Positions 1 through 58,716 of a stretch of 58,716 nucleotides of DNA are shown here, piece by piece. The translations under genes were made by a program, and so were the position numbers. Source of the DNA: Nitrospirae bacterium GWC2_57_13. GTDB taxonomy: Bacteria > Nitrospirota > UBA9217. Under the pieces are notes generated by a model. It was not told the origin of the DNA. It searched no databases and saw only the letters and a list, made by a program, of their open reading frames with translations. How positions within the stretch are numbered: the stretch's first letter is position 1; each line of letters starts with the position of its first letter. The stretch is taken from contig MHDZ01000066.1 in assembly GCA_001805055.1 (NCBI GenBank), positions 4,904 to 63,619 on the forward strand, in the 5' to 3' direction.

Positions 1-406
1 GGAAGTTCTTGAGGGCCGGGAACTTGCCTTTGCTGTAATTGATATCCCCGTTATGGCATTTCTCGCAATGGGGCTTCTCGTGGCCGAATACGGTTTTGCC
101 GTCATGACACCCCGGGGCGCCGCAGAACCGCCCTGCCTTGTTCGCCGCCTCGGTGATCTCCGTCGTGTTCACCTTCAAGCTGAAGTCCAGCTCAAAGTGG
201 CAGACCCGGCAGGTGTGCTTCTGGCGGTGCACCCAGTGGGAGAAGGTGGCCGGCTTCACGTTGTTCTTCTCCGAGGTGCGGTTGATCAGGAAGTTCCCGA
301 ACTCCTTTGCCGGCGGGTGAACCGGCAGGTCCCAGAAGGCCCAGGCGGTTACGGCCCCGACCAGGAGGCCCAGCGAGACGATTATGGTCCAGATCTTCTT
401 CATCAT
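1..406 (-). CDS. Multiheme c-type cytochrome, C-terminus cut by window edge
   Basis: The visible part is the first 135 residues of a secreted cytochrome. Residues 5-24 form a hydrophobic signal segment. Heme-binding motifs seen are CRVCH (66-70), a CX4CH (95-101) and CEKCH (114-118), so at least three hemes are attached in the periplasm. The start codon overlaps the stop of the upstream six-heme cytochrome (TGATG), so the two are translationally coupled and probably partners in one electron-transfer chain. A second ATG follows directly and could also be the start. The acceptor or donor cannot be told from this fragment, and the true heme count is unknown because the gene runs off the left edge. 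Confidence 0.9.
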   Translation of the reverse strand, partial: MMKKIWTIIVSLGLLVGAVTAWAFWDLPVHPPAKEFGNFLINRTSEKNNVKPATFSHWVHRQKHTCRVCHFELDFSLKVNTTEITEAANKAGRFCGAPGCHDGKTVFGHEKPHCEKCHNGDINYSKGKFPALKNF

Positions 407-1212
407 CAATTCACCGGCTTGGCATGGCACCGCTGGCAATCAAGCAGCGGGAAGGCGACATTCACATGGCAGACGCCGCAGTACTTGCCCTGGAATATGT
501 CGGCCATTGAGTATTTCGTCTGTCCCCGCTTGATGCCCAGAAATATCTCGGGATGGCACAACTCGCAGCCGTTCCAGACCGTGTGCTTTTTGTGCGAGAA
601 AATGATGTCCGGCATTCCCTGGATCTGGGGGTTCAGCTCAAAGTCCTTCTGGATCTTGAGCGGGGGCCGCTTTATGGAAACGCCTTCCAGGTGATCAATC
701 GGTTTGACGATTCCGCTGTCCTCGGCCTTCTCCCAGTCGATGCCGTTGCCGAAGCGTTCTTTCGGGAATTTCTCGGTAAAGGCGGCGAAATCATATTCGG
801 GCTTCACATTGCGCCCCACCGAATGGCACCGCTGACAGCGGCCGAAGGATTCGCGGGAGAAGTTCTTTGAACAGGCCTCGAAGACCTTCTTGCCGCCGAT
901 GGACCGCTTGCCGTCGTGGCAGGTACCGCAGTAAAAACCCTTGATGTTGTCATCGGCCCTGATGCCCGTGGTGCCGGCCTTCATGCCGAAACCGATGTCC
1001 ACGTGGCAGACCCGGCAGGTAAACTTGGCCCGGTGCAGCCAATGGTCGAACTCCACGGCGGGTACTTTTGCGGCTTCCGAGAAATTGTTGATCGTTACCT
1101 TGCCGAACTCATGGGGCAGCGGCCGCTTTTTCTTCACCCCTGTCTGGGCAAAAGCCACAACAGCGACAAGCACCATCACAACCATAATGACGATAAAGAC
1201 GTTCCGCTTCAT
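406..1212 (-). CDS. Six-heme periplasmic c-type cytochrome
   Basis: A 268-residue protein with a signal peptide (about 1-22, ending near AFAQ) and six CXXCH motifs: CRVCH, CGTCH, CQRCH, CELCH, CGVCH, CQRCH. Two similar three-heme halves are visible, each with an FDHWLH or FSHKKH histidine-bearing segment before the first heme; such histidines usually act as distal heme ligands in the c7/c3-like families. It should carry electrons in the periplasm. It is the first gene of an operon with the next cytochrome, which starts on its stop codon. The start follows GGGAGGGGACT. A good promoter lies about 230 bases upstream, giving an unusually long leader. Confidence 0.9.
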   Translation of the reverse strand: MKRNVFIVIMVVMVLVAVVAFAQTGVKKKRPLPHEFGKVTINNFSEAAKVPAVEFDHWLHRAKFTCRVCHVDIGFGMKAGTTGIRADDNIKGFYCGTCHDGKRSIGGKKVFEACSKNFSRESFGRCQRCHSVGRNVKPEYDFAAFTEKFPKERFGNGIDWEKAEDSGIVKPIDHLEGVSIKRPPLKIQKDFELNPQIQGMPDIIFSHKKHTVWNGCELCHPEIFLGIKRGQTKYSMADIFQGKYCGVCHVNVAFPLLDCQRCHAKPVN

Positions 1213-1766
1213 AGTCCCCTCCCGATCCTTCAGCCGGATTTTTACTGCTAATGCGGAAGATCAGCCCCCTGACCGTATTGCGGCATTTACATCTTCTATT
1301 CCTTGAAAAACTGCGGACGATCACCGCGGCACGGTGATGAACAGTTGAGGCTTGACGCAGAGAGAGGCGGTCTCCTGCGCCCTTGCTGAGCTGAACGGAA
1401 TGTCTGCTGCTGATTATGAAACGAAATGTTGCTGTTTCATAGTATAGAATACCTGCCACTGGTTTGTCAACTCGACGAAGTGCCGTGGAGCCGCGTTGAG
1501 CTTAAAAGCTGACTCCTCCTGTGGTATAGAGTGAGCTTGGGGTGAAAACCCCCGTATAATAACCATGCAATAAAATGAGTGTTTTACTTTTTGTACATCC
1601 CGGGTCATACATGCCTATCATGTTCTCGCGAGAGGAGCAAACAGAAGGGGAAGCGTTGCCGTACAGTGATTTTATGCTCGGGATGTGATGATTCCACCGG
1701 TAAAAGAGATCAAGTGCGGCATGACGGCGGCAATGGATCGAAGGAGAATTCGTGGCAGGAGAAACA
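1213..1766. other. 554-bp intergenic region with long cytochrome leader
   Basis: No convincing gene is present. The left 220 bases are the predicted leader of the minus-strand cytochrome operon. I looked for the core of a cyclic-di-GMP or cyclic-AMP-GMP (GEMM) riboswitch, which precedes many Geobacter cytochromes, and did not find the conserved GCAAAGCC and GGTAGCCGGG blocks. The right part (1480-1766) shows nothing I can name. Confidence 0.5.
1441..1470 (-). promoter_or_regulatory. Sigma-70 promoter of the cytochrome operon
   Basis: On the minus strand TTGACA (1470-1465) is followed after 18 bases by TATACT (1446-1441). It lies upstream of the six-heme cytochrome and predicts a leader of roughly 220 bases. 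The promoter is seen in the sequence; its activity is inferred. Confidence 0.6.
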
Positions 1767-2132
1767 TTATCCCTGGTCCTCGCCAGTGCACTTTCTGATA
1801 GCGACGAGCAGTTCCAGGACGGTAAACGGCTTGTTGAGGTATGCGTCGGCTCCGGCTTCGATAAAATCCTTTTTTTTGTGGCCGGCACTGATGCCGATTA
1901 TGAACGACCCGGGACAGCGGAAGCGCATGCGCCTTGTCATTTCCACGCCCTTCATCCCCGGCATGACGTGATCGGTGATCACAATATCAAAACAGCCCTG
2001 GCGCGTCAGACTCAGGGCGGAGGCCGCATCCCCGCAGCGGGTAACGCTGTATCCTTCCGCTTCCAGCACATCGCCGAGCGTACCGCTGACGACCATGCTG
2101 TCGTCGACGATCAGGATCTTCTTTTGCTCCAT
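1767..2132 (-). CDS. Single-domain response regulator (receiver only)
   Basis: A 121-residue CheY-like receiver domain without an output domain. The acidic pair D10-D11, phosphoacceptor D54 (in ITDHVMPG), S82 and K101 (in LNKPF) match the receiver active site. It should be phosphorylated by a histidine kinase and act through protein contacts. No kinase lies beside it; the nearest in the window is the hybrid kinase at 48.6-51.2 kb. It is monocistronic and diverges from the XRE regulator gene that starts at 2277. Confidence 0.9.
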   Translation of the reverse strand: MEQKKILIVDDSMVVSGTLGDVLEAEGYSVTRCGDAASALSLTRQGCFDIVITDHVMPGMKGVEMTRRMRFRCPGSFIIGISAGHKKKDFIEAGADAYLNKPFTVLELLVAIRKCTGEDQG

Positions 2133-2276
2133 ATGGCCCTATCCCCGTGATGAGTTGGTCCGGTATAGATGGTGTACAACCACGGCGAAATGATACAACC
2201 ATTGGTAGCATTTGTCAAGCAGAAAAACAATCGCTGATTGATAGACTTTTTGCCGGAACTTTCCTAAAGTAGGGGC

Positions 2277-2627
2277 ATGAAAAAAGACAGGACCACCGGA
2301 CAGATCATCAAGGACAGGAGAACGGCTTTGGGGCTCACCCAGATTCAACTTGCCGAAAAGATCGGTCTTTCCTACCAGCAGGTGCAGAAATATGAAAAGG
2401 GCATCGACCGGGTCAGTGTGGAACGGCTGAAGCAGATGGCCAGGGCCCTTGATACGCCCGTATCGGCCTTTTTCCCCTCCGACAACGGCATGGTGGCGGA
2501 AGAGCCCGCAGCCTATGGCAGACTGAACGCTGATGAAGAAGAACTGCTTCGCCTCTTCCGGGGCATCAAGGACAAGAAACAGCGGAGCGCCGTCATGGCG
2601 CTGCTGACGTCGCTGTCGCGGAAGTGA
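2277..2627 (+). CDS. XRE-family helix-turn-helix transcriptional regulator
   Basis: A 116-residue DNA-binding protein. Residues about 7-62 form a Cro/CI-type helix-turn-helix, with the recognition region around GLSYQQVQKYEKG. The C-terminal half is acidic and probably mediates dimer contacts. The start follows an AGTAGGGG ribosome-binding site by 2-3 bases. It stands alone, divergent from the receiver gene and convergent with the aminotransferase gene, so its targets cannot be read from context. Similar short XRE proteins with a LNADEEELLRLFR-type tail are common in Alphaproteobacteria and Nitrospirota. Confidence 0.88.
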   Translation: MKKDRTTGQIIKDRRTALGLTQIQLAEKIGLSYQQVQKYEKGIDRVSVERLKQMARALDTPVSAFFPSDNGMVAEEPAAYGRLNADEEELLRLFRGIKDKKQRSAVMALLTSLSRK

Positions 2628-2806
2628 CGTGCGTGACCGGCGCACCTTAGGTGGAACATGACCCACGAAGGCGCGAAGACTCCAGGAAATTCTTAAGAAG
2701 CTTTGGGATTTGAGTAACTGGTTGAATTTGCTGAAGTTGAAAAGCAACTACGAACTTCTGTCTCTGCGCGAATTTTTTTTCACTGAGGACAGCTATCCAC
2801 CATAGT

Positions 2807-3958
2807 TCACAAAATCCCATCAAAGGCCGCATAGAAGCGCTGAATATCCTCTTTGGTATTATAAAAATGAGGCGACACCCGCAGCGCTCCGCCACGCACG
2901 TTCACCATGATCCCCTGCGCCCGCAAACCGTCCCGGACCTTTAAAGGGTCGAACTCCCCGGTGAAGGAAACAATTCCGCCCCGCGATGCGCGGTCCCTGG
3001 GCGAGCGCAGTTCAAGACCCCGTTGTTCCGCCTCGCTGATGATCAGCTCCCCCAGGTCGAGCACCTGCTGCTCGATGCGTTCCATCCCCGCCTCGCCCAG
3101 AAGTTCAAGTGCTGCTCCCAGGCCGACGATCCCCATGACATTCAGCGACCCTTCCTCGAAACGCAGCGCATCGGTCCTGAGGTGAAGGTCGACATGATCG
3201 AAGTCGAGAGCGTTCTCAACGCTCTTCCAGCCCAGAAGCGGCGGATCGATCCGTTCGGCCAGTTCCTTCCGGCAGAAGAAGAGCCCGATCCCTTCGGGCG
3301 CCAGAAGCCACTTGTGTCCGTCGGCGGAGAGGAAATCGACCTGACATTTCTTTACGTCCAGAGGGAGCACACCCAGGCTCTGGATGGCGTCAACGCAGAA
3401 CAGCACGTTGCGGCCCCTGCAGAGAGCGCCAAGCCGCTCAAGGTCGATCCGGAAACCGTTCCGAAACTGCACGGAGCTGACGGTGAGAAGCCTCGTCCGG
3501 GCATCGATCAGTTTTTTGATGTCATCGAAAAGGAATAACCCCTTGCGGGAGGGCACGACCCTCGCTTCGACACCCCGTGCCTTGAGATGCAGCCAGGGAT
3601 ATATATTGGAAGGGAATTCGCTCTCAAAGATCAGGACATTGTCGCCGGCTTTCCAATCAAGGCCCGAGGCAACGAGGGAAAGTCCATGGGACGTGCTCTT
3701 CACAAAGGCGATCTCGTCACGATCAGCGTTGATAAGCCGGGCGCAGGCCTTTCGGACCTCGTTCACGCGCGACATCCAGAAAGGATACGGGAATGCTCCG
3801 CTCCGGGTGCATTCGTCCAGAAACCCCTCCACGGCCTTCTTCACCCTGAGCGAGATTGGTGCGATGCCGGCGTGGTCCAGATAGATATGCGTCTTCGTGA
3901 CCGGAAATTCGGTCCGGAAGGATGAGAGCGGAGGTCTGTCGCTGTCTGCAGTCTTCAT
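2807..3958 (-). CDS. Class V aminotransferase (cysteine desulfurase-like fold)
   Basis: A 383-residue PLP enzyme of fold type I. The PLP lysine is K216 in the SADGHKW segment, and the aspartate and glutamine of CVDAIQSLG upstream match the cofactor pocket. The start YLDHAGIAPIS is typical of the isopenicillin-N epimerase/selenocysteine-lyase-like branch. I see no catalytic-loop cysteine like that of true IscS/NifS, so a desulfurase role is unsure. Its ATG overlaps the stop of the propionyl-CoA synthetase by four bases, so both are co-translated. Substrate unknown. Confidence 0.85.
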   Translation of the reverse strand: MKTADSDRPPLSSFRTEFPVTKTHIYLDHAGIAPISLRVKKAVEGFLDECTRSGAFPYPFWMSRVNEVRKACARLINADRDEIAFVKSTSHGLSLVASGLDWKAGDNVLIFESEFPSNIYPWLHLKARGVEARVVPSRKGLFLFDDIKKLIDARTRLLTVSSVQFRNGFRIDLERLGALCRGRNVLFCVDAIQSLGVLPLDVKKCQVDFLSADGHKWLLAPEGIGLFFCRKELAERIDPPLLGWKSVENALDFDHVDLHLRTDALRFEEGSLNVMGIVGLGAALELLGEAGMERIEQQVLDLGELIISEAEQRGLELRSPRDRASRGGIVSFTGEFDPLKVRDGLRAQGIMVNVRGGALRVSPHFYNTKEDIQRFYAAFDGIL

Positions 3959-5865
3959 GAGCGTGATGAACTGTCCTTGCCGTAGCCCATGCCCTTCATT
4001 GCCGTCTCGATCTCGCCGAGGATGGCAGGATCGTCGATGGTGGCCGGCACTGTGTACGTCTCGCCATCGGCGATCTTGCGCATGGTGCCGCGCAGGATCT
4101 TTCCCGAGCGCGTCTTGGGCAGCCGGTTGACCACAGCCACCTGCTTGAAGCAGGCGATAGGGCCGACCTGCTCGCGCACCATCTTAACCAGTTCCTTCCT
4201 GATCTCCTCCTGGTTGCCGTTTGCGCCCGCCTTCAGGACCACGAGGCCCACAGGCAGCTGGCCCTTCAGCGCGTCACGGGCGCCGATCACGGCGCACTCG
4301 GCCACTGCCGTGTGCTTAGAGACGACCTCCTCCATCGAACCTGTCGACAGGCGGTGTCCTGCCACATTGATCACGTCGTCGATGCGGCCCATGATGAAGA
4401 AATACCCGTCGCGGTCCTTATGGCCGCCGTCGCTGGTGTAATAATATCCCGGGAAGGGAGCAAGGTAGGACTTGACGAACCAGTCATCGTTCTTCCAGAG
4501 CGTGGGCAGTGTGCCGGGAGGGAACGGCAGCTTCACTGCCACGATACCCTCCTGGTCCGGACCGAGCTCTTTGCCGTTGCTGTCCAGGATGCGCACGTCA
4601 AAGCCGGGCACGGGCATGGTGGATGAACCGGGCTTGACCGGGAACTCCTCGATCCCCATGGGATTTGCGGTGATGGGCCAGCCCGTCTCGGTCTGCCACC
4701 AGTGATCGATCACGGGCCGCTTCAGTAGGTCGCTCGCCCAGTGGTACGTATCCGGGTCGAGCCGCTCACCTGCCAGGAAGAGGTACTTGAATCCTGCCAG
4801 GTCGTATTTCTTCAGATATTCACCCTTGGGGTCTTCCTTCTTGATGGCCCGGAAGGCCGTTGGCGCCGTAAAGAGCACCTTCACACCATGCTGGGAGATG
4901 ACGCGCCAGAAGGCGCCCGGGTCGGGCGTGCCTACCGATTTGCCTTCATAGAGCACCGTGGTGCAGCCCGCGAGCAGCGGCCCGTAGACGATGTAGGAAT
5001 GGCCCACCACCCACCCCACGTCCGAGGCCGACCAGAACACGTCGCCGGGCCTTACATTATATATATGCTCCATACTCCATTGGAGCGCCACGGCGTGGCC
5101 TCCATTGTCCCGTACCACACCCTTGGGAAGCCCCGTGGTGCCCGAAGTATAAAGGATATAGAGCGGATCCGTTGCTTTTACCGGCACGCAGTCTACCGGC
5201 TCGGACTTTGCCACGAGTTCCGCCCAATCATGGTCCCTGCCGGCGATGAGCTGGGCCAAGACCTGGGGCCGCTGGAAAACGATGCAGTTCTCGGGTTTAT
5301 GCGACGCAAGCTCGATGGCCTTGTCGAGCATGGGCTTGTACTCGATCAGCCGGGAAACTTCGATGGCGCCCGAGGCCGAGACGATCACCTTCGGCTTTGC
5401 ATCGTCGATCCGGACCGCCAGCTCGTTCGGCGCAAAGCCGCCGAAGACCACGGAGTGGACCGCGCCGAGACGGGCGCAGGCCAGCATGGCCGTGACAGCC
5501 TCGGGGATCATGGGCATATAGATAACAACAGTATCGCCCTTTGATACACCCAGTCCCCTGAGCGCGCCGGCAAATCTGGCCGTCGCGTCCCGCAGCTCGC
5601 GATAGGTGAACTTCTGCACCTGCTTTGTCACGGGGCTGTCGTAGATCAGGGCAATCTGGTCCGCGCGGCCCGATTCCACGTGCCGGTCCAGGGCATTGTA
5701 GCAGGTGTTCAGCTCACCGCCCGCAAACCAGCGATAGAAGGGCTGGTTCGAGTCGTCAAGGACCTTGTCCCATTTTTTGTGCCACGAGATCGCCTCAGCA
5801 GCCTTGCCCCAGAAGCCCTGGGGGTCGCTGATGCTCTTCTGGAAAATATCGTTATACCTGCCCAT
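3955..5865 (-). CDS. prpE: Propionyl-CoA/acetyl-CoA synthetase, PrpE-like
   Basis: A 636-residue acyl-CoA synthetase of the ANL family: it activates a short acid (acetate or propionate) with ATP and joins it to CoA in the cytoplasm. The AMP-binding P-loop YTSGTTGLPKG (239-249), the WWQTETGWP motif and the C-terminal SGKILRGTMRKI with the adenylation lysine K589 are all present. The GTTGLPKGVVRDNGGH form of the loop and the overall length favour the PrpE/ACSS3 branch over classical acetyl-CoA synthetase, whose loop reads GSTGKPKG. K589 is the usual site of regulatory acetylation. First gene of a two-gene operon. Confidence 0.88.
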   Translation of the reverse strand: MGRYNDIFQKSISDPQGFWGKAAEAISWHKKWDKVLDDSNQPFYRWFAGGELNTCYNALDRHVESGRADQIALIYDSPVTKQVQKFTYRELRDATARFAGALRGLGVSKGDTVVIYMPMIPEAVTAMLACARLGAVHSVVFGGFAPNELAVRIDDAKPKVIVSASGAIEVSRLIEYKPMLDKAIELASHKPENCIVFQRPQVLAQLIAGRDHDWAELVAKSEPVDCVPVKATDPLYILYTSGTTGLPKGVVRDNGGHAVALQWSMEHIYNVRPGDVFWSASDVGWVVGHSYIVYGPLLAGCTTVLYEGKSVGTPDPGAFWRVISQHGVKVLFTAPTAFRAIKKEDPKGEYLKKYDLAGFKYLFLAGERLDPDTYHWASDLLKRPVIDHWWQTETGWPITANPMGIEEFPVKPGSSTMPVPGFDVRILDSNGKELGPDQEGIVAVKLPFPPGTLPTLWKNDDWFVKSYLAPFPGYYYTSDGGHKDRDGYFFIMGRIDDVINVAGHRLSTGSMEEVVSKHTAVAECAVIGARDALKGQLPVGLVVLKAGANGNQEEIRKELVKMVREQVGPIACFKQVAVVNRLPKTRSGKILRGTMRKIADGETYTVPATIDDPAILGEIETAMKGMGYGKDSSSRS

Positions 5866-6262
5866 GTGTGCTGCCTCCCGCGCCTGTTCCGGCCCCTGAC
5901 GGGCCGTAAAGAAGTGCCGTCATTGTACAAAAGTCCCTGCGTCCCTGGCAAGGGGGAAAAGCGGCAATTTCTCTGACCGGGATGACCATGCTGCCTGCTG
6001 ACTGCACCCACAATCATTCCAAAAGTGATTCGTTCGCAAACAGCAACAGAATTATGAGTTTTCTCCATCCAGCCCCTCTCCCTCCGGGAGAGGGGCCGGG
6101 TGAGGGTGCTCAAACAGCCCGAAATGTTTAACCCTCGGACTCGGTCACCTGGCTAAATTTTCGTATGGGATTGCTGAGAGGCTGTGCAAAAAACCGATGC
6201 CCTCCCAATCAAAACTGAGCGACATAGGGGGATAAAACCACTCGCACCAACCCGGAAGATCC
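5866..6262. other. 397-bp intergenic region with GC-rich hairpin
   Basis: No gene seen. A hairpin of the form CCCTCTCC-CTCCGG-GAGAGGG lies at about 6074-6095, followed by a GGGTGAGGGTG tail; this is a dispersed repeat type seen in many bacterial genomes. The region separates two minus-strand genes and must hold the promoter of the synthetase operon (right of 5866) and the 3' end of the reductase transcript. Confidence 0.5.
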
Positions 6263-7927
6263 TTATTTCTTTACTTCCACTGTAGTCTCTTCCTTCTTCT
6301 CCCCGTCAGGGCTCGACAGGTCCTCGAAGGCCGTCATGGCCGCGATCGTCCCCTGGCCCACGGCCACGGAGATCTGCTTCACGCCGCCGCTCAGGTCACC
6401 GGCTGCGTAGACCAGCGGAACAGAGGTGCGCATGGTCATGGGGTCGGCCTTGATGTATCCAATGTCGGTCAGCTCGAGCCCCAGCATCTTCGCGATCTCG
6501 TTGTTCGGGATGTATCCGATGGCGATGAACACGCCGTCCACCTGCTCTTCGCGCGTCTTCTTCTCCTTCGTGTTCTCGATGCTCACGGACTTGACGATCT
6601 TCTCGCCCCGGATCTCGCGCACCTCGCTGTTCCACATCACCGGAATGCCGGCCTTCTTCATGCTCTCCTGCAGATGCGCCTGCGCCCGAAGCTTATCACG
6701 CCGGTGCACGATCGTGGCCTTTACGCCGATATTGTGAAGATAGAGCGCATCGGTGACTGCCGTGTTCCCGCCGCCAACGACGATGACCTTCTTGCCGTCC
6801 TTGAAAAAATAGCCGTCGCAGGTGGAGCAGTAGCTCACGCCGCGGCCGTAGAACTTTCGCTCGCCCGGCACCGTCAGCGGCCGGTTGTCCGCGCCCGTAG
6901 CGATGATGACGGCTTTGGTGAGATAGATCGCCCGGTTCGTGGTGATCCGGAAGCGCTCCTTCTCCTTCACCGCTTCCTTCACCACCTCGCCCACGTGGAT
7001 CTCCGTGTACTGCACCGCCTGCTGCACGATGAGGTCAACCAGGCTCTTTCCACCGATGCGCATGAAGCCCGGATAGTTCTCCACCACCGGCGTGATGGTG
7101 ATCTGGCCGCCCAGAGCGCGCTTCTCGATGACGATGGTCTTCAATCCGGCGCGCACGGCATAGATCCCGGCGGTAAGACCCGCGGGGCCGCCGCCGATGA
7201 TCACCAGGTCCTTTTCCACCGGCTCGCCGGGCGTCACCTCTTCTGACACCTGTTCGGGTTCCTTGAGGGTGACCAGTGTCTCGACGAAAACCTCCTCGGT
7301 CTGGAGCCCGGCGCCCGTAAAGGTCCCGTTAATAAAGGTCTGCGGCACGGCAAGGGAACCCAGCTCCTCGGCCAGGTCCTGGTTCTCATAGATCTCCACG
7401 ATCTCGGCTGACACGAACTCGGGCTTCGCTATGGCAGCGGCCATGGCGTTCAGCGCCTGCTGGGGACAATAGGGACAGGTGGGGCTCACAAAGACCTGGA
7501 TCAGCCGCTCTTCTTTTAGCACGCGGATCCGTTCGGTCATGGCGGGCGTAAAGATGGTCTTGCCTGACGAGGCCATCATGAGCCCTACAAGGAACGAACG
7601 TGCCTCTTCGCCAAGGGGCGCGCCGGTGCAGCGGATGCGGTACTTGTCCGGCGCTATCAGCAGCGTAGGCGACCGCTCAACGCCGCGCTTCTTCGCCTGC
7701 TCATCGCCCACGGTGTGAAAGGACACCTTCACCTTGTCGCTCAGCTCCGCGAAGACCTTCGCGATCTGCACGGCAGCCTCGTTGAACTGGTCGTTCACAC
7801 CCTGCTTCGTGAAGACCTCAACAGCCACGGGGTCCTTCAGCTCCTTAGAGAAGGTCTCCTGGATGACCTTCTTTACATCGTCGGAGATCAGCTCATGCGT
7901 GTGCGTTTTATCCTTGTGCTCTTCCAT
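6263..7927 (-). CDS. AhpF-like fusion: glutaredoxin-type tandem domain plus thioredoxin reductase
   Basis: A 554-residue flavoprotein. Residues about 15-225 are two thioredoxin folds; the first lacks the cysteine pair, the second has CPYC (151-154). Residues 240-540 are a thioredoxin-reductase module with FAD motif GGGPAG (245-250), redox pair CSTCDG (C367, C370), NADPH motif GGGNTA (385-390) and a YAAGDLSG motif near the end. The order matches AhpF, the reductase of peroxiredoxin AhpC, but AhpF has CHNC in its second fold and CPYC is more glutaredoxin-like. It may reduce a peroxiredoxin or another dithiol partner. No ahpC is adjacent. It lies 43 bases after the isochorismatase-like gene on the same strand. 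Confidence 0.88.
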   Translation of the reverse strand: MEEHKDKTHTHELISDDVKKVIQETFSKELKDPVAVEVFTKQGVNDQFNEAAVQIAKVFAELSDKVKVSFHTVGDEQAKKRGVERSPTLLIAPDKYRIRCTGAPLGEEARSFLVGLMMASSGKTIFTPAMTERIRVLKEERLIQVFVSPTCPYCPQQALNAMAAAIAKPEFVSAEIVEIYENQDLAEELGSLAVPQTFINGTFTGAGLQTEEVFVETLVTLKEPEQVSEEVTPGEPVEKDLVIIGGGPAGLTAGIYAVRAGLKTIVIEKRALGGQITITPVVENYPGFMRIGGKSLVDLIVQQAVQYTEIHVGEVVKEAVKEKERFRITTNRAIYLTKAVIIATGADNRPLTVPGERKFYGRGVSYCSTCDGYFFKDGKKVIVVGGGNTAVTDALYLHNIGVKATIVHRRDKLRAQAHLQESMKKAGIPVMWNSEVREIRGEKIVKSVSIENTKEKKTREEQVDGVFIAIGYIPNNEIAKMLGLELTDIGYIKADPMTMRTSVPLVYAAGDLSGGVKQISVAVGQGTIAAMTAFEDLSSPDGEKKEETTVEVKK

Positions 7928-7970
7928 GGTGGATTACCTCGATGAGGGCAGATCCATATAGCAAATGTGC

Positions 7971-8534
7971 TTACTTTATTCTCTTCGATATCGCCTTGAA
8001 CTCCTCGGTCCCGGCCACGCCCAGAAGCTGGAACAGCACCGTCTCTGTCCCGGTGACAACTGCGCCGGCGCTGCGCATGAGATCCAGACTCGTGCGCCAG
8101 TTCGCCTTGGTCCGGGAGCAGACCGCGTCGCTCACCACGTGGGGAACAAAATCGGCCTTCAGCAGACCGAGGGTCGTCTGAAGCACGCAGATATGCGTCT
8201 CCATGCCGGTGACAATGATCTTCTTGCGGTCCAGGGCGCGGACCTCTTTCATGAACGCCGGCTCGCCGCAGCAGTTGAAGGCGATCTTCTCGACGGGCTT
8301 CACCGCGGCCGTTGCCTCCCGAAGCTCCGGGACCGTGGGGCCCAGGCCCTTGGGATACTGCTCCGTAACCATGACGGGGATATTCAACATTTTCGCCAGC
8401 TCGATCAGATGCCGGCAGTTCTTCACCACCTGGTCCTTCACCTCGGTTTTCATGACCGCGGCCAGCCGCTCCTGGATGTCAATGATCAGAATGAGCGTGT
8501 CTTCCTTGTCGAGAATAAAACGGTTAATGGGCAT
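7971..8534 (-). CDS. Isochorismatase-family cysteine hydrolase
   Basis: A 187-residue cytoplasmic hydrolase of the YcaC/nicotinamidase superfamily. The catalytic triad is visible as D19 (IIDIQ), K83 and C116 (METHICV), preceded by the usual cis-peptide region VTGMETH. The substrate (an amide or carbamoyl compound) cannot be read from sequence; YcaC-like proteins are often of unknown substrate. It precedes the AhpF-like reductase by 43 bases, so the two probably share a transcript. Start ATG follows AAAGGA. Confidence 0.85.
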   Translation of the reverse strand: MPINRFILDKEDTLILIIDIQERLAAVMKTEVKDQVVKNCRHLIELAKMLNIPVMVTEQYPKGLGPTVPELREATAAVKPVEKIAFNCCGEPAFMKEVRALDRKKIIVTGMETHICVLQTTLGLLKADFVPHVVSDAVCSRTKANWRTSLDLMRSAGAVVTGTETVLFQLLGVAGTEEFKAISKRIK

Positions 8535-8957
8535 ACGTCATCCTTTCCTGGTATTACGTCTAAAAAATAGTAGCGAGGCCCTGCCTCAGTCTGATGAAAG
8601 CAAAACCTTTGAACCGCCAAGGCGCAATGGACGCGAAGTTTTTTTGGAGCGAGCCGACCGCGTCGGCGTTCACCCCGTTAGAGATGCTGCATGACGGCTT
8701 CCAATGTGCCGTCGGCAGCATTACCCATGATGGTGATCTCTAACGGGGTTCACTGCGGCAACGCGCCGCGCCCCGTTTCCAAATGGTAGAGGACGCGGGC
8801 CCCGCTCCCCCGGCCCGCTTCCTATTTTTGTTTGATCCGGGGCGGGCGTGTCATACATCTTATTGATGCGGGACGGAGACGGGGGTTGCCTTGGTCCATA
8901 TTTTTCTTCGCGCCTTAGCGCCTTCGTGGCGATTATCGGTTTAGACTTTATAAACAA
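8535..8957. other. Intergenic region with repeats between hydrolase and selenoprotein genes
   Basis: No supported gene. It holds a long imperfect stem-loop (8672-8749, listed separately) and pieces of a dispersed repeat resembling CGCCTTGGCGGTTC at about 8607-8645 and 8888-8935. An open frame on the minus strand (8721-8957) is Pro/Arg-rich and looks spurious. Confidence 0.5.
8672..8749. repeat. Long imperfect inverted repeat (stem-loop)
   Basis: Outer arms ACCCCGTTAGAGAT (8672-8685) and ATCTCTAACGGGGT (8736-8749) are perfect 14-bp inverted repeats. Inner arms GCTGC-AT-GACGGC (8686-8698) and GCCGTC-G-GCAGC (8708-8719) also pair, leaving a 16-base one-sided bulge. The structure could be a REP/MITE-like element or a structured RNA; hairpins with an ACCCCGTTAGAGA arm recur in unrelated genomes, which favours a mobile repeat. 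Confidence 0.6.
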
Positions 8958-8972
8958 CCGGCGGACCGCCGG
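8958..8972 (-). promoter_or_regulatory. Candidate bSECIS hairpin for the second UGA of the small selenoprotein
   Basis: On the minus strand a 6-bp stem CCGGCG/CGCCGG closes a GTC loop, and the loop starts 17 bases after the UGA at 8986-8984. That distance and a G at the first loop position fit the usual bacterial SECIS rules. It lies just past the UAG stop (8977-8975) and could alternatively act in termination. Confidence 0.55.
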
Positions 8973-8974
8973 AC

Positions 8975-9187
8975 CTATACCCCTCAGGTGCCCCCGCAGC
9001 CGATGGTCACCTTCTCTCCCTCGACGATAACCGGAACGTCACGTCGTCCCTTGGAAAGCTTCAGCATCTCGTCGAGCTTTGCATGGTCATCCTTCACATC
9101 GAAATAGACCGCTCCGCTGTAGGCCTCACGGGCCTTCGTGGTATAGGGTCATCCGGCCTTGCCGTAAATAATAACCTTGTCAGCCAT
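8975..9187 (-). CDS. Glutaredoxin-like selenoprotein with two in-frame UGA codons (UXX-star type)
   Basis: Reading from ATG 9187 gives MADKVIIYGKAG, then UGA (9151-9149), then PYTTKAREAY and on to IGCGGT, a second UGA (8986-8984), then Gly-Val and UAG. With both UGAs read as selenocysteine the protein has 70 residues, Sec13 and Sec68. Sec13 replaces the first cysteine of a glutaredoxin CPYC-type site (UPYT), and VPVIVEG matches the cis-Pro segment of the fold. The Sec-Xaa-Xaa-stop end matches the small family known as UXX-star (seleno)proteins, as I recall it. A hairpin of bSECIS type follows each UGA at the expected distance. The start follows AGGGAGGCAAGTC. Role is a small redox protein; partner unknown. 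Confidence 0.85.
9121..9135 (-). promoter_or_regulatory. Candidate bSECIS hairpin for the first UGA of the small selenoprotein
   Basis: On the minus strand a 5-bp stem AGGCC/GGCCT closes the loop CGTGA, starting 18 bases after the UGA at 9151-9149. This fits the usual rule of an apical loop 16-37 bases from UGA with a G in the first two loop bases. Confidence 0.65.
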
Positions 9188-9416
9188 GACTTGCCTCCCT
9201 CTGCGAATTCTGGAATGATCGGTCCTTGTAATAGACCCTTCAAAATAAAAAACGACTTTAGACTTACTTCGCGCCTTGGAGCCTTCGTGGCAGGCTTTGG
9301 TCCGCTTCGCCTTTATTTGACATGGTGTATTCTATCATAGGCAAACCCGCATAACAATACTGTCACCGGCATTCTCAGGTGACCTTTTTTCAGATGCAAA
9401 TCCAGCCTGATTCCGC

Positions 9417-9422
9417 TACAAT
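9417..9422 (+). promoter_or_regulatory. -10 box close to the ECF sigma gene start
   Basis: TACAAT ends 9 bases before the ATG at 9432, so transcription would start almost at the start codon. No clear -35 or ribosome-binding site is seen. Confidence 0.35.
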
Positions 9423-9431
9423 GATCCCGGG

Positions 9432-10085
9432 ATGAACCACGGAACAAACAAGGCCTTTCGGCTGTCTAATGATCAGATGGATGCCGGTCCGGCCGGATCA
9501 GCCGACGCTGATGCCGAACTGGTCGCTGCCGCCACGAGGGATGACCTCGCCGCCTTCGAGGTCCTGGTGAGCCGGCACGAAAAACGCATCGTGAACATCG
9601 CGTACCGGATCACGGGAGACTACGAAGACGCCTGTGAGGTGGCGCAGGACTCCTTTGTCTCTGCCTTCCGGAACCTGAAGCACTTCCGGGGCGAGGCGAG
9701 GTTCTCGACATGGCTCACATCCATCGCCATGAACCAGGCCCGGAACCGGCTGAAGCAGGTCCGGACCCGCAGAAGCCGGGAGCCGGTCAGCCTCGACGAT
9801 CCGATCTTGACGGATGATGGTGCGATGATGCGTGACCCGCCTTCCCAGTCGCCATCGGCACTGGAGAGCATGGAAAAACGCGATGTGCAGCGCGCTGTTC
9901 AGGACTGCATCAGCGGCCTCGAAGCGGAGTTCCGCGAAGTGCTGGTGCTGCGCGACATCCAGGGCTATGCTTACGACGAGATCGGGAAGGTCCTGAAGGT
10001 CCGGGAGGGCACGGTCAAATCGCGCATCTTCCGGGCACGTGGGGCCATGAAGGACTGTTTGAAAAAACTGATGGGGTATCTCTGA
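9432..10085 (+). CDS. ECF-type RNA polymerase sigma factor (RpoE-like)
   Basis: A 217-residue sigma factor. Region 2 spans about residues 35-105 (the AYRITGDYEDACEVAQ and STWLTSIAMN segments contact polymerase core and -10 DNA). Region 4 spans about 155-212, with the helix-turn-helix AYDEIGKVLKVREGTVKSR binding the -35 element. A Ser/Pro-rich linker joins them. The gene 106 bases downstream encodes a zinc-finger membrane protein that is very probably its anti-sigma factor. The two secreted proteins after that are likely regulon members, since many ECF factors control their own neighbours. Confidence 0.92.
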   Translation: MNHGTNKAFRLSNDQMDAGPAGSADADAELVAAATRDDLAAFEVLVSRHEKRIVNIAYRITGDYEDACEVAQDSFVSAFRNLKHFRGEARFSTWLTSIAMNQARNRLKQVRTRRSREPVSLDDPILTDDGAMMRDPPSQSPSALESMEKRDVQRAVQDCISGLEAEFREVLVLRDIQGYAYDEIGKVLKVREGTVKSRIFRARGAMKDCLKKLMGYL

Positions 10086-10191
10086 GCATGGAGCATAGGG
10101 CATAGAGCAGAGTGCGCGGAGTGTTTCTCTTATGCCTTGCTGTTTCAACCCTCTGCTCTCTGCACCATGCGCTTTGCAGTGATTTATCGCT

Positions 10192-11214
10192 ATGACACAC
10201 GACGACATCCGACATAAGCTGTCTGAATATCTGGATGACTCCCTCTCTGCTGAAGAGAAGAGCAAGATCGAGGAGCATCTGGCATCATGCGCTGCCTGCG
10301 GCAACGCTCTGGAAGAGCTTCGCAAAGCCCTTGCCCATGTCCAAAGCCTCGATGAGGTCGAAAGCCCGCCCTGGCTCACGCAGAAGATCATGGCCCGCGT
10401 GCGCGAAGAAGCGGCGCAGAAGAAGAGTATTTTCCGGCGCATCTTTTATCCGCTCTCGATCAAGCTGCCTCTCCAGACCGTGGCTGTCCTGTTCCTCGTC
10501 GTGACGGCCTACTATGTCTATCGAAGCATGGACCCTGCGGCTCGATATCGCGAGGCGACAAGAGAATTCGCACAACAGGAGGCGCTCCCCGCTCCCCGAA
10601 AAGAGCCTGAGATGCGGGCCGACAAGCCCGCAGACCGCTCCGGCCGCCTTCCCCAGTCTCCGGAGTATAAATCTCTGGACATGAAGTACTCCTATGAGCC
10701 GCCGCCTCCGGTCCCGGCAGAGCAAGCGCCTGCTGCGGCAGCGCCCGAGCGTGAAAAGTTGGAAGCCAGGCCTGAGATCAGGACAGAGGGTTTTGCCGCT
10801 GCCAAAGCGCCTTCAGCTCTATCGGAAAGAGCGGCTCCCGAGCCGACGGCGGAAAAACTGCAGAAAAGAAAAGCCTTCACCGGACTTATGGATGCTGATG
10901 CAGTGCGGGAGAGAGCTGCTGAGGCGCCTGCGGGAATACGTGCGATCGGCGATGTGCACACACCTGTGATCACCTACACGCTGCACGCGAGCAATATCGA
11001 TAGTGCGGCCAAAGACGTCGAAAAGATCATTGAACGCCTCGGCGGAAAGGTTGCGCGACGCGATGCTCATTCCATCGACGCGACAGTTGATGCCGGCAAG
11101 CGCGAGGAACTGGTTCGGCAATTATCACGGCTCGGCAGGATGGAAACGAAAAGCGAACAGGACAGCCCGGAACAGAAGATCATCACTGTCAGGATCCAGA
11201 TCAAGGGCGAATAG
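10192..11214 (+). CDS. Zinc-finger anti-sigma factor with periplasmic domain (zf-HC2, DUF2275-like)
   Basis: A 340-residue membrane protein. Residues 1-45 carry the anti-sigma zinc motif (H29, C33, C36 in EEHLASCAACG), which holds the ECF sigma at the membrane. One transmembrane helix is at about 95-112 (TVAVLFLVVTAYYVY). A long Pro/Ala/Glu-rich stretch (about 125-255) leads to a folded periplasmic domain (about 255-340, from PVITYTLHASNID) resembling DUF2275/DUF4349-type domains. It should sense an envelope signal and release the sigma factor. Start has no strong ribosome-binding site; the gap before it contains a degenerate repeat of GCATAGAGC type. Confidence 0.85.
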   Translation: MTHDDIRHKLSEYLDDSLSAEEKSKIEEHLASCAACGNALEELRKALAHVQSLDEVESPPWLTQKIMARVREEAAQKKSIFRRIFYPLSIKLPLQTVAVLFLVVTAYYVYRSMDPAARYREATREFAQQEALPAPRKEPEMRADKPADRSGRLPQSPEYKSLDMKYSYEPPPPVPAEQAPAAAAPEREKLEARPEIRTEGFAAAKAPSALSERAAPEPTAEKLQKRKAFTGLMDADAVRERAAEAPAGIRAIGDVHTPVITYTLHASNIDSAAKDVEKIIERLGGKVARRDAHSIDATVDAGKREELVRQLSRLGRMETKSEQDSPEQKIITVRIQIKGE

Positions 11215-11464
11215 ATCCCGAACGGTGAGCGTGAGGCCTGCTATTTCTTCCCCCTCGCTTCGCGTTGTTTGTGATACAGCCGCTCCTCCAATAACCTGCC
11301 AATAATATTAACTTCTCGACAGCGCAACACCCCTGCATCCCCATAGCGTCCTCTATCGATCTTCCCGGGAACTTTTCCGGAACCTCCTTTGTCTAAAGAC
11401 CCAGAAAGCGGGTGTAGGCATCACCTGCGAGACCGGGTCAAGCCTCGACAACAGGAGGTTCAAT

Positions 11465-12916
11465 ATGCGCATCAGATACTTCTTTCAGGTCCTTGCAGTT
11501 CTGCTTCTTCTTTGCACCACGTGGATCGCAAATGCTGCTCAGCCCGGCAGCAAGACGCCTGCAGCGGCAAGCACGATCGAAGACCAGCAGTCCGTGGCCC
11601 TTACCATTTACAATGTCAACCTGGGACTCGTGAAGGACCGCCGCGTGATCCGGCTTTCCAAAGGGGCATCGGAGCTCCGCTTCATGGACGTGGCGTCACA
11701 GATCATCCCCACGAGCGTCCACATCAAGTCCCTGATCGATCCGAACAGCCTCTCGGTACTCGAGCAGAACTACGAGTACGACCTCCTGAACCCTCAGAAG
11801 CTCCTGGACAAGTACGTGGGCCGTGAGGTGAAGCTCAATACAAAGAACATCTACACAGGCAAGGAGGAGCTGGTTACGGCCACCCTCCTGTCGAACAACG
11901 GCGGCCCCATCTTCCGGATCGGCGACGAGATCACCTTCGGCCACCCGGGCCGCATCATCTTCCCCGGCGTGCCGGACAATCTCATTTCCCAACCGACCCT
12001 TGTCTGGACGCTGGACAACAGCCTCGCGACTGCACAGACCGTCGAAACATCCTACCTCACGAACGGCATCACCTGGCAATCGGATTATGTCGTCACGCTG
12101 AACGACAAGGACGATCGCGCGGACCTCGCAGGCTGGGTCACCATCGACAACAAGAGCGGGGCCTCCTACCGGAACGCCAAACTAAAGCTCGTGGCAGGCG
12201 ACGTGAACCGGGTGAAAGACAAAGAGGAATACCGGAGAGAGCTGATGAAATATGCGGTCACGGAAGCAAGGGCCGACGCGCCGCAGTTCAAGGAGGAATC
12301 CTTCTTCGAATACCACATCTATACCCTCCAGCGCCCGGCTACGGTGAAGGAGAACCAGACAAAGCAGATCAGCCTGGTCCAGGCCGAGAACATCCCGGTC
12401 AAAAAGGAACTCCTGTTCCGCGGCGCAGCAGACTACTATTACGGCCAGTACGGTGTGATCGCAACGAACCAGAAGATCGGCGTTTACGTCGAGATCGACA
12501 ACAGGAAGGAGAACAACCTGGGCATGCCGCTTCCAAAAGGCACGGTCAGGGTCTACAAGCATGACAGCGAAGGAAGCCTGCAGTTCGTGGGCGAAGACTC
12601 CATCGACCACACACCTGAGAAGGAAAAGATCAGGGTAAAGCTCGGCGAGGCCTTTGACGTGGTAGGCAGCCGGAAAATGACGGACTGGAAGAAGCTCATA
12701 TTGAACCGCTACGAGGCTGCTTACGAAATATCGCTCCGCAACCACAAAAAGGAGGCGGTGATCGTCAAGGTCGTGGAGCCCATTCCCGGCGACTGGACCA
12801 TGCTCGAATCATCACACCCTTATGCGAAGACCGAAGCGTTCACCGCCGAGTTCTCGATCCCTGTGCCGAAAGACGGTGAGGTGAAGCTCACCTACCGAGT
12901 ACGGATGAAATACTAA
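11465..12916 (+). CDS. Secreted DUF4139 domain protein
   Basis: A 483-residue protein with a signal peptide (1-21, ending ANA) after an ACAGGAGGTTCAAT ribosome-binding site. The remainder matches the DUF4139 pattern: an early VALTIYNVNLGLVKD strand, then mixed beta segments and a last beta-sandwich part ending VKLTYRVRMKY. No catalytic motif is visible. It lies 31 bases before the VIT/vWA gene and downstream of the ECF sigma/anti-sigma pair, so an envelope or surface role is likely. Function of the family is unknown. Confidence 0.85.
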   Translation: MRIRYFFQVLAVLLLLCTTWIANAAQPGSKTPAAASTIEDQQSVALTIYNVNLGLVKDRRVIRLSKGASELRFMDVASQIIPTSVHIKSLIDPNSLSVLEQNYEYDLLNPQKLLDKYVGREVKLNTKNIYTGKEELVTATLLSNNGGPIFRIGDEITFGHPGRIIFPGVPDNLISQPTLVWTLDNSLATAQTVETSYLTNGITWQSDYVVTLNDKDDRADLAGWVTIDNKSGASYRNAKLKLVAGDVNRVKDKEEYRRELMKYAVTEARADAPQFKEESFFEYHIYTLQRPATVKENQTKQISLVQAENIPVKKELLFRGAADYYYGQYGVIATNQKIGVYVEIDNRKENNLGMPLPKGTVRVYKHDSEGSLQFVGEDSIDHTPEKEKIRVKLGEAFDVVGSRKMTDWKKLILNRYEAAYEISLRNHKKEAVIVKVVEPIPGDWTMLESSHPYAKTEAFTAEFSIPVPKDGEVKLTYRVRMKY

Positions 12917-12947
12917 ACGGATCTGTCAATCAATCAGGAGGTACGTT

Positions 12948-15263
12948 ATGAAAAGGTCACTACGAATTCTCATGGCAACTGTACTTGCAGCAGCGGCATG
13001 GACCGGCACTCTTGCCGGCGCCGGGCAGGAGGGACCCGAAGACCGGACCCTCTCCCCCTACTTCTTCGTGAAAAGCGACGACCCGGAAGTGGACCGGCTG
13101 CCGCTCAGGTCCACCTCGGCGACAGTGAACATCGCCGGTGTGATCGCCGACGTGACAGTGACGCAGGTCTACAAGAACGAGGGGCAGCGGCCTCTTGAGG
13201 CCATCTATGTATTCCCCGCCTCGACGCGCGCAGCGGTCTATGGCATGAAGATGACCATCGGCGAGCGGATCATCATCGCGAAGATCAGGAAGAAGGACGA
13301 GGCCCGTCAGGAGTACGAAGAGGCAAAGCAGCAGGGCAAGAGCGCCTCGCTCCTTGAACAGCACCGGCCGAACGTGTTCCAGATGAACGTGGCGAACATC
13401 ATGCCCGGCGACGAAATCCGGGTCGAGCTCAGATACACGGAGCTTCTTGTCCCGGAAAACGGAGAATACGAGTTCGTCTATCCCACGGTGGTGGGGCCGC
13501 GCTACTCGAACCAGCCAGCGGAGAGCGCGCCCGCATCGGAACAGTGGGTGCAGAACCCCTACTTGCGCCAGGGCGAAGCGCCGACCTACGGCTTCGACAT
13601 GACGGTGAACATTGCGGCAGGGCTCCCGATCCAGCAGCTCATTTCCCCGTCCCACAAGGTCGATGTGCGCTACACCGGTCCGAACAGCGCGTCCGTCGTG
13701 CTCGACCCGACCGAACAGAAAGGCGGAAACCGCGACTACATCCTGAAGTACCGGCTCGCGGGCAAGGCGATCGAAACGGGCCTGCTGCTCTTCGAAGGCG
13801 GGAAAGAGAATTTCTTTCTCCTGATGCTCCAGCCGCCAAAACGCGTGCGTCCCGAGATGATCCCCGGCCGCGAGTACATCTTCATCGTGGATATCTCAGG
13901 CTCCATGCACGGCTTCCCCATTGAAATATCCAAGAAACTGCTGAAGGACCTTATCGGCAAACTCCGGCCCACGGACCGCTTTAATGTGCTGCTCTTTGCC
14001 GGCAGCTCCTCCATCCTGTCCGAGCGCTCGCTTCCTGCCACGCCGCAGAACATCGCGCGGGCGATCCAGGTCATCGAACAGCAGCGAGGCGGAGGCGGCA
14101 CAGAGCTGCTGCCCGCGCTCAAGCGGGCGCTGGCCCTCCCCCGGGCTGAGGGATTTTCCCGGAGCGTGGTGATCGCCACGGACGGGTACGTGACCGTAGA
14201 GGAAGAGGCCTTTGACCTCATCCGCACGAATCTGGGAGACGCGAACTTCTTCACCTTCGGCATCGGCAGCAGCGTGAACCGCCTTCTCCTCGAAGGCATG
14301 GCCCGCGTAGGCATGGGTGAGCCCTTTGTGATCACGAAGCAGGAAGAAGCAGCGGCAAAGGCCGAGGCCTTCCGCACGCTGATCCAGTCGCCGGTGCTGA
14401 CCGGGATCAGGACCGAGTTCAACGGCTTCGATGTATATGACGTGGAGCCGGCTTCGGTCCCCGATGTGCTGGCTGACCGGCCTGTGATCGTCTTCGGCAA
14501 GTGGCGGGGCAAGCCCCGCGGCATGATCACCGTGAGCGGCCTCTCGGGCGATGGAACGCACCGCGAAAAGATCGACGTGGCATCTGCAACGCCGTCTACT
14601 ACCAACGGGGCACTGCGCTATCTCTGGGCGCGCCACCGCATCAGCCTTCTGTCGGACTACAATTCCCTGCGCTCCGATGAGGGCCGCATCCGCGAGGTGA
14701 CCGAACTCGGCCTCACGTACAACCTGCTCACTGCCTTCACCTCCTTTCTTGCCGTGGACAACGAAGTCCGGAACAAGGAGGGCAATGCAACGACGGTGAC
14801 GCAGCCGCTGCCGCTGCCTGAGGGTGTCTCGGATTATGCCGTGGCCGGCAGGATGCAGCGCTATGCCGCGTCGCCTGTTCCCGCGTCAGAGCCGAAGACC
14901 CTGGCACAGAACGACGAGGCATGTAAGCCCGAGGAAAAGCCGGATTCGCGGAAGAACGAAAAAACCGGAATGCGCATCGACGACATCCGGGTCACCGGCG
15001 CGCTTTCTACCGAGGCCGTACGGATGGTCGTGGAGCAGCAACTGGGAGAACTCGTGATATGTGCCGCGGGCGGTCTTCATCAGGGCAGGTTCGTCGTCAG
15101 GCTGGTCATCGACGAACAAGGCAGGGTGAAAAGCATAACTCCGGTCTCGGTGACCCCCTCGACCGGGAATACCGGGCAGTGTATCATAAAGGCCGCGAAG
15201 AGGTGGCGCTTCCCCGCGCAGACCAGCGGATCAACCATAACGTTGACCATCCGCATCGATTGA
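12948..15263 (+). CDS. VIT and von Willebrand A domain protein with C-terminal AgmX/TonB-like domain
   Basis: A 771-residue secreted protein. Signal peptide 1-24. A VIT domain (about 45-170) carries the characteristic FPASTRAAVYGM and EEAKQQGKSASLLEQ segments. The vWA domain (about 308-480) has an intact metal-dependent adhesion motif DISGSM (315-320), so it can bind a divalent cation and a protein ligand. The last ~90 residues (from DIRVTGALS) hold a small domain with two cysteines like those of AgmX or TonB C-termini. Unlike the marine sortase-target relatives, I see no LPXTG sorting signal. Probably works with the DUF4139 protein just upstream; a terminator follows. Confidence 0.88.
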   Translation: MKRSLRILMATVLAAAAWTGTLAGAGQEGPEDRTLSPYFFVKSDDPEVDRLPLRSTSATVNIAGVIADVTVTQVYKNEGQRPLEAIYVFPASTRAAVYGMKMTIGERIIIAKIRKKDEARQEYEEAKQQGKSASLLEQHRPNVFQMNVANIMPGDEIRVELRYTELLVPENGEYEFVYPTVVGPRYSNQPAESAPASEQWVQNPYLRQGEAPTYGFDMTVNIAAGLPIQQLISPSHKVDVRYTGPNSASVVLDPTEQKGGNRDYILKYRLAGKAIETGLLLFEGGKENFFLLMLQPPKRVRPEMIPGREYIFIVDISGSMHGFPIEISKKLLKDLIGKLRPTDRFNVLLFAGSSSILSERSLPATPQNIARAIQVIEQQRGGGGTELLPALKRALALPRAEGFSRSVVIATDGYVTVEEEAFDLIRTNLGDANFFTFGIGSSVNRLLLEGMARVGMGEPFVITKQEEAAAKAEAFRTLIQSPVLTGIRTEFNGFDVYDVEPASVPDVLADRPVIVFGKWRGKPRGMITVSGLSGDGTHREKIDVASATPSTTNGALRYLWARHRISLLSDYNSLRSDEGRIREVTELGLTYNLLTAFTSFLAVDNEVRNKEGNATTVTQPLPLPEGVSDYAVAGRMQRYAASPVPASEPKTLAQNDEACKPEEKPDSRKNEKTGMRIDDIRVTGALSTEAVRMVVEQQLGELVICAAGGLHQGRFVVRLVIDEQGRVKSITPVSVTPSTGNTGQCIIKAAKRWRFPAQTSGSTITLTIRID

Positions 15264-15286
15264 TCCGGAAGTATCCAAAAACCTCG

Positions 15287-15317
15287 ACGCCCCTGCTCAT
15301 CAGGGGCGTTTTTTTAT
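15287..15317 (+). terminator. Rho-independent terminator after the vWA gene
   Basis: A 9-bp stem ACGCCCCTG/CAGGGGCGT with a CTCAT loop is followed by seven T residues. It ends the sigma/anti-sigma/DUF4139/vWA transcript. Confidence 0.9.
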
Positions 15318-15345
15318 TTCATCGCGCCGGCTGGCGAAAAATAGC

Positions 15346-15373
15346 TTGACCAGACCGCTGTTTCGGCTACAAT
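15346..15373 (+). promoter_or_regulatory. Sigma-70 promoter for the FAD reductase gene
   Basis: TTGACC (15346-15351), 16-base spacer, TACAAT (15368-15373). It lies 65 bases upstream of the ATG at 15439, giving a leader of about 60 bases. Confidence 0.65.
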
Positions 15374-15438
15374 GGCAAATAGGTCAGTTGCGTTCATTAC
15401 ATCATTGCCAGACAACCTTTTCAGGTGAGAACCCATTC

Positions 15439-16512
15439 ATGTACGACGTAATCATTATCGGCGCGGGACCCGCGGGCTCAACGCTGGCGCGGCTGATAGG
15501 AAAGCGCTACCGCGTTCTGCTCGTGGACAAAGGCATGGTACTTCCGAAGAACGGAAAGGCGCCGGCGGCAAAGTGCTGCGGCGGCCTGCTCGCCCCCGAC
15601 GCCCAGCGCATGCTTGCGAGAATGGAATTGGGGCTTCCGCGCGACATACTCAGCGGCCCGCAGCTCTTCGCGGTCCGGACCATTGACCTGCTGAACCGCA
15701 TCGAGCGGTATTACCAGCGCTCCTATCTGAACATCGACCGCGGCAAGTTCGACCAATGGCTCGCCTCGCTGCTTCCACCTGATGTGGAACTGAGGCAAAC
15801 CTGCTTCTTCCGGGGCTTTGCAGAGGACGAACAAGGGCTCCGCGTCCACCTCTCCCAGGACGGCAGCATACATGAAGAATATACCTCCCTCCTGATCGGC
15901 GCCGACGGCGCATTTTCTCTTGTTCGTAAACAGGCCTTCCCCCAGATGCCTGCTCCCCGGCAGTACATCGCGATCCAGGAGTGGTTCAAATCAGAACGGC
16001 CCCTCCCCTACTTCACGGCCATCTTCGATCCCGAAGTCACGGATTTCTACTCCTGGCTCATCCCCAAGGACGACAAGATGATCGTCGGCTCGGCGCTCAG
16101 GACGGGCGAAACCGCGACAGCGAACTTCGAACTGCTCAAGTCAAAGCTCAGGGAATACGGTTTCGACCTGACCCACTCCATCGAAAAGAGCGGCGCGATG
16201 CTGATGCGACCGGTCAAGATGTCCCAGGTCCTGACAGGACAGGGAAGGGTCGCGCTCATCGGCGAGGCGGGAGGATGGATCAGCCCCAGCTCCGCCGAGG
16301 GGATCAGCTACGGTTTCCGGAGCGCCCTGGCCCTTGCCGACGCGCTGATGTCAGGCCTGGAGGGCTTCCAGAAACGGTATCTCCGCAGGACGCGCCGCCT
16401 GCGCTCGAACATCCGACTCAAGAACCTCAAGGCGCCCTTCATGTATAATAGAATTCTGCGCCGTATCGTGATGACCTCGGGTATCCACAGCATCGATGTC
16501 AGTTCGCCGTGA
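15439..16512 (+). CDS. FAD-dependent oxidoreductase, geranylgeranyl reductase-like
   Basis: A 357-residue flavoprotein. The N-terminus is a classic FAD Rossmann motif (VIIIGAGPAGS, about 4-14), followed by KCCGGLLAPDAQ and later GEAGGWISPSSAEGI, the latter typical of the geranylgeranyl reductase/FixC/UbiH group. Such enzymes reduce isoprenoid double bonds or oxidise quinone-like substrates. I chose the ATG at 15439 because the family motif begins right there; an in-frame start at 15346 overlaps the promoter. The exact substrate is unknown. It stands as a single gene between two terminators. Confidence 0.85.
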   Translation: MYDVIIIGAGPAGSTLARLIGKRYRVLLVDKGMVLPKNGKAPAAKCCGGLLAPDAQRMLARMELGLPRDILSGPQLFAVRTIDLLNRIERYYQRSYLNIDRGKFDQWLASLLPPDVELRQTCFFRGFAEDEQGLRVHLSQDGSIHEEYTSLLIGADGAFSLVRKQAFPQMPAPRQYIAIQEWFKSERPLPYFTAIFDPEVTDFYSWLIPKDDKMIVGSALRTGETATANFELLKSKLREYGFDLTHSIEKSGAMLMRPVKMSQVLTGQGRVALIGEAGGWISPSSAEGISYGFRSALALADALMSGLEGFQKRYLRRTRRLRSNIRLKNLKAPFMYNRILRRIVMTSGIHSIDVSSP

Positions 16513-16676
16513 GCTGGAGACGGGCATTTGACGCAGTCGAAAAAAACCAGGTTTAACCACTGAATCACAGGACACGGAGGAAACCCGTTCATTCTTATAA
16601 TCGTGTTCTCCGTGGCTCCGTAGTAGATTTTCTCTTAAATATATACCAGTTGCCTATTGCGCCCTGACCGCACTAG

Positions 16677-16708
16677 AAAAGGGGACATGCGGTTCGCATG
16701 TCCCCTTT
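16677..16708. terminator. Bidirectional terminator between convergent genes
   Basis: AAAA, an 11-bp stem GGGGACATGCG/CGCATGTCCCC with a GTT loop, then TTT. It can stop both the FAD reductase transcript and the minus-strand membrane-protein transcript. Confidence 0.85.
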
Positions 16709-16731
16709 CGATCTTCCCTATCGCCGGCCTA

Positions 16732-17193
16732 TCAGCGCTTCTTCAGCCCCCACTGCTTCAGGATGAACCAGCCCGCCAGCCCTGCAATGTTCCCGATGAC
16801 CAGCATGTGAACCATGTACTTTGCATAGACGAAGAGAAGGTTCACGAACAGGCCTGTGGCGACCGCGTTGATGAATGCTCCCGCGCCTTCCCGGGCCAGG
16901 GCCTGCAGCCCGACGAACAGACTGTACAGGACCGCCGCCAACGTAAAGATCATGTACTCCCCGAGCATGCCGGCCAGGGAATCGAACACGATGACCCGCT
17001 GCATCCCCTCGCGTTTCTGCACATAGCTGGAGAGGAAGAAGAAGTACACGATGAAAGCGGACACCAGGACCAGGGGCGCGGCAATAAGATAAAAGAGCGG
17101 CGGGTTGTCGTCACCCGAGCTTCGCGCGCCAAAAAAAAACGACACTATCACTGCATGGAACAACACACCATAAAGACCGACTTTTAGTTTCAC
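16732..17193 (-). CDS. Small integral membrane protein of unknown function
   Basis: A 153-residue protein, GTG start after AAGGAGACAGG. About four hydrophobic helices are visible (roughly 5-21, 32-55, 75-95, 105-145), with short polar loops and a KKR tail. No motif that I recognise. It is transcribed alone: the bidirectional terminator follows, and a GC-rich dispersed repeat lies upstream. It does not look horizontally acquired by composition. Confidence 0.7.
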   Translation of the reverse strand: MKLKVGLYGVLFHAVIVSFFFGARSSGDDNPPLFYLIAAPLVLVSAFIVYFFFLSSYVQKREGMQRVIVFDSLAGMLGEYMIFTLAAVLYSLFVGLQALAREGAGAFINAVATGLFVNLLFVYAKYMVHMLVIGNIAGLAGWFILKQWGLKKR

Positions 17194-17211
17194 CCTGTCT
17201 CCTTATTCGAA

Positions 17212-17320
17212 CCCCGCGGCAGCAATCCCGCTCCCGCGGGGTTGCTGCGGGATGTCGCGTTATTGTAGTCCCGACCTGTCCCCGCAAGCGGGACAGGCGG
17301 GATGCCGGGGGGCTCCACCG
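17212..17320 (-). repeat. Dispersed GC-rich repeat family A, copy 1
   Basis: About 110 bp. Read on the minus strand it starts GGTGGAGCCCC and ends with an AACGCGACATCCCGCAGC and GGAGCGGGATTGCTGCCGCGGGG core. Two other copies occur in the window on the plus strand (36329-36417 and 43958-44061), with a variable middle made of short inverted repeats. REP/MITE-like; all copies are intergenic. Confidence 0.8.
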
Positions 17321-17439
17321 ACTGCACGGGAATGGGGGGAAGTGTACCCTAGTCCTGCTGCTCCTGTCAATCTGCATGCCTGCATGCATGTGCCCGCGAA
17401 GATCAGGGTCCATCTGCGTCCTGATACCCGTTCCCGCTC

Positions 17440-18132
17440 TTAGGAGGCGAATCGCCGGGGCAGGGAAGCTCGGGCAGCCTCCAGACATTGCATCGTCCGG
17501 GAACCTGACAGCTCCCCTGAGGCGTTCCTCTTCATGAACTCCCTGACGTCTTCGAAGGTGTCCACATCAGGCCATTTCGGGAGTCCATGAACGCGCAGCT
17601 CGGCGTTCTCGAGCAGGGCCATCGTTTCCGGGTAGACGCGCGGCGAACTCCAGGGAATGCCGTAGAAGGCGACAGGAAGGAAGGTGTCCTGGTGGAAGCC
17701 GATGAGATAGTAGCCGCCGTCAACGGAAGGACCGATAACGGCGTCGCTGAAAGCAAGTGATTTCACGGCCTGGTTGATGATGCGAAGCGGCAGGTCCGGG
17801 ATGTCGCTCCCGATGATCACCGCCCGCTCGAAGCCGTCATCAAAGGCCTGGCGGAATGCCCCTTCCATCCTTGCGCCCAGGTCCCCCTCGGGCTGCGGCG
17901 CATCCTCCCATCCGTCGCCGAGCCATGCCTTTACCTTATCGCCGGCATCAGCGGGAGCATAACAGATCCGGAGGGGAAGTCCTGTCTTCCGGACCGTCGC
18001 AAGGATGTCCGCTGCAAAGGCTCGGTACAGGTCCAGCGTCACGTCATCGCCAAGGTCCTTGCTCAGGCGCGTCTTGACCTTCCCCTTCTCGGGATATTTT
18101 ATAAATAGAATTATGCAGGTTTCTGTGGTCAT
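17440..18132 (-). CDS. CofC-like nucleotidyl/glycosyl transferase of the arsenosugar cluster (TIGR04282/DUF2064 type)
   Basis: A 230-residue protein with a nucleotide-diphospho-sugar transferase fold: IILFIKYPEKGKVKTRLS near the start, GSDIPDLP and GPSVDGGYYLIG in the middle. These are the marks of the group named rSAM/selenodomain-associated transferase 1. In many genomes it travels with ArsS and a second transferase, as here, and is thought to add or transfer a sugar in arsenosugar formation. I chose ATG 18132 because homology starts there; the frame is open further upstream into a repeat. The N-terminal P-loop-like GKVKTRLS is intact. Confidence 0.85.
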   Translation of the reverse strand: MTTETCIILFIKYPEKGKVKTRLSKDLGDDVTLDLYRAFAADILATVRKTGLPLRICYAPADAGDKVKAWLGDGWEDAPQPEGDLGARMEGAFRQAFDDGFERAVIIGSDIPDLPLRIINQAVKSLAFSDAVIGPSVDGGYYLIGFHQDTFLPVAFYGIPWSSPRVYPETMALLENAELRVHGLPKWPDVDTFEDVREFMKRNASGELSGSRTMQCLEAARASLPRRFAS

Positions 18133-18171
18133 GGCTGTTCTGATCCTGATGTGACATACTTCAAAAGCAAA

Positions 18172-18272
18172 GGCATCTCTCGCAAAGCTCGCAAAGGAAA
18201 CCATTACGTCCAGGATTGAAAGTCAAAAGGCCAGGCCTTTCTTGGCGCTCTTTGCGCCTTGGCGAGAAAACA
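18172..18272. repeat. Dispersed repeat family D copy
   Basis: The segment runs from CTCTCGCAAAGCTCGCAAAGG to GGCGCTCTTTGCGCCTTGG, inverted arms of a degenerate element. A similar one lies at 53001-53113, and single arms occur near 2657, 8607, 8890 and 9262. Confidence 0.55.
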
Positions 18273-18346
18273 TCTTGCCTTTTGCTTGCCTGTTGACTGA
18301 CACACAGACACCGAAAATCTTCTCTCGATATTACAGGAGTGTGCGC

Positions 18347-20365
18347 CTAACAGCACGACGGCCCGCTGCGTCCCTTATCCTGCTCCTGCTTCATCAGCTC
18401 CGCCGCGGTCGTACTGCAGCCCTGGAACAGGCCGAAGTGCTCATCGAAGCTACCCGTGATCTCGAAAAAGCTTCCGAAGCGCGTGCGCGAAAGCATGAAC
18501 GCCGTGTTGCCGCAGACGCGCTCGGGCCGGTTCCGTTCGAACACATGCCCGTCGTCCAGAATGAACCGGAAGGGCGATTCAGGCACGCCTCCTTTATATA
18601 CTGCAACATGCCCATAGTCCTCGCAGGCGTCCTCAAGGCCTTCTATCTTCCAGAGACGGTACGTGACGGAATAGAACGTGATATTCCCGACAAGGGCCTT
18701 GACCGCTTCGTCGGTGATCTCGATAGCGCGCTTCGAGACGATCCGCGGGTCCGTGAACCCGGCTCGCCGCGCCATGCGCTCAAAGTCCTTCCAGTACAGC
18801 GCGCCGCCGAGGCACTCGCCGTAGAGCACGCGGTTCGTCCGGAGTGGTTCAGGCAGCCGCCGGTCGGCATAGACGTCGGAAAAATAGAACTCTCCGCCGT
18901 CCTTCAGAACGTCAAAGATCGAACGCAGCACGCGCTCCTTGTCCTCCACCAGGTTGATCACACAGTTGGAAGTGACGAGATCCACCGATCGGGCAGGGAC
19001 ATGCTGTCCCACGTTCTCCATCGCGTCGTGGATGAACGAGGTGTTCGGACGTGAGAACCCGAACCGTTCAGCCTGCTCTGCCTCGTATCTCTTCGCCACA
19101 TCGATCTGCGCCTTTGTCATGTCGATGCCGTGGACGAATCCCTGCTCGCCGGCCAGATAGGCCATCACATAGCTGTCGCGGCCCGTGCCGCAGCCCATGT
19201 CAAGGATGGTGAGCCCCCGGATATGGTCCGGGACCACATTGCCGCAGCCATAGTACTTCATCTTGATCTCGTCATGGACAAACGGCATGACCTGACGGAT
19301 ATGGGCCGGCATGGCATCGAGAGTGCAGCAGGCGCTTGTCTTGAGGTCTGCTGACTGCATGAGCTCCTCACCGTAGTACTGCTGGACTGTTTCCTTCACA
19401 TCAAAATCTGATGGGGCCTCGCCTGCATCGCTTTTGACCAGGGCGCCGTGGCAGCTGCTGCCGCTCCCGACGGTGCAGGCATAGCAATACTCCGCGCAGG
19501 CGATCTCGGGATGGAATTGATCGAGATCTATCTCCCAGAACCGGCGTTCCTCATATCCCGGGATGCGCCGCTGCGCTGCGAGGTTGAAATCGCAATCGTA
19601 CAGGCAACCCTGATAATCCACAGAAACAAGATTCCGGCACATGACGCGGTCAAGGGTCGCGGGATTGTGGTGCCTCTTCAGGAGCTCAAGATAGCGGTCA
19701 TAGGCCCCCTCCTGTTCGAGACGATCCTTGTACCGGGCCAGGGGGGCATTCACCATGGTGAAGAGGCGGTTAAACCATACACCGTGCCGGTCCTTCAGGA
19801 GGGAACGATACTCTGACTCTACCTCAGCTTCCGGCGGCGGGAGAAAATCACCGGAGGGATTATACACCAGATCGAGCGAGAGGCTGTCGGCCCCGTAACC
19901 TGCTGCATTGAGCTGCTTCAGCGCTGCGATGCTCCGCTCAAACACGCCTGCGCCGCGCTGCCGGTCCGTCGTTTCCTTGAAGACCGCGGGCAGCGACGCG
20001 ATAAGCCTCACGCCATGCTTCCGGTAGAGTTCGATATAACGCGCATGCTCGGGCATGGTCAGCACGGTGAGATTGGTGCGCACGGTCACGCGCCTGGCTG
20101 CCGTCGAGAGCTGCTCGATAAACAGCGCGAGGCTGGGGTTCATCTCAGGAGCGCCGCCGGTGAACTCGATGCTCATGATGTCCGAACCGAGCAGTTTCGC
20201 CAGCACCTTTTCGGCTGTGGCGCTGTCCATGTTCCGGTCGCCTGCAGGCGAACCCTCCACGTGGCAGTGGGTGCAGGACTGGTTGCACCGGTTGCCAAGG
20301 TTCACCTGCACGGTCTCGATCTGTCCTTTTGCAATTTTCCAATCGCTGAACACTGCCGATCCCAT
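18347..20365 (-). CDS. Fused radical SAM ArsS and arsenite methyltransferase ArsM (arsenosugar synthesis)
   Basis: A 672-residue fusion. Residues 1-320 match ArsS: radical SAM cysteines C27, C31, C34 (RCNQSCTHCH), TGGAPEMNP, and a Cys-rich end (CLYDCDF, YCYACTVGSGSSC) that should bind a second iron-sulfur cluster; ArsS adds an adenosyl-derived group to dimethylarsenic. Residues 325-672 match ArsM/AS3MT: DLKTSACC (346-347), YYGCG (374), SAM motif DMGCGTGRD, SNCVINL (468) and GECLGGALYW (518), the cysteines that bind and methylate arsenite. It ends in a CC pair. ArsS and ArsM are usually separate proteins. Start ATG 20365 follows AAGGAGATCATTG; flanked by the two cluster transferases. Confidence 0.88.
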   Translation of the reverse strand: MGSAVFSDWKIAKGQIETVQVNLGNRCNQSCTHCHVEGSPAGDRNMDSATAEKVLAKLLGSDIMSIEFTGGAPEMNPSLALFIEQLSTAARRVTVRTNLTVLTMPEHARYIELYRKHGVRLIASLPAVFKETTDRQRGAGVFERSIAALKQLNAAGYGADSLSLDLVYNPSGDFLPPPEAEVESEYRSLLKDRHGVWFNRLFTMVNAPLARYKDRLEQEGAYDRYLELLKRHHNPATLDRVMCRNLVSVDYQGCLYDCDFNLAAQRRIPGYEERRFWEIDLDQFHPEIACAEYCYACTVGSGSSCHGALVKSDAGEAPSDFDVKETVQQYYGEELMQSADLKTSACCTLDAMPAHIRQVMPFVHDEIKMKYYGCGNVVPDHIRGLTILDMGCGTGRDSYVMAYLAGEQGFVHGIDMTKAQIDVAKRYEAEQAERFGFSRPNTSFIHDAMENVGQHVPARSVDLVTSNCVINLVEDKERVLRSIFDVLKDGGEFYFSDVYADRRLPEPLRTNRVLYGECLGGALYWKDFERMARRAGFTDPRIVSKRAIEITDEAVKALVGNITFYSVTYRLWKIEGLEDACEDYGHVAVYKGGVPESPFRFILDDGHVFERNRPERVCGNTAFMLSRTRFGSFFEITGSFDEHFGLFQGCSTTAAELMKQEQDKGRSGPSCC

Positions 20366-20432
20366 CAATGATCTCCTTACCCGCATAAAGCGAAATGAAA
20401 ATTTGAAAAGTACAAATTTACAAAAAAACAGC

Positions 20433-20482
20433 GTAGGGGCGGGCATGCCCGCCCTCGGAAGAGCGACCATGGTCGCCCCTAC
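20433..20482. repeat. Dispersed palindromic repeat family B, copy 1
   Basis: Two palindromes, GGGCGGGCATGCCCGCCC and GGGCGACCATGGTCGCCC-like, bounded by GTAGGGGC and GCCCCTAC. The second half recurs at 41759-41783. Confidence 0.7.
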
Positions 20483-20561
20483 GGCACGCCCAAATCCGGG
20501 TCAGCCGAAAAAGCAGAAAGAGAACAATATGCTCATTCCTTCGGGCTTTACAAATCCACTT

Positions 20562-21302
20562 CTATCCGCGCTCATCTGCGTCCAATTCGCCTCTGCTCTT
20601 CTTCCTCTCCGGCTCATTCCGATAGTACTTCTTCAGCCGTTCCGGCGGAACGCCGACGGCATACATCACCTGGAGCATCATGTTCCGCACTGTGCTGTAC
20701 AGGACCCCTTCGCGCTCCCAGCGCCGCGCCGAGGTACTGACCTTCTCCGGTATGATGCGGACCCGGCCGTTGCTTTTTTTGACGCGGCCCATGAGGTCCA
20801 CGTCTTCCATCAGCGGGATGTCACGATACCCATCGAGCCGCTCGAACAGGGAACGGGTCAAGAATATCCCCTGGTCCCCGAAGGGGATGCGTGTGATCCG
20901 CGTCCGGAGCGCTACATAGGCCTCGGTGATCTTGAAGATCCGGCGCTTTGTATCAATACCCAGGTCAAAGGCGCCGGCGTCCCATCGCCCCCCCTTCATT
21001 GTTTCACCAATGAGCCCAAAGGCCTGTTGCGGCAGCCAGGTATCAGCGTGCAGGAAGAGGAATACATCATGCGTTGCTTTCTTCGATCCCACATTCATCT
21101 GCCGTGCCCTGCCCGCTGATGATACTGACTTGACAACGTCCCGGTCGCGGATTGCTGAGATCGTATCCTGTTCCCCGGCGCCGTCGACGACAATGATCTC
21201 CACTGGCACGGGCGATGTAAGGCCCCGGAGGTATTCGATCAGTTCGTTGATCACGTTGGCCTCATGAAGCACGGGGATGATGACCGAGATCCCCTTGATC
21301 AA
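20562..21302 (-). CDS. Family-2 glycosyltransferase of the arsenosugar cluster (TIGR04283 type)
   Basis: A 246-residue GT-A glycosyltransferase: ISVIIPVLHEAN at the start, EIIVVDGAG, the FLHADTWLP segment as metal/nucleotide site, and LMEDVDLMGR late in the domain. This is the pattern of rSAM/selenodomain-associated transferase 2, which co-occurs with ArsS and transferase 1. The start appears to be TTG at 21302, overlapping the stop of the ferredoxin oxidoreductase beta subunit by four bases. The last 12 residues (GELDADERG end) are encoded by a dispersed repeat, so the original C-terminus was probably replaced. Confidence 0.85.
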   Translation of the reverse strand: MIKGISVIIPVLHEANVINELIEYLRGLTSPVPVEIIVVDGAGEQDTISAIRDRDVVKSVSSAGRARQMNVGSKKATHDVFLFLHADTWLPQQAFGLIGETMKGGRWDAGAFDLGIDTKRRIFKITEAYVALRTRITRIPFGDQGIFLTRSLFERLDGYRDIPLMEDVDLMGRVKKSNGRVRIIPEKVSTSARRWEREGVLYSTVRNMMLQVMYAVGVPPERLKKYYRNEPERKKSRGELDADERG

Positions 21303-22150
21303 AAGAACTCCCTGATCGCGGGACCGATGTCCGGCGCCTTCGCCGGCAGCCGCACCAGCGGCGCCTTGGCAAGCACCGGCACCTGCTCTTCATAGATCGG
21401 CCGCTGCCGCCGGTAGATCACACCGAGCGGGATGCGTTCCCCCCATTCCAGCGCTTTCGTGAAGGCCGCACTGCGGTCCGCTGGATCATGCTCGGGACCC
21501 AGACGGTACACCCGCTTGCTGTACCACTCATAGGTGTTCACCTTGTTGAAGGTCACGCAGGGCTGCAGGATGTCGACAAGGGTGAACCCCTTGTGCTTGA
21601 CGGCCTCCTTGATCAACCCCTTCAGATGCTCTCCGTCGCCGGCAAAGCCCCGCGCCGCAAAGCTGCAGTCCAGCGCAACAGCCAGCGCCATGGGGTTCAA
21701 CTGCTCCGAGATGACGCCGGCGGGCATGTTCTTCGTCTTCGTACCCTCGCCCGTGGTGGGCGATGCCTGTCCCTTGGTGAGTCCGTAGATCTGGTTATCA
21801 TGCACGAAGAGCTTGACGTTGACGTTCCGCCGCATGGTGTGCGCAAGATGGTTGCCGCCCTCGCCGTAGCAGTCGCCGTCGCCGGCAACGGCGATCACGA
21901 GCATCTCATGGTTCGCCAGCCGAAGGCCTGTTGCCACGGGCAGGGTCCTGCCGTGGAGACCGTTGAAGGTATTGCACCGGATATAGTGCGGGAATTTCGA
22001 TGCCTGCCCGATGCCCGAGACCATGGTGAACTGGTGTGGCTCGATTTCGAGCTCTGCCATGGCCTCCCTGAAGGTCGTGAGTATGGAAAAATTTCCGCAT
22101 CCCGGACACCATGTCGGGACCTGTCCTTCATAATCCTTTGCTGTCACCAT
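21299..22150 (-). CDS. 2-oxoacid:ferredoxin oxidoreductase, beta subunit
   Basis: A 283-residue subunit that binds thiamine diphosphate: WCPGCGNF near residue 15 (cluster/cofactor cysteines), GDGDCYGEGGNH as the ThDP-Mg motif, and VHDNQIYGLTKGQASPT as the diphosphate loop. With the alpha/gamma subunit upstream it decarboxylates a 2-oxoacid (2-oxoglutarate, pyruvate or similar) to acyl-CoA with reduced ferredoxin, or runs in reverse in CO2 fixation. No ferredoxin-like delta subunit is present, as in two-subunit KorAB enzymes. Start ATG 22150 after CAGGAGATC. Confidence 0.9.
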   Translation of the reverse strand: MVTAKDYEGQVPTWCPGCGNFSILTTFREAMAELEIEPHQFTMVSGIGQASKFPHYIRCNTFNGLHGRTLPVATGLRLANHEMLVIAVAGDGDCYGEGGNHLAHTMRRNVNVKLFVHDNQIYGLTKGQASPTTGEGTKTKNMPAGVISEQLNPMALAVALDCSFAARGFAGDGEHLKGLIKEAVKHKGFTLVDILQPCVTFNKVNTYEWYSKRVYRLGPEHDPADRSAAFTKALEWGERIPLGVIYRRQRPIYEEQVPVLAKAPLVRLPAKAPDIGPAIREFF

Positions 22151-22266
22151 GATGATCTCCTGACCCGTAATAAGCGGAATTGGAAAGTGCAAATTGCCTT
22201 CTACCTATGCGGCTTTTATGGGCATGCTCAATCTGCGCTACCTATCGACACTCTTTTGTCGATCTC

Positions 22267-24006
22267 TTACCGCCTCTTGATCTTTCCCTTCAGCTCCTTC
22301 ACAAGCGAGTCCACCGTGAAGGGTCTTCCGTCATAGCGCCGCACATGCCCGCTGAACACAAATCCTGTTTCGGCCCGCAGGAGCCGCTCGAACTGGCCTG
22401 TGGCGTTATTCTCGATACAGATGGTCTGTCCGGCCTTTTTGAGTACCGACAGATATCCCGATGCTTCTGCCGCAGGCAGGGGAAATACCTCGCTGAAGTG
22501 CAGCATGGCTGCGGAATGCGTGGCCGACAGTTCGTCCACGGCCTCGCGCAGCACGCCGTAGGTCGAGCCCCAGCAGGTGATGACGACCTCGGGGTGCAGG
22601 TCGCCATAGAACAACGGCGGCGCGATCTCTTTCTGGATGCGCGGCAGCTTCTTCAACAACCGCTTCTCGACCATCCGGTTCCGCGTTTCCCCGTCCTCGA
22701 CGATATGCCCTGCCTCGTCGTGCTCATCACTGTCCGTCACCACGAGATGCTTCGCGTCACCGGGTACGCCGAGGGGGGTGACGCCGTTCGCTGTATAGGC
22801 GTGGCGCTGGTATTCAGCGAGCCCGCTGAAAGCCTCTCCGCGCAGACGGTAGTCAGTATACTTCACCTTGGATAGATCGAAGTCCTCGTAGGTCCACTGC
22901 GAATCAGCCAGGTATTGGTCGAAGAGAATGAAAACCGGTATCTGGTATTTCTCGGCCAGGTCAAAAGCCCGCGCTGTCTGAAGCAGGGCCTGGACCGGCG
23001 TCCCTGGCGCGAAGATGATGCGCGGGAATTCGCCGTGGCCCGCTGAGACCAGGAACTGCAGTTCGCCCTGCTCCGTTCGCGTGGGCAGGCCCGTTGCAGG
23101 GCCGGGACGCTGACCCATGGCAATGACCACCGGCGTTTCAGTGATCCCGGCAAGCGAAAGCCCTTCGACCATCAGCGCGAAGCCGCCGCCTGACGTGCCC
23201 GTCATGGCGCGGACCCCGGCAAAAGAGGCGCCCAGGGCCATATTGATGGCCGCGATCTCGTCCTCTGCCTGTTCGACGACGATGCCGAACTGCTCCGCCT
23301 TTGACGCGATATAGTTCATGATGCCCGTCGACGGCGTCATGGGATAGGCTGCATAGAACCTGCATCCTCCTGCAATGGCGCCCAGCGCGATAGTTTCGAT
23401 GCCTGCAATGAGCAGCCGTTTCTTTCGCGATGCCTTTGTGTCCTTCTTTTCCCCGGCAAAGGAACAGGTAACGCACTGCTCCACGGCGAGCTCGTGCCCT
23501 GCCTGGGCCGCCTTCCGGTTCGCGCTGACCACCGCTTCGCCTTTTTTCCCGAAGGTCTCGGCGATGATGGCGAGAAGCGCATCGAGCTCCATGCCCAGCA
23601 TGCCGAGCACAGCGCCTGTTGCGACCGTGTTCGCCATGATCGGGCTGCCGCCGTGCTCTTTGGCCAGCTTGGCAAAGGGAATATCGATGAAGGCAGGACC
23701 TTCGTAGGTCTTCTTGAGGGCCGAGGAGTCGTACACTACCTGCGCCCGCCTTGTGCGCTCCTTCTCGTAGCGCGGGATGGTCTCGCTGTCCAGGGCAACA
23801 AGAATGTCGATGCCGTCCCGCGAGGCGTAGACCGGCTGCGTTGACACGCGGATCTGATAAAAATTATGGCCTCCGCGCACCCTCGACTCGTAGTCCTGGT
23901 GCGTGAACACAAAGTAACCTGTCCGCACGAAGACCCGCCCCAGGGTCTCGCCGATCGTCTGGATCCCCTGGCCTGCTGCGCCGCCTATCCGTATCGTGTA
24001 GTCCAT
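22267..24006 (-). CDS. 2-oxoacid:ferredoxin oxidoreductase, fused gamma-alpha subunit
   Basis: A 579-residue subunit. The first ~190 residues are the gamma domain (GGAAGQGIQTIGE, RGGHNFYQIRVS), which binds CoA. The remainder is the alpha domain (MTPSTGIMNYIA, GTSGGGFALMVEG, MGQRPGPATGLPTRTEQGEL), typical of KorA/VorB with fused gamma part. With the beta subunit 117 bases downstream it forms the alpha2beta2 enzyme. ATG 24006 was chosen because the gamma-domain motif starts there and GGGAGCG precedes it; the longer frame runs into an inverted repeat. Whether the substrate is 2-oxoglutarate, 2-oxoisovalerate or another acid is unresolved. Confidence 0.9.
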   Translation of the reverse strand: MDYTIRIGGAAGQGIQTIGETLGRVFVRTGYFVFTHQDYESRVRGGHNFYQIRVSTQPVYASRDGIDILVALDSETIPRYEKERTRRAQVVYDSSALKKTYEGPAFIDIPFAKLAKEHGGSPIMANTVATGAVLGMLGMELDALLAIIAETFGKKGEAVVSANRKAAQAGHELAVEQCVTCSFAGEKKDTKASRKKRLLIAGIETIALGAIAGGCRFYAAYPMTPSTGIMNYIASKAEQFGIVVEQAEDEIAAINMALGASFAGVRAMTGTSGGGFALMVEGLSLAGITETPVVIAMGQRPGPATGLPTRTEQGELQFLVSAGHGEFPRIIFAPGTPVQALLQTARAFDLAEKYQIPVFILFDQYLADSQWTYEDFDLSKVKYTDYRLRGEAFSGLAEYQRHAYTANGVTPLGVPGDAKHLVVTDSDEHDEAGHIVEDGETRNRMVEKRLLKKLPRIQKEIAPPLFYGDLHPEVVITCWGSTYGVLREAVDELSATHSAAMLHFSEVFPLPAAEASGYLSVLKKAGQTICIENNATGQFERLLRAETGFVFSGHVRRYDGRPFTVDSLVKELKGKIKRR

Positions 24007-24073
24007 GCTGTCGCTCCCTTGCCGGTTCTGCACTGTAGGGACAGTCCCCCCCCTGGGACAGTCTCCGTGAGAC

Positions 24074-24110
24074 AGGGACAGTCCCCCTGGAATCAAAGGG
24101 GACTGTCCCT
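24074..24110. repeat. Dispersed hairpin family C, copy 1
   Basis: Perfect 13-bp inverted repeat AGGGACAGTCCCC / GGGGACTGTCCCT with an 11-base spacer. A degenerate half copy precedes it (about 24031-24062). The right arm supplies the stop codon of the Cys-rich gene. A near-identical copy is at 52964-53000 and a single arm at about 51660-51683. Confidence 0.85.
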
Positions 24111-24446
24111 TTTCAGTTCGTCAACCAGATCTTCTATCTCGATGGTCCCTTTATCGAGCAGATGCGCCAGCAGAACAAATCCTCCGCAGGGAACCGCCTG
24201 CCCGCCGGTGAGGATGAAATCGCAATCCTCCGCAAAGAAATCACAGTCAGAGCACATACTGCTCTTGAGTTTTTCTACCACAATAGCGGACGGCCCGGTC
24301 ATCTCTGCGGGGCGATCGAGCGGAACGCGCCTGCCATTCTGCATCAGACGCCGGACAATGACGGCTCCCCTGCACTCAAGCTCTTCGTTCTTTTCCGGTT
24401 TGTAGTATTTGCAGAAATTGAGGCACAGCTTCTTATCGCTCTTCAT
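24093..24446 (-). CDS. Cys-rich conserved hypothetical protein
   Basis: A 117-residue protein, soluble by composition. Cysteines form two clusters: CLNFCKYYKP with a following C near residue 25, and CSDCDFFAEDC around 65-75, plus one in the PCGGF segment. This spacing suggests a metal or iron-sulfur site. The last residues (RDSPL) are encoded by the family C hairpin, so the original end may have been slightly longer. It starts three bases after a small upstream frame and ends 87 bases before the ferredoxin oxidoreductase, probably as part of that operon. Function not recognised. Confidence 0.65.
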   Translation of the reverse strand: MKSDKKLCLNFCKYYKPEKNEELECRGAVIVRRLMQNGRRVPLDRPAEMTGPSAIVVEKLKSSMCSDCDFFAEDCDFILTGGQAVPCGGFVLLAHLLDKGTIEIEDLVDELKRDSPL

Positions 24447-24449
24447 ACT

Positions 24450-24626
24450 TTACCACGCTGCCAGCCAGGCACAGGAGCCTGTTGTTCGAGATTCCCTCTC
24501 ATGCGCCGCCATCTGCAGCAACTCGGCGCCCGCATGCTTCAGCATGTTCTCTCTACCGACGGCCATTAATGCTGTGTGCGGCTTGATTGTGAAAACCGGA
24601 TTAGTGTTCCGAAACTGCGAGGCCAC
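24450..24626 (-). CDS. Possible small protein upstream of the Cys-rich gene
   Basis: The open frame ends TAA at 24452-24450, three bases before the Cys-rich gene. From a GTG at 24626 it has 58 residues; from ATG 24566 it has 38. The sequence (VFTIKPHTALMAVGREN, then LLQMAAHERE) and its G/C-rich third codon positions look coding, and the end is GSCAWLAAW. The frame stays open and protein-like further up to about 24665, near an AGAGGAAG and an extended -10 TGGTATAAT (24691-24683), but with no standard start there. Start and reality are uncertain; family not recognised. Confidence 0.4.
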   Translation of the reverse strand: MASQFRNTNPVFTIKPHTALMAVGRENMLKHAGAELLQMAAHERESRTTGSCAWLAAW

Positions 24627-24682
24627 AGGGCAGTGTGACCTCGTGAATGGCCAATAGTCTTTCGCTGCCGCTTCCTCTGTTT

Positions 24683-24691
24683 ATTATACCA
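24683..24691 (-). promoter_or_regulatory. Extended -10 promoter for the minus-strand Cys-rich operon
   Basis: On the minus strand TGG-TATAAT (24691-24683) is an extended -10 box, followed a few bases later by AGAGGAAG. It would drive the small frame, the Cys-rich gene and possibly the ferredoxin oxidoreductase. Confidence 0.5.
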
Positions 24692-24808
24692 GCCTTTTCC
24701 GGTGAATTCCAGCTGACAGAACAATTCACTGTCCTCGGAAAGCATTCAACGTACTCTTGATGACTTTGCAGCAGGTGCATTATATCGCAATGGGCAGGCG
24801 GTCGGACC

Positions 24809-24835
24809 TTGATCGGCCTTGCAACGTGGTATAAT
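24809..24835 (+). promoter_or_regulatory. Promoter of the RiPP locus, predicted leaderless
   Basis: TTGATC (24809-24814), then an extended -10 TGG-TATAAT (TATAAT 24830-24835). The start codon of the maturase is 7 bases after the -10, so the mRNA should begin at or next to the ATG. Confidence 0.6.
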
Positions 24836-24841
24836 AACCTT

Positions 24842-25972
24842 ATGCGTTACTTTCTTGCACGGGATGCGGCGCTCAAATGGCTCGAGACGCCGGCGGTCTA
24901 TCACATCCAGAACGATGAACTGTACGAACTCGACGAGGCCTCTTTTGCTTTTTTCGAGTCCTGCACTTCTGAGAAAGGGTGCGCCTCCCGGGACAGCGCC
25001 TTCCTTGACTACTCGCTTGAGGAAGGTCTGATCTCGACGGAACGGTCACCGGTTCCGCAACCGAAGCTCAAGAAAGCGCCTGCCCCCTCCCTTCGCTATC
25101 TAGAACTGCAGATCACCGACGCCTGCAACCTTCGGTGCAAACACTGCTACATCGAAGACAGCCACAATGCGGAACTGCCTCTGGACCGGATCCGCTTGGT
25201 CCTGAAAGAATTCGAGGACATGCAGGGACTGCGTCTGTTGATCACGGGGGGAGAACCGCTTCTGCACAGTGCCTTCAACGATGTGAATGCCATGCTTCCC
25301 GAATTCAGCTTTCGAAAGATCCTGTTCACGAACGGACTTGCGCTGCCTGCCCAGGACCTCGGCGGCCTGAACGTCCATGAAATCCAGCTCAGCATAGACG
25401 GGCTGGAAAAGGCCCATGATGCCCTGCGCGGACAGGGCACCTTCACGCGCACCATCGACGCGGCCACGCGGGCCCTCGATGCCGGTTTCGATGTCTCCAT
25501 CTCAACGATGGTCCATCCCGAAAACTTCGAAGACTTCGACGGCATGGAACGCCTGTTCCGGAGCATGAAGATCAAGGACTGGACCGTAGACGTGCCCTGC
25601 CTAACCGGCAGGCTGAAGGATAACGCCGATTTCCAGGTGCTGCCTGAAGAAGGAGGGAAATATCTGGGCTACGGATTCGGCGGCGGCCTCCACAGCTCGG
25701 GCGCGGGGTTCGGATGCGGCCTCCATCTCATGTCCGTGCTGGCCGACGGCCGGGCGGCGAAGTGCACGTTCTACGCGGACCGGGCCGTCGGGTCCGTCGA
25801 TGAAGGTCTTCGGACCTGCTGGCAGCGGGTACGGCCCGTCCCGCTCGCCTCGCTCACCTGTGACTGCTCCTATCTCGAAGCCTGCAGGGGGGGCTGCCGG
25901 TTCCGCGCGGAACTGCTCTCGGGTAAGAACGGAAAAGACCTTTACAGATGTGCCCTCTATGGTATAGAATAG
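24842..25972 (+). CDS. Radical SAM/SPASM peptide maturase with N-terminal recognition-like domain
   Basis: A 376-residue enzyme. Residues 1-75 (PAVYHIQNDELYELDE and FLDYSLEEGLI) resemble a PqqD-type leader-recognition element. The radical SAM core follows: C95, C99, C102 in ACNLRCKHC, then LLITGGEPLL and QLSIDGL. The C-terminal SPASM part has cysteines GFGCGLH, AKCTF, CDCSYLEACRGGC and YRCALYG for auxiliary iron-sulfur clusters. Such enzymes cross-link or otherwise modify ribosomal peptides. A 20-residue Cys-rich peptide gene lies 62 bases downstream and is its probable substrate. It recalls the geopeptide maturase type of Geobacter, though I cannot confirm the match. No ribosome-binding site; ATG 24842 fits a leaderless start. 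Confidence 0.88.
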   Translation: MRYFLARDAALKWLETPAVYHIQNDELYELDEASFAFFESCTSEKGCASRDSAFLDYSLEEGLISTERSPVPQPKLKKAPAPSLRYLELQITDACNLRCKHCYIEDSHNAELPLDRIRLVLKEFEDMQGLRLLITGGEPLLHSAFNDVNAMLPEFSFRKILFTNGLALPAQDLGGLNVHEIQLSIDGLEKAHDALRGQGTFTRTIDAATRALDAGFDVSISTMVHPENFEDFDGMERLFRSMKIKDWTVDVPCLTGRLKDNADFQVLPEEGGKYLGYGFGGGLHSSGAGFGCGLHLMSVLADGRAAKCTFYADRAVGSVDEGLRTCWQRVRPVPLASLTCDCSYLEACRGGCRFRAELLSGKNGKDLYRCALYGIE

Positions 25973-26034
25973 ATTCATTATAAGCGTCTGATCGCTTTCA
26001 ACAACGACCTTATTCTCGGAAAAGGAGGATCGCG

Positions 26035-26097
26035 GTGAAGATCAAAAAAGTTTCGAAAAAGGCAGCCCTGACCTGCAAGTGCAAAAGCTCGTGCTAA
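26035..26097 (+). CDS. 20-residue Cys-rich RiPP precursor peptide
   Basis: A GTG start preceded by a very strong ribosome-binding site (AAAGGAGG, 6 bases before it) encodes VKIKKVSKKAA followed by LTCKCKSSC and TAA. The basic first half would be the leader bound by the maturase. The three cysteines (14, 16, 20) with serines and a threonine form the core, suited to thioether (sactionine/ranthipeptide-type) cross-links. It sits between the maturase and a terminator and is the only other gene in the unit. Too short for standard gene callers. Assignment as precursor is inference from context; peptide size and ribosome-binding site are seen directly. Confidence 0.75.
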   Translation: MKIKKVSKKAALTCKCKSSC

Positions 26098-26130
26098 GGG
26101 ACAACTGGCCGCTCACGGCATTACATAAGC

Positions 26131-26166
26131 CGCCCCGTTCACGCTCCATCAACGGGGCGTTTATTT
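26131..26166 (+). terminator. Rho-independent terminator of the RiPP locus
   Basis: A 9-bp stem CGCCCCGTT/AACGGGGCG with an 11-base loop, followed by TTTATTTT. It closes the maturase-peptide transcript. Confidence 0.88.
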
Positions 26167-26223
26167 TGCCCTCATCATGCAGTACACGCGGAGCCGCATT
26201 CCAGCAGGAGATGATAACCAAAT

Positions 26224-27270
26224 ATGAAACTCGCCTTGAAGAACTTGATGACCTGCAGCGCCGTTATTCTTCTGCTGCTGACGGCCTGCGCTCCGAAACA
26301 GGCGCCCGTGGGCGGACATCCCGCAGAAACGATCTCCGATTCGGCCCTGCGACCCGACGCGCCGGAGCGCCCGGCTCAGGAAGGAACGCGGACGAGATCT
26401 CAGGGCGAGGAAAAGGCGCCCGGGAGCGAAGCTGTTGAATCGACAGCGCCCGATGTCCCTCCCGATGCCGGGAACGCCAGGTCCTTTTTTGAGCGCGGCA
26501 TCACCTCGTCGAAAAAGGAGCGCTATGATGACGCGATTGCCGAGTATGCGCGCGCCATCGAGCTGAACCCGTCCTATGCTGCAGCGTATAACGAGCGGGG
26601 CTTCGCTTACGCGCAGAAGGCCCAGTACGACAGGGCCATCACGGACTATGCAAAAGCGATCAATCTGAATCCGCGGTATGACGCCGCCTACTACAATCTC
26701 GGCAATGCCTACTATCACAAGGGCCGCTATGAGCCGGCGATCGCCAATTACGACAAGGCGCTCGAATACAATCCCCGCCACTTCATGGCCTTCAACAACC
26801 GCGGCAACTCCTGGTACCAGAAGGCGGAGTTCGGCAGGGCCATTGCCGACTATGTCCGGGCGCTTGAGCACCGGCCGAAGTACGATGAGGCCTATTACAA
26901 CATGGGCAACGCCTATTACCGGAAGGGTGAGTACGAACGGGCCGTGGACAACTACACAAAGGCGATCGAGCTGAACCCGGCGTCGAACCGGTCCTATACG
27001 AACCGGGGCGTCGCCTTCATCATGCGGGGAAAATACGACGACGCCGAGCAGGACATCAGGAAGGCCCTGTCCCTGGACCGTGAGGACAGCGAAGCCATGG
27101 TGCGCATGGCAGAGCTGCACGCGGCGAAAAAGGATGTGGCCGAGGCCTGCCGGTGGCTCCGGCGCGCCGTGGAAAAGGGATACCGCGACAGGAACTATCT
27201 TGCGGCGTCAAAGACCCTGGACCCCATACGCGCTTTTCCCTGCTTCGAGGAGGCCCTTGCGGGCAGATAG
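26224..27270 (+). CDS. TPR-repeat lipoprotein
   Basis: A 348-residue protein with a lipoprotein signal peptide; the lipobox LLTAC puts the lipid-bearing cysteine near residue 21. A Pro/Glu-rich linker (about 25-75) is followed by seven tandem tetratricopeptide repeats (about 80-310), each with the AIADYxKAIELNPxYxxAYxNRG-like pattern, ending in a Sel1-like last repeat (EACRWLRRAVEKGYRDRNY). It should be anchored to a membrane on the periplasmic side and act as a protein scaffold. It is transcribed from a separate unit after the RiPP terminator and precedes the electron-transfer cluster, without clear operon linkage. Confidence 0.88.
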   Translation: MKLALKNLMTCSAVILLLLTACAPKQAPVGGHPAETISDSALRPDAPERPAQEGTRTRSQGEEKAPGSEAVESTAPDVPPDAGNARSFFERGITSSKKERYDDAIAEYARAIELNPSYAAAYNERGFAYAQKAQYDRAITDYAKAINLNPRYDAAYYNLGNAYYHKGRYEPAIANYDKALEYNPRHFMAFNNRGNSWYQKAEFGRAIADYVRALEHRPKYDEAYYNMGNAYYRKGEYERAVDNYTKAIELNPASNRSYTNRGVAFIMRGKYDDAEQDIRKALSLDREDSEAMVRMAELHAAKKDVAEACRWLRRAVEKGYRDRNYLAASKTLDPIRAFPCFEEALAGR

Positions 27271-27293
27271 GAAGTACAGAACGGATAGAGCAA

Positions 27294-27336
27294 TGATCCT
27301 GAAAAAAGCATGCGGAGGCGGATAGTATCAGGAACA
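27294..27336 (+). repeat. Dispersed repeat family E, copy 1
   Basis: TGATCCTGAAAAAAGCA, then a GCGGATA segment and ATCAGGAACA. An inverted copy with the same ends lies at 40194-40236. It occupies the space between the TPR gene and the convergent cytochrome gene. Confidence 0.75.
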
Positions 27337-27428
27337 ACGGATAAGGGCAAAAAGTTCAGCAATCACATCAAAAAGAAGTCATTATTTCTGACCAGCCTTG
27401 ATCAGAAGTTATCCCGTCCCAATAAGTT

Positions 27429-28259
27429 CTATTTTATATGACACCGTTCGCAGAAATTCGCCGGTGCCTGCTTCGCGGGAACAAGAATGTCCGCCCCATG
27501 GGGCGCGTGGCAGGTCGCGCAGGAAAGATCTTTTCCCTTCCGGAGAGGATCGGGTTTGCCGCTCACGGGATGATCGTCGGCGAAACCAAAACCCGCCATG
27601 AGGTGCCTGCCGTCGGCCCGATTCACATGGCAGGTCGCGCAGAGCTCGTTCAACGGCTTGTACAGGAGGTACGGATGGTCCGTGGTGTGCGGATTATGGC
27701 ATGACGCGCACTCCACCTGGTCCTCCTGTGCGCCGAAGAGCCGAACTCCTTTTTTCCTCGCTGCAGTTATGCCGGCCAGGCCCGCCCCCGGAGGATCGTA
27801 GGTGATCCCTGACGGATGGTCGCCCGAGAGATAATCAGAGGGCTCATATCCTGCAAGCGGATCGTAGGCGCTGCCCGCCCGCCCTGTTCTCTTCCCTTCG
27901 TACTTCCCTTCGCTGCGATAGTCCATGTTCCGGGCAATGGCGCCGTCATGACAGGAAAGGCATACCAGAGAGTTCGCTCCGGGCCGCGGCAGTTTCTCAA
28001 ACTGCTGCGTCGGCTCCCATGCGTACAGAGGATACTGCTCCACAGGCTTCACGTTCAGGTCCTTCATCCATACCGGCGTCCGCTGAGCGCCCCCGCCGCG
28101 CGGAATATGGCAGAAGGTGCAGGCTGCACCGCTGTCCTGCGCGAAGGACCGTTCGCTGTCCCGCGTCAGGTCGTGCTTGGAACCGGCGATCCCGGCAAGG
28201 GCGTTGCCGGCCGGCAGGAGAAGGGACGCTGCGAGAACTGCAAGCACCGGGATTCTCAT
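27429..28259 (-). CDS. Six-heme c-type cytochrome (doubled CXXCH type)
   Basis: A 276-residue secreted cytochrome. Signal peptide about 1-22 (ending NALAG). Six CXXCH motifs: CTFCH, CLSCH, CASCH, CATCH, CATCH, CERCH. The CxFCHIPRG and CASCHNPH contexts are typical of the doubled-CXXCH group found in exported multiheme chains. The gene follows the NHL-propeller gene directly: its ribosome-binding site AGGTGA contains that gene's stop codon. I prefer the second of two adjacent ATGs (28259), which has the better spacing. Likely a periplasmic or outer-membrane component of the electron-export cluster to the right. Confidence 0.88.
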   Translation of the reverse strand: MRIPVLAVLAASLLLPAGNALAGIAGSKHDLTRDSERSFAQDSGAACTFCHIPRGGGAQRTPVWMKDLNVKPVEQYPLYAWEPTQQFEKLPRPGANSLVCLSCHDGAIARNMDYRSEGKYEGKRTGRAGSAYDPLAGYEPSDYLSGDHPSGITYDPPGAGLAGITAARKKGVRLFGAQEDQVECASCHNPHTTDHPYLLYKPLNELCATCHVNRADGRHLMAGFGFADDHPVSGKPDPLRKGKDLSCATCHAPHGADILVPAKQAPANFCERCHIK

Positions 28260-28263
28260 CATA

Positions 28264-29304
28264 TCACCTCGCACCCGTTCCCGACGGAGCGCTTCGCTTC
28301 CGCTGCTCCTCGAACTTCTTTCCTGCATACTGGAACATATGCACCGCTCCCGGCCACTGGTCCACGACATAGATCCGGTCCTGCTCGTCGATGCTGATGC
28401 CTGCGGGAAGCGTGAACCGGCCCGGTCCGAGGCCGCCTGTGCCGAAGTAATACAGGAGCGTGCCGTCGGTGTCGAAGATCTGGACGTTCTGGAAAGCTGC
28501 GTCAACAACATAGACATGGTCTTCCGAGTCAATGGCGATGCCCTTCGGCCTTGCAAAAGCGCCGGGCGCGTCGCCGATGCCGCCGATGCTTCTCAGGTAC
28601 TTGCCGTCACGGTCAAAAGCCTGGACCCGGAAGTTGCCGGTGTCTACAACATAGAGAGTGCCCCTGGAGTCGACAGCAACGCTCGTGGGAAAATTGAACT
28701 TATCTTTCTCCTTGATTCCCCTCGAACCGATGGTTCGCTGCAGCCGGTAATCCTTCAACCCGTATACCGCCACGCGATGTTTCCTGCTGTCAACGACGTA
28801 GAGCTTTCCGTTCCGCTCATCAACTGCCACGCCGCAGGGCAATTCGAGCTCCTCTGCACCGCCGACGCTCGCAATCCGTTTTCCGTCGGCGGAATGAACG
28901 AAGACCTTGCGCGCCGCGCTGTCGGCCGTGAAGATCCTGCCGTCGCTGCTCACGGCGATGCCGAGCGGCTCGGACCGCGCTGCGTCAGTACCGCCACTGC
29001 CAAGGAAGCCGGACCGCTTTTTTCCCGGGTGAAAGAAGACAATGCGCCCGCGGTCCGTAACGTACATCCGTCCGCTCAGGTCAACAGCAACGCCGTAGGG
29101 CTTCCTAAGCGTGATCGTTCCCTCTTTACCGCCGCCCGCATCGCGGGAGCTTCTGATCGCCCCCAGGTGATGGATCTTCGCGGTCTCTGTCGCATCAGAC
29201 CATGCGGGGCCAGCGCCGCCCCCTGACTGGGCGGCATGAACAACCGGCGCGAACAGCAGCAGCAACAGAAGCGCAACTCCTGCGATGGTACGCGACGACG
29301 ACAT
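28264..29304 (-). CDS. Secreted NHL-repeat beta-propeller protein
   Basis: A 346-residue protein with a signal peptide (about 1-24, LLLLLLFAPVVHAA). The remainder is made of about six NHL repeats of the type PYGVAVDLSGRMYVTD, PCGVAVDERNGKLYVVD, PTSVAVDSRGTLYVVD, PKGIAIDSEDHVYVVD, giving a six-bladed propeller. NHL proteins often sit in metal-reducing and porin-cytochrome clusters, where they may hold cytochromes together. It is coupled to the cytochrome gene downstream and divergent from the porin gene. Upstream in-frame ATGs exist at 29379 and 29352; 29304 gives a normal signal peptide. Confidence 0.85.
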   Translation of the reverse strand: MSSSRTIAGVALLLLLLFAPVVHAAQSGGGAGPAWSDATETAKIHHLGAIRSSRDAGGGKEGTITLRKPYGVAVDLSGRMYVTDRGRIVFFHPGKKRSGFLGSGGTDAARSEPLGIAVSSDGRIFTADSAARKVFVHSADGKRIASVGGAEELELPCGVAVDERNGKLYVVDSRKHRVAVYGLKDYRLQRTIGSRGIKEKDKFNFPTSVAVDSRGTLYVVDTGNFRVQAFDRDGKYLRSIGGIGDAPGAFARPKGIAIDSEDHVYVVDAAFQNVQIFDTDGTLLYYFGTGGLGPGRFTLPAGISIDEQDRIYVVDQWPGAVHMFQYAGKKFEEQRKRSAPSGTGAR

Positions 29305-29555
29305 GAGCCGATTCGGGAAAAGATATATGATGAGTCCGGAACAACAGTACATTTCCGCTTTCCTTTCTGCATCAGGCAAATACGCCGTCAGCCTCTCATC
29401 AAAACAACAACGGCAAACCGCGATGACTACGAAACGGACCCATTGTATCGAAGATGATGAATCAAATCAAACAAAAATCAGCGCAGGATTTAATATACGA
29501 AGTAAGTATTAAGATTGATTGTTGCGATCCCTCGCATCAACTTTCCGAAATTTTA

Positions 29556-29584
29556 TTGACATTTCTGCAAGCCGCTATTATAGT
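29556..29584 (+). promoter_or_regulatory. Strong sigma-70 promoter of the porin-cytochrome operon
   Basis: Consensus TTGACA (29556-29561), 17-base spacer, TATAGT (29579-29584). The porin ATG is 38 bases further, giving a short leader. Confidence 0.75.
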
Positions 29585-29621
29585 CGACAACAAATTGCGA
29601 ACTACACGCTACAAAATAATC

Positions 29622-31031
29622 ATGTTAAAAAATCTTTCCGCCATACCGCTTTTGCTGACGATCGCACTGTGCCCGCCTGCAGTCCTGCATGCGGCTTCTG
29701 CAGCGCTGGACAGCGCACCTGTCACAACCGAGCTGCCCTTTTTTCGTTCAGCCGGCGGTGCGGCGATCGTCAAGGGATCCTTCGCCACCCAGTATGCCAT
29801 CCGCGTGGCGGGCGTCTCCGGCAACCGCGATACGGACAATGACCTGCACGAACGGCTTCGCCTGGATGTGTACTCGCCGCAGCGCGATACAGGCTATGAG
29901 CTTCACTTTTTTGCCGCAGCATCGCAGGACCTTGACGGCGACCGGAATCGCACAGGCTTTTTCCCTCTCGAAGACATCAATGACGCTCGCGATTCCTGGT
30001 TCAGCGGATACGTATATGAAGCCCATTACGATCTGAACAGGCCGGCTCCCTATGTGACCCAACTTCGTATCGGCAGACAGGCAGGCACACGGGACGAGCC
30101 GGTGTTCTTTGACGGGATCGCCGCGGACCTTGCCCTCGGCTCCCTGATGAACATGACAGCATACGGCGGTGCGTCGGTCCATTTCTACGAGATCGACCAG
30201 GATTGGGGTTCGGACCTCCTCGGCGGAGCAGGGATCGATCTCCACCCCTTCCGGTCCACCATGCTGAGCCTGGATTATCTTCATGCAGAGGATGAGCGCA
30301 ATCTCGTTGGCACCTCCGACCAGGCTGATGAGCTGCTGTCGCTCAGGCTGCGCCAGCGTCTCGGACTCTTCACCAGGACCATGGTCGCCTACCGTTCCCT
30401 GAACGGCGAACCCCGCGACGTCAAGGCAAGGCTCCTGCAGTCCTTTCCGTCAGCTGATCTCGAGCTGAGCTTCACCTGGTTCCGGCAGTTCCGGGAACAG
30501 AACGAACTTTCGAACGAACTTTCTCCCTATTTCGACATTCTCGGAAGCTCCTTTCCCTATCAGACCTATGACGCAAAGATCAGGAAGGCCTTCGGCTCCC
30601 ACGTGGCCGTTGATCTTGGGTATTACAAACGGGAACTCCTGAAGGAACGTGTTGAGAATGCCTTTAACCGCGAATATGAACGGGCCTTTGCTGTTCTGCA
30701 ATTCTCCGACATCGTGAAGAAGGGCCTGTCGTTCTCTCTCACCGGGGACTGGTGGGAGACCCTTGATCGGGAATTCACCTCTGCCGGATTTGACGCTGAG
30801 TACCGTTTCGGAAAGGACCGGAAAAAAACCCGCCTCAACGCCGGGACCTACTACAGCCTCTACAAGTTCGACTATTATATTCTTCTTGGCGAGCGGGAGA
30901 AGGTGCGGACCTATTACGTGAAAGGCGGGACGCCGCTGACCACGTCAATATCACTCGATATATCCTATGAGTATGAGGACAGCATCGAAAATTACTCGGT
31001 TGCACGCATGGGGATGCGCTATGACTTTTAA
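29622..31031 (+). CDS. Outer-membrane beta-barrel porin of an electron-transfer conduit
   Basis: A 469-residue protein with a signal peptide (about 1-22, ending LHAAS). The rest alternates polar and hydrophobic residues in many short strands and ends in the aromatic signature GMRYDF, with terminal Phe, as outer-membrane barrels do. No heme motif. In porin-cytochrome systems such a barrel holds a multiheme cytochrome that carries electrons across the outer membrane. The next gene, a multiheme cytochrome, overlaps its 3' end by 11 bases, and two lipoprotein cytochromes follow. I chose ATG 29622 because it begins a proper signal peptide just after the promoter; the longer frame overlaps the promoter. 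Confidence 0.85.
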   Translation: MLKNLSAIPLLLTIALCPPAVLHAASAALDSAPVTTELPFFRSAGGAAIVKGSFATQYAIRVAGVSGNRDTDNDLHERLRLDVYSPQRDTGYELHFFAAASQDLDGDRNRTGFFPLEDINDARDSWFSGYVYEAHYDLNRPAPYVTQLRIGRQAGTRDEPVFFDGIAADLALGSLMNMTAYGGASVHFYEIDQDWGSDLLGGAGIDLHPFRSTMLSLDYLHAEDERNLVGTSDQADELLSLRLRQRLGLFTRTMVAYRSLNGEPRDVKARLLQSFPSADLELSFTWFRQFREQNELSNELSPYFDILGSSFPYQTYDAKIRKAFGSHVAVDLGYYKRELLKERVENAFNREYERAFAVLQFSDIVKKGLSFSLTGDWWETLDREFTSAGFDAEYRFGKDRKKTRLNAGTYYSLYKFDYYILLGEREKVRTYYVKGGTPLTTSISLDISYEYEDSIENYSVARMGMRYDF

Positions 31032-31611
31032 GGGAACTTCAAGATGCCAAACGCTCCTGCTGATGCTCGGCTTTGCATCGCTGTTCTGTTTCACGATGGC
31101 CGCATCGACCTGGGGCGAGGCGCCGGCAGGGTCCGGGGCAGATGCAAAGAAGATTCCCTTCCCCATGCCGAACTCTCACAAAGGCAACTGGCTCCAATAC
31201 CATGGCGCCTCAGCGGACCTCACCATGAACGAGGCCGACAGCAAGGGTAAGGCCTGCTATGTCTGCCATGAGCGGAATGAGTGCATGGAGTGCCACAATA
31301 CGACGATGCCGAAGGACCACACCAACACCTGGCGCACTCTGAGCCATGGTTTCCAGGCCGAGGGCAACCGCGACCGGTGCCAGAACTGCCACCGGCAGGA
31401 CTACTGTGTCCGCTGCCATAACGAGACGGCCCCGCGTACGCACACAGCCAACTGGCGGTCACGCCACTGCACCTGGTGTCATTATGGGTCGAGCCTTGCA
31501 CCTGACGACAACTGCGTGGTCTGCCATAAACAGGCGCTTCATACTTCGGCTCCTCTCGGTCACACAATAAGTCCTACTGTGACCTGCATTCAGGTTGGAT
31601 GTCACCAGTGA
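31021..31611 (+). CDS. Multiheme cytochrome c, six to seven hemes, partner of the porin
   Basis: A 196-residue secreted protein. Signal peptide about 1-30. Heme motifs CYVCH, CMECH, CQNCH, CVRCH, CTWCH, CVVCH and a final CX4CH (CIQVGCH). Histidines between the motifs (HTNTW, HTANW) can be distal ligands. Its start lies inside the last codons of the porin gene, so the two are translationally coupled, the usual arrangement of a barrel and its periplasm-facing or embedded cytochrome. It should pass electrons from periplasmic carriers to the surface cytochromes encoded next. Confidence 0.88.
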   Translation: MTFKGTSRCQTLLLMLGFASLFCFTMAASTWGEAPAGSGADAKKIPFPMPNSHKGNWLQYHGASADLTMNEADSKGKACYVCHERNECMECHNTTMPKDHTNTWRTLSHGFQAEGNRDRCQNCHRQDYCVRCHNETAPRTHTANWRSRHCTWCHYGSSLAPDDNCVVCHKQALHTSAPLGHTISPTVTCIQVGCHQ

Positions 31612-31813
31612 CAGGACTGCGGACTCATGTTACCTCAACCACAGACCGCTGGCTTGGTCATGAAAATCGCGCCGCATATCACGTTTCAGTTTCTTCGATG
31701 ATGCCTGATAAGCCTTGTTCTGCTATTGCTTTAGTAGCCATAAGTTGCTGAAAAGTGATAAAATACGGATAAGCGGATAAGTAAATACTAAGTAAATACA
31801 TAGAGGCCGAGAC

Positions 31814-31841
31814 GTGACCATTATGTAGCAAAACATGTCAC
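31814..31841. promoter_or_regulatory. Imperfect palindrome upstream of the surface cytochromes
   Basis: GTGACCATTATGT and ACATGTCAC form an imperfect inverted repeat just before the first surface-cytochrome gene. It could be an operator, but it matches no regulator I know. Direct repeats of AAGTAAATAC lie to its left. Confidence 0.3.
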
Positions 31842-31864
31842 TCTGTAGTAAGGGGATTATCCAG

Positions 31865-33385
31865 ATGAATGTACGCGCTTTCATGCCAGTACTGCTCGCG
31901 ACGGCGGTATTCGGTTGCGGACCCGCGGAAGGTCCTGATGCGCTCACCAACAAGCAGGTAACGTCACCGCCTTCCAATTGCAATGCCGTATGCCATTCAG
32001 CCACAAGCATCATCTCGCCCGACCCGGTGATTACTAACGGATCAGGTTCCGCTGGAAAACATGTTGCTCATGTCTCAGACATTGGGTTCGATTGCGAAAA
32101 ATGTCATCTGGGCTATGATTCACAAATAACGCATATGAACCAGCAGCCCGAGACCGGCCCGGCTGTCACGCTCGTATACTTCGATTCAACCAATCCCCCA
32201 CCTGCGCTTTGGACGAAAATTCAAGGCCCTCCACGTACGGGAACTTGTTCGAACCTCGCATGTCATGGCACTGATACCCTCGACTGGTATGGGACCGACA
32301 CTTCATCTTACCAGGACTGCGTTACCTGTCATGCCTATGCGATCAGTTCACGCCGCCAGGTCGTCGGCGCTCAGGGTGACTTTGGCGGGAATTCCAGTAT
32401 TGCTTCGCATCATGTGAACGGCAGCGATCCTACCAATGCTCAGTGCCTGGTCTGCCATAACCAGTCAACGCATACTCAGGGTACGGTCAGGTTGCGTCAT
32501 GCAGACACCGGTGCAAGCATCGTCTATGATCCCGCGGACCTCACATCCCTCGAACCCTTTTGCCTGAGTTGCCATGACTCCAATGGAGCTGCGCTGACGA
32601 GCATAGGTCCATCGGCGTTCAGACCTTTTGCTGGATCCACACTTGGCCAGATACCTTACCTCGGCGGGACGCGCGTTGCTAGTGACTGGGGAAAGTCATA
32701 CGGTCACAACCAGAAAGGACTGACCTGCATGGGCAATGGAAGTCCCACTACAGGATGCCATGCAAACGGACACGGATCAAGCCATGTAGGAATTCTTGCA
32801 AGGAATATGACCCTTCCGGTACCAGCTGACAGGTACATCGAAAACGATTATGATCTGTGCCTCAACTGCCACAGTTCCTACACGGGCGTTCGCAAGGAGG
32901 ATATTTTCGGCGTGCGGTTTGGTGGCGCATATTACCGAGGGTATGGACCGGGGTTCAATTTTCCGCCTTATGACATCCCTTCAATCCACACAAAGTTCAG
33001 GGACCAGAACAACCGGGGGACTGGCTATCCCTATGATAACAGCAGTATCTATATAGACTTTTGGCTATGGGGTGCCAATTCGGTGAATTTGCACTGGGTG
33101 CATATTGCCTTGGACGTCTGGAATTACCGCGGCGCAGTGCCTTCTGGCGTCAGCTGTACCGCCTGTCACAATGTGCATGGAACAAACAATCCTTACGGCA
33201 TGACACACGATGAAATGGGATACCAGCATTATGTGGAAGTAAATGGTGACCAATATTCACAATTGAATTCTATAAGCCCGTACCTTCTTGACCTGCATCC
33301 CATGAACTGTACTTTTGGTTGCCACAAGCCAGTCGAGCCTGGATTTGGCCAAGCTTCAGCATGGTTCGAGTCGGCGAATGAATAA
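31865..33385 (+). CDS. Surface multiheme cytochrome lipoprotein 1 (CX4CH...CXXCH family)
   Basis: A 506-residue protein. The signal segment ends ATAVFGC, a probable lipobox. About ten heme sites are visible: CX3CH (CNAVCH), CEKCH, CX4CH (CSNLACH), CVTCH, CLVCH, CLSCH, a long-spaced C(X9)CH, CLNCH, CTACH and CX3CH (CTFGCH). The CX4CH followed by DWYG and CXXCH is the mark of a Geobacter surface-cytochrome domain family (as in OmcB-type proteins). It probably accepts electrons from the porin-cytochrome conduit and gives them to minerals or partner cells. ATG 31865 follows AAGGGGATTATCC. A paralog follows at once. Confidence 0.88.
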   Translation: MNVRAFMPVLLATAVFGCGPAEGPDALTNKQVTSPPSNCNAVCHSATSIISPDPVITNGSGSAGKHVAHVSDIGFDCEKCHLGYDSQITHMNQQPETGPAVTLVYFDSTNPPPALWTKIQGPPRTGTCSNLACHGTDTLDWYGTDTSSYQDCVTCHAYAISSRRQVVGAQGDFGGNSSIASHHVNGSDPTNAQCLVCHNQSTHTQGTVRLRHADTGASIVYDPADLTSLEPFCLSCHDSNGAALTSIGPSAFRPFAGSTLGQIPYLGGTRVASDWGKSYGHNQKGLTCMGNGSPTTGCHANGHGSSHVGILARNMTLPVPADRYIENDYDLCLNCHSSYTGVRKEDIFGVRFGGAYYRGYGPGFNFPPYDIPSIHTKFRDQNNRGTGYPYDNSSIYIDFWLWGANSVNLHWVHIALDVWNYRGAVPSGVSCTACHNVHGTNNPYGMTHDEMGYQHYVEVNGDQYSQLNSISPYLLDLHPMNCTFGCHKPVEPGFGQASAWFESANE

Positions 33386-33398
33386 GGAATATTTGAAG

Positions 33399-35330
33399 AT
33401 GCAAACTGTCTATGAATTCATGCTGCGCACTTTCATGCCAATACTGCTCGCGACGGCGATATTCGGTTGCGGACCCGCGGAAGGTCCTGACGCGCTGTCC
33501 AACCGACACGCCTCCGCACCACCTTCCGGTTGCACTACCGCATGCCATTCAGCAGCAGGCTCAATCTCACCCAACCCGCTGATTACCAACGGATCAGGCG
33601 CCGATGGCAAGCATATCATCCATGTCAGTGGCAGGGGAATATTTTGTGACAAGTGCCATTTGAACTACGAGAACGAAGCGAGCCATTTCGATTCCAGCCT
33701 GGACACAGGAAGCGCGACGATCCCCCTGGTGCGCTTCGATAATGTGAACCCATCAGGTTCTTGGACCGTTGCAGCGGGGACGTGCTCTGCCCTCGCCTGC
33801 CATGGACCGGACACTGTTGACTGGTACGGGACGACACCCTGGATCAGACCGGCATGCTCGGCCTGTCATTCAACAGCAACGGCAACAAGGCGTCAGATTC
33901 AGGGCCCCAATGGCGATTTTGGCGCCAATGCCGCCATCATATCCCGACATGTATCGAACGTAGGCGACCCCGCTTCTGCACAATGCGAGGTCTGTCATGA
34001 GTTGTCCATGCATACATCAGGCTCGATTCTCGTGAAAAATGCCGATGCTGGTGTCAGCATACCCTATGACCCTTCCAATCCGTCATCCCTCGAACCCTTC
34101 TGCCTGAGCTGCCATGATTCCGACGGCGCAACATCGACATTTCTGGCGAGCGGGAGCGGAGCACCGCTGAATCCCTTCGATGACGGAAGAACATTGGGCA
34201 CTGCCCCGAATATTGCCGGCATATACATCAAGGACAGTTGGGAAAAACAGTACGGACACCGAAGAAAAGGGCTTACGTGCCTCGGCAACGGATTGCCGGG
34301 AACCGGATGCCACGGCAACTTCAATACGTTAACATCCACCGGCGCTGTCAACGGACATGGCTCCGGCAATGTGGGCCTCCTTTCGAATAAGTACGAATTG
34401 CCCATTCTATCTACAACCTGGAACGAGGCTCGTTACACGTTATGCGTAGATTGCCATTCAAGTTATCCCGCCTTCCCAACTATGACGGAATTATTTGGTG
34501 TTGCCGCGGGCGGAAACTACGCGCAACCTCAGGCGAATTATGGCCAGTGGCCCTATTCGATCAGTTTCATGCTCACCGGTTTTCACGACTATTATAGCTA
34601 TTCCATGGATCGCCAGTTCAATCTTCATCTGTATCACCTGATCGAAGGCATGGGCGGCTGGTCATACCGCGGCGTTGATGAGTCTATTTCCAGCTGTGTA
34701 ACGTGCCACAATGTCCACGGTGTTGACAACATGCATCATAACCTTTGGGATGAGTGGAATTTTTCCATTGAGAATATATCAGGGGTTGAATATGGCCGGG
34801 TGAACAAGACCGACATAGGTGGCGATTTTGGTTGCATCTGGGGCGTATTCTGCGGACCATCGATACCAACAAGTACCCCGATTTATCCTGAACTATGCGC
34901 TGTTAATTGCCATTGGGACGGAACATTCCGCTATCCGCGCTCACCCTTCAACGAAGCGCAAGCTGTAGCGTACAATACATCGGGAGGCGTTGGACTGGCA
35001 AATGGGGACAGCGTGGCCATCTATTTTTCCGATTCTACCAACGGCCCCGCCATCACCGAAGCGAACATCGACTCCGTACTGGCTCTGTCCGGCCCCCATA
35101 GCTGGATAGATAGCAACAAAGGCGGTTCTCCCGGCACCCTCACGGCAGCATGGTCGTCTGTGAACGGCAAGACTAACAACGTTCTTACGATAACGATATT
35201 TATTGCCAATAGCGGCGCGGGAGACCCGACGATAGCGGTCGGCGACACCATCACTTTTGATCTGACAACAATTATGGATGCAAACGGAACTGCCGTGAGA
35301 GGTAAGATGACATTGACAGGAAGTTTCTGA
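33399..35330 (+). CDS. Surface multiheme cytochrome lipoprotein 2 with C-terminal beta domain
   Basis: A 643-residue paralog of the preceding gene, sharing the signal region (LLATAxFGCGPAEGPDAL) nearly exactly. About ten heme sites: CX3CH (CTTACH), CDKCH, CX4CH (CSALACH), CSACH, CEVCH, CLSCH, C(X9)CH, CVDCH, CVTCH, CX3CH (CAVNCH). About 130 extra residues at the end, from ASGGVGLANGD-like sequence, contain no heme and look like an immunoglobulin-type beta domain that could bind a surface. The start is uncertain: ATG 33378 overlaps the upstream gene, 33399 has AAGGA before it, and 33420 aligns with the paralog start. Terminal gene of the operon. Confidence 0.87.
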   Translation: MQTVYEFMLRTFMPILLATAIFGCGPAEGPDALSNRHASAPPSGCTTACHSAAGSISPNPLITNGSGADGKHIIHVSGRGIFCDKCHLNYENEASHFDSSLDTGSATIPLVRFDNVNPSGSWTVAAGTCSALACHGPDTVDWYGTTPWIRPACSACHSTATATRRQIQGPNGDFGANAAIISRHVSNVGDPASAQCEVCHELSMHTSGSILVKNADAGVSIPYDPSNPSSLEPFCLSCHDSDGATSTFLASGSGAPLNPFDDGRTLGTAPNIAGIYIKDSWEKQYGHRRKGLTCLGNGLPGTGCHGNFNTLTSTGAVNGHGSGNVGLLSNKYELPILSTTWNEARYTLCVDCHSSYPAFPTMTELFGVAAGGNYAQPQANYGQWPYSISFMLTGFHDYYSYSMDRQFNLHLYHLIEGMGGWSYRGVDESISSCVTCHNVHGVDNMHHNLWDEWNFSIENISGVEYGRVNKTDIGGDFGCIWGVFCGPSIPTSTPIYPELCAVNCHWDGTFRYPRSPFNEAQAVAYNTSGGVGLANGDSVAIYFSDSTNGPAITEANIDSVLALSGPHSWIDSNKGGSPGTLTAAWSSVNGKTNNVLTITIFIANSGAGDPTIAVGDTITFDLTTIMDANGTAVRGKMTLTGSF

Positions 35331-35416
35331 TAGAACCGATGTTCATATACAGACATCAATTCAGCTTGGCAAGGTTGTACTCTCGAGGTATCTGAAGAAC
35401 AGTTACGATAAAACTC

Positions 35417-36142
35417 CTACAAAAACTGCAGCCCTGCCCTGTACATATCCTTTTTCTCGTCCACCATGCTCCAGCGCACAAGGCCGTAAGTGGTCTCGAT
35501 GTTCGCCACGGCGTTCTTGAAGATAAGCACCCGCCCCGGCTCAACAGCCGATTCGGTACGAATGCCGATGCCGGATTCGCTGAGATCAACGACCTGGGCC
35601 TTGATCTCTTGATGCGCGGGCCCCTCATTTCCGTGGTTCGTGAAAAACACCGCCGTCTTCGTGATAACCTCGCGCGAATGCTCCCGCTTGTCGCGCACGG
35701 CCCATCGGATCGGCGGGACCGCAGCTTCGGTGCTGATCGTTCCCTTCAACATCAGCTTTTTCACGACGGTCCGCACATAAAAAAGATCAAAGGGCTTGAC
35801 AAGCAGAAGAAATGCCTTTTCACCAATGGTCTTTTTTACGGAATCGTCGATCTCGTTGCCTGTCATGATGATCACCGTGGTGGAAGGCGATACCTGTCTG
35901 AGATGGTCGAGGATTTCCAGTCCGTCACTGTCGGGCAGGTAGAGATCAAGCAGGCAGATATCGTACCTGTCCCTGGCAATCTCCCGGAGCGCTTCGGCCC
36001 CGGTCATGGCGGTCCTCACCTCGGTGCGCTCATCCCTCAGCACCTCAGAAAGCGTATACAGGATCAGCGACTCGTCGTCGACGATGAGGATCTTCTTCGA
36101 CGCCCTGGGAACTAGTTGACTGTCAGCAGTTGAAGTCTCCAT
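35417..36142 (-). CDS. Response regulator with PilZ output domain
   Basis: A 241-residue protein. The receiver domain (about 17-135) has D22-D23, phosphoacceptor D66 (CLLDLYLPD), T near 94 and a K in LLLVKPF. The C-terminal part (about 145-241) shows a PilZ pattern: REHSREV for the RxxxR c-di-GMP motif region and VDLSESGIGIRT for the DxSxxG motif. It would link a kinase signal to cyclic-di-GMP level, for motility or surface attachment. A possible c-di-GMP source, a diguanylate cyclase, is encoded divergently 400 bases away. ATG 36142 or 36151 may be the start. Confidence 0.87.
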   Translation of the reverse strand: METSTADSQLVPRASKKILIVDDESLILYTLSEVLRDERTEVRTAMTGAEALREIARDRYDICLLDLYLPDSDGLEILDHLRQVSPSTTVIIMTGNEIDDSVKKTIGEKAFLLLVKPFDLFYVRTVVKKLMLKGTISTEAAVPPIRWAVRDKREHSREVITKTAVFFTNHGNEGPAHQEIKAQVVDLSESGIGIRTESAVEPGRVLIFKNAVANIETTYGLVRWSMVDEKKDMYRAGLQFL

Positions 36143-36528
36143 TATTATCATGATCCCTTGAGAAATCCAGATATACGGAAGCAATATTTATTCCCAGATA
36201 AGGCAACGGGGTGATATTGCAGTACTTTCCCCTACTTTTGTCCTCCCAGGTAATTACCAATGGGGTCAAATCACCCCACCTTAGGTGATATAACCTCCAC
36301 CGGGGCTGGCTGCAAGCCTACGATGCCAGTGGAGCCCCTCCAGCATCCCGACAGGCGGGACTACAACAACGCGACATCCCGCCGCAACCCCGCTGGAGCG
36401 GGATTGCGGCCGCAGGGTCAGGTTCGCAGCACACAGGCCCTTTGCCAAGAGCGTTCGAATCGTATTATTATAGCATAAGATGGGACGATCCTGCCTGCTG
36501 AAGGCACGCAAAAAATAACCGCGCATGC
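36143..36528. other. Intergenic region with family A repeat and divergent promoters
   Basis: About 390 bp between the divergent PilZ regulator and diguanylate cyclase genes. It holds repeat family A copy 2 (36329-36417) and a short hairpin-like AGGTAATTACC-type sequence near 36248. No gene seen. Confidence 0.5.
36329..36417 (+). repeat. Dispersed GC-rich repeat family A, copy 2
   Basis: Begins GTGGAGCCCCTCC and ends with AACGCGACATCCCGCCGC and GGAGCGGGATTGCGGCCGCAGGG. It matches copies at 17212-17320 (inverted) and 43958-44061; the middle differs in length. Confidence 0.8.
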
Positions 36529-36534
36529 TATACT
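36526..36534 (+). promoter_or_regulatory. Extended -10 box of the diguanylate cyclase gene, predicted leaderless
   Basis: TGC-TATACT (TATACT 36529-36534) is followed by six bases and then the ATG. No ribosome-binding site and no clear -35 are seen. Confidence 0.5.
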
Positions 36535-36540
36535 GATCCT

Positions 36541-37797
36541 ATGTGCCGGGGGTCATTCAAATACTTCCTTCCGCTCAGAATTTTTTTCTTCAACCTGAGC
36601 ATGGTCATCCTTCTGATCATCGCTGCGATCTACCTCGGCATCTACTACCGCAGCAATAACCTGCTGCTTGAGACCGTGAAACAGCAGGCCGATTCCTACT
36701 TCGAACTGATCGTGATGACCCGGCTCTGGAATGCCCAGCATGCCGGTGTTTATGTGGAAAAAACAGGGGAGGTCAGATCGAATCCCTTTCTCCGGAAGCT
36801 CGGCATCGAACCCGATATCCGCTGCCAGGGCGGGAAGGTGCTGACCAGGCGAAATCCCACGGCAATGACAATGGAGTTAGCGCGCATCGCCGACCGAAAG
36901 CACGGGCTCCGGTTCAAGATCACGAGTCTCCACTTGCTGAATCCGGCGAATTCGCCCGACACTTTTGAACTGAAGGCCTTGCGGTCATTCCAGGCCGGGG
37001 AGACGGAGGCTTGGGAGATAGAACGCGAAAAGGGACAGGAGCCCCTGTTCAGATTCATGAAACCGTTGTATATCGAGGAACCCTGCCTCCTGTGCCACGG
37101 GGCCGCGGGATACCGGATCGGCGATATCCGCGGAGGGATCAGCGTCACGATCCCCTTCGCGAAGCACGACCAAGAGCTGCGGACGAACCAGTTGCTCATC
37201 TTCGCGCTCTCTGCGACGACGGTCGGGCTGCTGATCGGCGCTTTGTTTTTCATGACCCGCCATCTGGCCGTCAAGCTGGAGGGCGCCCAGGAGCGGCTGA
37301 AGCAGATATCGATCACCGACGATCTTACGGGGCTTCGGAACCGGCGCTATATCCTGGAGCGCCTGAACGAAGAATTCAAGCGCGCAAAGCGGTCCAGCCG
37401 GCCGCTCAGCCTGATCATGCTTGACCTCGACCACTTCAAGAGGATCAATGATGAATACGGCCATCCCTTCGGCGACCATGTGCTTGTCACTGTAGCTGAG
37501 CGCATCAAGGCCCATTTACGCGATTATGATCTGGTGGGAAGGTTCGGAGGGGAGGAATTCCTGGTGATTTCGCCGGAAGTCACCGTGCAGCAGTCCGTCG
37601 AGCTGGCGGAACGGATCCGGAATATGGTCAAGGGCAAGCCCATCGCCCTGAACGGCATTGAGGTGACCATGACGATCAGCGCCGGCCTGGCGTCACTTTC
37701 GTCGCAGGACGCTGATGCTGACGCGTTGATAGCCCGGTCCGACCAGGCGCTCTACCGGGCAAAGGAACAGGGTCGCGACCGTGTCGTGAGCCTCTGA
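36541..37797 (+). CDS. Diguanylate cyclase with heme-motif sensor domain (DUF3365-GGDEF)
   Basis: A 418-residue membrane protein. Transmembrane helices at about 11-36 and 217-238 enclose a periplasmic sensor (40-215) of the Tll0287/DUF3365 type, with a c-type heme motif CLLCH (182-186). The cytoplasmic GGDEF domain (about 255-418) has an intact active site GGEEF (336-340) and an RxxD inhibition site (RDYD, 327-330), so it should make cyclic-di-GMP and be feedback inhibited. Heme in the sensor suggests that redox state or a gas controls c-di-GMP output. The gene appears leaderless and lies downstream of a family A repeat. Confidence 0.9.
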   Translation: MCRGSFKYFLPLRIFFFNLSMVILLIIAAIYLGIYYRSNNLLLETVKQQADSYFELIVMTRLWNAQHAGVYVEKTGEVRSNPFLRKLGIEPDIRCQGGKVLTRRNPTAMTMELARIADRKHGLRFKITSLHLLNPANSPDTFELKALRSFQAGETEAWEIEREKGQEPLFRFMKPLYIEEPCLLCHGAAGYRIGDIRGGISVTIPFAKHDQELRTNQLLIFALSATTVGLLIGALFFMTRHLAVKLEGAQERLKQISITDDLTGLRNRRYILERLNEEFKRAKRSSRPLSLIMLDLDHFKRINDEYGHPFGDHVLVTVAERIKAHLRDYDLVGRFGGEEFLVISPEVTVQQSVELAERIRNMVKGKPIALNGIEVTMTISAGLASLSSQDADADALIARSDQALYRAKEQGRDRVVSL

Positions 37798-37821
37798 ACA
37801 CAGCGACGCGCCGCAAATGGA

Positions 37822-38445
37822 TCATCCCTTCAATTTTTTAGCTATCTCCGCAACATGCTTGCCCTGGAAGCGCGCGATGGCCAGTTCGTTCTCGCTGGGC
37901 ATGCGCGACCCGTCTGGACCGGCTATGGTCGACGCGCCATAGGGCGTTCCACCCGATATCTCCTGCACGTTCATGAGGCGCTGTTCCGAATAGGGGACAC
38001 CGACGATGATCATGCCCTGGTGAAGCAGGGTGGTGTGAAAGCTCGTGATCGTTGTCTCCTGACCGCCATGCTGCGTGGCCGTAGACGTGAACACGCTGCC
38101 GACCTTCCCGATAAGCCCACCATTCATCCAGAGCCCTCCGGTCTGATCGAGAAAGTTCCGCATCTGGGCGCACATATTCCCGAACCGCGTCGGCGTCCCG
38201 AAGATAACAGCATCCGCATCCGCCAGCCCGTCAACTGTCGCGGTCGGGACCTGGCTGAATGCTTTCCGCGCCGCTGCGGCGCCCGACTCCTCAAGGACAT
38301 TCTTTGGGACAAGCTCCGGCACCTGGTACAGGGCCGCCTCGACGCCGGCAACGGACCTCGCTCCTTCCGCCACCGCCTCGGCCATCCGGTATACGTGGCC
38401 GTACATGCTGTAAAAAACGACCTGGAGCTTCACGTTCCCCTTCAT
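37822..38445 (-). CDS. wrbA: NAD(P)H:quinone oxidoreductase WrbA
   Basis: A 207-residue flavodoxin-like enzyme that reduces quinones by two electrons using NAD(P)H and FMN. The FMN phosphate loop [15 protein letters not shown] (about 9-23), [34 protein letters not shown] and [16 protein letters not shown] are all classic WrbA motifs, and the length is normal. Its start overlaps the stop of the small gene upstream by four bases, with AAGGAG inside that gene. Part of a redox-stress group with the ferritin-like protein further upstream. Confidence 0.95.
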
Positions 38446-38717
38446 GCGGCGCTCCTTCCGAAGGTCTCCTTCTCATCGAAATTCCTGATGAACTGCGCGA
38501 CCTGCACGCCGAGATAGACGCACTTAATGCCGTTCATGCACTCATCAGCGTCCTTTTTCTCGAGATGGGTGGTGAGCTCAGCGTTCTTTCTCCGGAAGGT
38601 GACAAGGTATGCGTCCTTCTCGGCGCTGAATGAAATTTCGACACCCAGGTCGTGCTTACTGATTTCCGGGTGCATTTCAAGGATCTTCTCTTTTAGTGAT
38701 TCCAGCGTGTATGCCAT
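38442..38717 (-). CDS. Conserved hypothetical protein co-transcribed with wrbA
   Basis: A 91-residue soluble protein with an excellent ribosome-binding site (AAAGGAGGTTGTC). It starts as a helix ([18 protein letters not shown]), followed by beta strands ([19 protein letters not shown]) and a helix with two cysteines. The fold looks like a small alpha-beta domain; I do not recognise the family. The four-base overlap with wrbA suggests stoichiometric expression. Confidence 0.75.
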
Positions 38718-38783
38718 GACAACCTCCTTTCGAACTTATCGGCCGAAACGGGGCCGGCTCACGAGAGAGGCCGCGCTGCTGCG

Positions 38784-39269
38784 CTAGCCTTCAACGATGG
38801 TGTGCTCCTTCCACATGAACCAGCTGCCCGTGTCGGACAGAAAAGAATAGGTGTTCGCAAAGATCTTATAATGCTGCTTTTCTTCTTCAATCAGGCGGCG
38901 AAACAGCGCTTTTTCCTTCTCCGTCTTTGCCCCGGCGAGCGACTTCTCATAGAATGCCGCACCCTCTGATTCCATCTTCATGGCGATCTTGAAGGCCTCC
39001 AGTTCGTCCGTCGTCGCCTCGACCTTCTGCATCATTTCATCCTTCATCTCCTCGAAAACGGTCTTGATCTTCTTGAGGGGACTGACGTCCTGCGCCGACA
39101 CATCCAGCCCCTTGATGATCTGCGAGATCATCTCGAGGTGACGCTTCTCGTCATCCACGATAGTGAGGAACATCTTCTTGCCTGCGGGATATTTCGTCTT
39201 CTGGGACGCTTCCGAGTAGAATTTTATCGCATCAGTTTCCATTTTCCTGGCGATCTCAAGTGCGTTCAT
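38784..39269 (-). CDS. Ferritin-like/rubrerythrin-type diiron protein
   Basis: A 161-residue four-helix protein without the rubredoxin domain. The diiron ligands follow the pattern E (ARKMETDAIKFY), ExxH (DDEKRHLEMI), E (AMKMESEGAAFYE) and ExxH (EEEKQHYKIF). Such erythrin-like proteins reduce peroxide or handle iron in anaerobes. I chose the ATG at 39269 because AAAGGAG ends six bases before it; the ATG two codons upstream touches the ribosome-binding site. Its own promoter is upstream. It resembles the ferritin-like half of the rhodanese selenoprotein at 40727-41569. Confidence 0.88.
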   Translation of the reverse strand: MNALEIARKMETDAIKFYSEASQKTKYPAGKKMFLTIVDDEKRHLEMISQIIKGLDVSAQDVSPLKKIKTVFEEMKDEMMQKVEATTDELEAFKIAMKMESEGAAFYEKSLAGAKTEKEKALFRRLIEEEKQHYKIFANTYSFLSDTGSWFMWKEHTIVEG

Positions 39270-39642
39270 GCTCATCTCCTTTGTCGGTCTTTAGTAGCAC
39301 GAGTATGCCTTACCTTCCACTATTTAAAGTGTACCCTATTCTCCCCAAGAATGCAATTTCGCCCGACGAATACCGGACGCGCTTTATCCTTTTATTGATA
39401 TATACCCTTAGTCAGGTACGATTCAAATTCTTCTCACCCTGGCAGGAAAAAACCTTTTTTGACTCTGATGTACGCTGATTGAGGTATGAAGAATCCTCAT
39501 TTTTCATGGAGGTTAATCCGCCGTTATCCGCGTCAAAGGTTTTTACTTTTTTGATTCCCCGAACCTTATTTTTAAAATAGGGTGCGGGGCTTGTCCGGGT
39601 TAGGATGAGAATCGTTCTGAAACAGAGGCCCTTCCGGTGAAA
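39270..39642. other. Intergenic region between ferritin-like and NifX-like genes
   Basis: It holds the ferritin promoter and, at about 39465-39540, a degenerate dispersed repeat containing ACGCTGATTGAGG and CCGTTATCCGCGTCAAAGG. No gene seen. Confidence 0.5.
39328..39356 (-). promoter_or_regulatory. Sigma-70 promoter of the ferritin-like gene
   Basis: On the minus strand TTGCAT (39356-39351), 17-base spacer, TACACT (39333-39328), about 60 bases before the start codon. Confidence 0.55.
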
Positions 39643-40023
39643 CTAATGCGCGCAGCCCCCACCCGCGTCATGGCCGCCGCAGCAGCCCTGGACCGAGAAC
39701 TCAGACAGCTTCTTCGTTGAAAAGAGCAGCACGTTCTCGCCAATGTTCTCTGCCTGGGAACGATAGACCCGTATCCCTGACTGGTTCAGACGGGTAAGTG
39801 CGCCCGCACCGATGCCGCCCACCACAATAGCGTCCACGTTCTGGCCATCAAGGGCCTTGATCGGATTGCAGGCACCATGGGCATGATGCTCGTCCTTATT
39901 GTTGATGATCGAGACCGCATTCGTCTCCGTATCGACGACGACAAACATCGGCGCCGAACCAAAATGGTTGTATACCTTGCTTTCGATGCCTTCGTTTGTC
40001 TGGACCGGGAAGCATACCTTCAT
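39643..40023 (-). CDS. NifX/NafY-type iron-molybdenum cofactor-binding family protein
   Basis: A 126-residue protein of the dinitrogenase FeMo-cofactor biosynthesis fold: starts MKVCFPVQTNEG, has SKVYNHFGSAPMF, VVGGIGAGALTRLNQSGI and a Cys/His-rich tail (CCGGHDAGGGCAH). Members outside nitrogenase clusters are common in anaerobes and bind metal-sulfur clusters of unknown use. No nif gene is near, so nitrogen fixation is not implied. Start follows AAAGGAGGAATTACA. A DUF134 regulator gene lies upstream on the same strand; the two families are often neighbours. Confidence 0.88.
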   Translation of the reverse strand: MKVCFPVQTNEGIESKVYNHFGSAPMFVVVDTETNAVSIINNKDEHHAHGACNPIKALDGQNVDAIVVGGIGAGALTRLNQSGIRVYRSQAENIGENVLLFSTKKLSEFSVQGCCGGHDAGGGCAH

Positions 40024-40193
40024 TGTAATTCCTCCTTTGATTGAATATCAGATCGTCGTGACAACGGTAGTTGGACGCTGATTTGCTTGGATAAACGCAG
40101 ATAAAATCGCGACTCCTTATCGAAAGACAATTCACCGTTAGGATAAGGATTTTGCCGATGGAAACTTGAAATTACTTGCCAGCCTTTATCAGA

Positions 40194-40236
40194 TGTTCCT
40201 GATTTTATCCGCATCCAAATGCTTTTTTCAGGATCA
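40194..40236 (-). repeat. Dispersed repeat family E, copy 2
   Basis: Inverted relative to the copy at 27294-27336 with the same TGATCCTGAAAAAAGCA end. Its last bases overlap the stop codon of the DUF134 gene. Confidence 0.75.
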
Positions 40237-40515
40237 GTGTTTGTCTTCAAATATGAGAGCGCTGCCCTTCACAAGGGCCGCTGCCACTTTCCCGCGCGCC
40301 GCGGTCAGTATCCGCTGGACCGTCCCCCGGGACACGCCCATCCTGCCCCCGGCCTCTTCCTGGGTAAGGCCATCAAGATCGCACAGCTTCAGCGCTTCCA
40401 ACTCATCGCGGGACAGGGAAACATGGCCGATCTCCGCCAGAGGGATTCCCGTTGGCTTGAAGGCTTTCCCCCGGAACGGGCATCCGCATTTTCTCGGCTT
40501 CTTAGTTCTCGGCAC
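40234..40515 (-). CDS. DUF134 family DNA-binding protein
   Basis: A 93-residue protein with a GTG start. The N-terminal CGCPF segment with basic flanks and the helix-turn-helix LDGLTQEEAGGRMGVSRGTVQRIL (about 50-75) are the DUF134 pattern. Such proteins are predicted transcription regulators, often beside NifX-like or ATPase genes of the Mrp/NBP35 group. Here the NifX-like gene follows by 210 bases on the same strand and may be its target. The stop codon lies in a dispersed repeat. Confidence 0.88.
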   Translation of the reverse strand: MPRTKKPRKCGCPFRGKAFKPTGIPLAEIGHVSLSRDELEALKLCDLDGLTQEEAGGRMGVSRGTVQRILTAARGKVAAALVKGSALIFEDKH

Positions 40516-40726
40516 CGCAGCTCCCCCCGCTCATTCTGTGCATATGCACAAAATGATACCCGGGAACGGCGCCGGCGTCAAGCACTTTTACTTGTTTCTA
40601 TGTGGAGGAAGGACCGGACGGCCTTACAACGCAAGGCCATCCAAACGCTGTTTGTGAGTCCCCTGCGGCAGTCACGCTCTGGCGTGATTGCCCCACTTAG
40701 CGGGACGGCCGCAGAGTGAAAGAAAC

Positions 40727-41569
40727 CTACAGCTTCCGGTCAAGAAGCGACGCAAGCCTGGACAGATGCTGCTTCTCCTCGAGCATCAACATTGAGAAGA
40801 CATCCCTGGCCTTTGCGTTCTCTCCCATGTTCCGGTCCATCTTGATGTACAGGTCGTAGGCATTCGCCTCGAGTGAAATGGCGAGCTCCAGCACGTCGCG
40901 GACGCCCTTGCCCTTTGCCCACGACAATCCTTCGGTCACGCTCATGCCGCCTTCCATGATATCCTCTGACGTCCCGTTCGGAATCAGAGCACGATGAAAA
41001 TCCGCCTTTGCTTCCTTGCCGGACAGCTTTGTGTAAAGATTGGCAAGGGACTCCTCATGGTGCTTCTCGGCCGTTGCCAGATCTCCGAAGAGCTTCTGTG
41101 CTTCCTTATCATCAACCGATCCGGACAGTTCCGCGTAGAACCGGCGCGACCCTTCCTCCAGAAGCCACGCAAGAGCCAGCAGGACCTCCGGGCTCGCACC
41201 ATCGGGGAAATGGGCCATGCCCGTCTCGGGCGGACCAGCAGCTCTCAACCCCTCCCAGGCATTGATCCCGCCCTCCATGCTGGAGACGTTCGTGAAACCC
41301 AGGGTCGCGAGCATTGACGCAGCAGCACGGCTGCGCATACCTGATGCTCAATAAGCGATGGTGGGCTTGTTCAGATCAAGCTCCTTGTGCCGGTCGGGAA
41401 TGTCATTCACCGGAATGAGCCGGGCGCCGGGCAGATGGCCCCGCTCGTATTCCTTTGGCTGTCGGACATCAACGAGATTATATTCATCGGGCTTTTTCTT
41501 CCCGATGAAGGCCCGCACATCCTCGGCCGTCATGGTCTCGACTGGCTTGAAATAATCGGCAACTCCCAT
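40727..41569 (-). CDS. Selenocysteine rhodanese fused to ferritin-like domain
   Basis: Reading through an in-frame UGA (41350-41348) joins two frames into one 280-residue protein. Residues 1-100 are a rhodanese domain: LVDVRQPKEYERGHLPGA, then IAY-Sec74-ASGMRSRAAA, where rhodaneses have catalytic Cys in CxxGxR. Residues 110-280 are a ferritin-like diiron domain with EEGSRRFY, EKHHEES, LEANAYDLY and EEKQHLS ligands. A bSECIS-type hairpin follows the UGA at 18 bases. The start (ATG 41569) follows AGGAGGTGTTCA. It should handle persulfide or selenide sulfur together with peroxide or iron. A plain stop/truncation is the alternative, but homology on both sides and the fit at the active site argue against it. 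Confidence 0.85.
41322..41334 (-). promoter_or_regulatory. Candidate bSECIS hairpin of the rhodanese selenoprotein
   Basis: On the minus strand GCAGC/GCTGC closes a CGT loop that starts 18 bases after the UGA at 41350-41348, with G as second loop base. This fits the bacterial SECIS rules; the stem is short (5 bp). Confidence 0.6.
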
Positions 41570-41758
41570 TGAACACCTCCTGATCCGGTCAAGCCTGCCT
41601 GTGCGTGCCCGCACGCGGACAGGCCGGAATTGGAAATTGTAAATTGCAAATGTATAAATGCGACACTACGAAGATCGCGATAGAGTATATATTGATGCAA
41701 CGACGCCTCAGGCTCATAAAAGGGGAGTCCCCTTCAGTTCCAAAGGAACTGCCCCCGA

Positions 41759-41783
41759 GAAGGGCGACCATGGTCGCCCCTAC
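41759..41783. repeat. Dispersed palindromic repeat family B, copy 2
   Basis: GGGCGACCATGGTCGCCC bounded by GCCCCTAC, matching the right half of the copy at 20433-20482. A related GGGGAGTCCCC/AACTGCCCCC segment precedes it (about 41727-41756). It ends next to the stop of the FAD oxidoreductase gene. Confidence 0.65.
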
Positions 41784-41787
41784 GCCT

Positions 41788-42936
41788 TCACAAGCCTCCC
41801 TCAGGCTCGTCCAGTTCACCCGACACCTGGAAGGTGCGCATGAACCTTCTGTCTATGAAATCCTTCAGGCGGAAAGCCGGTTTCCCGTTCATCAGCAGGA
41901 AGCCTTTGCGCAGCATGCCGGTTCCATCTCCCATATTGAAGATGAGAAGATAGGTATAATGATACCGGCCGCGGACCCGAAAGGAACGCAAGACCCCGTC
42001 TTCCAGGGCTGCGAACAGATTGTGATGCAGGATAGGGTTCTGGCGCACGGCATAGACACCTACTTTTTCCAGATCATGCCCCACGAGGCTGATGCAGTCC
42101 CCTCCCCCGAATATCTCCGGATGCTTCGTACACTGGAGATGGGCGTTCACGAGCAGGCCACCGTCGTCACCCGTGGGAAGCCCCGATTCGCGGAACAACG
42201 GAGACGGCCGCGTGCCCATGGACGCGAACACGACATCAGCGTTAAGCTTCGTCCCATCGGTCAGGGTTACCGAGCCTTCTTCCACGGAACGGGCATAGGC
42301 GCCCTCCCGAACCTCCACGCCCGTCCGCGTCAGGCAGCACCGCACCCGCTCCCTGATCCTGCCGGCAAATCGGTGGAAGATCCGGCTGCCCACGACCAGC
42401 GTCACCCGCGCCTGCCCGTTGTTGTCGCGGACCAGCCGCATCACGTTCCCCGCGATCTCCACCCCTGCGGGTCCGCCACCGAGCACGACGATGTTCAGCG
42501 GTCTTCGCCGCATCTCTTGGATTATATAGGTGCGCGCATGCAGCAGGTTGATGATGGGCTTGACCGGGTAGATCCCGTTCTTTGCGGCTTCGAGGGACTC
42601 CAGCGGCACATCGCTCCCGGTGTTGAAGGAGACGACGTCGTAGGGCACCTCGCTGCCCGAGCGGAGGAACAGAACACGCTGGTTGGCATCGACCCGCACC
42701 ACGGCGTCCTGGATGAACTTCGCCCCCCGGTCTTCCACCATCTTCTTTACATGGAAGCGTATCTCCTGGGGCCGGTATATTCCCGACAGCATTCCGGGCC
42801 CCATACCGGAATAATACTGATAGGACGAGGGGCTGATCAGCGTTACGCGATGCCCGCGATCGACATACTCGCGGAGGTTGAGCATCACGGTCAAGTGGGC
42901 GTGTCCGCCGCCAACAAGGACAAGATGTCTGGCCAT
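41788..42936 (-). CDS. SelD-associated type FAD/NAD(P) oxidoreductase (TIGR03169-like)
   Basis: A 382-residue flavoprotein of the NDH-2/sulfide:quinone reductase fold. FAD motif LVLVGGGHAHLTV at the N-terminus, second dinucleotide motif VVLGGGPAGVEIAG, and GGGDCISLVG near the end. The YYSGMGPGMLSGIY segment is characteristic of the oxidoreductase domain found fused to selenophosphate synthetase (Nterm_to_SelD). Here it stands alone, 220 bases upstream of the selenocysteine rhodanese on the same strand. A role in selenium or sulfur redox is inferred from that; a quinone reductase role is the alternative. Start follows AAAGGAGAATCACC. Confidence 0.82.
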   Translation of the reverse strand: MARHLVLVGGGHAHLTVMLNLREYVDRGHRVTLISPSSYQYYSGMGPGMLSGIYRPQEIRFHVKKMVEDRGAKFIQDAVVRVDANQRVLFLRSGSEVPYDVVSFNTGSDVPLESLEAAKNGIYPVKPIINLLHARTYIIQEMRRRPLNIVVLGGGPAGVEIAGNVMRLVRDNNGQARVTLVVGSRIFHRFAGRIRERVRCCLTRTGVEVREGAYARSVEEGSVTLTDGTKLNADVVFASMGTRPSPLFRESGLPTGDDGGLLVNAHLQCTKHPEIFGGGDCISLVGHDLEKVGVYAVRQNPILHHNLFAALEDGVLRSFRVRGRYHYTYLLIFNMGDGTGMLRKGFLLMNGKPAFRLKDFIDRRFMRTFQVSGELDEPEGGL

Positions 42937-43041
42937 GGTGATTCTCCTTTACCGGCTGGACGCTCTATTGATAAGCGCCTGCCGCGTCATGCGGATAACA
43001 TAAGATGGAATTCGCTGCGAACGAACGTGCCGGTCCTGCGG

Positions 43042-43758
43042 TCAGCCGAGCAGGACGTCCACGAGAAGGAGTTCTGCATCATGCTGAGCTTTGACGGTGA
43101 TGCCCGGCTCGTTGCTGATCTTCGCGGCGGCCAGCGCTGGAAGATCCCTGCTGTTCATTGCAACAAGGCCGCCTTCCAGCACGTACAGGTAAACGCCGCG
43201 TCCGGGCTTGATGTGGTACTCAACCGCGTTCCCCGCCCTGAGGAAGCATGCGTGGACCTGAGCATCCGATACGATCCTGAGGGCTCCGGCGTGCTCGTTC
43301 GACACGAGCGGCAGGAAGCGGTCGGTCCGTTCCTCCCGTTCAACGGCCTTCTGCTCGACCGACGGATCGAGACCGTGTTCCGCAGGCAGGAACCACATCT
43401 GGATGAACCGCATGGGTTCATCAGGCCGGTCATTGATCTCCGAGTGCCACATGCCGCGGCCCACAGTGGTATGCTGCACCCAGCCCTTCTTGAGGATGCC
43501 GCCCTTGCCGTGCTCATCAGCGTGCCGGAACTGTCCGGATACGCAGTACGTCACAACTTCATTATGCCGATGCGGATGGAGCGGCCAGACCGCACCCGGG
43601 GAGATCGTGTCGTCATTGAAAACTCGAAGCATACCGAAGTGCATATGCTCAGGGTCCTCATAGTCACCGAAGGAAAAATGCCACCGGCCGCGGAACGTCC
43701 CCTTCTCGATCCGCCCTTCGATCTGATAGATACTTTCGGGAGGTCGTATGGTGATCAT
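43042..43758 (-). CDS. Pirin-family bicupin protein
   Basis: A 238-residue two-cupin protein. The metal-binding cupin 1 motif is visible as HPHRHNEVVTYCVSGQFRHAD with a later WHSEIND, and the family signature RFIQMWFLP. Pirin-like proteins bind iron or nickel; some act as quercetin dioxygenases, others as regulators. The start at 43758 follows AGAGGTGTTGCC; the open frame extends far upstream through a repeat but has no homology there. It is followed by a 105-base gap and the FAD oxidoreductase gene on the same strand. Confidence 0.9.
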   Translation of the reverse strand: MITIRPPESIYQIEGRIEKGTFRGRWHFSFGDYEDPEHMHFGMLRVFNDDTISPGAVWPLHPHRHNEVVTYCVSGQFRHADEHGKGGILKKGWVQHTTVGRGMWHSEINDRPDEPMRFIQMWFLPAEHGLDPSVEQKAVEREERTDRFLPLVSNEHAGALRIVSDAQVHACFLRAGNAVEYHIKPGRGVYLYVLEGGLVAMNSRDLPALAAAKISNEPGITVKAQHDAELLLVDVLLG

Positions 43759-43957
43759 GGCAACACCTCTGCCGGACATCAAGCCGATACGGTTGGCTGT
43801 CTGTGCCTGCTTGACACATCCGCCTTTAGCAACCTTTTGCACACGCAACGCAGCGGGTGCTTTCTCCTCCGCCCCCCGCTGCCTTCTTATACTATGCTTT
43901 ACTGCTTCAGTGGGCAAGAATATTTTTTGCCGCTCCTGGAGGTGGTTGCCTGCGCCC

Positions 43958-44061
43958 GGTGGAGCCCCTCCCGCAGTCCCGCGAGGCGCGGGACGGGAGG
44001 CTCCCTTGAACAACGCGACATCCCGCAGCAACCCCGCTGGAGCGGGATTGCGGCCGCGGGG
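43958..44061 (+). repeat. Dispersed GC-rich repeat family A, copy 3
   Basis: Starts GGTGGAGCCCCTCCCGC, contains GCGGGACGGGAGGCTCCC, and ends AACGCGACATCCCGCAGC then GGAGCGGGATTGCGGCCGCGGGG. It separates the pirin gene from the universal stress gene and ends ten bases before the -10 box of the latter. Confidence 0.8.
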
Positions 44062-44067
44062 TATCGG

Positions 44068-44076
44068 TGCTATGCT
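44068..44076 (+). promoter_or_regulatory. Extended -10 box of the universal stress gene, predicted leaderless
   Basis: TGC-TATGCT (TATGCT 44071-44076) is followed by six bases and the ATG at 44083. No ribosome-binding site is seen. Confidence 0.4.
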
Positions 44077-44082
44077 TTCTCT

Positions 44083-44928
44083 ATGAGGTATCAAAGGATA
44101 CTGACGGCGATAAATGAGCATGTCCAATCCGAGATCGCGGCTCGCTATGCCCTCCAATTCGCAGCCGCTGCCGGGGCCTGTCTTGATATCTGCTTCGTCG
44201 AGGAGCCAGGCCATCAGACTGAGCACGGGCAGATCGCCAGGGCCGCGGCAGAGCGGATGCAGAATCGTGCAAAGGCAGCGGGCGTCCCGTGCCGGCTCCT
44301 GTATGAACGGGGTGATCCGCTCACTGAGATCCGGCGGATCGTGAAGACCGATGTCGTAGACCTGGTCTTTGTGGCCACGCGGGGAGAGGATGTGAAGAGG
44401 CGGTTCTATACCGGCACAATGGCCCGTCGCCTGTCCCGGGGCCTTCCCTGCTCAGTAGCGCTCGTGCGCGTCGTGCATCTCGGAAGGATCCACCCGAAAG
44501 AGATCCTCGTACCGCTCAAATCGAGACTGTCACATGCAGCAGAACGGGCCGCTTTCATTGCCGTGCTCTCCCGGGCCTTTGATTCCCGGGTCCATCTCTT
44601 CCACGTCACCAGGCCGCTCAGGACCTTCTTCCATGGTGAAATGCATCTGACACCCCTTGAGTGGGACCAGCGTCTACCAGCCGACATCAGCCGTTTCATC
44701 GAAGAACTGAACCGCCGCAGAACGGCGCATGAAAGACGACTCGCGCCGGGAGTCGCAGGGCGCGTGATCAGTGTGGAAGCTGCTGTTCGACGTCACGACC
44801 TTATTGTAATGGGGGCAAGCGAACGGGGCCGCGCCGGCTCTCTGCTTCGGGGAAATCCCGTGGAACAGGTGCTGCGCGAGACCCCCTGCGACCTCATTGT
44901 TCTGAAACCCGTCCATGAAAATCAGTAA
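44083..44928 (+). CDS. Tandem-domain universal stress protein
   Basis: A 281-residue protein made of two UspA-like domains: MRYQRILTAINEHVQSEIAARYALQFA opens the first, KEILVPLKSRLSHAAERAAF the second. The GTMARRLSRGLPCSVALV and GNPVEQVLRETPCDLIVLKP segments match the ATP-binding G-2x-G-9x-G(S/T/N)-like ends. It overlaps the P-type ATPase gene by 14 bases, so it may regulate that pump, a pairing known for Usp domains and transporters. The open frame extends upstream to 41605, but that part is antisense to real genes. Confidence 0.87.
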   Translation: MRYQRILTAINEHVQSEIAARYALQFAAAAGACLDICFVEEPGHQTEHGQIARAAAERMQNRAKAAGVPCRLLYERGDPLTEIRRIVKTDVVDLVFVATRGEDVKRRFYTGTMARRLSRGLPCSVALVRVVHLGRIHPKEILVPLKSRLSHAAERAAFIAVLSRAFDSRVHLFHVTRPLRTFFHGEMHLTPLEWDQRLPADISRFIEELNRRRTAHERRLAPGVAGRVISVEAAVRRHDLIVMGASERGRAGSLLRGNPVEQVLRETPCDLIVLKPVHENQ

Positions 44929-47563
44929 TCTAAAGCTTGACGAAATCTTCCACACGCTTGTCACTTCGGACCGGGGTCTGGATCGCGGAGAGGCTACGCG
45001 CCGCCTAGCCGAGTTCGGCCCGAACGGGATCGAGGAAACGAGAAGGAAACCGCTTCTTCTGAGGTTCGCCGGTCAGTTTACGCATTTCCTCGCCATTCTG
45101 CTCTGGATCGCCGCGGCACTCTCGCTCCTTTCGGAATACCTTCACCCCGGAGAAGGCATGGGGATGCTTGGAGCCGCCATCCTCACCGTGATCTTCCTGA
45201 ATGCCGGCTTCACCTTTTTTCAGGAATATCGTGCGGAGCGAGCGCTCGACGCGATGAAAAAAATGCTTCCCTTCCGCGTCAAAACGCTCCGCGATGGATT
45301 GGTATCAGAGGTTCCTGCGGCCGACATCGTGCCCGGCGACATCCTCCTGCTCGAAGAAGGAGACCGGGTCCCCGCCGATACCCGGATCATCGAGTGCACA
45401 TCGATGTCGGTCAGCAATGCACTTCTCACCGGTGAATCCGAGCCGGTCTCAAGAAGCTCCACCCCCTTCGACGGCGACATGCTCGCGAGCCCCAATATTG
45501 CCTTTGCCGGAACAACAGTGGTCGGCGGCTCAGGCCGCGGTGCGGTCTTTGCCACAGGCATGCGGACCGAGTTCGGACGGATCGCCCAGCTCACCGGCAC
45601 CGTGACACCGGGCCTGAGCCCCCTCCAGAAAGAGATCGTCAAGATCACGCGCATCATCGGCGCTATTGCGACGATCATGGGCCTGTTGTTCTTCATCATC
45701 GGGCAGTTCATCGGCAGGACCTTCTGGGACAACTTCCTCTTTGCCGTGGGCATCATCGTAGCGAACGTTCCCGAGGGACTTCTGCCCACCGTCACACTGT
45801 CTCTCGCCATGGCCAGCCGGCGCATGGCCCGCCGGAATGTCATCATCAAGACCCTCATCTCCGTCGAAACCCTGGGTTCCGTCTCTGTGATCTGCACGGA
45901 CAAGACGGGCACGCTCACAAAAAACATCATGATCGTGGCCGAAACGGCTTGCCTGGGAAACGACCCGCATGGCAACGACGAATGGCTGCACACGGTCGGC
46001 ATGCTTTGCAACAATGCGCGGGAGCTGGACGGGGAGATTCGGGGCGATCCCACCGAGATCGCCCTCCTCCGCGAAGCCCGAAGCGCACGCGTCCGGCACG
46101 GGGGGCTAAGGATCCGGGAATTTCCCTTTGATGCTGAACGAAAGCGCATGAGCACGATCACCACGGTCGATGGTGCACCAATGATGCTCACCAAGGGCGC
46201 CCCCGAGTCGGTGCTTGCGATATGCCGCGAATGCCGCATCGGGGGCCGGAATGTGACGTTTGACAACGCGCTCCGCTCCGAAGCCGATCGCCTGTACGGT
46301 ATGCTGATGGACCGCGGCCTGCGTGTGCTTGCATGCGCCATCCGGTCGATCGACAGTGCTGAGGCCGTTACAAACTCCGCAGCCGCGGAACGAGACCTCA
46401 CTTTTCTTGGATTCATCGGGTTGGAGGACCCGCCGCGGCCCGAAGTCGCCGCGGCCATCCGGAAATGCCGGGCAGGAGGGATCCGCATCATCATGATCAC
46501 CGGTGATGCCACGCGGACGGCGCTCGCCGTGGCGAAGCGGATAGGCCTGGTGCAGAAAGGCGCCGTCGCCATCGAAGGCGGAAACTTCGAGCGCATGTCG
46601 GACGGAGATCTCAGAACAGCGCTCTCGGAGGGGGAGGTGATCTTCAGCCGCATGACTCCCAAGCATAAACTGCGCGTCGTGAATATCTTGAAGGAGGAAG
46701 GTGAGCGGGTCGCCGTTACCGGCGATGGCGTAAACGATGCACCGGCCCTCAAGCGTGCAGATATTGGTATTGCCATGGGCCTCTCGGGGACGGATGTGGC
46801 CAGGGAGGCGGCGGATATGATCCTCCTCGACGACAACTTCGCCTCGATCGTGAACGCCATCGAGGAAGGCCGTGCGGTCTACGAGAACATCAGGAAGTTC
46901 ATCAGTTACATCTTTTCATCGAACATCCCTGAGATAGTTCCTTACCTCGCCTTCGTGCTGTTCAGAATACCGCTTCCGCTCACGATCATGCAGATCCTTG
47001 CCGTGGATATCGGTACGGATATGCTGCCCGCCCTGGCCCTCGGCGCGGAGAAACCATCGCCCGACCTCATGCAGCGGCCGCCTCGCAGCCCCCGTGAGCG
47101 GCTTCTGAACCTGCCGCTCCTAGCGCGGGCCTACCTGTTCCTCGGCCCCATCGAAGCAATGGCGGGCATGTTCGGGTTCTTCTTTATTCTCTCCACCGGC
47201 GGTTGGCAATGGGGAGATGTGCTCCCGGCCCACTCGACCCTCTACCTGCAGGCGACCACCGCGTGCCTTGCCGCGATCATCATTACTCAGGTGGCGAACA
47301 TCTTTGCATGCCGGTCATTCCGGGAATCGATCTTTACCCTTGGCTTTTTCTCGAACAAGATGATCTTCGCGGGAATACTGTCGGAGATCCTGATCCTGCT
47401 CTTCATTGTGTACACACCTGCCGGCAATGCGCTCTTCGGCACTGCCCCTATCTTCGGAAACGTGTGGTTCATCCTGGCCCTCTTCGCTCTGTCCCTCTTC
47501 GCTGCCGAAGAGATCAGAAAAGCCATCGCCCGCAGATACTGCTCCGGCGGAGCAGTCGAATAG
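44915..47563 (+). CDS. P2-type cation-transporting ATPase
   Basis: An 882-residue ion pump. N-terminal cation-ATPase domain, TGES (172-175) in the actuator domain, PEGL (286-289) in helix M4, phosphorylation site DKTGT (D329), and the hinge motif TGDGVNDAPALK. The PEGLLPTVTLSLAMASRRMARRN stretch resembles the Na+/K+-ATPase (P2C) branch more than the PEGLPA of bacterial calcium pumps, so Na+, K+ or Ca2+ are all possible. About ten transmembrane helices can be placed. Translationally coupled to the universal stress protein upstream. Confidence 0.92.
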   Translation: MKISNLKLDEIFHTLVTSDRGLDRGEATRRLAEFGPNGIEETRRKPLLLRFAGQFTHFLAILLWIAAALSLLSEYLHPGEGMGMLGAAILTVIFLNAGFTFFQEYRAERALDAMKKMLPFRVKTLRDGLVSEVPAADIVPGDILLLEEGDRVPADTRIIECTSMSVSNALLTGESEPVSRSSTPFDGDMLASPNIAFAGTTVVGGSGRGAVFATGMRTEFGRIAQLTGTVTPGLSPLQKEIVKITRIIGAIATIMGLLFFIIGQFIGRTFWDNFLFAVGIIVANVPEGLLPTVTLSLAMASRRMARRNVIIKTLISVETLGSVSVICTDKTGTLTKNIMIVAETACLGNDPHGNDEWLHTVGMLCNNARELDGEIRGDPTEIALLREARSARVRHGGLRIREFPFDAERKRMSTITTVDGAPMMLTKGAPESVLAICRECRIGGRNVTFDNALRSEADRLYGMLMDRGLRVLACAIRSIDSAEAVTNSAAAERDLTFLGFIGLEDPPRPEVAAAIRKCRAGGIRIIMITGDATRTALAVAKRIGLVQKGAVAIEGGNFERMSDGDLRTALSEGEVIFSRMTPKHKLRVVNILKEEGERVAVTGDGVNDAPALKRADIGIAMGLSGTDVAREAADMILLDDNFASIVNAIEEGRAVYENIRKFISYIFSSNIPEIVPYLAFVLFRIPLPLTIMQILAVDIGTDMLPALALGAEKPSPDLMQRPPRSPRERLLNLPLLARAYLFLGPIEAMAGMFGFFFILSTGGWQWGDVLPAHSTLYLQATTACLAAIIITQVANIFACRSFRESIFTLGFFSNKMIFAGILSEILILLFIVYTPAGNALFGTAPIFGNVWFILALFALSLFAAEEIRKAIARRYCSGGAVE

Positions 47564-47687
47564 CGGCCTGCGACAAGTCATTCTTCGATCATCGTGACAG
47601 GCGCCGCACCATAAGGGTCGCGATGATGCATAAGACATCAGAACGAGTGGAATGCTGGTAAAAATAGTGAGGGTAAAATTTGGAAGT

Positions 47688-47715
47688 TTGCATGTTATTG
47701 CTTCTGTGCTATACT
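47688..47715 (+). promoter_or_regulatory. Sigma-70 promoter of the pterin-binding methyltransferase gene
   Basis: TTGCAT (47688-47693), 16-base spacer, extended -10 TGC-TATACT (TATACT 47710-47715), 75 bases upstream of the ATG. Confidence 0.6.
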
Positions 47716-47789
47716 GAAAATTAAGAGCCCCCGATTCACGATCATCATCATATTAACAAATAAAACGACCACATCTAAGGAGGACAGCC

Positions 47790-48572
47790 ATGCTGATCAT
47801 CGCGGACAACCTGAACGTACGGAACAAGGCGTATATGGACGCCATCAAAAAGAAGGATAAAAAAGCGCTCGAGGCGATGGCAAAAGAGCTTGAGCAAAAG
47901 GGCGCTGAAGTGATCAACATCCAATGCTCGACGGACGGTTCGGGCGATGAGGAGAGCCTGCCGATGGTCGTCGAGGCCCTCCAGAAAGGAGCGGCCATCC
48001 CTCTCTCCCTGGATTCCCGCAATATCAAGGCGCTCAGAAGGGCCGTGCCGCTCTGCAAGGAGCCCCCGATCATCAACTATGTTTCGGCAGACGAGCAGAA
48101 TGCAGATGAGTTCTTTGTTCTTGCCAGGGAGTCGCGGTCGAACGTCGTCCTCCGGGCGCTCAAGGGAACAACGCCCTCGACCCTTGAGGCAAAGCTCATG
48201 GTACTTGAAGACCTCATCGAAAAGGCCAATGCAGCCGACGTGCCGAACGAGCGGCTGCTTGCGGACCCGTCGATCGTGCACATCGCCCGCGGCAGCGGGC
48301 AGGAGCACATCGTGAACGCCCATGAAAGCATTATTGTCCTGAACGAAATGGTTGACCCGCCGATCAATTCCGTGGTCTGGGTCGCCAACGCCACGTCGGG
48401 GCTGCCGAAAAAGATAAAATCACGCGTCGCCTCGTCGCTCCTGACCTATCTCGCCGGTGCAGGGCTGAATGCGGCGTTCGTTGATGTGATGGATGAGGAA
48501 CTGATGAAAGGGGTCTACCTGATCAAGGCCTTCCGGGACGATGTTATCTTCTCTCCTGCCGATCTTGCCTGA
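47790..48572 (+). CDS. Pterin-binding methyltetrahydrofolate methyltransferase-like protein
   Basis: A 260-residue TIM-barrel of the dihydropteroate synthase/MeTr group: LIIADNLNVRNK at the start, INIQCSTDGSGDEES, PLSLDSRNIKALRRA and the late VVWVANATSGLPKK. This resembles the methyl-H4folate:corrinoid methyltransferase (AcsE) of the Wood-Ljungdahl pathway rather than folate synthesis, since the DHPS sulfonamide-site motifs are absent. No corrinoid protein or CO dehydrogenase gene is adjacent, so the partner must be elsewhere. Strong ribosome-binding site AAGGAGG; own promoter and downstream hairpin make it a single-gene unit. Confidence 0.85.
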   Translation: MLIIADNLNVRNKAYMDAIKKKDKKALEAMAKELEQKGAEVINIQCSTDGSGDEESLPMVVEALQKGAAIPLSLDSRNIKALRRAVPLCKEPPIINYVSADEQNADEFFVLARESRSNVVLRALKGTTPSTLEAKLMVLEDLIEKANAADVPNERLLADPSIVHIARGSGQEHIVNAHESIIVLNEMVDPPINSVVWVANATSGLPKKIKSRVASSLLTYLAGAGLNAAFVDVMDEELMKGVYLIKAFRDDVIFSPADLA

Positions 48573-48583
48573 AGAAGCCCAAT

Positions 48584-48608
48584 CGGGGAGCAGCTTCGCT
48601 GCTCCCCG
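48584..48608. terminator. Hairpin between convergent genes
   Basis: An 11-bp stem CGGGGAGCAGC/GCTGCTCCCCG with a TTC loop. The T-tract is weak on either side. It lies between the methyltransferase and histidine-kinase genes and probably terminates one or both. Confidence 0.65.
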
Positions 48609-48623
48609 TGTATTCCCGAAATC

Positions 48624-51185
48624 CTAAGTCTTCTCCCGGCTCAGCACTCTGGCAACAGCTTCGCTCAGATTCTTTACGGTATACGGCTTCGCAACAACGG
48701 CGTCAAATCCATAGGCCCGGTATTCCGCCATGACCGGATCGTTGGAATATCCGCTCGATACGATGACCTTCGCAGCGGGGTCCCTGCTCTTGAGCCTTTC
48801 CACCGCCTCTTTCCCTCCCATGCCGCCCGGAATAGTCAGGTCCATGATGACCGCAGCAAACGGCATGCCCTCCGTCATGGCCGCTTCATAGACGGACAGC
48901 GCTTCCTCGCCATCCTTCGCGATTTCAACTTCATATCCAAGACCCGCGAGCATTTTCCCGGCTACGTCCCTGACCATCGCTTCGTCATCCATCACCAGGA
49001 TCCTCCCCTGGCCGCGCACCAGCGCGTTCGGTTGTTGTGGCTTAGACGCTGTTGCTCGATCAGCTGCGGGCAGATAAAACGTGAATGCCGTTCCTTTGCC
49101 CACATCGGAAGTGACCGTAATATGCCCTCCGTGCCGGTGCAGGATTGAATAGCTCGTGGCGAGTCCGAGGCCGCTGCCTTTCTGCTTGGTGGTGAAATAG
49201 GGGTCAAAGATCTTTTTTAGATGCTGGTGTGGTATTCCGATGCCCCGGTCAGCAACGGTTATCCGCACGTAGTCTCCTGCAGAAAGGTTCGGGATCTCTG
49301 TATCTCCCACCGTTCTGTTGCTGCCGCTCACCGTGACCAGGCCGCCGCCTGGCATGGCCTGATCGGCATTGATCACCAGGTTGTTCATCACTTGACTGAT
49401 CTGGCCTTCGTCGACCTCCGCTGTCCAGAGGTCCTCCGGCAAGTCGAACTCGCAGCGTGACCGGGACCCCCGCAGCGCAAAATCCGCTGCTTCTTTTATG
49501 AGCGGTCCCAGGACCACCGCCTTCTTCACCGGCTCGCCGCCGCGCGAGAAGGTCAGCAATTGATAGGTAAGGTCCCGCGCCCTTAACGAAGCACGTTCCG
49601 CTTCCTGAAGTCGCTCCGCGATCTGCGCATCCCCGTCTGAGTACATTTGTGCCAGAGAAATATTGCCAAGGATCGCCGTCAGCAGATTGTTGAAATCGTG
49701 GGCCAGCCCGCCTGCGAGTATGCAGAGCGATTCGAGCTTCTGGGCCTTCAGCAGCTCTTCTTCCATCCGGCGACGCTCTGTCACGTCATGCGCGAGAACA
49801 AGCTCCGCCCTTCGACCGTCGAATACGAGGACATGGGACGTGATCTCCACATCGATGATCCGCCCATCCTTTGTCCGATGCCGCCAAGTCCCCGCTTCGT
49901 CAATGCCTTCAGTGACCTGCGCGATATTCCCGAGCAGCGCAGGGACATCTTCAGGAGGACGGATATCCTTGATCGTCCTGGCCAGGAACTCCTCCCTCGA
50001 ATACCCGTAGTGACGGATGGCAGCGGTGTTGACCGCCAGGAATGCCAGGGTCTCCAGATCATAGACCCACATGGGGTGGGGATTGTTCTCAAAGAGCATC
50101 CGGTACCGCTCCTCGCTCTGCCTCAGCGCCTCTTCGCCTTTTCGGCGATCAGTGATGTCACGCATGATGTCCCGAGAACCGACGACAGCGCCATCCTTGA
50201 TGATCGCTGAAGAGTTCACTTCAACATCGATGCAGCGGCCGTCCCGTTTCCGGACCTTCCCGACAAATTGTTCGTATGCACCCGTCTTCCCGAGCTTCTG
50301 GAACTCCTCCTCGGATCTGGAAACCTGGTCCTGGGGGATGATGTCCAGGACACTCATCGTCAACAGCTCTTCTATCGAATAGCCCAGCACCTCGGCTGCC
50401 TTCCGGTTTACGGCCTTGTAGCGGAGGTCCGTATCGACGATGAAAATGGCGTCATTTGCATTCTCAAACAGGTCTCGATACCGTTCTGCACTCTCCCGGA
50501 TCTCCGCCTCGGCCTGGCGACGGACCGTAACGTCCCGCACGACTTCAACGCCCCCAACTACCGCCCCCCGGCTGTCACGCAAGGGAGATGCGGTTATCTC
50601 CAGGTACAGCGTCTGTCCATCCTTCGAAACGACCTTTTCGACTGTATGGATTTTGCCATCCAGGTACGCCAGGGCAACAGGGCACTCTTCACAGGGCGCT
50701 TCTCGCTTCTGATACGCACGGTAGCAAAACTCACTGACATGATCGCCCATCATCATGCGGTGGACGTGATTCTCATACAAGACCCTGAGATCACGGTCAA
50801 GGATGGCGATCCCGTCTCCCACGGCAGAGATCATGGCCTCGAATTTTTCCTTTTCCTCCCAGGCCCGGGAGACCGCTTTACGCATCTCTTCCTCTGCCTG
50901 GCCGCGGATGTTCAGTTCCTGGCGGGCGCGGATCGAAAAAAGAAAGAATAGGAAGAGCGGCAGGAAAAGGATCTCGGCGTGGTCCTCGTATGCGTCGTAT
51001 GAGGGCGTGATCCCGCTGTGCTCCAGGACCTTCGAGAGAGCCACGAGAACGTAGAGGCCCATAGAGAGAGTGAAAAAGAGCCTCGCAGGTCCTGCCCAGA
51101 GCGTGGTCCGGATTCCCAGGCCGTAGAAAAACGCCGCGCCGAAGGCGATCACGGACAGGATATCCAGAAGGACGATGATGCTCAT
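48624..51185 (-). CDS. Hybrid sensor histidine kinase with three PAS domains and receiver
   Basis: An 853-residue protein. Two or three N-terminal transmembrane helices (about 3-23, 32-52, 70-86), then PAS domains at roughly 112-228, 232-350 and 356-474, HisKA with phospho-histidine H496 (GGLAHDFNN), HATPase with DRGIGIP and GSGLGLA, and a C-terminal receiver with D782 (VIMDLTIPGG). The first PAS holds a cysteine cluster (C154, C165, C168 in APCEEC), a possible redox or metal sensor site. It starts on the stop of a small membrane protein, likely part of the same sensor. No output regulator is adjacent. Confidence 0.92.
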   Translation of the reverse strand: MSIIVLLDILSVIAFGAAFFYGLGIRTTLWAGPARLFFTLSMGLYVLVALSKVLEHSGITPSYDAYEDHAEILFLPLFLFFLFSIRARQELNIRGQAEEEMRKAVSRAWEEKEKFEAMISAVGDGIAILDRDLRVLYENHVHRMMMGDHVSEFCYRAYQKREAPCEECPVALAYLDGKIHTVEKVVSKDGQTLYLEITASPLRDSRGAVVGGVEVVRDVTVRRQAEAEIRESAERYRDLFENANDAIFIVDTDLRYKAVNRKAAEVLGYSIEELLTMSVLDIIPQDQVSRSEEEFQKLGKTGAYEQFVGKVRKRDGRCIDVEVNSSAIIKDGAVVGSRDIMRDITDRRKGEEALRQSEERYRMLFENNPHPMWVYDLETLAFLAVNTAAIRHYGYSREEFLARTIKDIRPPEDVPALLGNIAQVTEGIDEAGTWRHRTKDGRIIDVEITSHVLVFDGRRAELVLAHDVTERRRMEEELLKAQKLESLCILAGGLAHDFNNLLTAILGNISLAQMYSDGDAQIAERLQEAERASLRARDLTYQLLTFSRGGEPVKKAVVLGPLIKEAADFALRGSRSRCEFDLPEDLWTAEVDEGQISQVMNNLVINADQAMPGGGLVTVSGSNRTVGDTEIPNLSAGDYVRITVADRGIGIPHQHLKKIFDPYFTTKQKGSGLGLATSYSILHRHGGHITVTSDVGKGTAFTFYLPAADRATASKPQQPNALVRGQGRILVMDDEAMVRDVAGKMLAGLGYEVEIAKDGEEALSVYEAAMTEGMPFAAVIMDLTIPGGMGGKEAVERLKSRDPAAKVIVSSGYSNDPVMAEYRAYGFDAVVAKPYTVKNLSEAVARVLSREKT

Positions 51186-51469
51186 GGTACACGCTCCTTC
51201 TGAATACGCTCCTGCATGCGCCTGACACTGCGCGCCCCGACTGCAAAACAGAGTCCGGAGAGCATATGGCCGAGATGCTCGAGAGTATTGAAGAGATCAT
51301 GCCAGAGAATGTCTTCAACTATGGTCAAAACAGAGGACGATACTAGCATGAGGAACCCGGCAACAAACCAGGGCCGGCGGGGGATCCGGGTCGTCCTGAA
51401 CAGGAAGAACAGTATGAGGGCGGCGGCAACACCGAAAACAAGTGCAACAACCTCGCTCTCCTGAATCAT
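51182..51469 (-). CDS. Small membrane protein coupled to the hybrid kinase
   Basis: A 95-residue protein with about three hydrophobic helices (6-25, 33-53, 60-82) and a basic tail. It contains histidines and acidic residues in helix 2-3 (VEDILWHDLFNTLEHLGH) similar in style to those near the kinase's own N-terminus (LSKVLEHSG), so both may form one membrane sensing unit. ATGA overlap with the kinase gene. Family not recognised. Confidence 0.75.
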   Translation of the reverse strand: MIQESEVVALVFGVAAALILFFLFRTTRIPRRPWFVAGFLMLVSSSVLTIVEDILWHDLFNTLEHLGHMLSGLCFAVGARSVRRMQERIQKERVP

Positions 51470-51815
51470 AGAAACCTCACCGGGGGAACCAAGTTCCTGT
51501 GATTACCTTCGACATGGTCGACTCGCTCCAAATAACCCTTCGCGTCCTGCTTCGTCCCGCCTCTACTGTTATCGGATGCCGTCCCGGATCAAATACCAAT
51601 AGCATGCGGGCCGGGGTTGCGGGGCGTGCCCTGGCGAATGACAGGCACAGTCTACTGACACCAAAGGGGACTGTCCCTTTTCACTGGCTTGAGGCTAAGC
51701 CGTGCTAATAATGCGGGAAAACGTTGGCTCTAAGAAAAAGCGCTTACATGGTTACCATAGATCGATCAAGCTCCCCGTGAAATACAGCTCACCCTTCCGG
51801 TGAATCCTCGAAAGC
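51470..51815. other. Intergenic region with partial family C repeat
   Basis: About 346 bp. One arm of hairpin family C (GGGGACTGTCCCTTTT) lies at about 51666-51682. No gene seen on either strand. Confidence 0.5.
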
Positions 51816-52937
51816 TCACTGATGTACTTTTATTCTGCTCTCATCCGCCTTCATCCGATCTTTCTGCGTCCCATTTGCTTTTTTTGGATCATCAATGTCA
51901 ATAAAACACTGCGGATCTTCCGCAAGCATGTCCGGTTTTCCCCATGCCTGCGATGCTGCATAAGCGATAGCCCGGCACCCGCGGCAATCGGACCAGCGCT
52001 CGCAGCGGCCGCATTTTCCTCCATATCGTGACCGGTCCCGCAGCGCTTCGAGCACCGGCGATGCGGACCAGACCTCGCGCAGCGAATCGGACCGTACATT
52101 GCCGAGGGGCAGCGGCATCCTGCGGCAGGGAACAAGGGTGCCGTCGGAGAGGATCGTGATGCCTGACACGCCTGCTGCGCATCCGCCGCAGGGTACTACT
52201 CGATCGAGCCGCACGGGTGCCGTGGCCCGCATCTGCGCTCCAACAGGATCACCGCTCACGAACTCAAGACCGTTGGAGGGAAATTCGTTCACCCGCTCAT
52301 AGAGACGCTGAACCTCATCTGTTCCCAGCATCTGCCCCACCAGGCCGGCGCCGCGGCCCGACGGAACGAGCCGAGAATAGCCGAGGCGGGGCACACCCAG
52401 GGCTGACATCTGGCGGGCCAGCTCGAAAAAGACGTCGGCGTTCATTCGCGAGAGCGTCGTGTTGACCGTCACCGGCATCTTCGCGTCGAGCAGGGCGGCT
52501 ATACCGTTGAGGGATGCATGGAAGCTGCGCGTGCCCCTGATGCGGTCATGGACCTCCTCGGGACCTTCCAGGCTCACCTGCACGCCTCGCACACCTGCGG
52601 CGACGAACTGCCTTGCCTTATCCTGATCGATGAGAATGCCGTTCGTAAGAAGATAGACCGCATGGCCCTTGCCTGCGATCTCTTCCAGAATGGTCATCAG
52701 GTCGCGCCGGAGAAGAGGCTCACCGCCGGTAATGTTGAACTCCGGCATTGCGGCGATGCCATAGGCGTCCTGCCAGGCCCGGCACATCGAGAAGATCTCG
52801 GACAGCGTATCCCGTATTTCCGGCAGCGTGAGTTCGCTTCCTGCGCTGCCGGACTGGTAGCAGTGCGAGCAGTGCAGGTTGCATTGCTCGGTAATGTGCC
52901 ACTGCACAAGAAAATCGATATCACCGGCTATTGGCAT
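51816..52937 (-). CDS. Radical SAM/SPASM peptide-modifying protein
   Basis: A 373-residue enzyme. Radical SAM cysteines C19, C23, C26 (QCNLHCSHC), followed by FNITGGEPLL and VQVSLEGPEEVHDRIRG. The SPASM domain has PCGGCAAG, LVPCRRMP, and GKCGRCERWSDCRGC, giving auxiliary clusters. The QWHITEQCNLHCSHCYQ opening is typical of RiPP maturases of anaerobes. The last ~20 residues (KANGTQKDRMKAD end) come from a dispersed repeat, so the natural C-terminus was altered. A small peptide gene lies 390 bases upstream on the same strand. Start follows GGAGGTCCTTTCCG. Confidence 0.87.
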   Translation of the reverse strand: MPIAGDIDFLVQWHITEQCNLHCSHCYQSGSAGSELTLPEIRDTLSEIFSMCRAWQDAYGIAAMPEFNITGGEPLLRRDLMTILEEIAGKGHAVYLLTNGILIDQDKARQFVAAGVRGVQVSLEGPEEVHDRIRGTRSFHASLNGIAALLDAKMPVTVNTTLSRMNADVFFELARQMSALGVPRLGYSRLVPSGRGAGLVGQMLGTDEVQRLYERVNEFPSNGLEFVSGDPVGAQMRATAPVRLDRVVPCGGCAAGVSGITILSDGTLVPCRRMPLPLGNVRSDSLREVWSASPVLEALRDRSRYGGKCGRCERWSDCRGCRAIAYAASQAWGKPDMLAEDPQCFIDIDDPKKANGTQKDRMKADESRIKVHQ

Positions 52938-52963
52938 CGGAAAGGACCTCCGCGAAGCGCTCG

Positions 52964-53000
52964 AGGGACAGTCCCCCTGGAACCTAAGGGGACTGTCCCT
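52964..53000. repeat. Dispersed hairpin family C, copy 2
   Basis: Perfect 13-bp arms AGGGACAGTCCCC / GGGGACTGTCCCT around an 11-base spacer, nearly identical to 24074-24110. It sits just upstream of the radical SAM gene's ribosome-binding site. Confidence 0.85.
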
Positions 53001-53113
53001 GTCTGAAGCAAAGGCGCCTCTCGCAAAGCCGCAAAGGACGCCAAGAAAAGATCCAAAATTCTTAAATCATGCATTACGGTTTTCTTCGCGCTCATTGCGC
53101 CTTGGCGGTAAAT
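53001..53113. repeat. Dispersed repeat family D copy
   Basis: From CTCTCGCAAAGCCGCAAAGG to CGCTCATTGCGCCTTGGCGG, matching 18172-18272 in arrangement. With the family C hairpin it fills the space between the small peptide gene and the radical SAM gene. Confidence 0.55.
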
Positions 53114-53290
53114 GGTGTTTACGTTCGATTGCAGAGAATACTTAACTCGACATACAGGACAGTGCTCAGCAAAAAACCGACAAACCTAATAAGATCTATT
53201 GGACGCGGATCAAATCTGATAACGCTAAAAGAAGATTGGCTGACGCAGCCGGGTCCTACCCGCAGGCTGCGCCAGCCGGACCTCATACTC

Positions 53291-53306
53291 GTTGCCGACC
53301 GGCAAC
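53291..53306 (-). promoter_or_regulatory. Perfect hairpin with GGTC loop after the small peptide gene
   Basis: On the minus strand GTTGCC-GGTC-GGCAAC. Its loop starts 25 and 16 bases after two in-frame UGA codons (53328-53326 and 53319-53317), within the usual bSECIS range, and has G in its first two loop positions. It may instead be a simple attenuator or part of an overlapping frame. Confidence 0.35.
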
Positions 53307-53325
53307 TTCAGCTCTTTCAGCCCTT

Positions 53326-53430
53326 TCACTTGCGGCATGCCGTTCCGGGATGCTGCTGCATTGCCTGCTTCATCTTCTCCCAGAAGGCAGCCTCCTTCTT
53401 GAGTGTTCCTTCACTGAGAGGCTTCTTCAT
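53326..53430 (-). CDS. Small peptide gene upstream of the radical SAM gene (possible precursor)
   Basis: 34 residues to the first UGA, from an ATG preceded by AAAGGAGG. The sequence MKKPLSEGTLKKEAAFWEK then MKQAMQQHPGTACRK is charged and helical, like a RiPP leader, with one cysteine (C32). Directly after residue 34 come UGA-Lys-Gly-UGA-Lys-Ser-UGA, so a read-through form would be C-x-x-U-x-x-U-x-x-stop, with a hairpin at bSECIS distance. An overlapping +2 frame (from ATG at about 53338, 37 residues, with LKELKLPVGNEYEVRL) is also open and is a rival reading. The peptide is real by ribosome-binding site; its role is inference. Confidence 0.5.
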   Translation of the reverse strand: MKKPLSEGTLKKEAAFWEKMKQAMQQHPGTACRK

Positions 53431-53617
53431 CCCTGGCTCACCTCCTTTCCCGCTGGACTCATTCTTCCATAGTATCAAAGAAACGGCCCTGTCGCTTGCC
53501 GCACACATACCTAAGTATTACGGGCTTTCGCATTGAATCATGAGCCGTGGCTTTTCGGGCTAAATGGTGCGAAGTTCATAACCTCTGCGATCTACAGTAA
53601 TTTTTTTTGGTTCAATC

Positions 53618-53646
53618 TTGATTTTGACGCCCCATGATGCTATTCT
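53618..53646 (+). promoter_or_regulatory. Promoter of the 17-heme cytochrome gene
   Basis: TTGATT (53618-53623), 17-base spacer, TATTCT (53641-53646), about 60 bases before the start. Confidence 0.55.
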
Positions 53647-53706
53647 AGTCATCATTTTTCCTGCGCAGGACCATTCCTCGACATACTAGAGAAGGAGATG
53701 CAAAAC

Positions 53707-54993
53707 ATGATAGCAAGGCGTGCCCTCTTCATCGCTGCGATCCTCATGATGCTGTTCGTCCGTCCGGCGTCTGCCCAGGTGGACTGTTCGCAGTGCCATC
53801 CCGACCTGGCCCAGGGCAAGTCTGTTCACGCAGCGGTCGCGATGGGCTGCGATTCCTGCCACTCGGCCATCGACGCCTCGAACATTCCCCATAAGAAGAC
53901 GAACAAGATACCCCGCGGGCTTTCGTCGGCCCAGCCGGCACTGTGCTACGGCTGCCATGACAAGTCAAAATTTACCCAAAAGACGGTCCATGCCGCCCTC
54001 GGCATGGGGTGCACGAGCTGCCACAGTCCTCACTCATCTAAGAGCGATAAACTGCTTATCGCAGATCCGGGAGAACTGTGCTACAACTGCCACGACAAAG
54101 CGAAGTTCACGAAAAAGACCGTGCATGCCGCCCTCGGCATGGGATGCACCACCTGCCACAACCCGCACTCGACCAAGAGCGCCAAGCTGCTTGCCTCGGA
54201 CCAGCCGGGCCTCTGCTATACCTGCCACGACAAGGCGAAGTTTACCCAGAAGGTCGTTCACGCGGCCCTGGGCATGGGATGCACGGGATGCCACAGCCCC
54301 CATTCCACCAGGAACGCGAAGCTGCTCGCAGCAGACCAGCCTGCTGTATGCTTGACCTGCCACGACAAAAAGAAGTTCAGCGACAAGGTCGTTCATGCGG
54401 CGGTGGGCATGGGATGCACAGGATGCCACGGCCCCCACTCGTCAAAGAACGCAAAGCTCCTTCTGTCGGACCAGCCTGACCTGTGCTACACCTGCCACGA
54501 CAAGTCAATCTTTACGAAAAAGAACGTACACGCCGCTGTTGCCATGGGATGCACGAGCTGCCACAGCCCCCATGCGGCCAGGAACGCAAAGCTGCTCCAA
54601 TCCGACCCTCCGGCGCTCTGCTTCAACTGCCACGACAAGACGGAGTTCTCGAAAAAGAACGTGCACGCCGCCGTAGGCATGGGGTGCGCGGTATGTCATA
54701 CTCCCCACTCCTCAGATGAAATGGCGCTGCTTGCAAAGCCCCCCGTTGAGACCTGCCTTGAATGCCATCCCAACGTGGCGAATGCTCCCCACGTGGTCGC
54801 CGGCTTCTCTGCCAAACGGCATCCCGTCGGGGAACCGCAAAAGAGCGGCAGATACCGGAAGGACCCTGCGCGGCCCGACAAGCCCTTCTATTGCGGAAGC
54901 TGCCACAGCCCGCACAGTTCGGACAGCATGCGACTATTCCGTTATCCTGTAAAAACAGCGATGGAAATATGCTCGAAGTGCCACAAGATGTGA
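53707..54993 (+). CDS. Seventeen-heme cytochrome c built from tandem repeats
   Basis: A 428-residue secreted protein with signal peptide (1-20, ending ASAQ). Seventeen CXXCH motifs are counted. Residues from about 80 to 340 are six tandem 45-residue repeats, each with two hemes: CYTCHDKxKF, then VHAALGMGCTxCHSPH and KLLxSDQP. The repeat suggests a linear heme wire, probably periplasmic or outer-surface. I chose ATG 53707, nine bases after AAGGAG; the ATG at 53698 touches that site. No partner gene is adjacent. A diverged copy of its last 39 codons reappears at 56525-56644. Confidence 0.92.
   Translation: MIARRALFIAAILMMLFVRPASAQVDCSQCHPDLAQGKSVHAAVAMGCDSCHSAIDASNIPHKKTNKIPRGLSSAQPALCYGCHDKSKFTQKTVHAALGMGCTSCHSPHSSKSDKLLIADPGELCYNCHDKAKFTKKTVHAALGMGCTTCHNPHSTKSAKLLASDQPGLCYTCHDKAKFTQKVVHAALGMGCTGCHSPHSTRNAKLLAADQPAVCLTCHDKKKFSDKVVHAAVGMGCTGCHGPHSSKNAKLLLSDQPDLCYTCHDKSIFTKKNVHAAVAMGCTSCHSPHAARNAKLLQSDPPALCFNCHDKTEFSKKNVHAAVGMGCAVCHTPHSSDEMALLAKPPVETCLECHPNVANAPHVVAGFSAKRHPVGEPQKSGRYRKDPARPDKPFYCGSCHSPHSSDSMRLFRYPVKTAMEICSKCHKM
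53941..54720 (+). repeat. Six tandem 135-bp repeats within the cytochrome gene
   Basis: Each unit starts near CTGTGCTACxxCTGCCACGA and encodes 45 residues with two heme motifs. Units differ mostly at third codon positions, so selection keeps the protein while the DNA drifts. This is coding repetition and not a CRISPR. Confidence 0.85.
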
Positions 54994-55223
54994 AGTGAGG
55001 GAAACTGAAACAGTATAGACCCCATCAGGTTCTTATTTCTTGGTGGCGCATGGTTACGTCTTATTCAGATGGATGTTTTCAAGAATGCATCAAATTCATG
55101 TACCGGACCTCCGCCATTGTTAACGTGCATATTTTGCGGTGGTTTCGGCATTGTCTTTGGTGCGGTAGCGGGTCTATTCAAGAGAAAACGTTGGAAATTC
55201 CCATGGTGACGGCGAAATAGCTG

Positions 55224-55252
55224 TTGCCATATATAACGGTATCCGTTATAAT
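55224..55252 (+). promoter_or_regulatory. higBA promoter with overlapping palindromic operator
   Basis: TTGCCA (55224-55229), 17-base spacer, TATAAT (55247-55252). The palindrome TATAACGG-TAT-CCGTTATA (55232-55250) overlaps the -10 box and is a likely HigA/HigBA binding site for autorepression. Confidence 0.75.
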
Positions 55253-55290
55253 TTCACGTAGTGATAAATTGAACCGAATGAGGATGCCTG

Positions 55291-55584
55291 GTGATAAAAT
55301 CGTTCCGCGACAAGGGCACCGAGGATCTTTTTGACAGGAAAAACACCCGAGAAGCCAGACAGGCTTGTCCGCAGCAAATCTGGCGAATAGCACAGCGAAA
55401 GCTCGATCAACTTAATGGGGTCGTTTCCTTGGAATCTTTGAAAATTCCACCGGGAAATTTACTGGAAGCCCTTAAACATGATCGGAAGGGTCAGCACAGC
55501 ATACGGATTAACGATCAGTTCCGCGTTTGTTTTGTGTGGACGGATGATGGCGTGGAAAACGTCGAAATTACCGATTACCACTGA
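55291..55584 (+). CDS. higB: HigB-type toxin (RelE superfamily mRNA endonuclease)
   Basis: A 97-residue protein with a GTG start after AGGATGCCTG. It shows the HigB pattern: IKSFRDKGTEDLF at the start, the middle LKIPPGNLLEALKHDRKG, and the end QHSIRINDQFRVCFVW-type strand with EITDYH. HigB cleaves mRNA on translating ribosomes and is held by HigA. The toxin gene precedes the antitoxin, as usual in this family, and the antitoxin gene starts 19 bases after its stop. Confidence 0.92.
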   Translation: MIKSFRDKGTEDLFDRKNTREARQACPQQIWRIAQRKLDQLNGVVSLESLKIPPGNLLEALKHDRKGQHSIRINDQFRVCFVWTDDGVENVEITDYH

Positions 55585-55602
55585 AGAGTGAAGGAGAAGA
55601 AG

Positions 55603-55920
55603 ATGGTACGCATACCTAAATATGGTCCGCCGACGCATCCCGGTGAGATGCTGCTGGAGGAGTTTCTCAAACCTCTGAAAATAACGCAGAGTAGTTTGGC
55701 GGAAAAGCTGGGAGTTTCATATCCTCGCGTTAATGAACTGATTCATGGGAAGCGGGGGATAACCCCTGACACAGCACTTCGTCTGGAGAAACTGTTTGGC
55801 ATGGAGGCGCAGTTTTGGCTTAATTTGCAGTTGGCGTGGGACTTATATCATGTAACCCATTCAGCAACTGCGAAGGAGATAAAGAAAATTAAAAGATTGC
55901 CTGCCTTAGCTCACGTCTAA
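55603..55920 (+). CDS. higA: HigA-type antitoxin (XRE family)
   Basis: A 105-residue protein. PTHPGEMLLEEFLKPLKITQ opens the family signature; the helix-turn-helix SSLAEKLGVSYPRVNELIHGKRGIT is followed by TALRLEKLFGMEAQFWLNLQ. It neutralises HigB and represses the promoter through the palindrome at 55232-55250. I chose the ATG at 55603, six bases after AAGGAG; a GTG at 55588 is also in frame. Confidence 0.93.
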   Translation: MVRIPKYGPPTHPGEMLLEEFLKPLKITQSSLAEKLGVSYPRVNELIHGKRGITPDTALRLEKLFGMEAQFWLNLQLAWDLYHVTHSATAKEIKKIKRLPALAHV

Positions 55921-56113
55921 GCCGTCTCTATTCATGTACATGTCCCAACCAGACGGCTCGACACCGACCGGGCCTCGCGCGGAAACAGTATAGACCCCTT
56001 AGGTTCTATGCTTCTTGAAATCCCATAGCCCTGTGGCGCGTAACGGCTTAGTCCAACCAGCAGTTAGAGCCTGTCAAGCGGCTCTACGTATTAAAAAGCG
56101 AAGGGAGATTCTT

Positions 56114-56497
56114 ATGAAACTCTCATTTCATATTTCATCGGCATTCGTAATAGCGTTACTTGGTTCTGGCTGCGCCACCATGTTCATGGGTGCCCATCAA
56201 AGAATCCAAGTTTTATCTGACCCGCCTGGAGCAACGGTAAAGGTTGATAATTATATTTCCACTACGCCAACTATTCTTAAACTCAGGAGAAAGTACGATC
56301 ATTTCATTACCATTGAAAAATCAGGCTACGATCCTATTTACGCCAAAATTGATAGTCATTTTAACTTTGGCCTATTTTTAAATGTATTGATACTATTCCC
56401 GCCAGGGATGATTGTTGACGCCGCCACTGGTGCATCATGGTCATTGACGCCCGATGATTTTAATGTAAAGCTGAAATTACTCGATCCTCAAAATTAA
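56114..56497 (+). CDS. Small PEGA-domain-like lipoprotein
   Basis: A 127-residue protein; signal peptide with lipobox LLGSGC puts the lipidated cysteine near residue 19. IQVLSDPPGATVKVDN followed by PTILKLRRKYDHFITIEKSGY is the PEGA-like surface domain pattern. A hydrophobic stretch (FNFGLFLNVLILFPPGMIV, about 83-102) follows and may re-enter the membrane. Codon use is AT-rich compared with the cytochrome genes, in line with acquisition. Ribosome-binding site AAGGGAG. It fills the second half of the TIR-bounded element. Confidence 0.8.
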   Translation: MKLSFHISSAFVIALLGSGCATMFMGAHQRIQVLSDPPGATVKVDNYISTTPTILKLRRKYDHFITIEKSGYDPIYAKIDSHFNFGLFLNVLILFPPGMIVDAATGASWSLTPDDFNVKLKLLDPQN

Positions 56498-56524
56498 CTT
56501 CGGAACTTCTATGGGTCTATACTG

Positions 56525-56644
56525 TCCGACAAGCCGTTCTACTGCGGAAGCTGCCACAGCCCGCACAGCTCGGACAGCATACGCCTGTTCCGGTATCCTG
56601 TAAAGACGACGATGGAAATATGCTCGAAGTGCCACAAGATGTGA
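56525..56644 (+). pseudogene. 3' remnant of a second repeat-type cytochrome gene
   Basis: It encodes DKPFYCGSCHSPHSSDS and continues to ICSKCHKM-stop, matching the last 39 codons of the 17-heme cytochrome (54877-54993) with about 12 base changes, nearly all silent. There is no start or 5' part; the homology begins exactly at the end of the TIR. Silent divergence means this was a working paralog before the left part was lost or replaced. Confidence 0.8.
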
Positions 56645-57187
56645 TGTGAGGGAAGGTCCTGCTCACGCGGGAAGACGGCTGCAACACCGACGCTCTGCGC
56701 ACAGGCGTACGCACGGTCTACAGCCCCTCGCCGGGCCGCGCTGGACCGTGCCCATCCATAAAATAATGGGACGAGTATGACACCGTCGGAAAAGCGCGAT
56801 TGATTGACGGGCGTATTCAGAAATCCAGCGGGCTCTTCGCTTCTTTGACCGTCCTGCCCGGCACGCAGTTATATTATAGTGAACGTTCGCTCACCTATCA
56901 AGTGCCGGCGTTACTTTCTGGCCTATCAAACTCAACCTGAAACAGCCTTCGAGTGCATTCAGTTACATTTCTCCCATACATCAGCAAAGTGATTGACCCC
57001 TTACGGCCATCTGTGCTACTGTAGTTTTAACGGATGATATGATGTTATTGTTCGTTTGAAATACTTCGATCTATTCTCGTATCGCTGAAGTCGAGCATTA
57101 TTCTTGCAGGCTAGTAAAGAACGGATTTTCCTGTTTTACTAGCCGGACACGGCTAGACAATCACTGGTTGAATTCAAAATTAGAACG
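56645..57187. other. 543-bp gene-poor region with relic promoter/operator
   Basis: No convincing gene. At 56846-56894 there is a TTGACC, a TATATTATAG stretch and the near-palindrome GTGAACGTTCGCTCAC (56879-56894), looking like a TetR-type operator on a promoter, but no gene follows. From about 56990 the base composition becomes AT-rich, leading into the unknown gene at 57188. Confidence 0.5.
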
Positions 57188-58615
57188 ATGAAAGAACTTA
57201 TAGATACGCAACGCAAATTTTTTGCAATTTTGAACGAGTTCTTCAAGAGAGCAACAGGTGAAGAAGCCGCTCAATTTGCTCCCTCGACAGACGATTTCGA
57301 CAAGCGAATCCGCCGTGATGCTCATAGTCTAGCGGTAACTGTTGCTGATGCGTTTAATTGGTTTTACCCGGAAATAATCTCTTTTTACGAGCAGCAGAAA
57401 ACAGCCACATTTCGACAAGCAAAGCATATTGGCGGGCTAAAGTTTGTCCTAGGCGGTGCATCGCGTTTTACTGAAACTCATTTTAACTCTGTAAGGAAAG
57501 TACTGCTATATGCGGATACGATCTTAATTCCGGACCCAATCTTGCCTTGGATTGAAAGTCCTCGTACTGAAGAGCGGTTTCGAGATGTCCTACTATTACG
57601 AGAAACATTCAGCCTTCTTCGCCTCAAACCTTTAATCGATGCTAATATCGTGTATCCGGCGGTCCATGTTTTCCAAAGTTGGGAGAAGTCGCTGCAGGAC
57701 CAAGATCGACAGACCATTGAAGGCATTTTAGGCCTTACGGCAGGCGTCATTGGAAGTTACCTCGGCCATAATTTTGAGTCCTTTGATGATTTACGCGCTT
57801 TCATTAGGCGCAATCCCGCCGACTATTTGTCAGGAATCGAACAGCACAATCTCTTCGTCGCCCCTGGGCAAGAAGTGATTGGAAAACCACTAAAGACTCA
57901 GATATCAGAATATGTGGCTGATATCCGTGAATGGCGAACCAAAGATTTTATTCAAAAAATTGAAAAACTCTCTCCAGCGGAACTCGTTACAAACGGGATA
58001 ACTGAACGTTTCACACATCAATACCACTTGATGGAAAATGCAGAAGAGCTCTCAGCGAATCCAATGGTTGCCATTTCTCAGCAATGGCATTATTTTGAAT
58101 TGTGTGCGCGAGCAACTGAACGTCGTCTAATTGAGCGTGGTATTATGAGCGAAGAGGCTGTTCGCACAATTAGGGCGTTTGACGCCCCTGGTTTAAGTTG
58201 GCTTGGCAACATAAGTATCGCTGACTTAGTACAGTTACGCGAGGCTAATGAGAACGAGTATTTTCGAAAAGAGCTGGACAATCAACTTCACCAGTTACAT
58301 GGAGCAACTGCCAGTGATCTTAATCGCATTGCAGCTGAAGTCTCACACGCAATTGCCTCTCTTATTGCAAAGCACAAAAATGAATTGGCTGATATCCAGA
58401 GGAAGTATAATGGTCTCCATACGAAAACTGCGGTTACAGCTTGGGTGACGGCAGCTGCTGCATTCTCTCCAATTTTGGGACCATTCGTAGGTACGGTGGC
58501 AGCCCCACTTGCGGTTTTTGGGAAATATGTTTGGGATAAATATAACGAACGCCAAGACCTAAATCATGCATCGAAATCACTTATGGGCATTTTTGCAAAG
58601 GCAGATGGGGATTAG
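57188..58615 (+). CDS. Unknown 475-residue protein in accessory DNA
   Basis: A long, mostly helical protein without any motif I recognise. N-terminal helices (RKFFAILNEFFKRATG), a charged middle, and two hydrophobic helices near the end (about 415-445: AVTAWVTAAAAFSP, LGPFVGTVAAPLAVFGKYVW), so the C-terminus may insert in a membrane. A coiled-coil-like stretch precedes them (HAIASLIAKHKNELADIQRKY). Base use is AT-richer than the core genes. The ribosome-binding site is weak. Its place between a toxin-antitoxin element and an insertion sequence suggests an accessory, possibly defence, role, but that is only context. Confidence 0.75.
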   Translation: MKELIDTQRKFFAILNEFFKRATGEEAAQFAPSTDDFDKRIRRDAHSLAVTVADAFNWFYPEIISFYEQQKTATFRQAKHIGGLKFVLGGASRFTETHFNSVRKVLLYADTILIPDPILPWIESPRTEERFRDVLLLRETFSLLRLKPLIDANIVYPAVHVFQSWEKSLQDQDRQTIEGILGLTAGVIGSYLGHNFESFDDLRAFIRRNPADYLSGIEQHNLFVAPGQEVIGKPLKTQISEYVADIREWRTKDFIQKIEKLSPAELVTNGITERFTHQYHLMENAEELSANPMVAISQQWHYFELCARATERRLIERGIMSEEAVRTIRAFDAPGLSWLGNISIADLVQLREANENEYFRKELDNQLHQLHGATASDLNRIAAEVSHAIASLIAKHKNELADIQRKYNGLHTKTAVTAWVTAAAAFSPILGPFVGTVAAPLAVFGKYVWDKYNERQDLNHASKSLMGIFAKADGD

Positions 58616-58643
58616 AATCTTAACATTAATGCGCCAGTTCTAT

Positions 58644-58716
58644 AGCGAAGTGCAACACTTGGGGTAGCCATGCTATCCTAAGTGTCTATGCCAAAACTCT
58701 ATAAGCAGCTATCCCA
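58644..58716 (+). mobile_element. Left end of an IS30-like insertion sequence
   Basis: AAGTGCAACACTTGGGG (about 58648) resembles the terminal inverted repeat of IS30-family elements, and a transposase start follows within 45 bases. The element continues beyond the window. Confidence 0.5.
58688..58716 (+). CDS. Start of an IS30-family transposase (cut by window edge)
   Basis: Only MPKLYKQLS can be read. This start is typical of IS30 transposases, which go on with a helix-turn-helix and a DDE domain. Too short for certainty. Confidence 0.45.

Follow-up and report, generated by a model that had tools for sequence, protein, structure and literature searches.

Catalogues of selenoproteins have included selenocysteine (Sec)-containing rhodaneses since 2005 (PMC1088965), and five forms of rhodanese-like selenoproteins have been tabulated (PMC13188914). 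Form 2 (PF00581, UxxG, MBM9537886.1; PMC13188914) carries Sec in its rhodanese domain, within the same U-x-x-G motif as the protein described here. The papers searched mention no ferritin-like fusion for it, and it is by this description, rather than by comparison with the MBM9537886.1 sequence, that our protein is set apart. The TsoB rhodanese/DsbD fusion-like selenoprotein (NF045694) is also a Sec rhodanese fused to another module. However, it has a different partner domain and a UxxxxU motif with two Sec residues, and our protein reaches only 22.6 bits against its cut-off of 805. On the side of the iron domain, rubrerythrin, DPS-like (DPSL) and TM1526 proteins have the same E, ExxH, E, ExxH ligand set in a four-helix bundle, but the rubredoxin domain (two CxxC) of classical rubrerythrin is absent here and a rhodanese is attached instead. 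The persulfide dioxygenase-rhodanese BpPRF (5ve3-5ve5) likewise joins an iron enzyme to a rhodanese, although its iron domain is unrelated, its domain order is reversed and it uses Cys instead of Sec. Finally, CoA-disulfide/persulfide reductase-rhodaneses (3icr, 8a56, 3nta) pair a Pyr_redox flavoprotein with a rhodanese in one chain, whereas here the flavoprotein has a gene of its own beside that of the rhodanese, whose fusion partner is a diiron domain instead. The selenoproteome literature searched yielded no mention of a Sec rhodanese linked with rubrerythrin or ferritin, and no NCBIfam model (June 2026) claims the fusion protein (21 weak matches, none over cut-off). An earlier note on this DNA had called the combination unusual. 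This holds for the fusion to a diiron domain, of which we found no description, and not for Sec at the catalytic position, since Sec rhodaneses are an already catalogued kind.

The window, a stretch of 58,716 nucleotides from Nitrospirae bacterium GWC2_57_13, carries the fusion gene on its minus strand (Table 1). The interval proposed earlier was correct; read on the plus strand, however, it contains many stops and gives a nonsense product, and this reading was dismissed. When TGA is translated as Sec, the frame contains a single UGA, at codon 74, and a GGAGG sits immediately 5' of the ATG. Pfam Rhodanese (PF00581) spans this codon at residues 14-106 (3e-23, 82.5 bits against a cut-off of 22.2) and is followed by Pfam Rubrerythrin at residues 131-275 (1e-11, over cut-off), in agreement with the earlier proposal of homology on both sides of the UGA. 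The active-site motif U-A-S-G-M-R-S provides the six-residue loop (C/U-x4-R) that defines GlpE/PspE-type single-domain rhodaneses, and it is on family and motif that the designation as a putative selenium-active sulfurtransferase draws. The protein contains no Cys at all. As anticipated, automatic annotation breaks the gene: standard ORF calling returned just the shortened 3' frame (40727..41338). Further UGA-interrupted frames are present in the window.

Table 1. Features of the fusion locus and its neighbours (positions in the window)
Feature	Position	Strand	Details
Sec-rhodanese and ferritin/rubrerythrin-like diiron fusion gene	41569-40727	minus	280 aa, TGA read as Sec
In-frame UGA, Sec74, rhodanese catalytic position	41350-41348	minus	25 UGA / 28 Cys codons among 53 homologues
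bSECIS hairpin	41335-41330 / 41323-41318	minus	stem CGCAGC/GCUGCG, loop CGUGCU, 18 nt after UGA
Predicted diiron ligand region	40766..41158	minus	E138, E168xxH171, E234, E265xxH268; all six retained by each of the 25 Sec forms
Pyr_redox_2 flavoprotein, directly upstream, co-directional	41788..42936	minus	TIGR03169-related
Small sigma-70-type HTH protein, downstream	40234..40515	minus	similar to PRK04217, below cut-off
NifX/NifB-like (Nitro_FeMo-Co) domain protein, downstream	39643..40023	minus	relative adjoins Cys orthologue in L129
Stand-alone rubrerythrin-domain protein, downstream	38784..39275	minus	163 aa; homologues near related genes in L130, L131

Full-length homologues were found in 51 of 396 genomes of the same phylum and, with three more from other MAGs, gave 53 distinct sequences for alignment. 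At residue 74, where the earlier note had asked whether Cys or Sec occurs in homologues, the two alternate (Sec in 25, Cys in 28) and no third residue is present, a pattern that lies well outside what chance would give. No second in-frame UGA was found in any of the 53; one sequence (L035) also has a TAG farther along. Because the same UGA recurs in 24 other genomes, making 25 in all, it is not a sequencing error for TGC. A or G is commoner than R directly after Sec, whereas R usually follows the Cys of Cys forms. Twenty of the 25 Sec forms are devoid of Cys, and hence the Sec forms share no internal thiol that could act in resolution.

The published bSECIS model specifies a loop of 3-9 nt, a stem of 4-16 bp, a G at loop position 1 or 2, a spacing of 16-37 nt and an MFE <= -7.5 (PMC13188914). 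The hairpin downstream of codon 74 lies exactly where it had been claimed and agrees with this model, with 7 bp, a 6-nt loop and -10.8 kcal/mol. An Rfam scan of the window gave no matches. Free folding of 51-nt segments produced only weak z-scores (mean -0.93 for Sec and -0.11 for Cys genes), and fixed hairpin geometry and codon usage were therefore used for comparisons across the family. By fixed geometry (at least five of six pairs plus the loop G), the hairpin is present in 23 of 25 Sec genes and 3 of 28 Cys genes; by the full published model, including the MFE threshold of -7.5, in 20 of 25 and 2 of 28, respectively. Arg79, which is invariant in the protein, is encoded by CGC in all 25 Sec genes but in only 4 of the 28 Cys genes, while CGC accounts for 21% of the other Arg codons of Sec genes. 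Similarly, the codon of Ala83 is GCT in 23/25 Sec genes, compared with 10/28 Cys genes. This constraint on synonymous codons in Sec genes implies that selection acts on the RNA. On the evidence of sequence comparison, codon 74 is almost certainly decoded as Sec and the gene is a real selenoprotein gene.

The machinery for such decoding is encoded in the same genome: selA and selB are adjacent, with tRNA-Sec (selC) about 2 kb away, all within about 6 kb on contig C33, and selD lies on another contig (C76:25022-25939, L141). All four matches exceed curated cut-offs. The absence of selB or selC, named earlier as grounds for abandoning the Sec reading, can thus be discounted, and the proposed check for all four genes came out positive. 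Since one TGA interrupts selD, SelD itself probably contains Sec. Across the phylum sample, selB or tRNA-Sec was detected in 21 of 22 Sec-form genomes, and neither was found in G351, a Sec-form genome that is 91% complete. Most Cys-form genomes also carry the Sec machinery, and therefore its presence does not determine the choice between the two forms. Elsewhere in the genome of the window lies a gene for another likely Sec rhodanese, probably exported (L019; C58:12020-12304, minus strand). Its motif, Y-C-R-G-A-G-U-T-L-S, places Cys at the catalytic site, with Sec five residues further along, and it is closest to TsoB and NF041203, far below the cut-offs of both.

Members of the fusion family are found both in Nitrospirota and among MAGs with a Deltaproteobacteria label. 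The protein tree calls for about three switches of the Sec/Cys label: Sec forms make up one broad, poorly resolved group and a separate pair (L051 and L085) with a differing hairpin loop (AGGUCG or AGUUCG). Because Sec and Cys forms cluster on the tree, the association counts cannot be taken as independent, and tree-aware sign tests of Sec against the hairpin codon or diiron integrity comprised just two to three independent pairs and had little power. One Cys form (L038), grouped with the Sec forms at weak support, retains the hairpin, probably as a relic from an ancestor with Sec. In the G151 genome, a Sec form coexists with a Cys paralogue, which belongs to an eight-member Cys clade (L040, L044, L045, L049, L080, L083, L094 and L097) that has lost the diiron ligands. 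Against the mechanism favoured below, these eight paralogues indicate that the rhodanese domain is able to function in the absence of iron, and the clade is perhaps a repurposed, iron-free branch. Most of its members have common extra cysteines near positions 31, 120 and 207.

Both sequence and structural model place the second domain among ferritin-like diiron proteins, with a four-helix bundle and six carboxylate/His ligands. AlphaFold2, run with a five-sequence alignment, gave two well-defined domains (pLDDT 88.8, pTM 0.88). In a Foldseek comparison with the PDB, the model matched single-domain rhodaneses and DPS-like/TM1526-type diiron bundles. None of the top 50 matches combined the two domains, and a PDB sequence search also returned separate rhodanese and ferritin-like matches. 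Ala or Ser stands in this family where rubrerythrin has an extra Glu (E94xxE97). As judged from the predicted ligands, the domain very probably binds a dinuclear metal site.

The gene lies in a same-strand run of redox genes, with the flavoprotein directly upstream. The flavoprotein scored 263.7 bits over the full length of TIGR03169 ('Nterm_to_SelD'), below the cut-off of 310, and is accordingly a relative rather than a member of that family; it is also the sole strong TIGR03169 relative in its genome. TIGR03169 takes its name from fusion to SelD, and an NADH oxidoreductase of this kind (COG1252) was predicted by Zhang et al. in 2008 to generate the SelD substrate (PMC2432076). A TIGR03169-like gene lies immediately upstream in 8 of 25 Sec loci, drawn from the phylum of the window and one Deltaproteobacteria-labelled MAG; the 19 Cys loci have none in that position. 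Genome-wide, such a gene is present in 13/22 Sec-form genomes versus 2/29 Cys-form genomes. Rubrerythrin-type neighbours were found in the window and in several relatives, and relatives of the downstream neighbours also adjoin some other family members. Farther downstream on the minus strand are a 91-aa conserved protein of no known family (38442-38717), which occurs near rubrerythrin genes in three loci, and, within the same run of redox genes, a WrbA-type NAD(P)H:quinone oxidoreductase (37822-38445) whose score is well above cut-off. Other conserved-neighbour clusters were mostly shadows or common domains and were set aside.

The best explanation of the locus as a whole, which we favour without yet giving it an even chance, combines a Sec rhodanese, a flavoprotein reductant and removal of peroxide or O2 by the diiron domain. 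SelB with tRNA-Sec almost certainly reads codon 74 as Sec, directed by the bSECIS element 18 nt downstream. The Sec74 selenolate would then take up sulfane sulfur (Sec-Se-S-) or be oxidised to the selenenic acid by peroxide, and with no resolving cysteine at hand, an external reductant would restore it; in a subset of genomes, this could be the upstream NAD(P)H flavoprotein. It cannot be the only reductant, because 9 of 22 Sec-form genomes have no gene for it. The diiron centre, for its part, may reduce H2O2 or O2. The enzyme is tentatively regarded as one by which an anaerobe handles peroxide or O2 and persulfides in a Sec-dependent manner.

An alternative centred on selenium trafficking, in which Sec74 carries a perselenide that the flavoprotein reduces to selenide for SelD while the ferritin-like domain protects or stores iron or selenide, appears unlikely. 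The kinship of the upstream gene to the SelD-fused TIGR03169, the predicted role of such oxidoreductases in making the SelD substrate (PMC2432076), its position as the only strong relative in the genome and its enrichment in Sec-form genomes all speak for this alternative. Against these, the neighbour falls below the TIGR03169 cut-off, none of selD, selA, selB and selC is near the fusion gene, and most Cys-form genomes likewise possess the Sec machinery yet do without the Sec form. Its more specific version, a dedicated system in which the Sec-rhodanese/diiron enzyme and the SelD-associated-type flavoprotein convert oxidised or persulfide-bound selenium to selenide for SelD, is more doubtful still; if true, a selenoprotein would be feeding its own synthesis pathway.

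Comparably doubtful is persulfide oxidation, by which Sec74 would gather sulfane sulfur for oxidation with O2 at the diiron site, as a diiron analogue of BpPRF. Sequence and fold searches both return the BpPRF rhodanese, and every Sec form retains the attached iron domain, but the iron domains of the two proteins are unrelated: that of persulfide dioxygenase is a beta-lactamase-fold mononuclear iron domain, as opposed to a four-helix diiron bundle. Moreover, the carrier genomes (Nitrospirota and MAGs labelled Deltaproteobacteria) look anaerobic. A reading of the UGA as a true stop or as an error, with two separate fragments or a pseudogene as the outcome, agrees with the truncated frame that is all gene finders give, but is extremely improbable given the identical UGA elsewhere, the hairpin and the synonymous-codon constraint.

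With the Sec-rhodanese/diiron reading retained, the locus brings to light a selenoprotein family with two domains whose genes are fragmented by automatic annotation. What Sec costs and what it gains in sulfur-transfer chemistry can be tested directly on the natural Sec and Cys versions, both of which occur in the G151 genome, and the link to a SelD-associated-type flavoprotein offers a concrete lead on the substrate of an orphan oxidoreductase.
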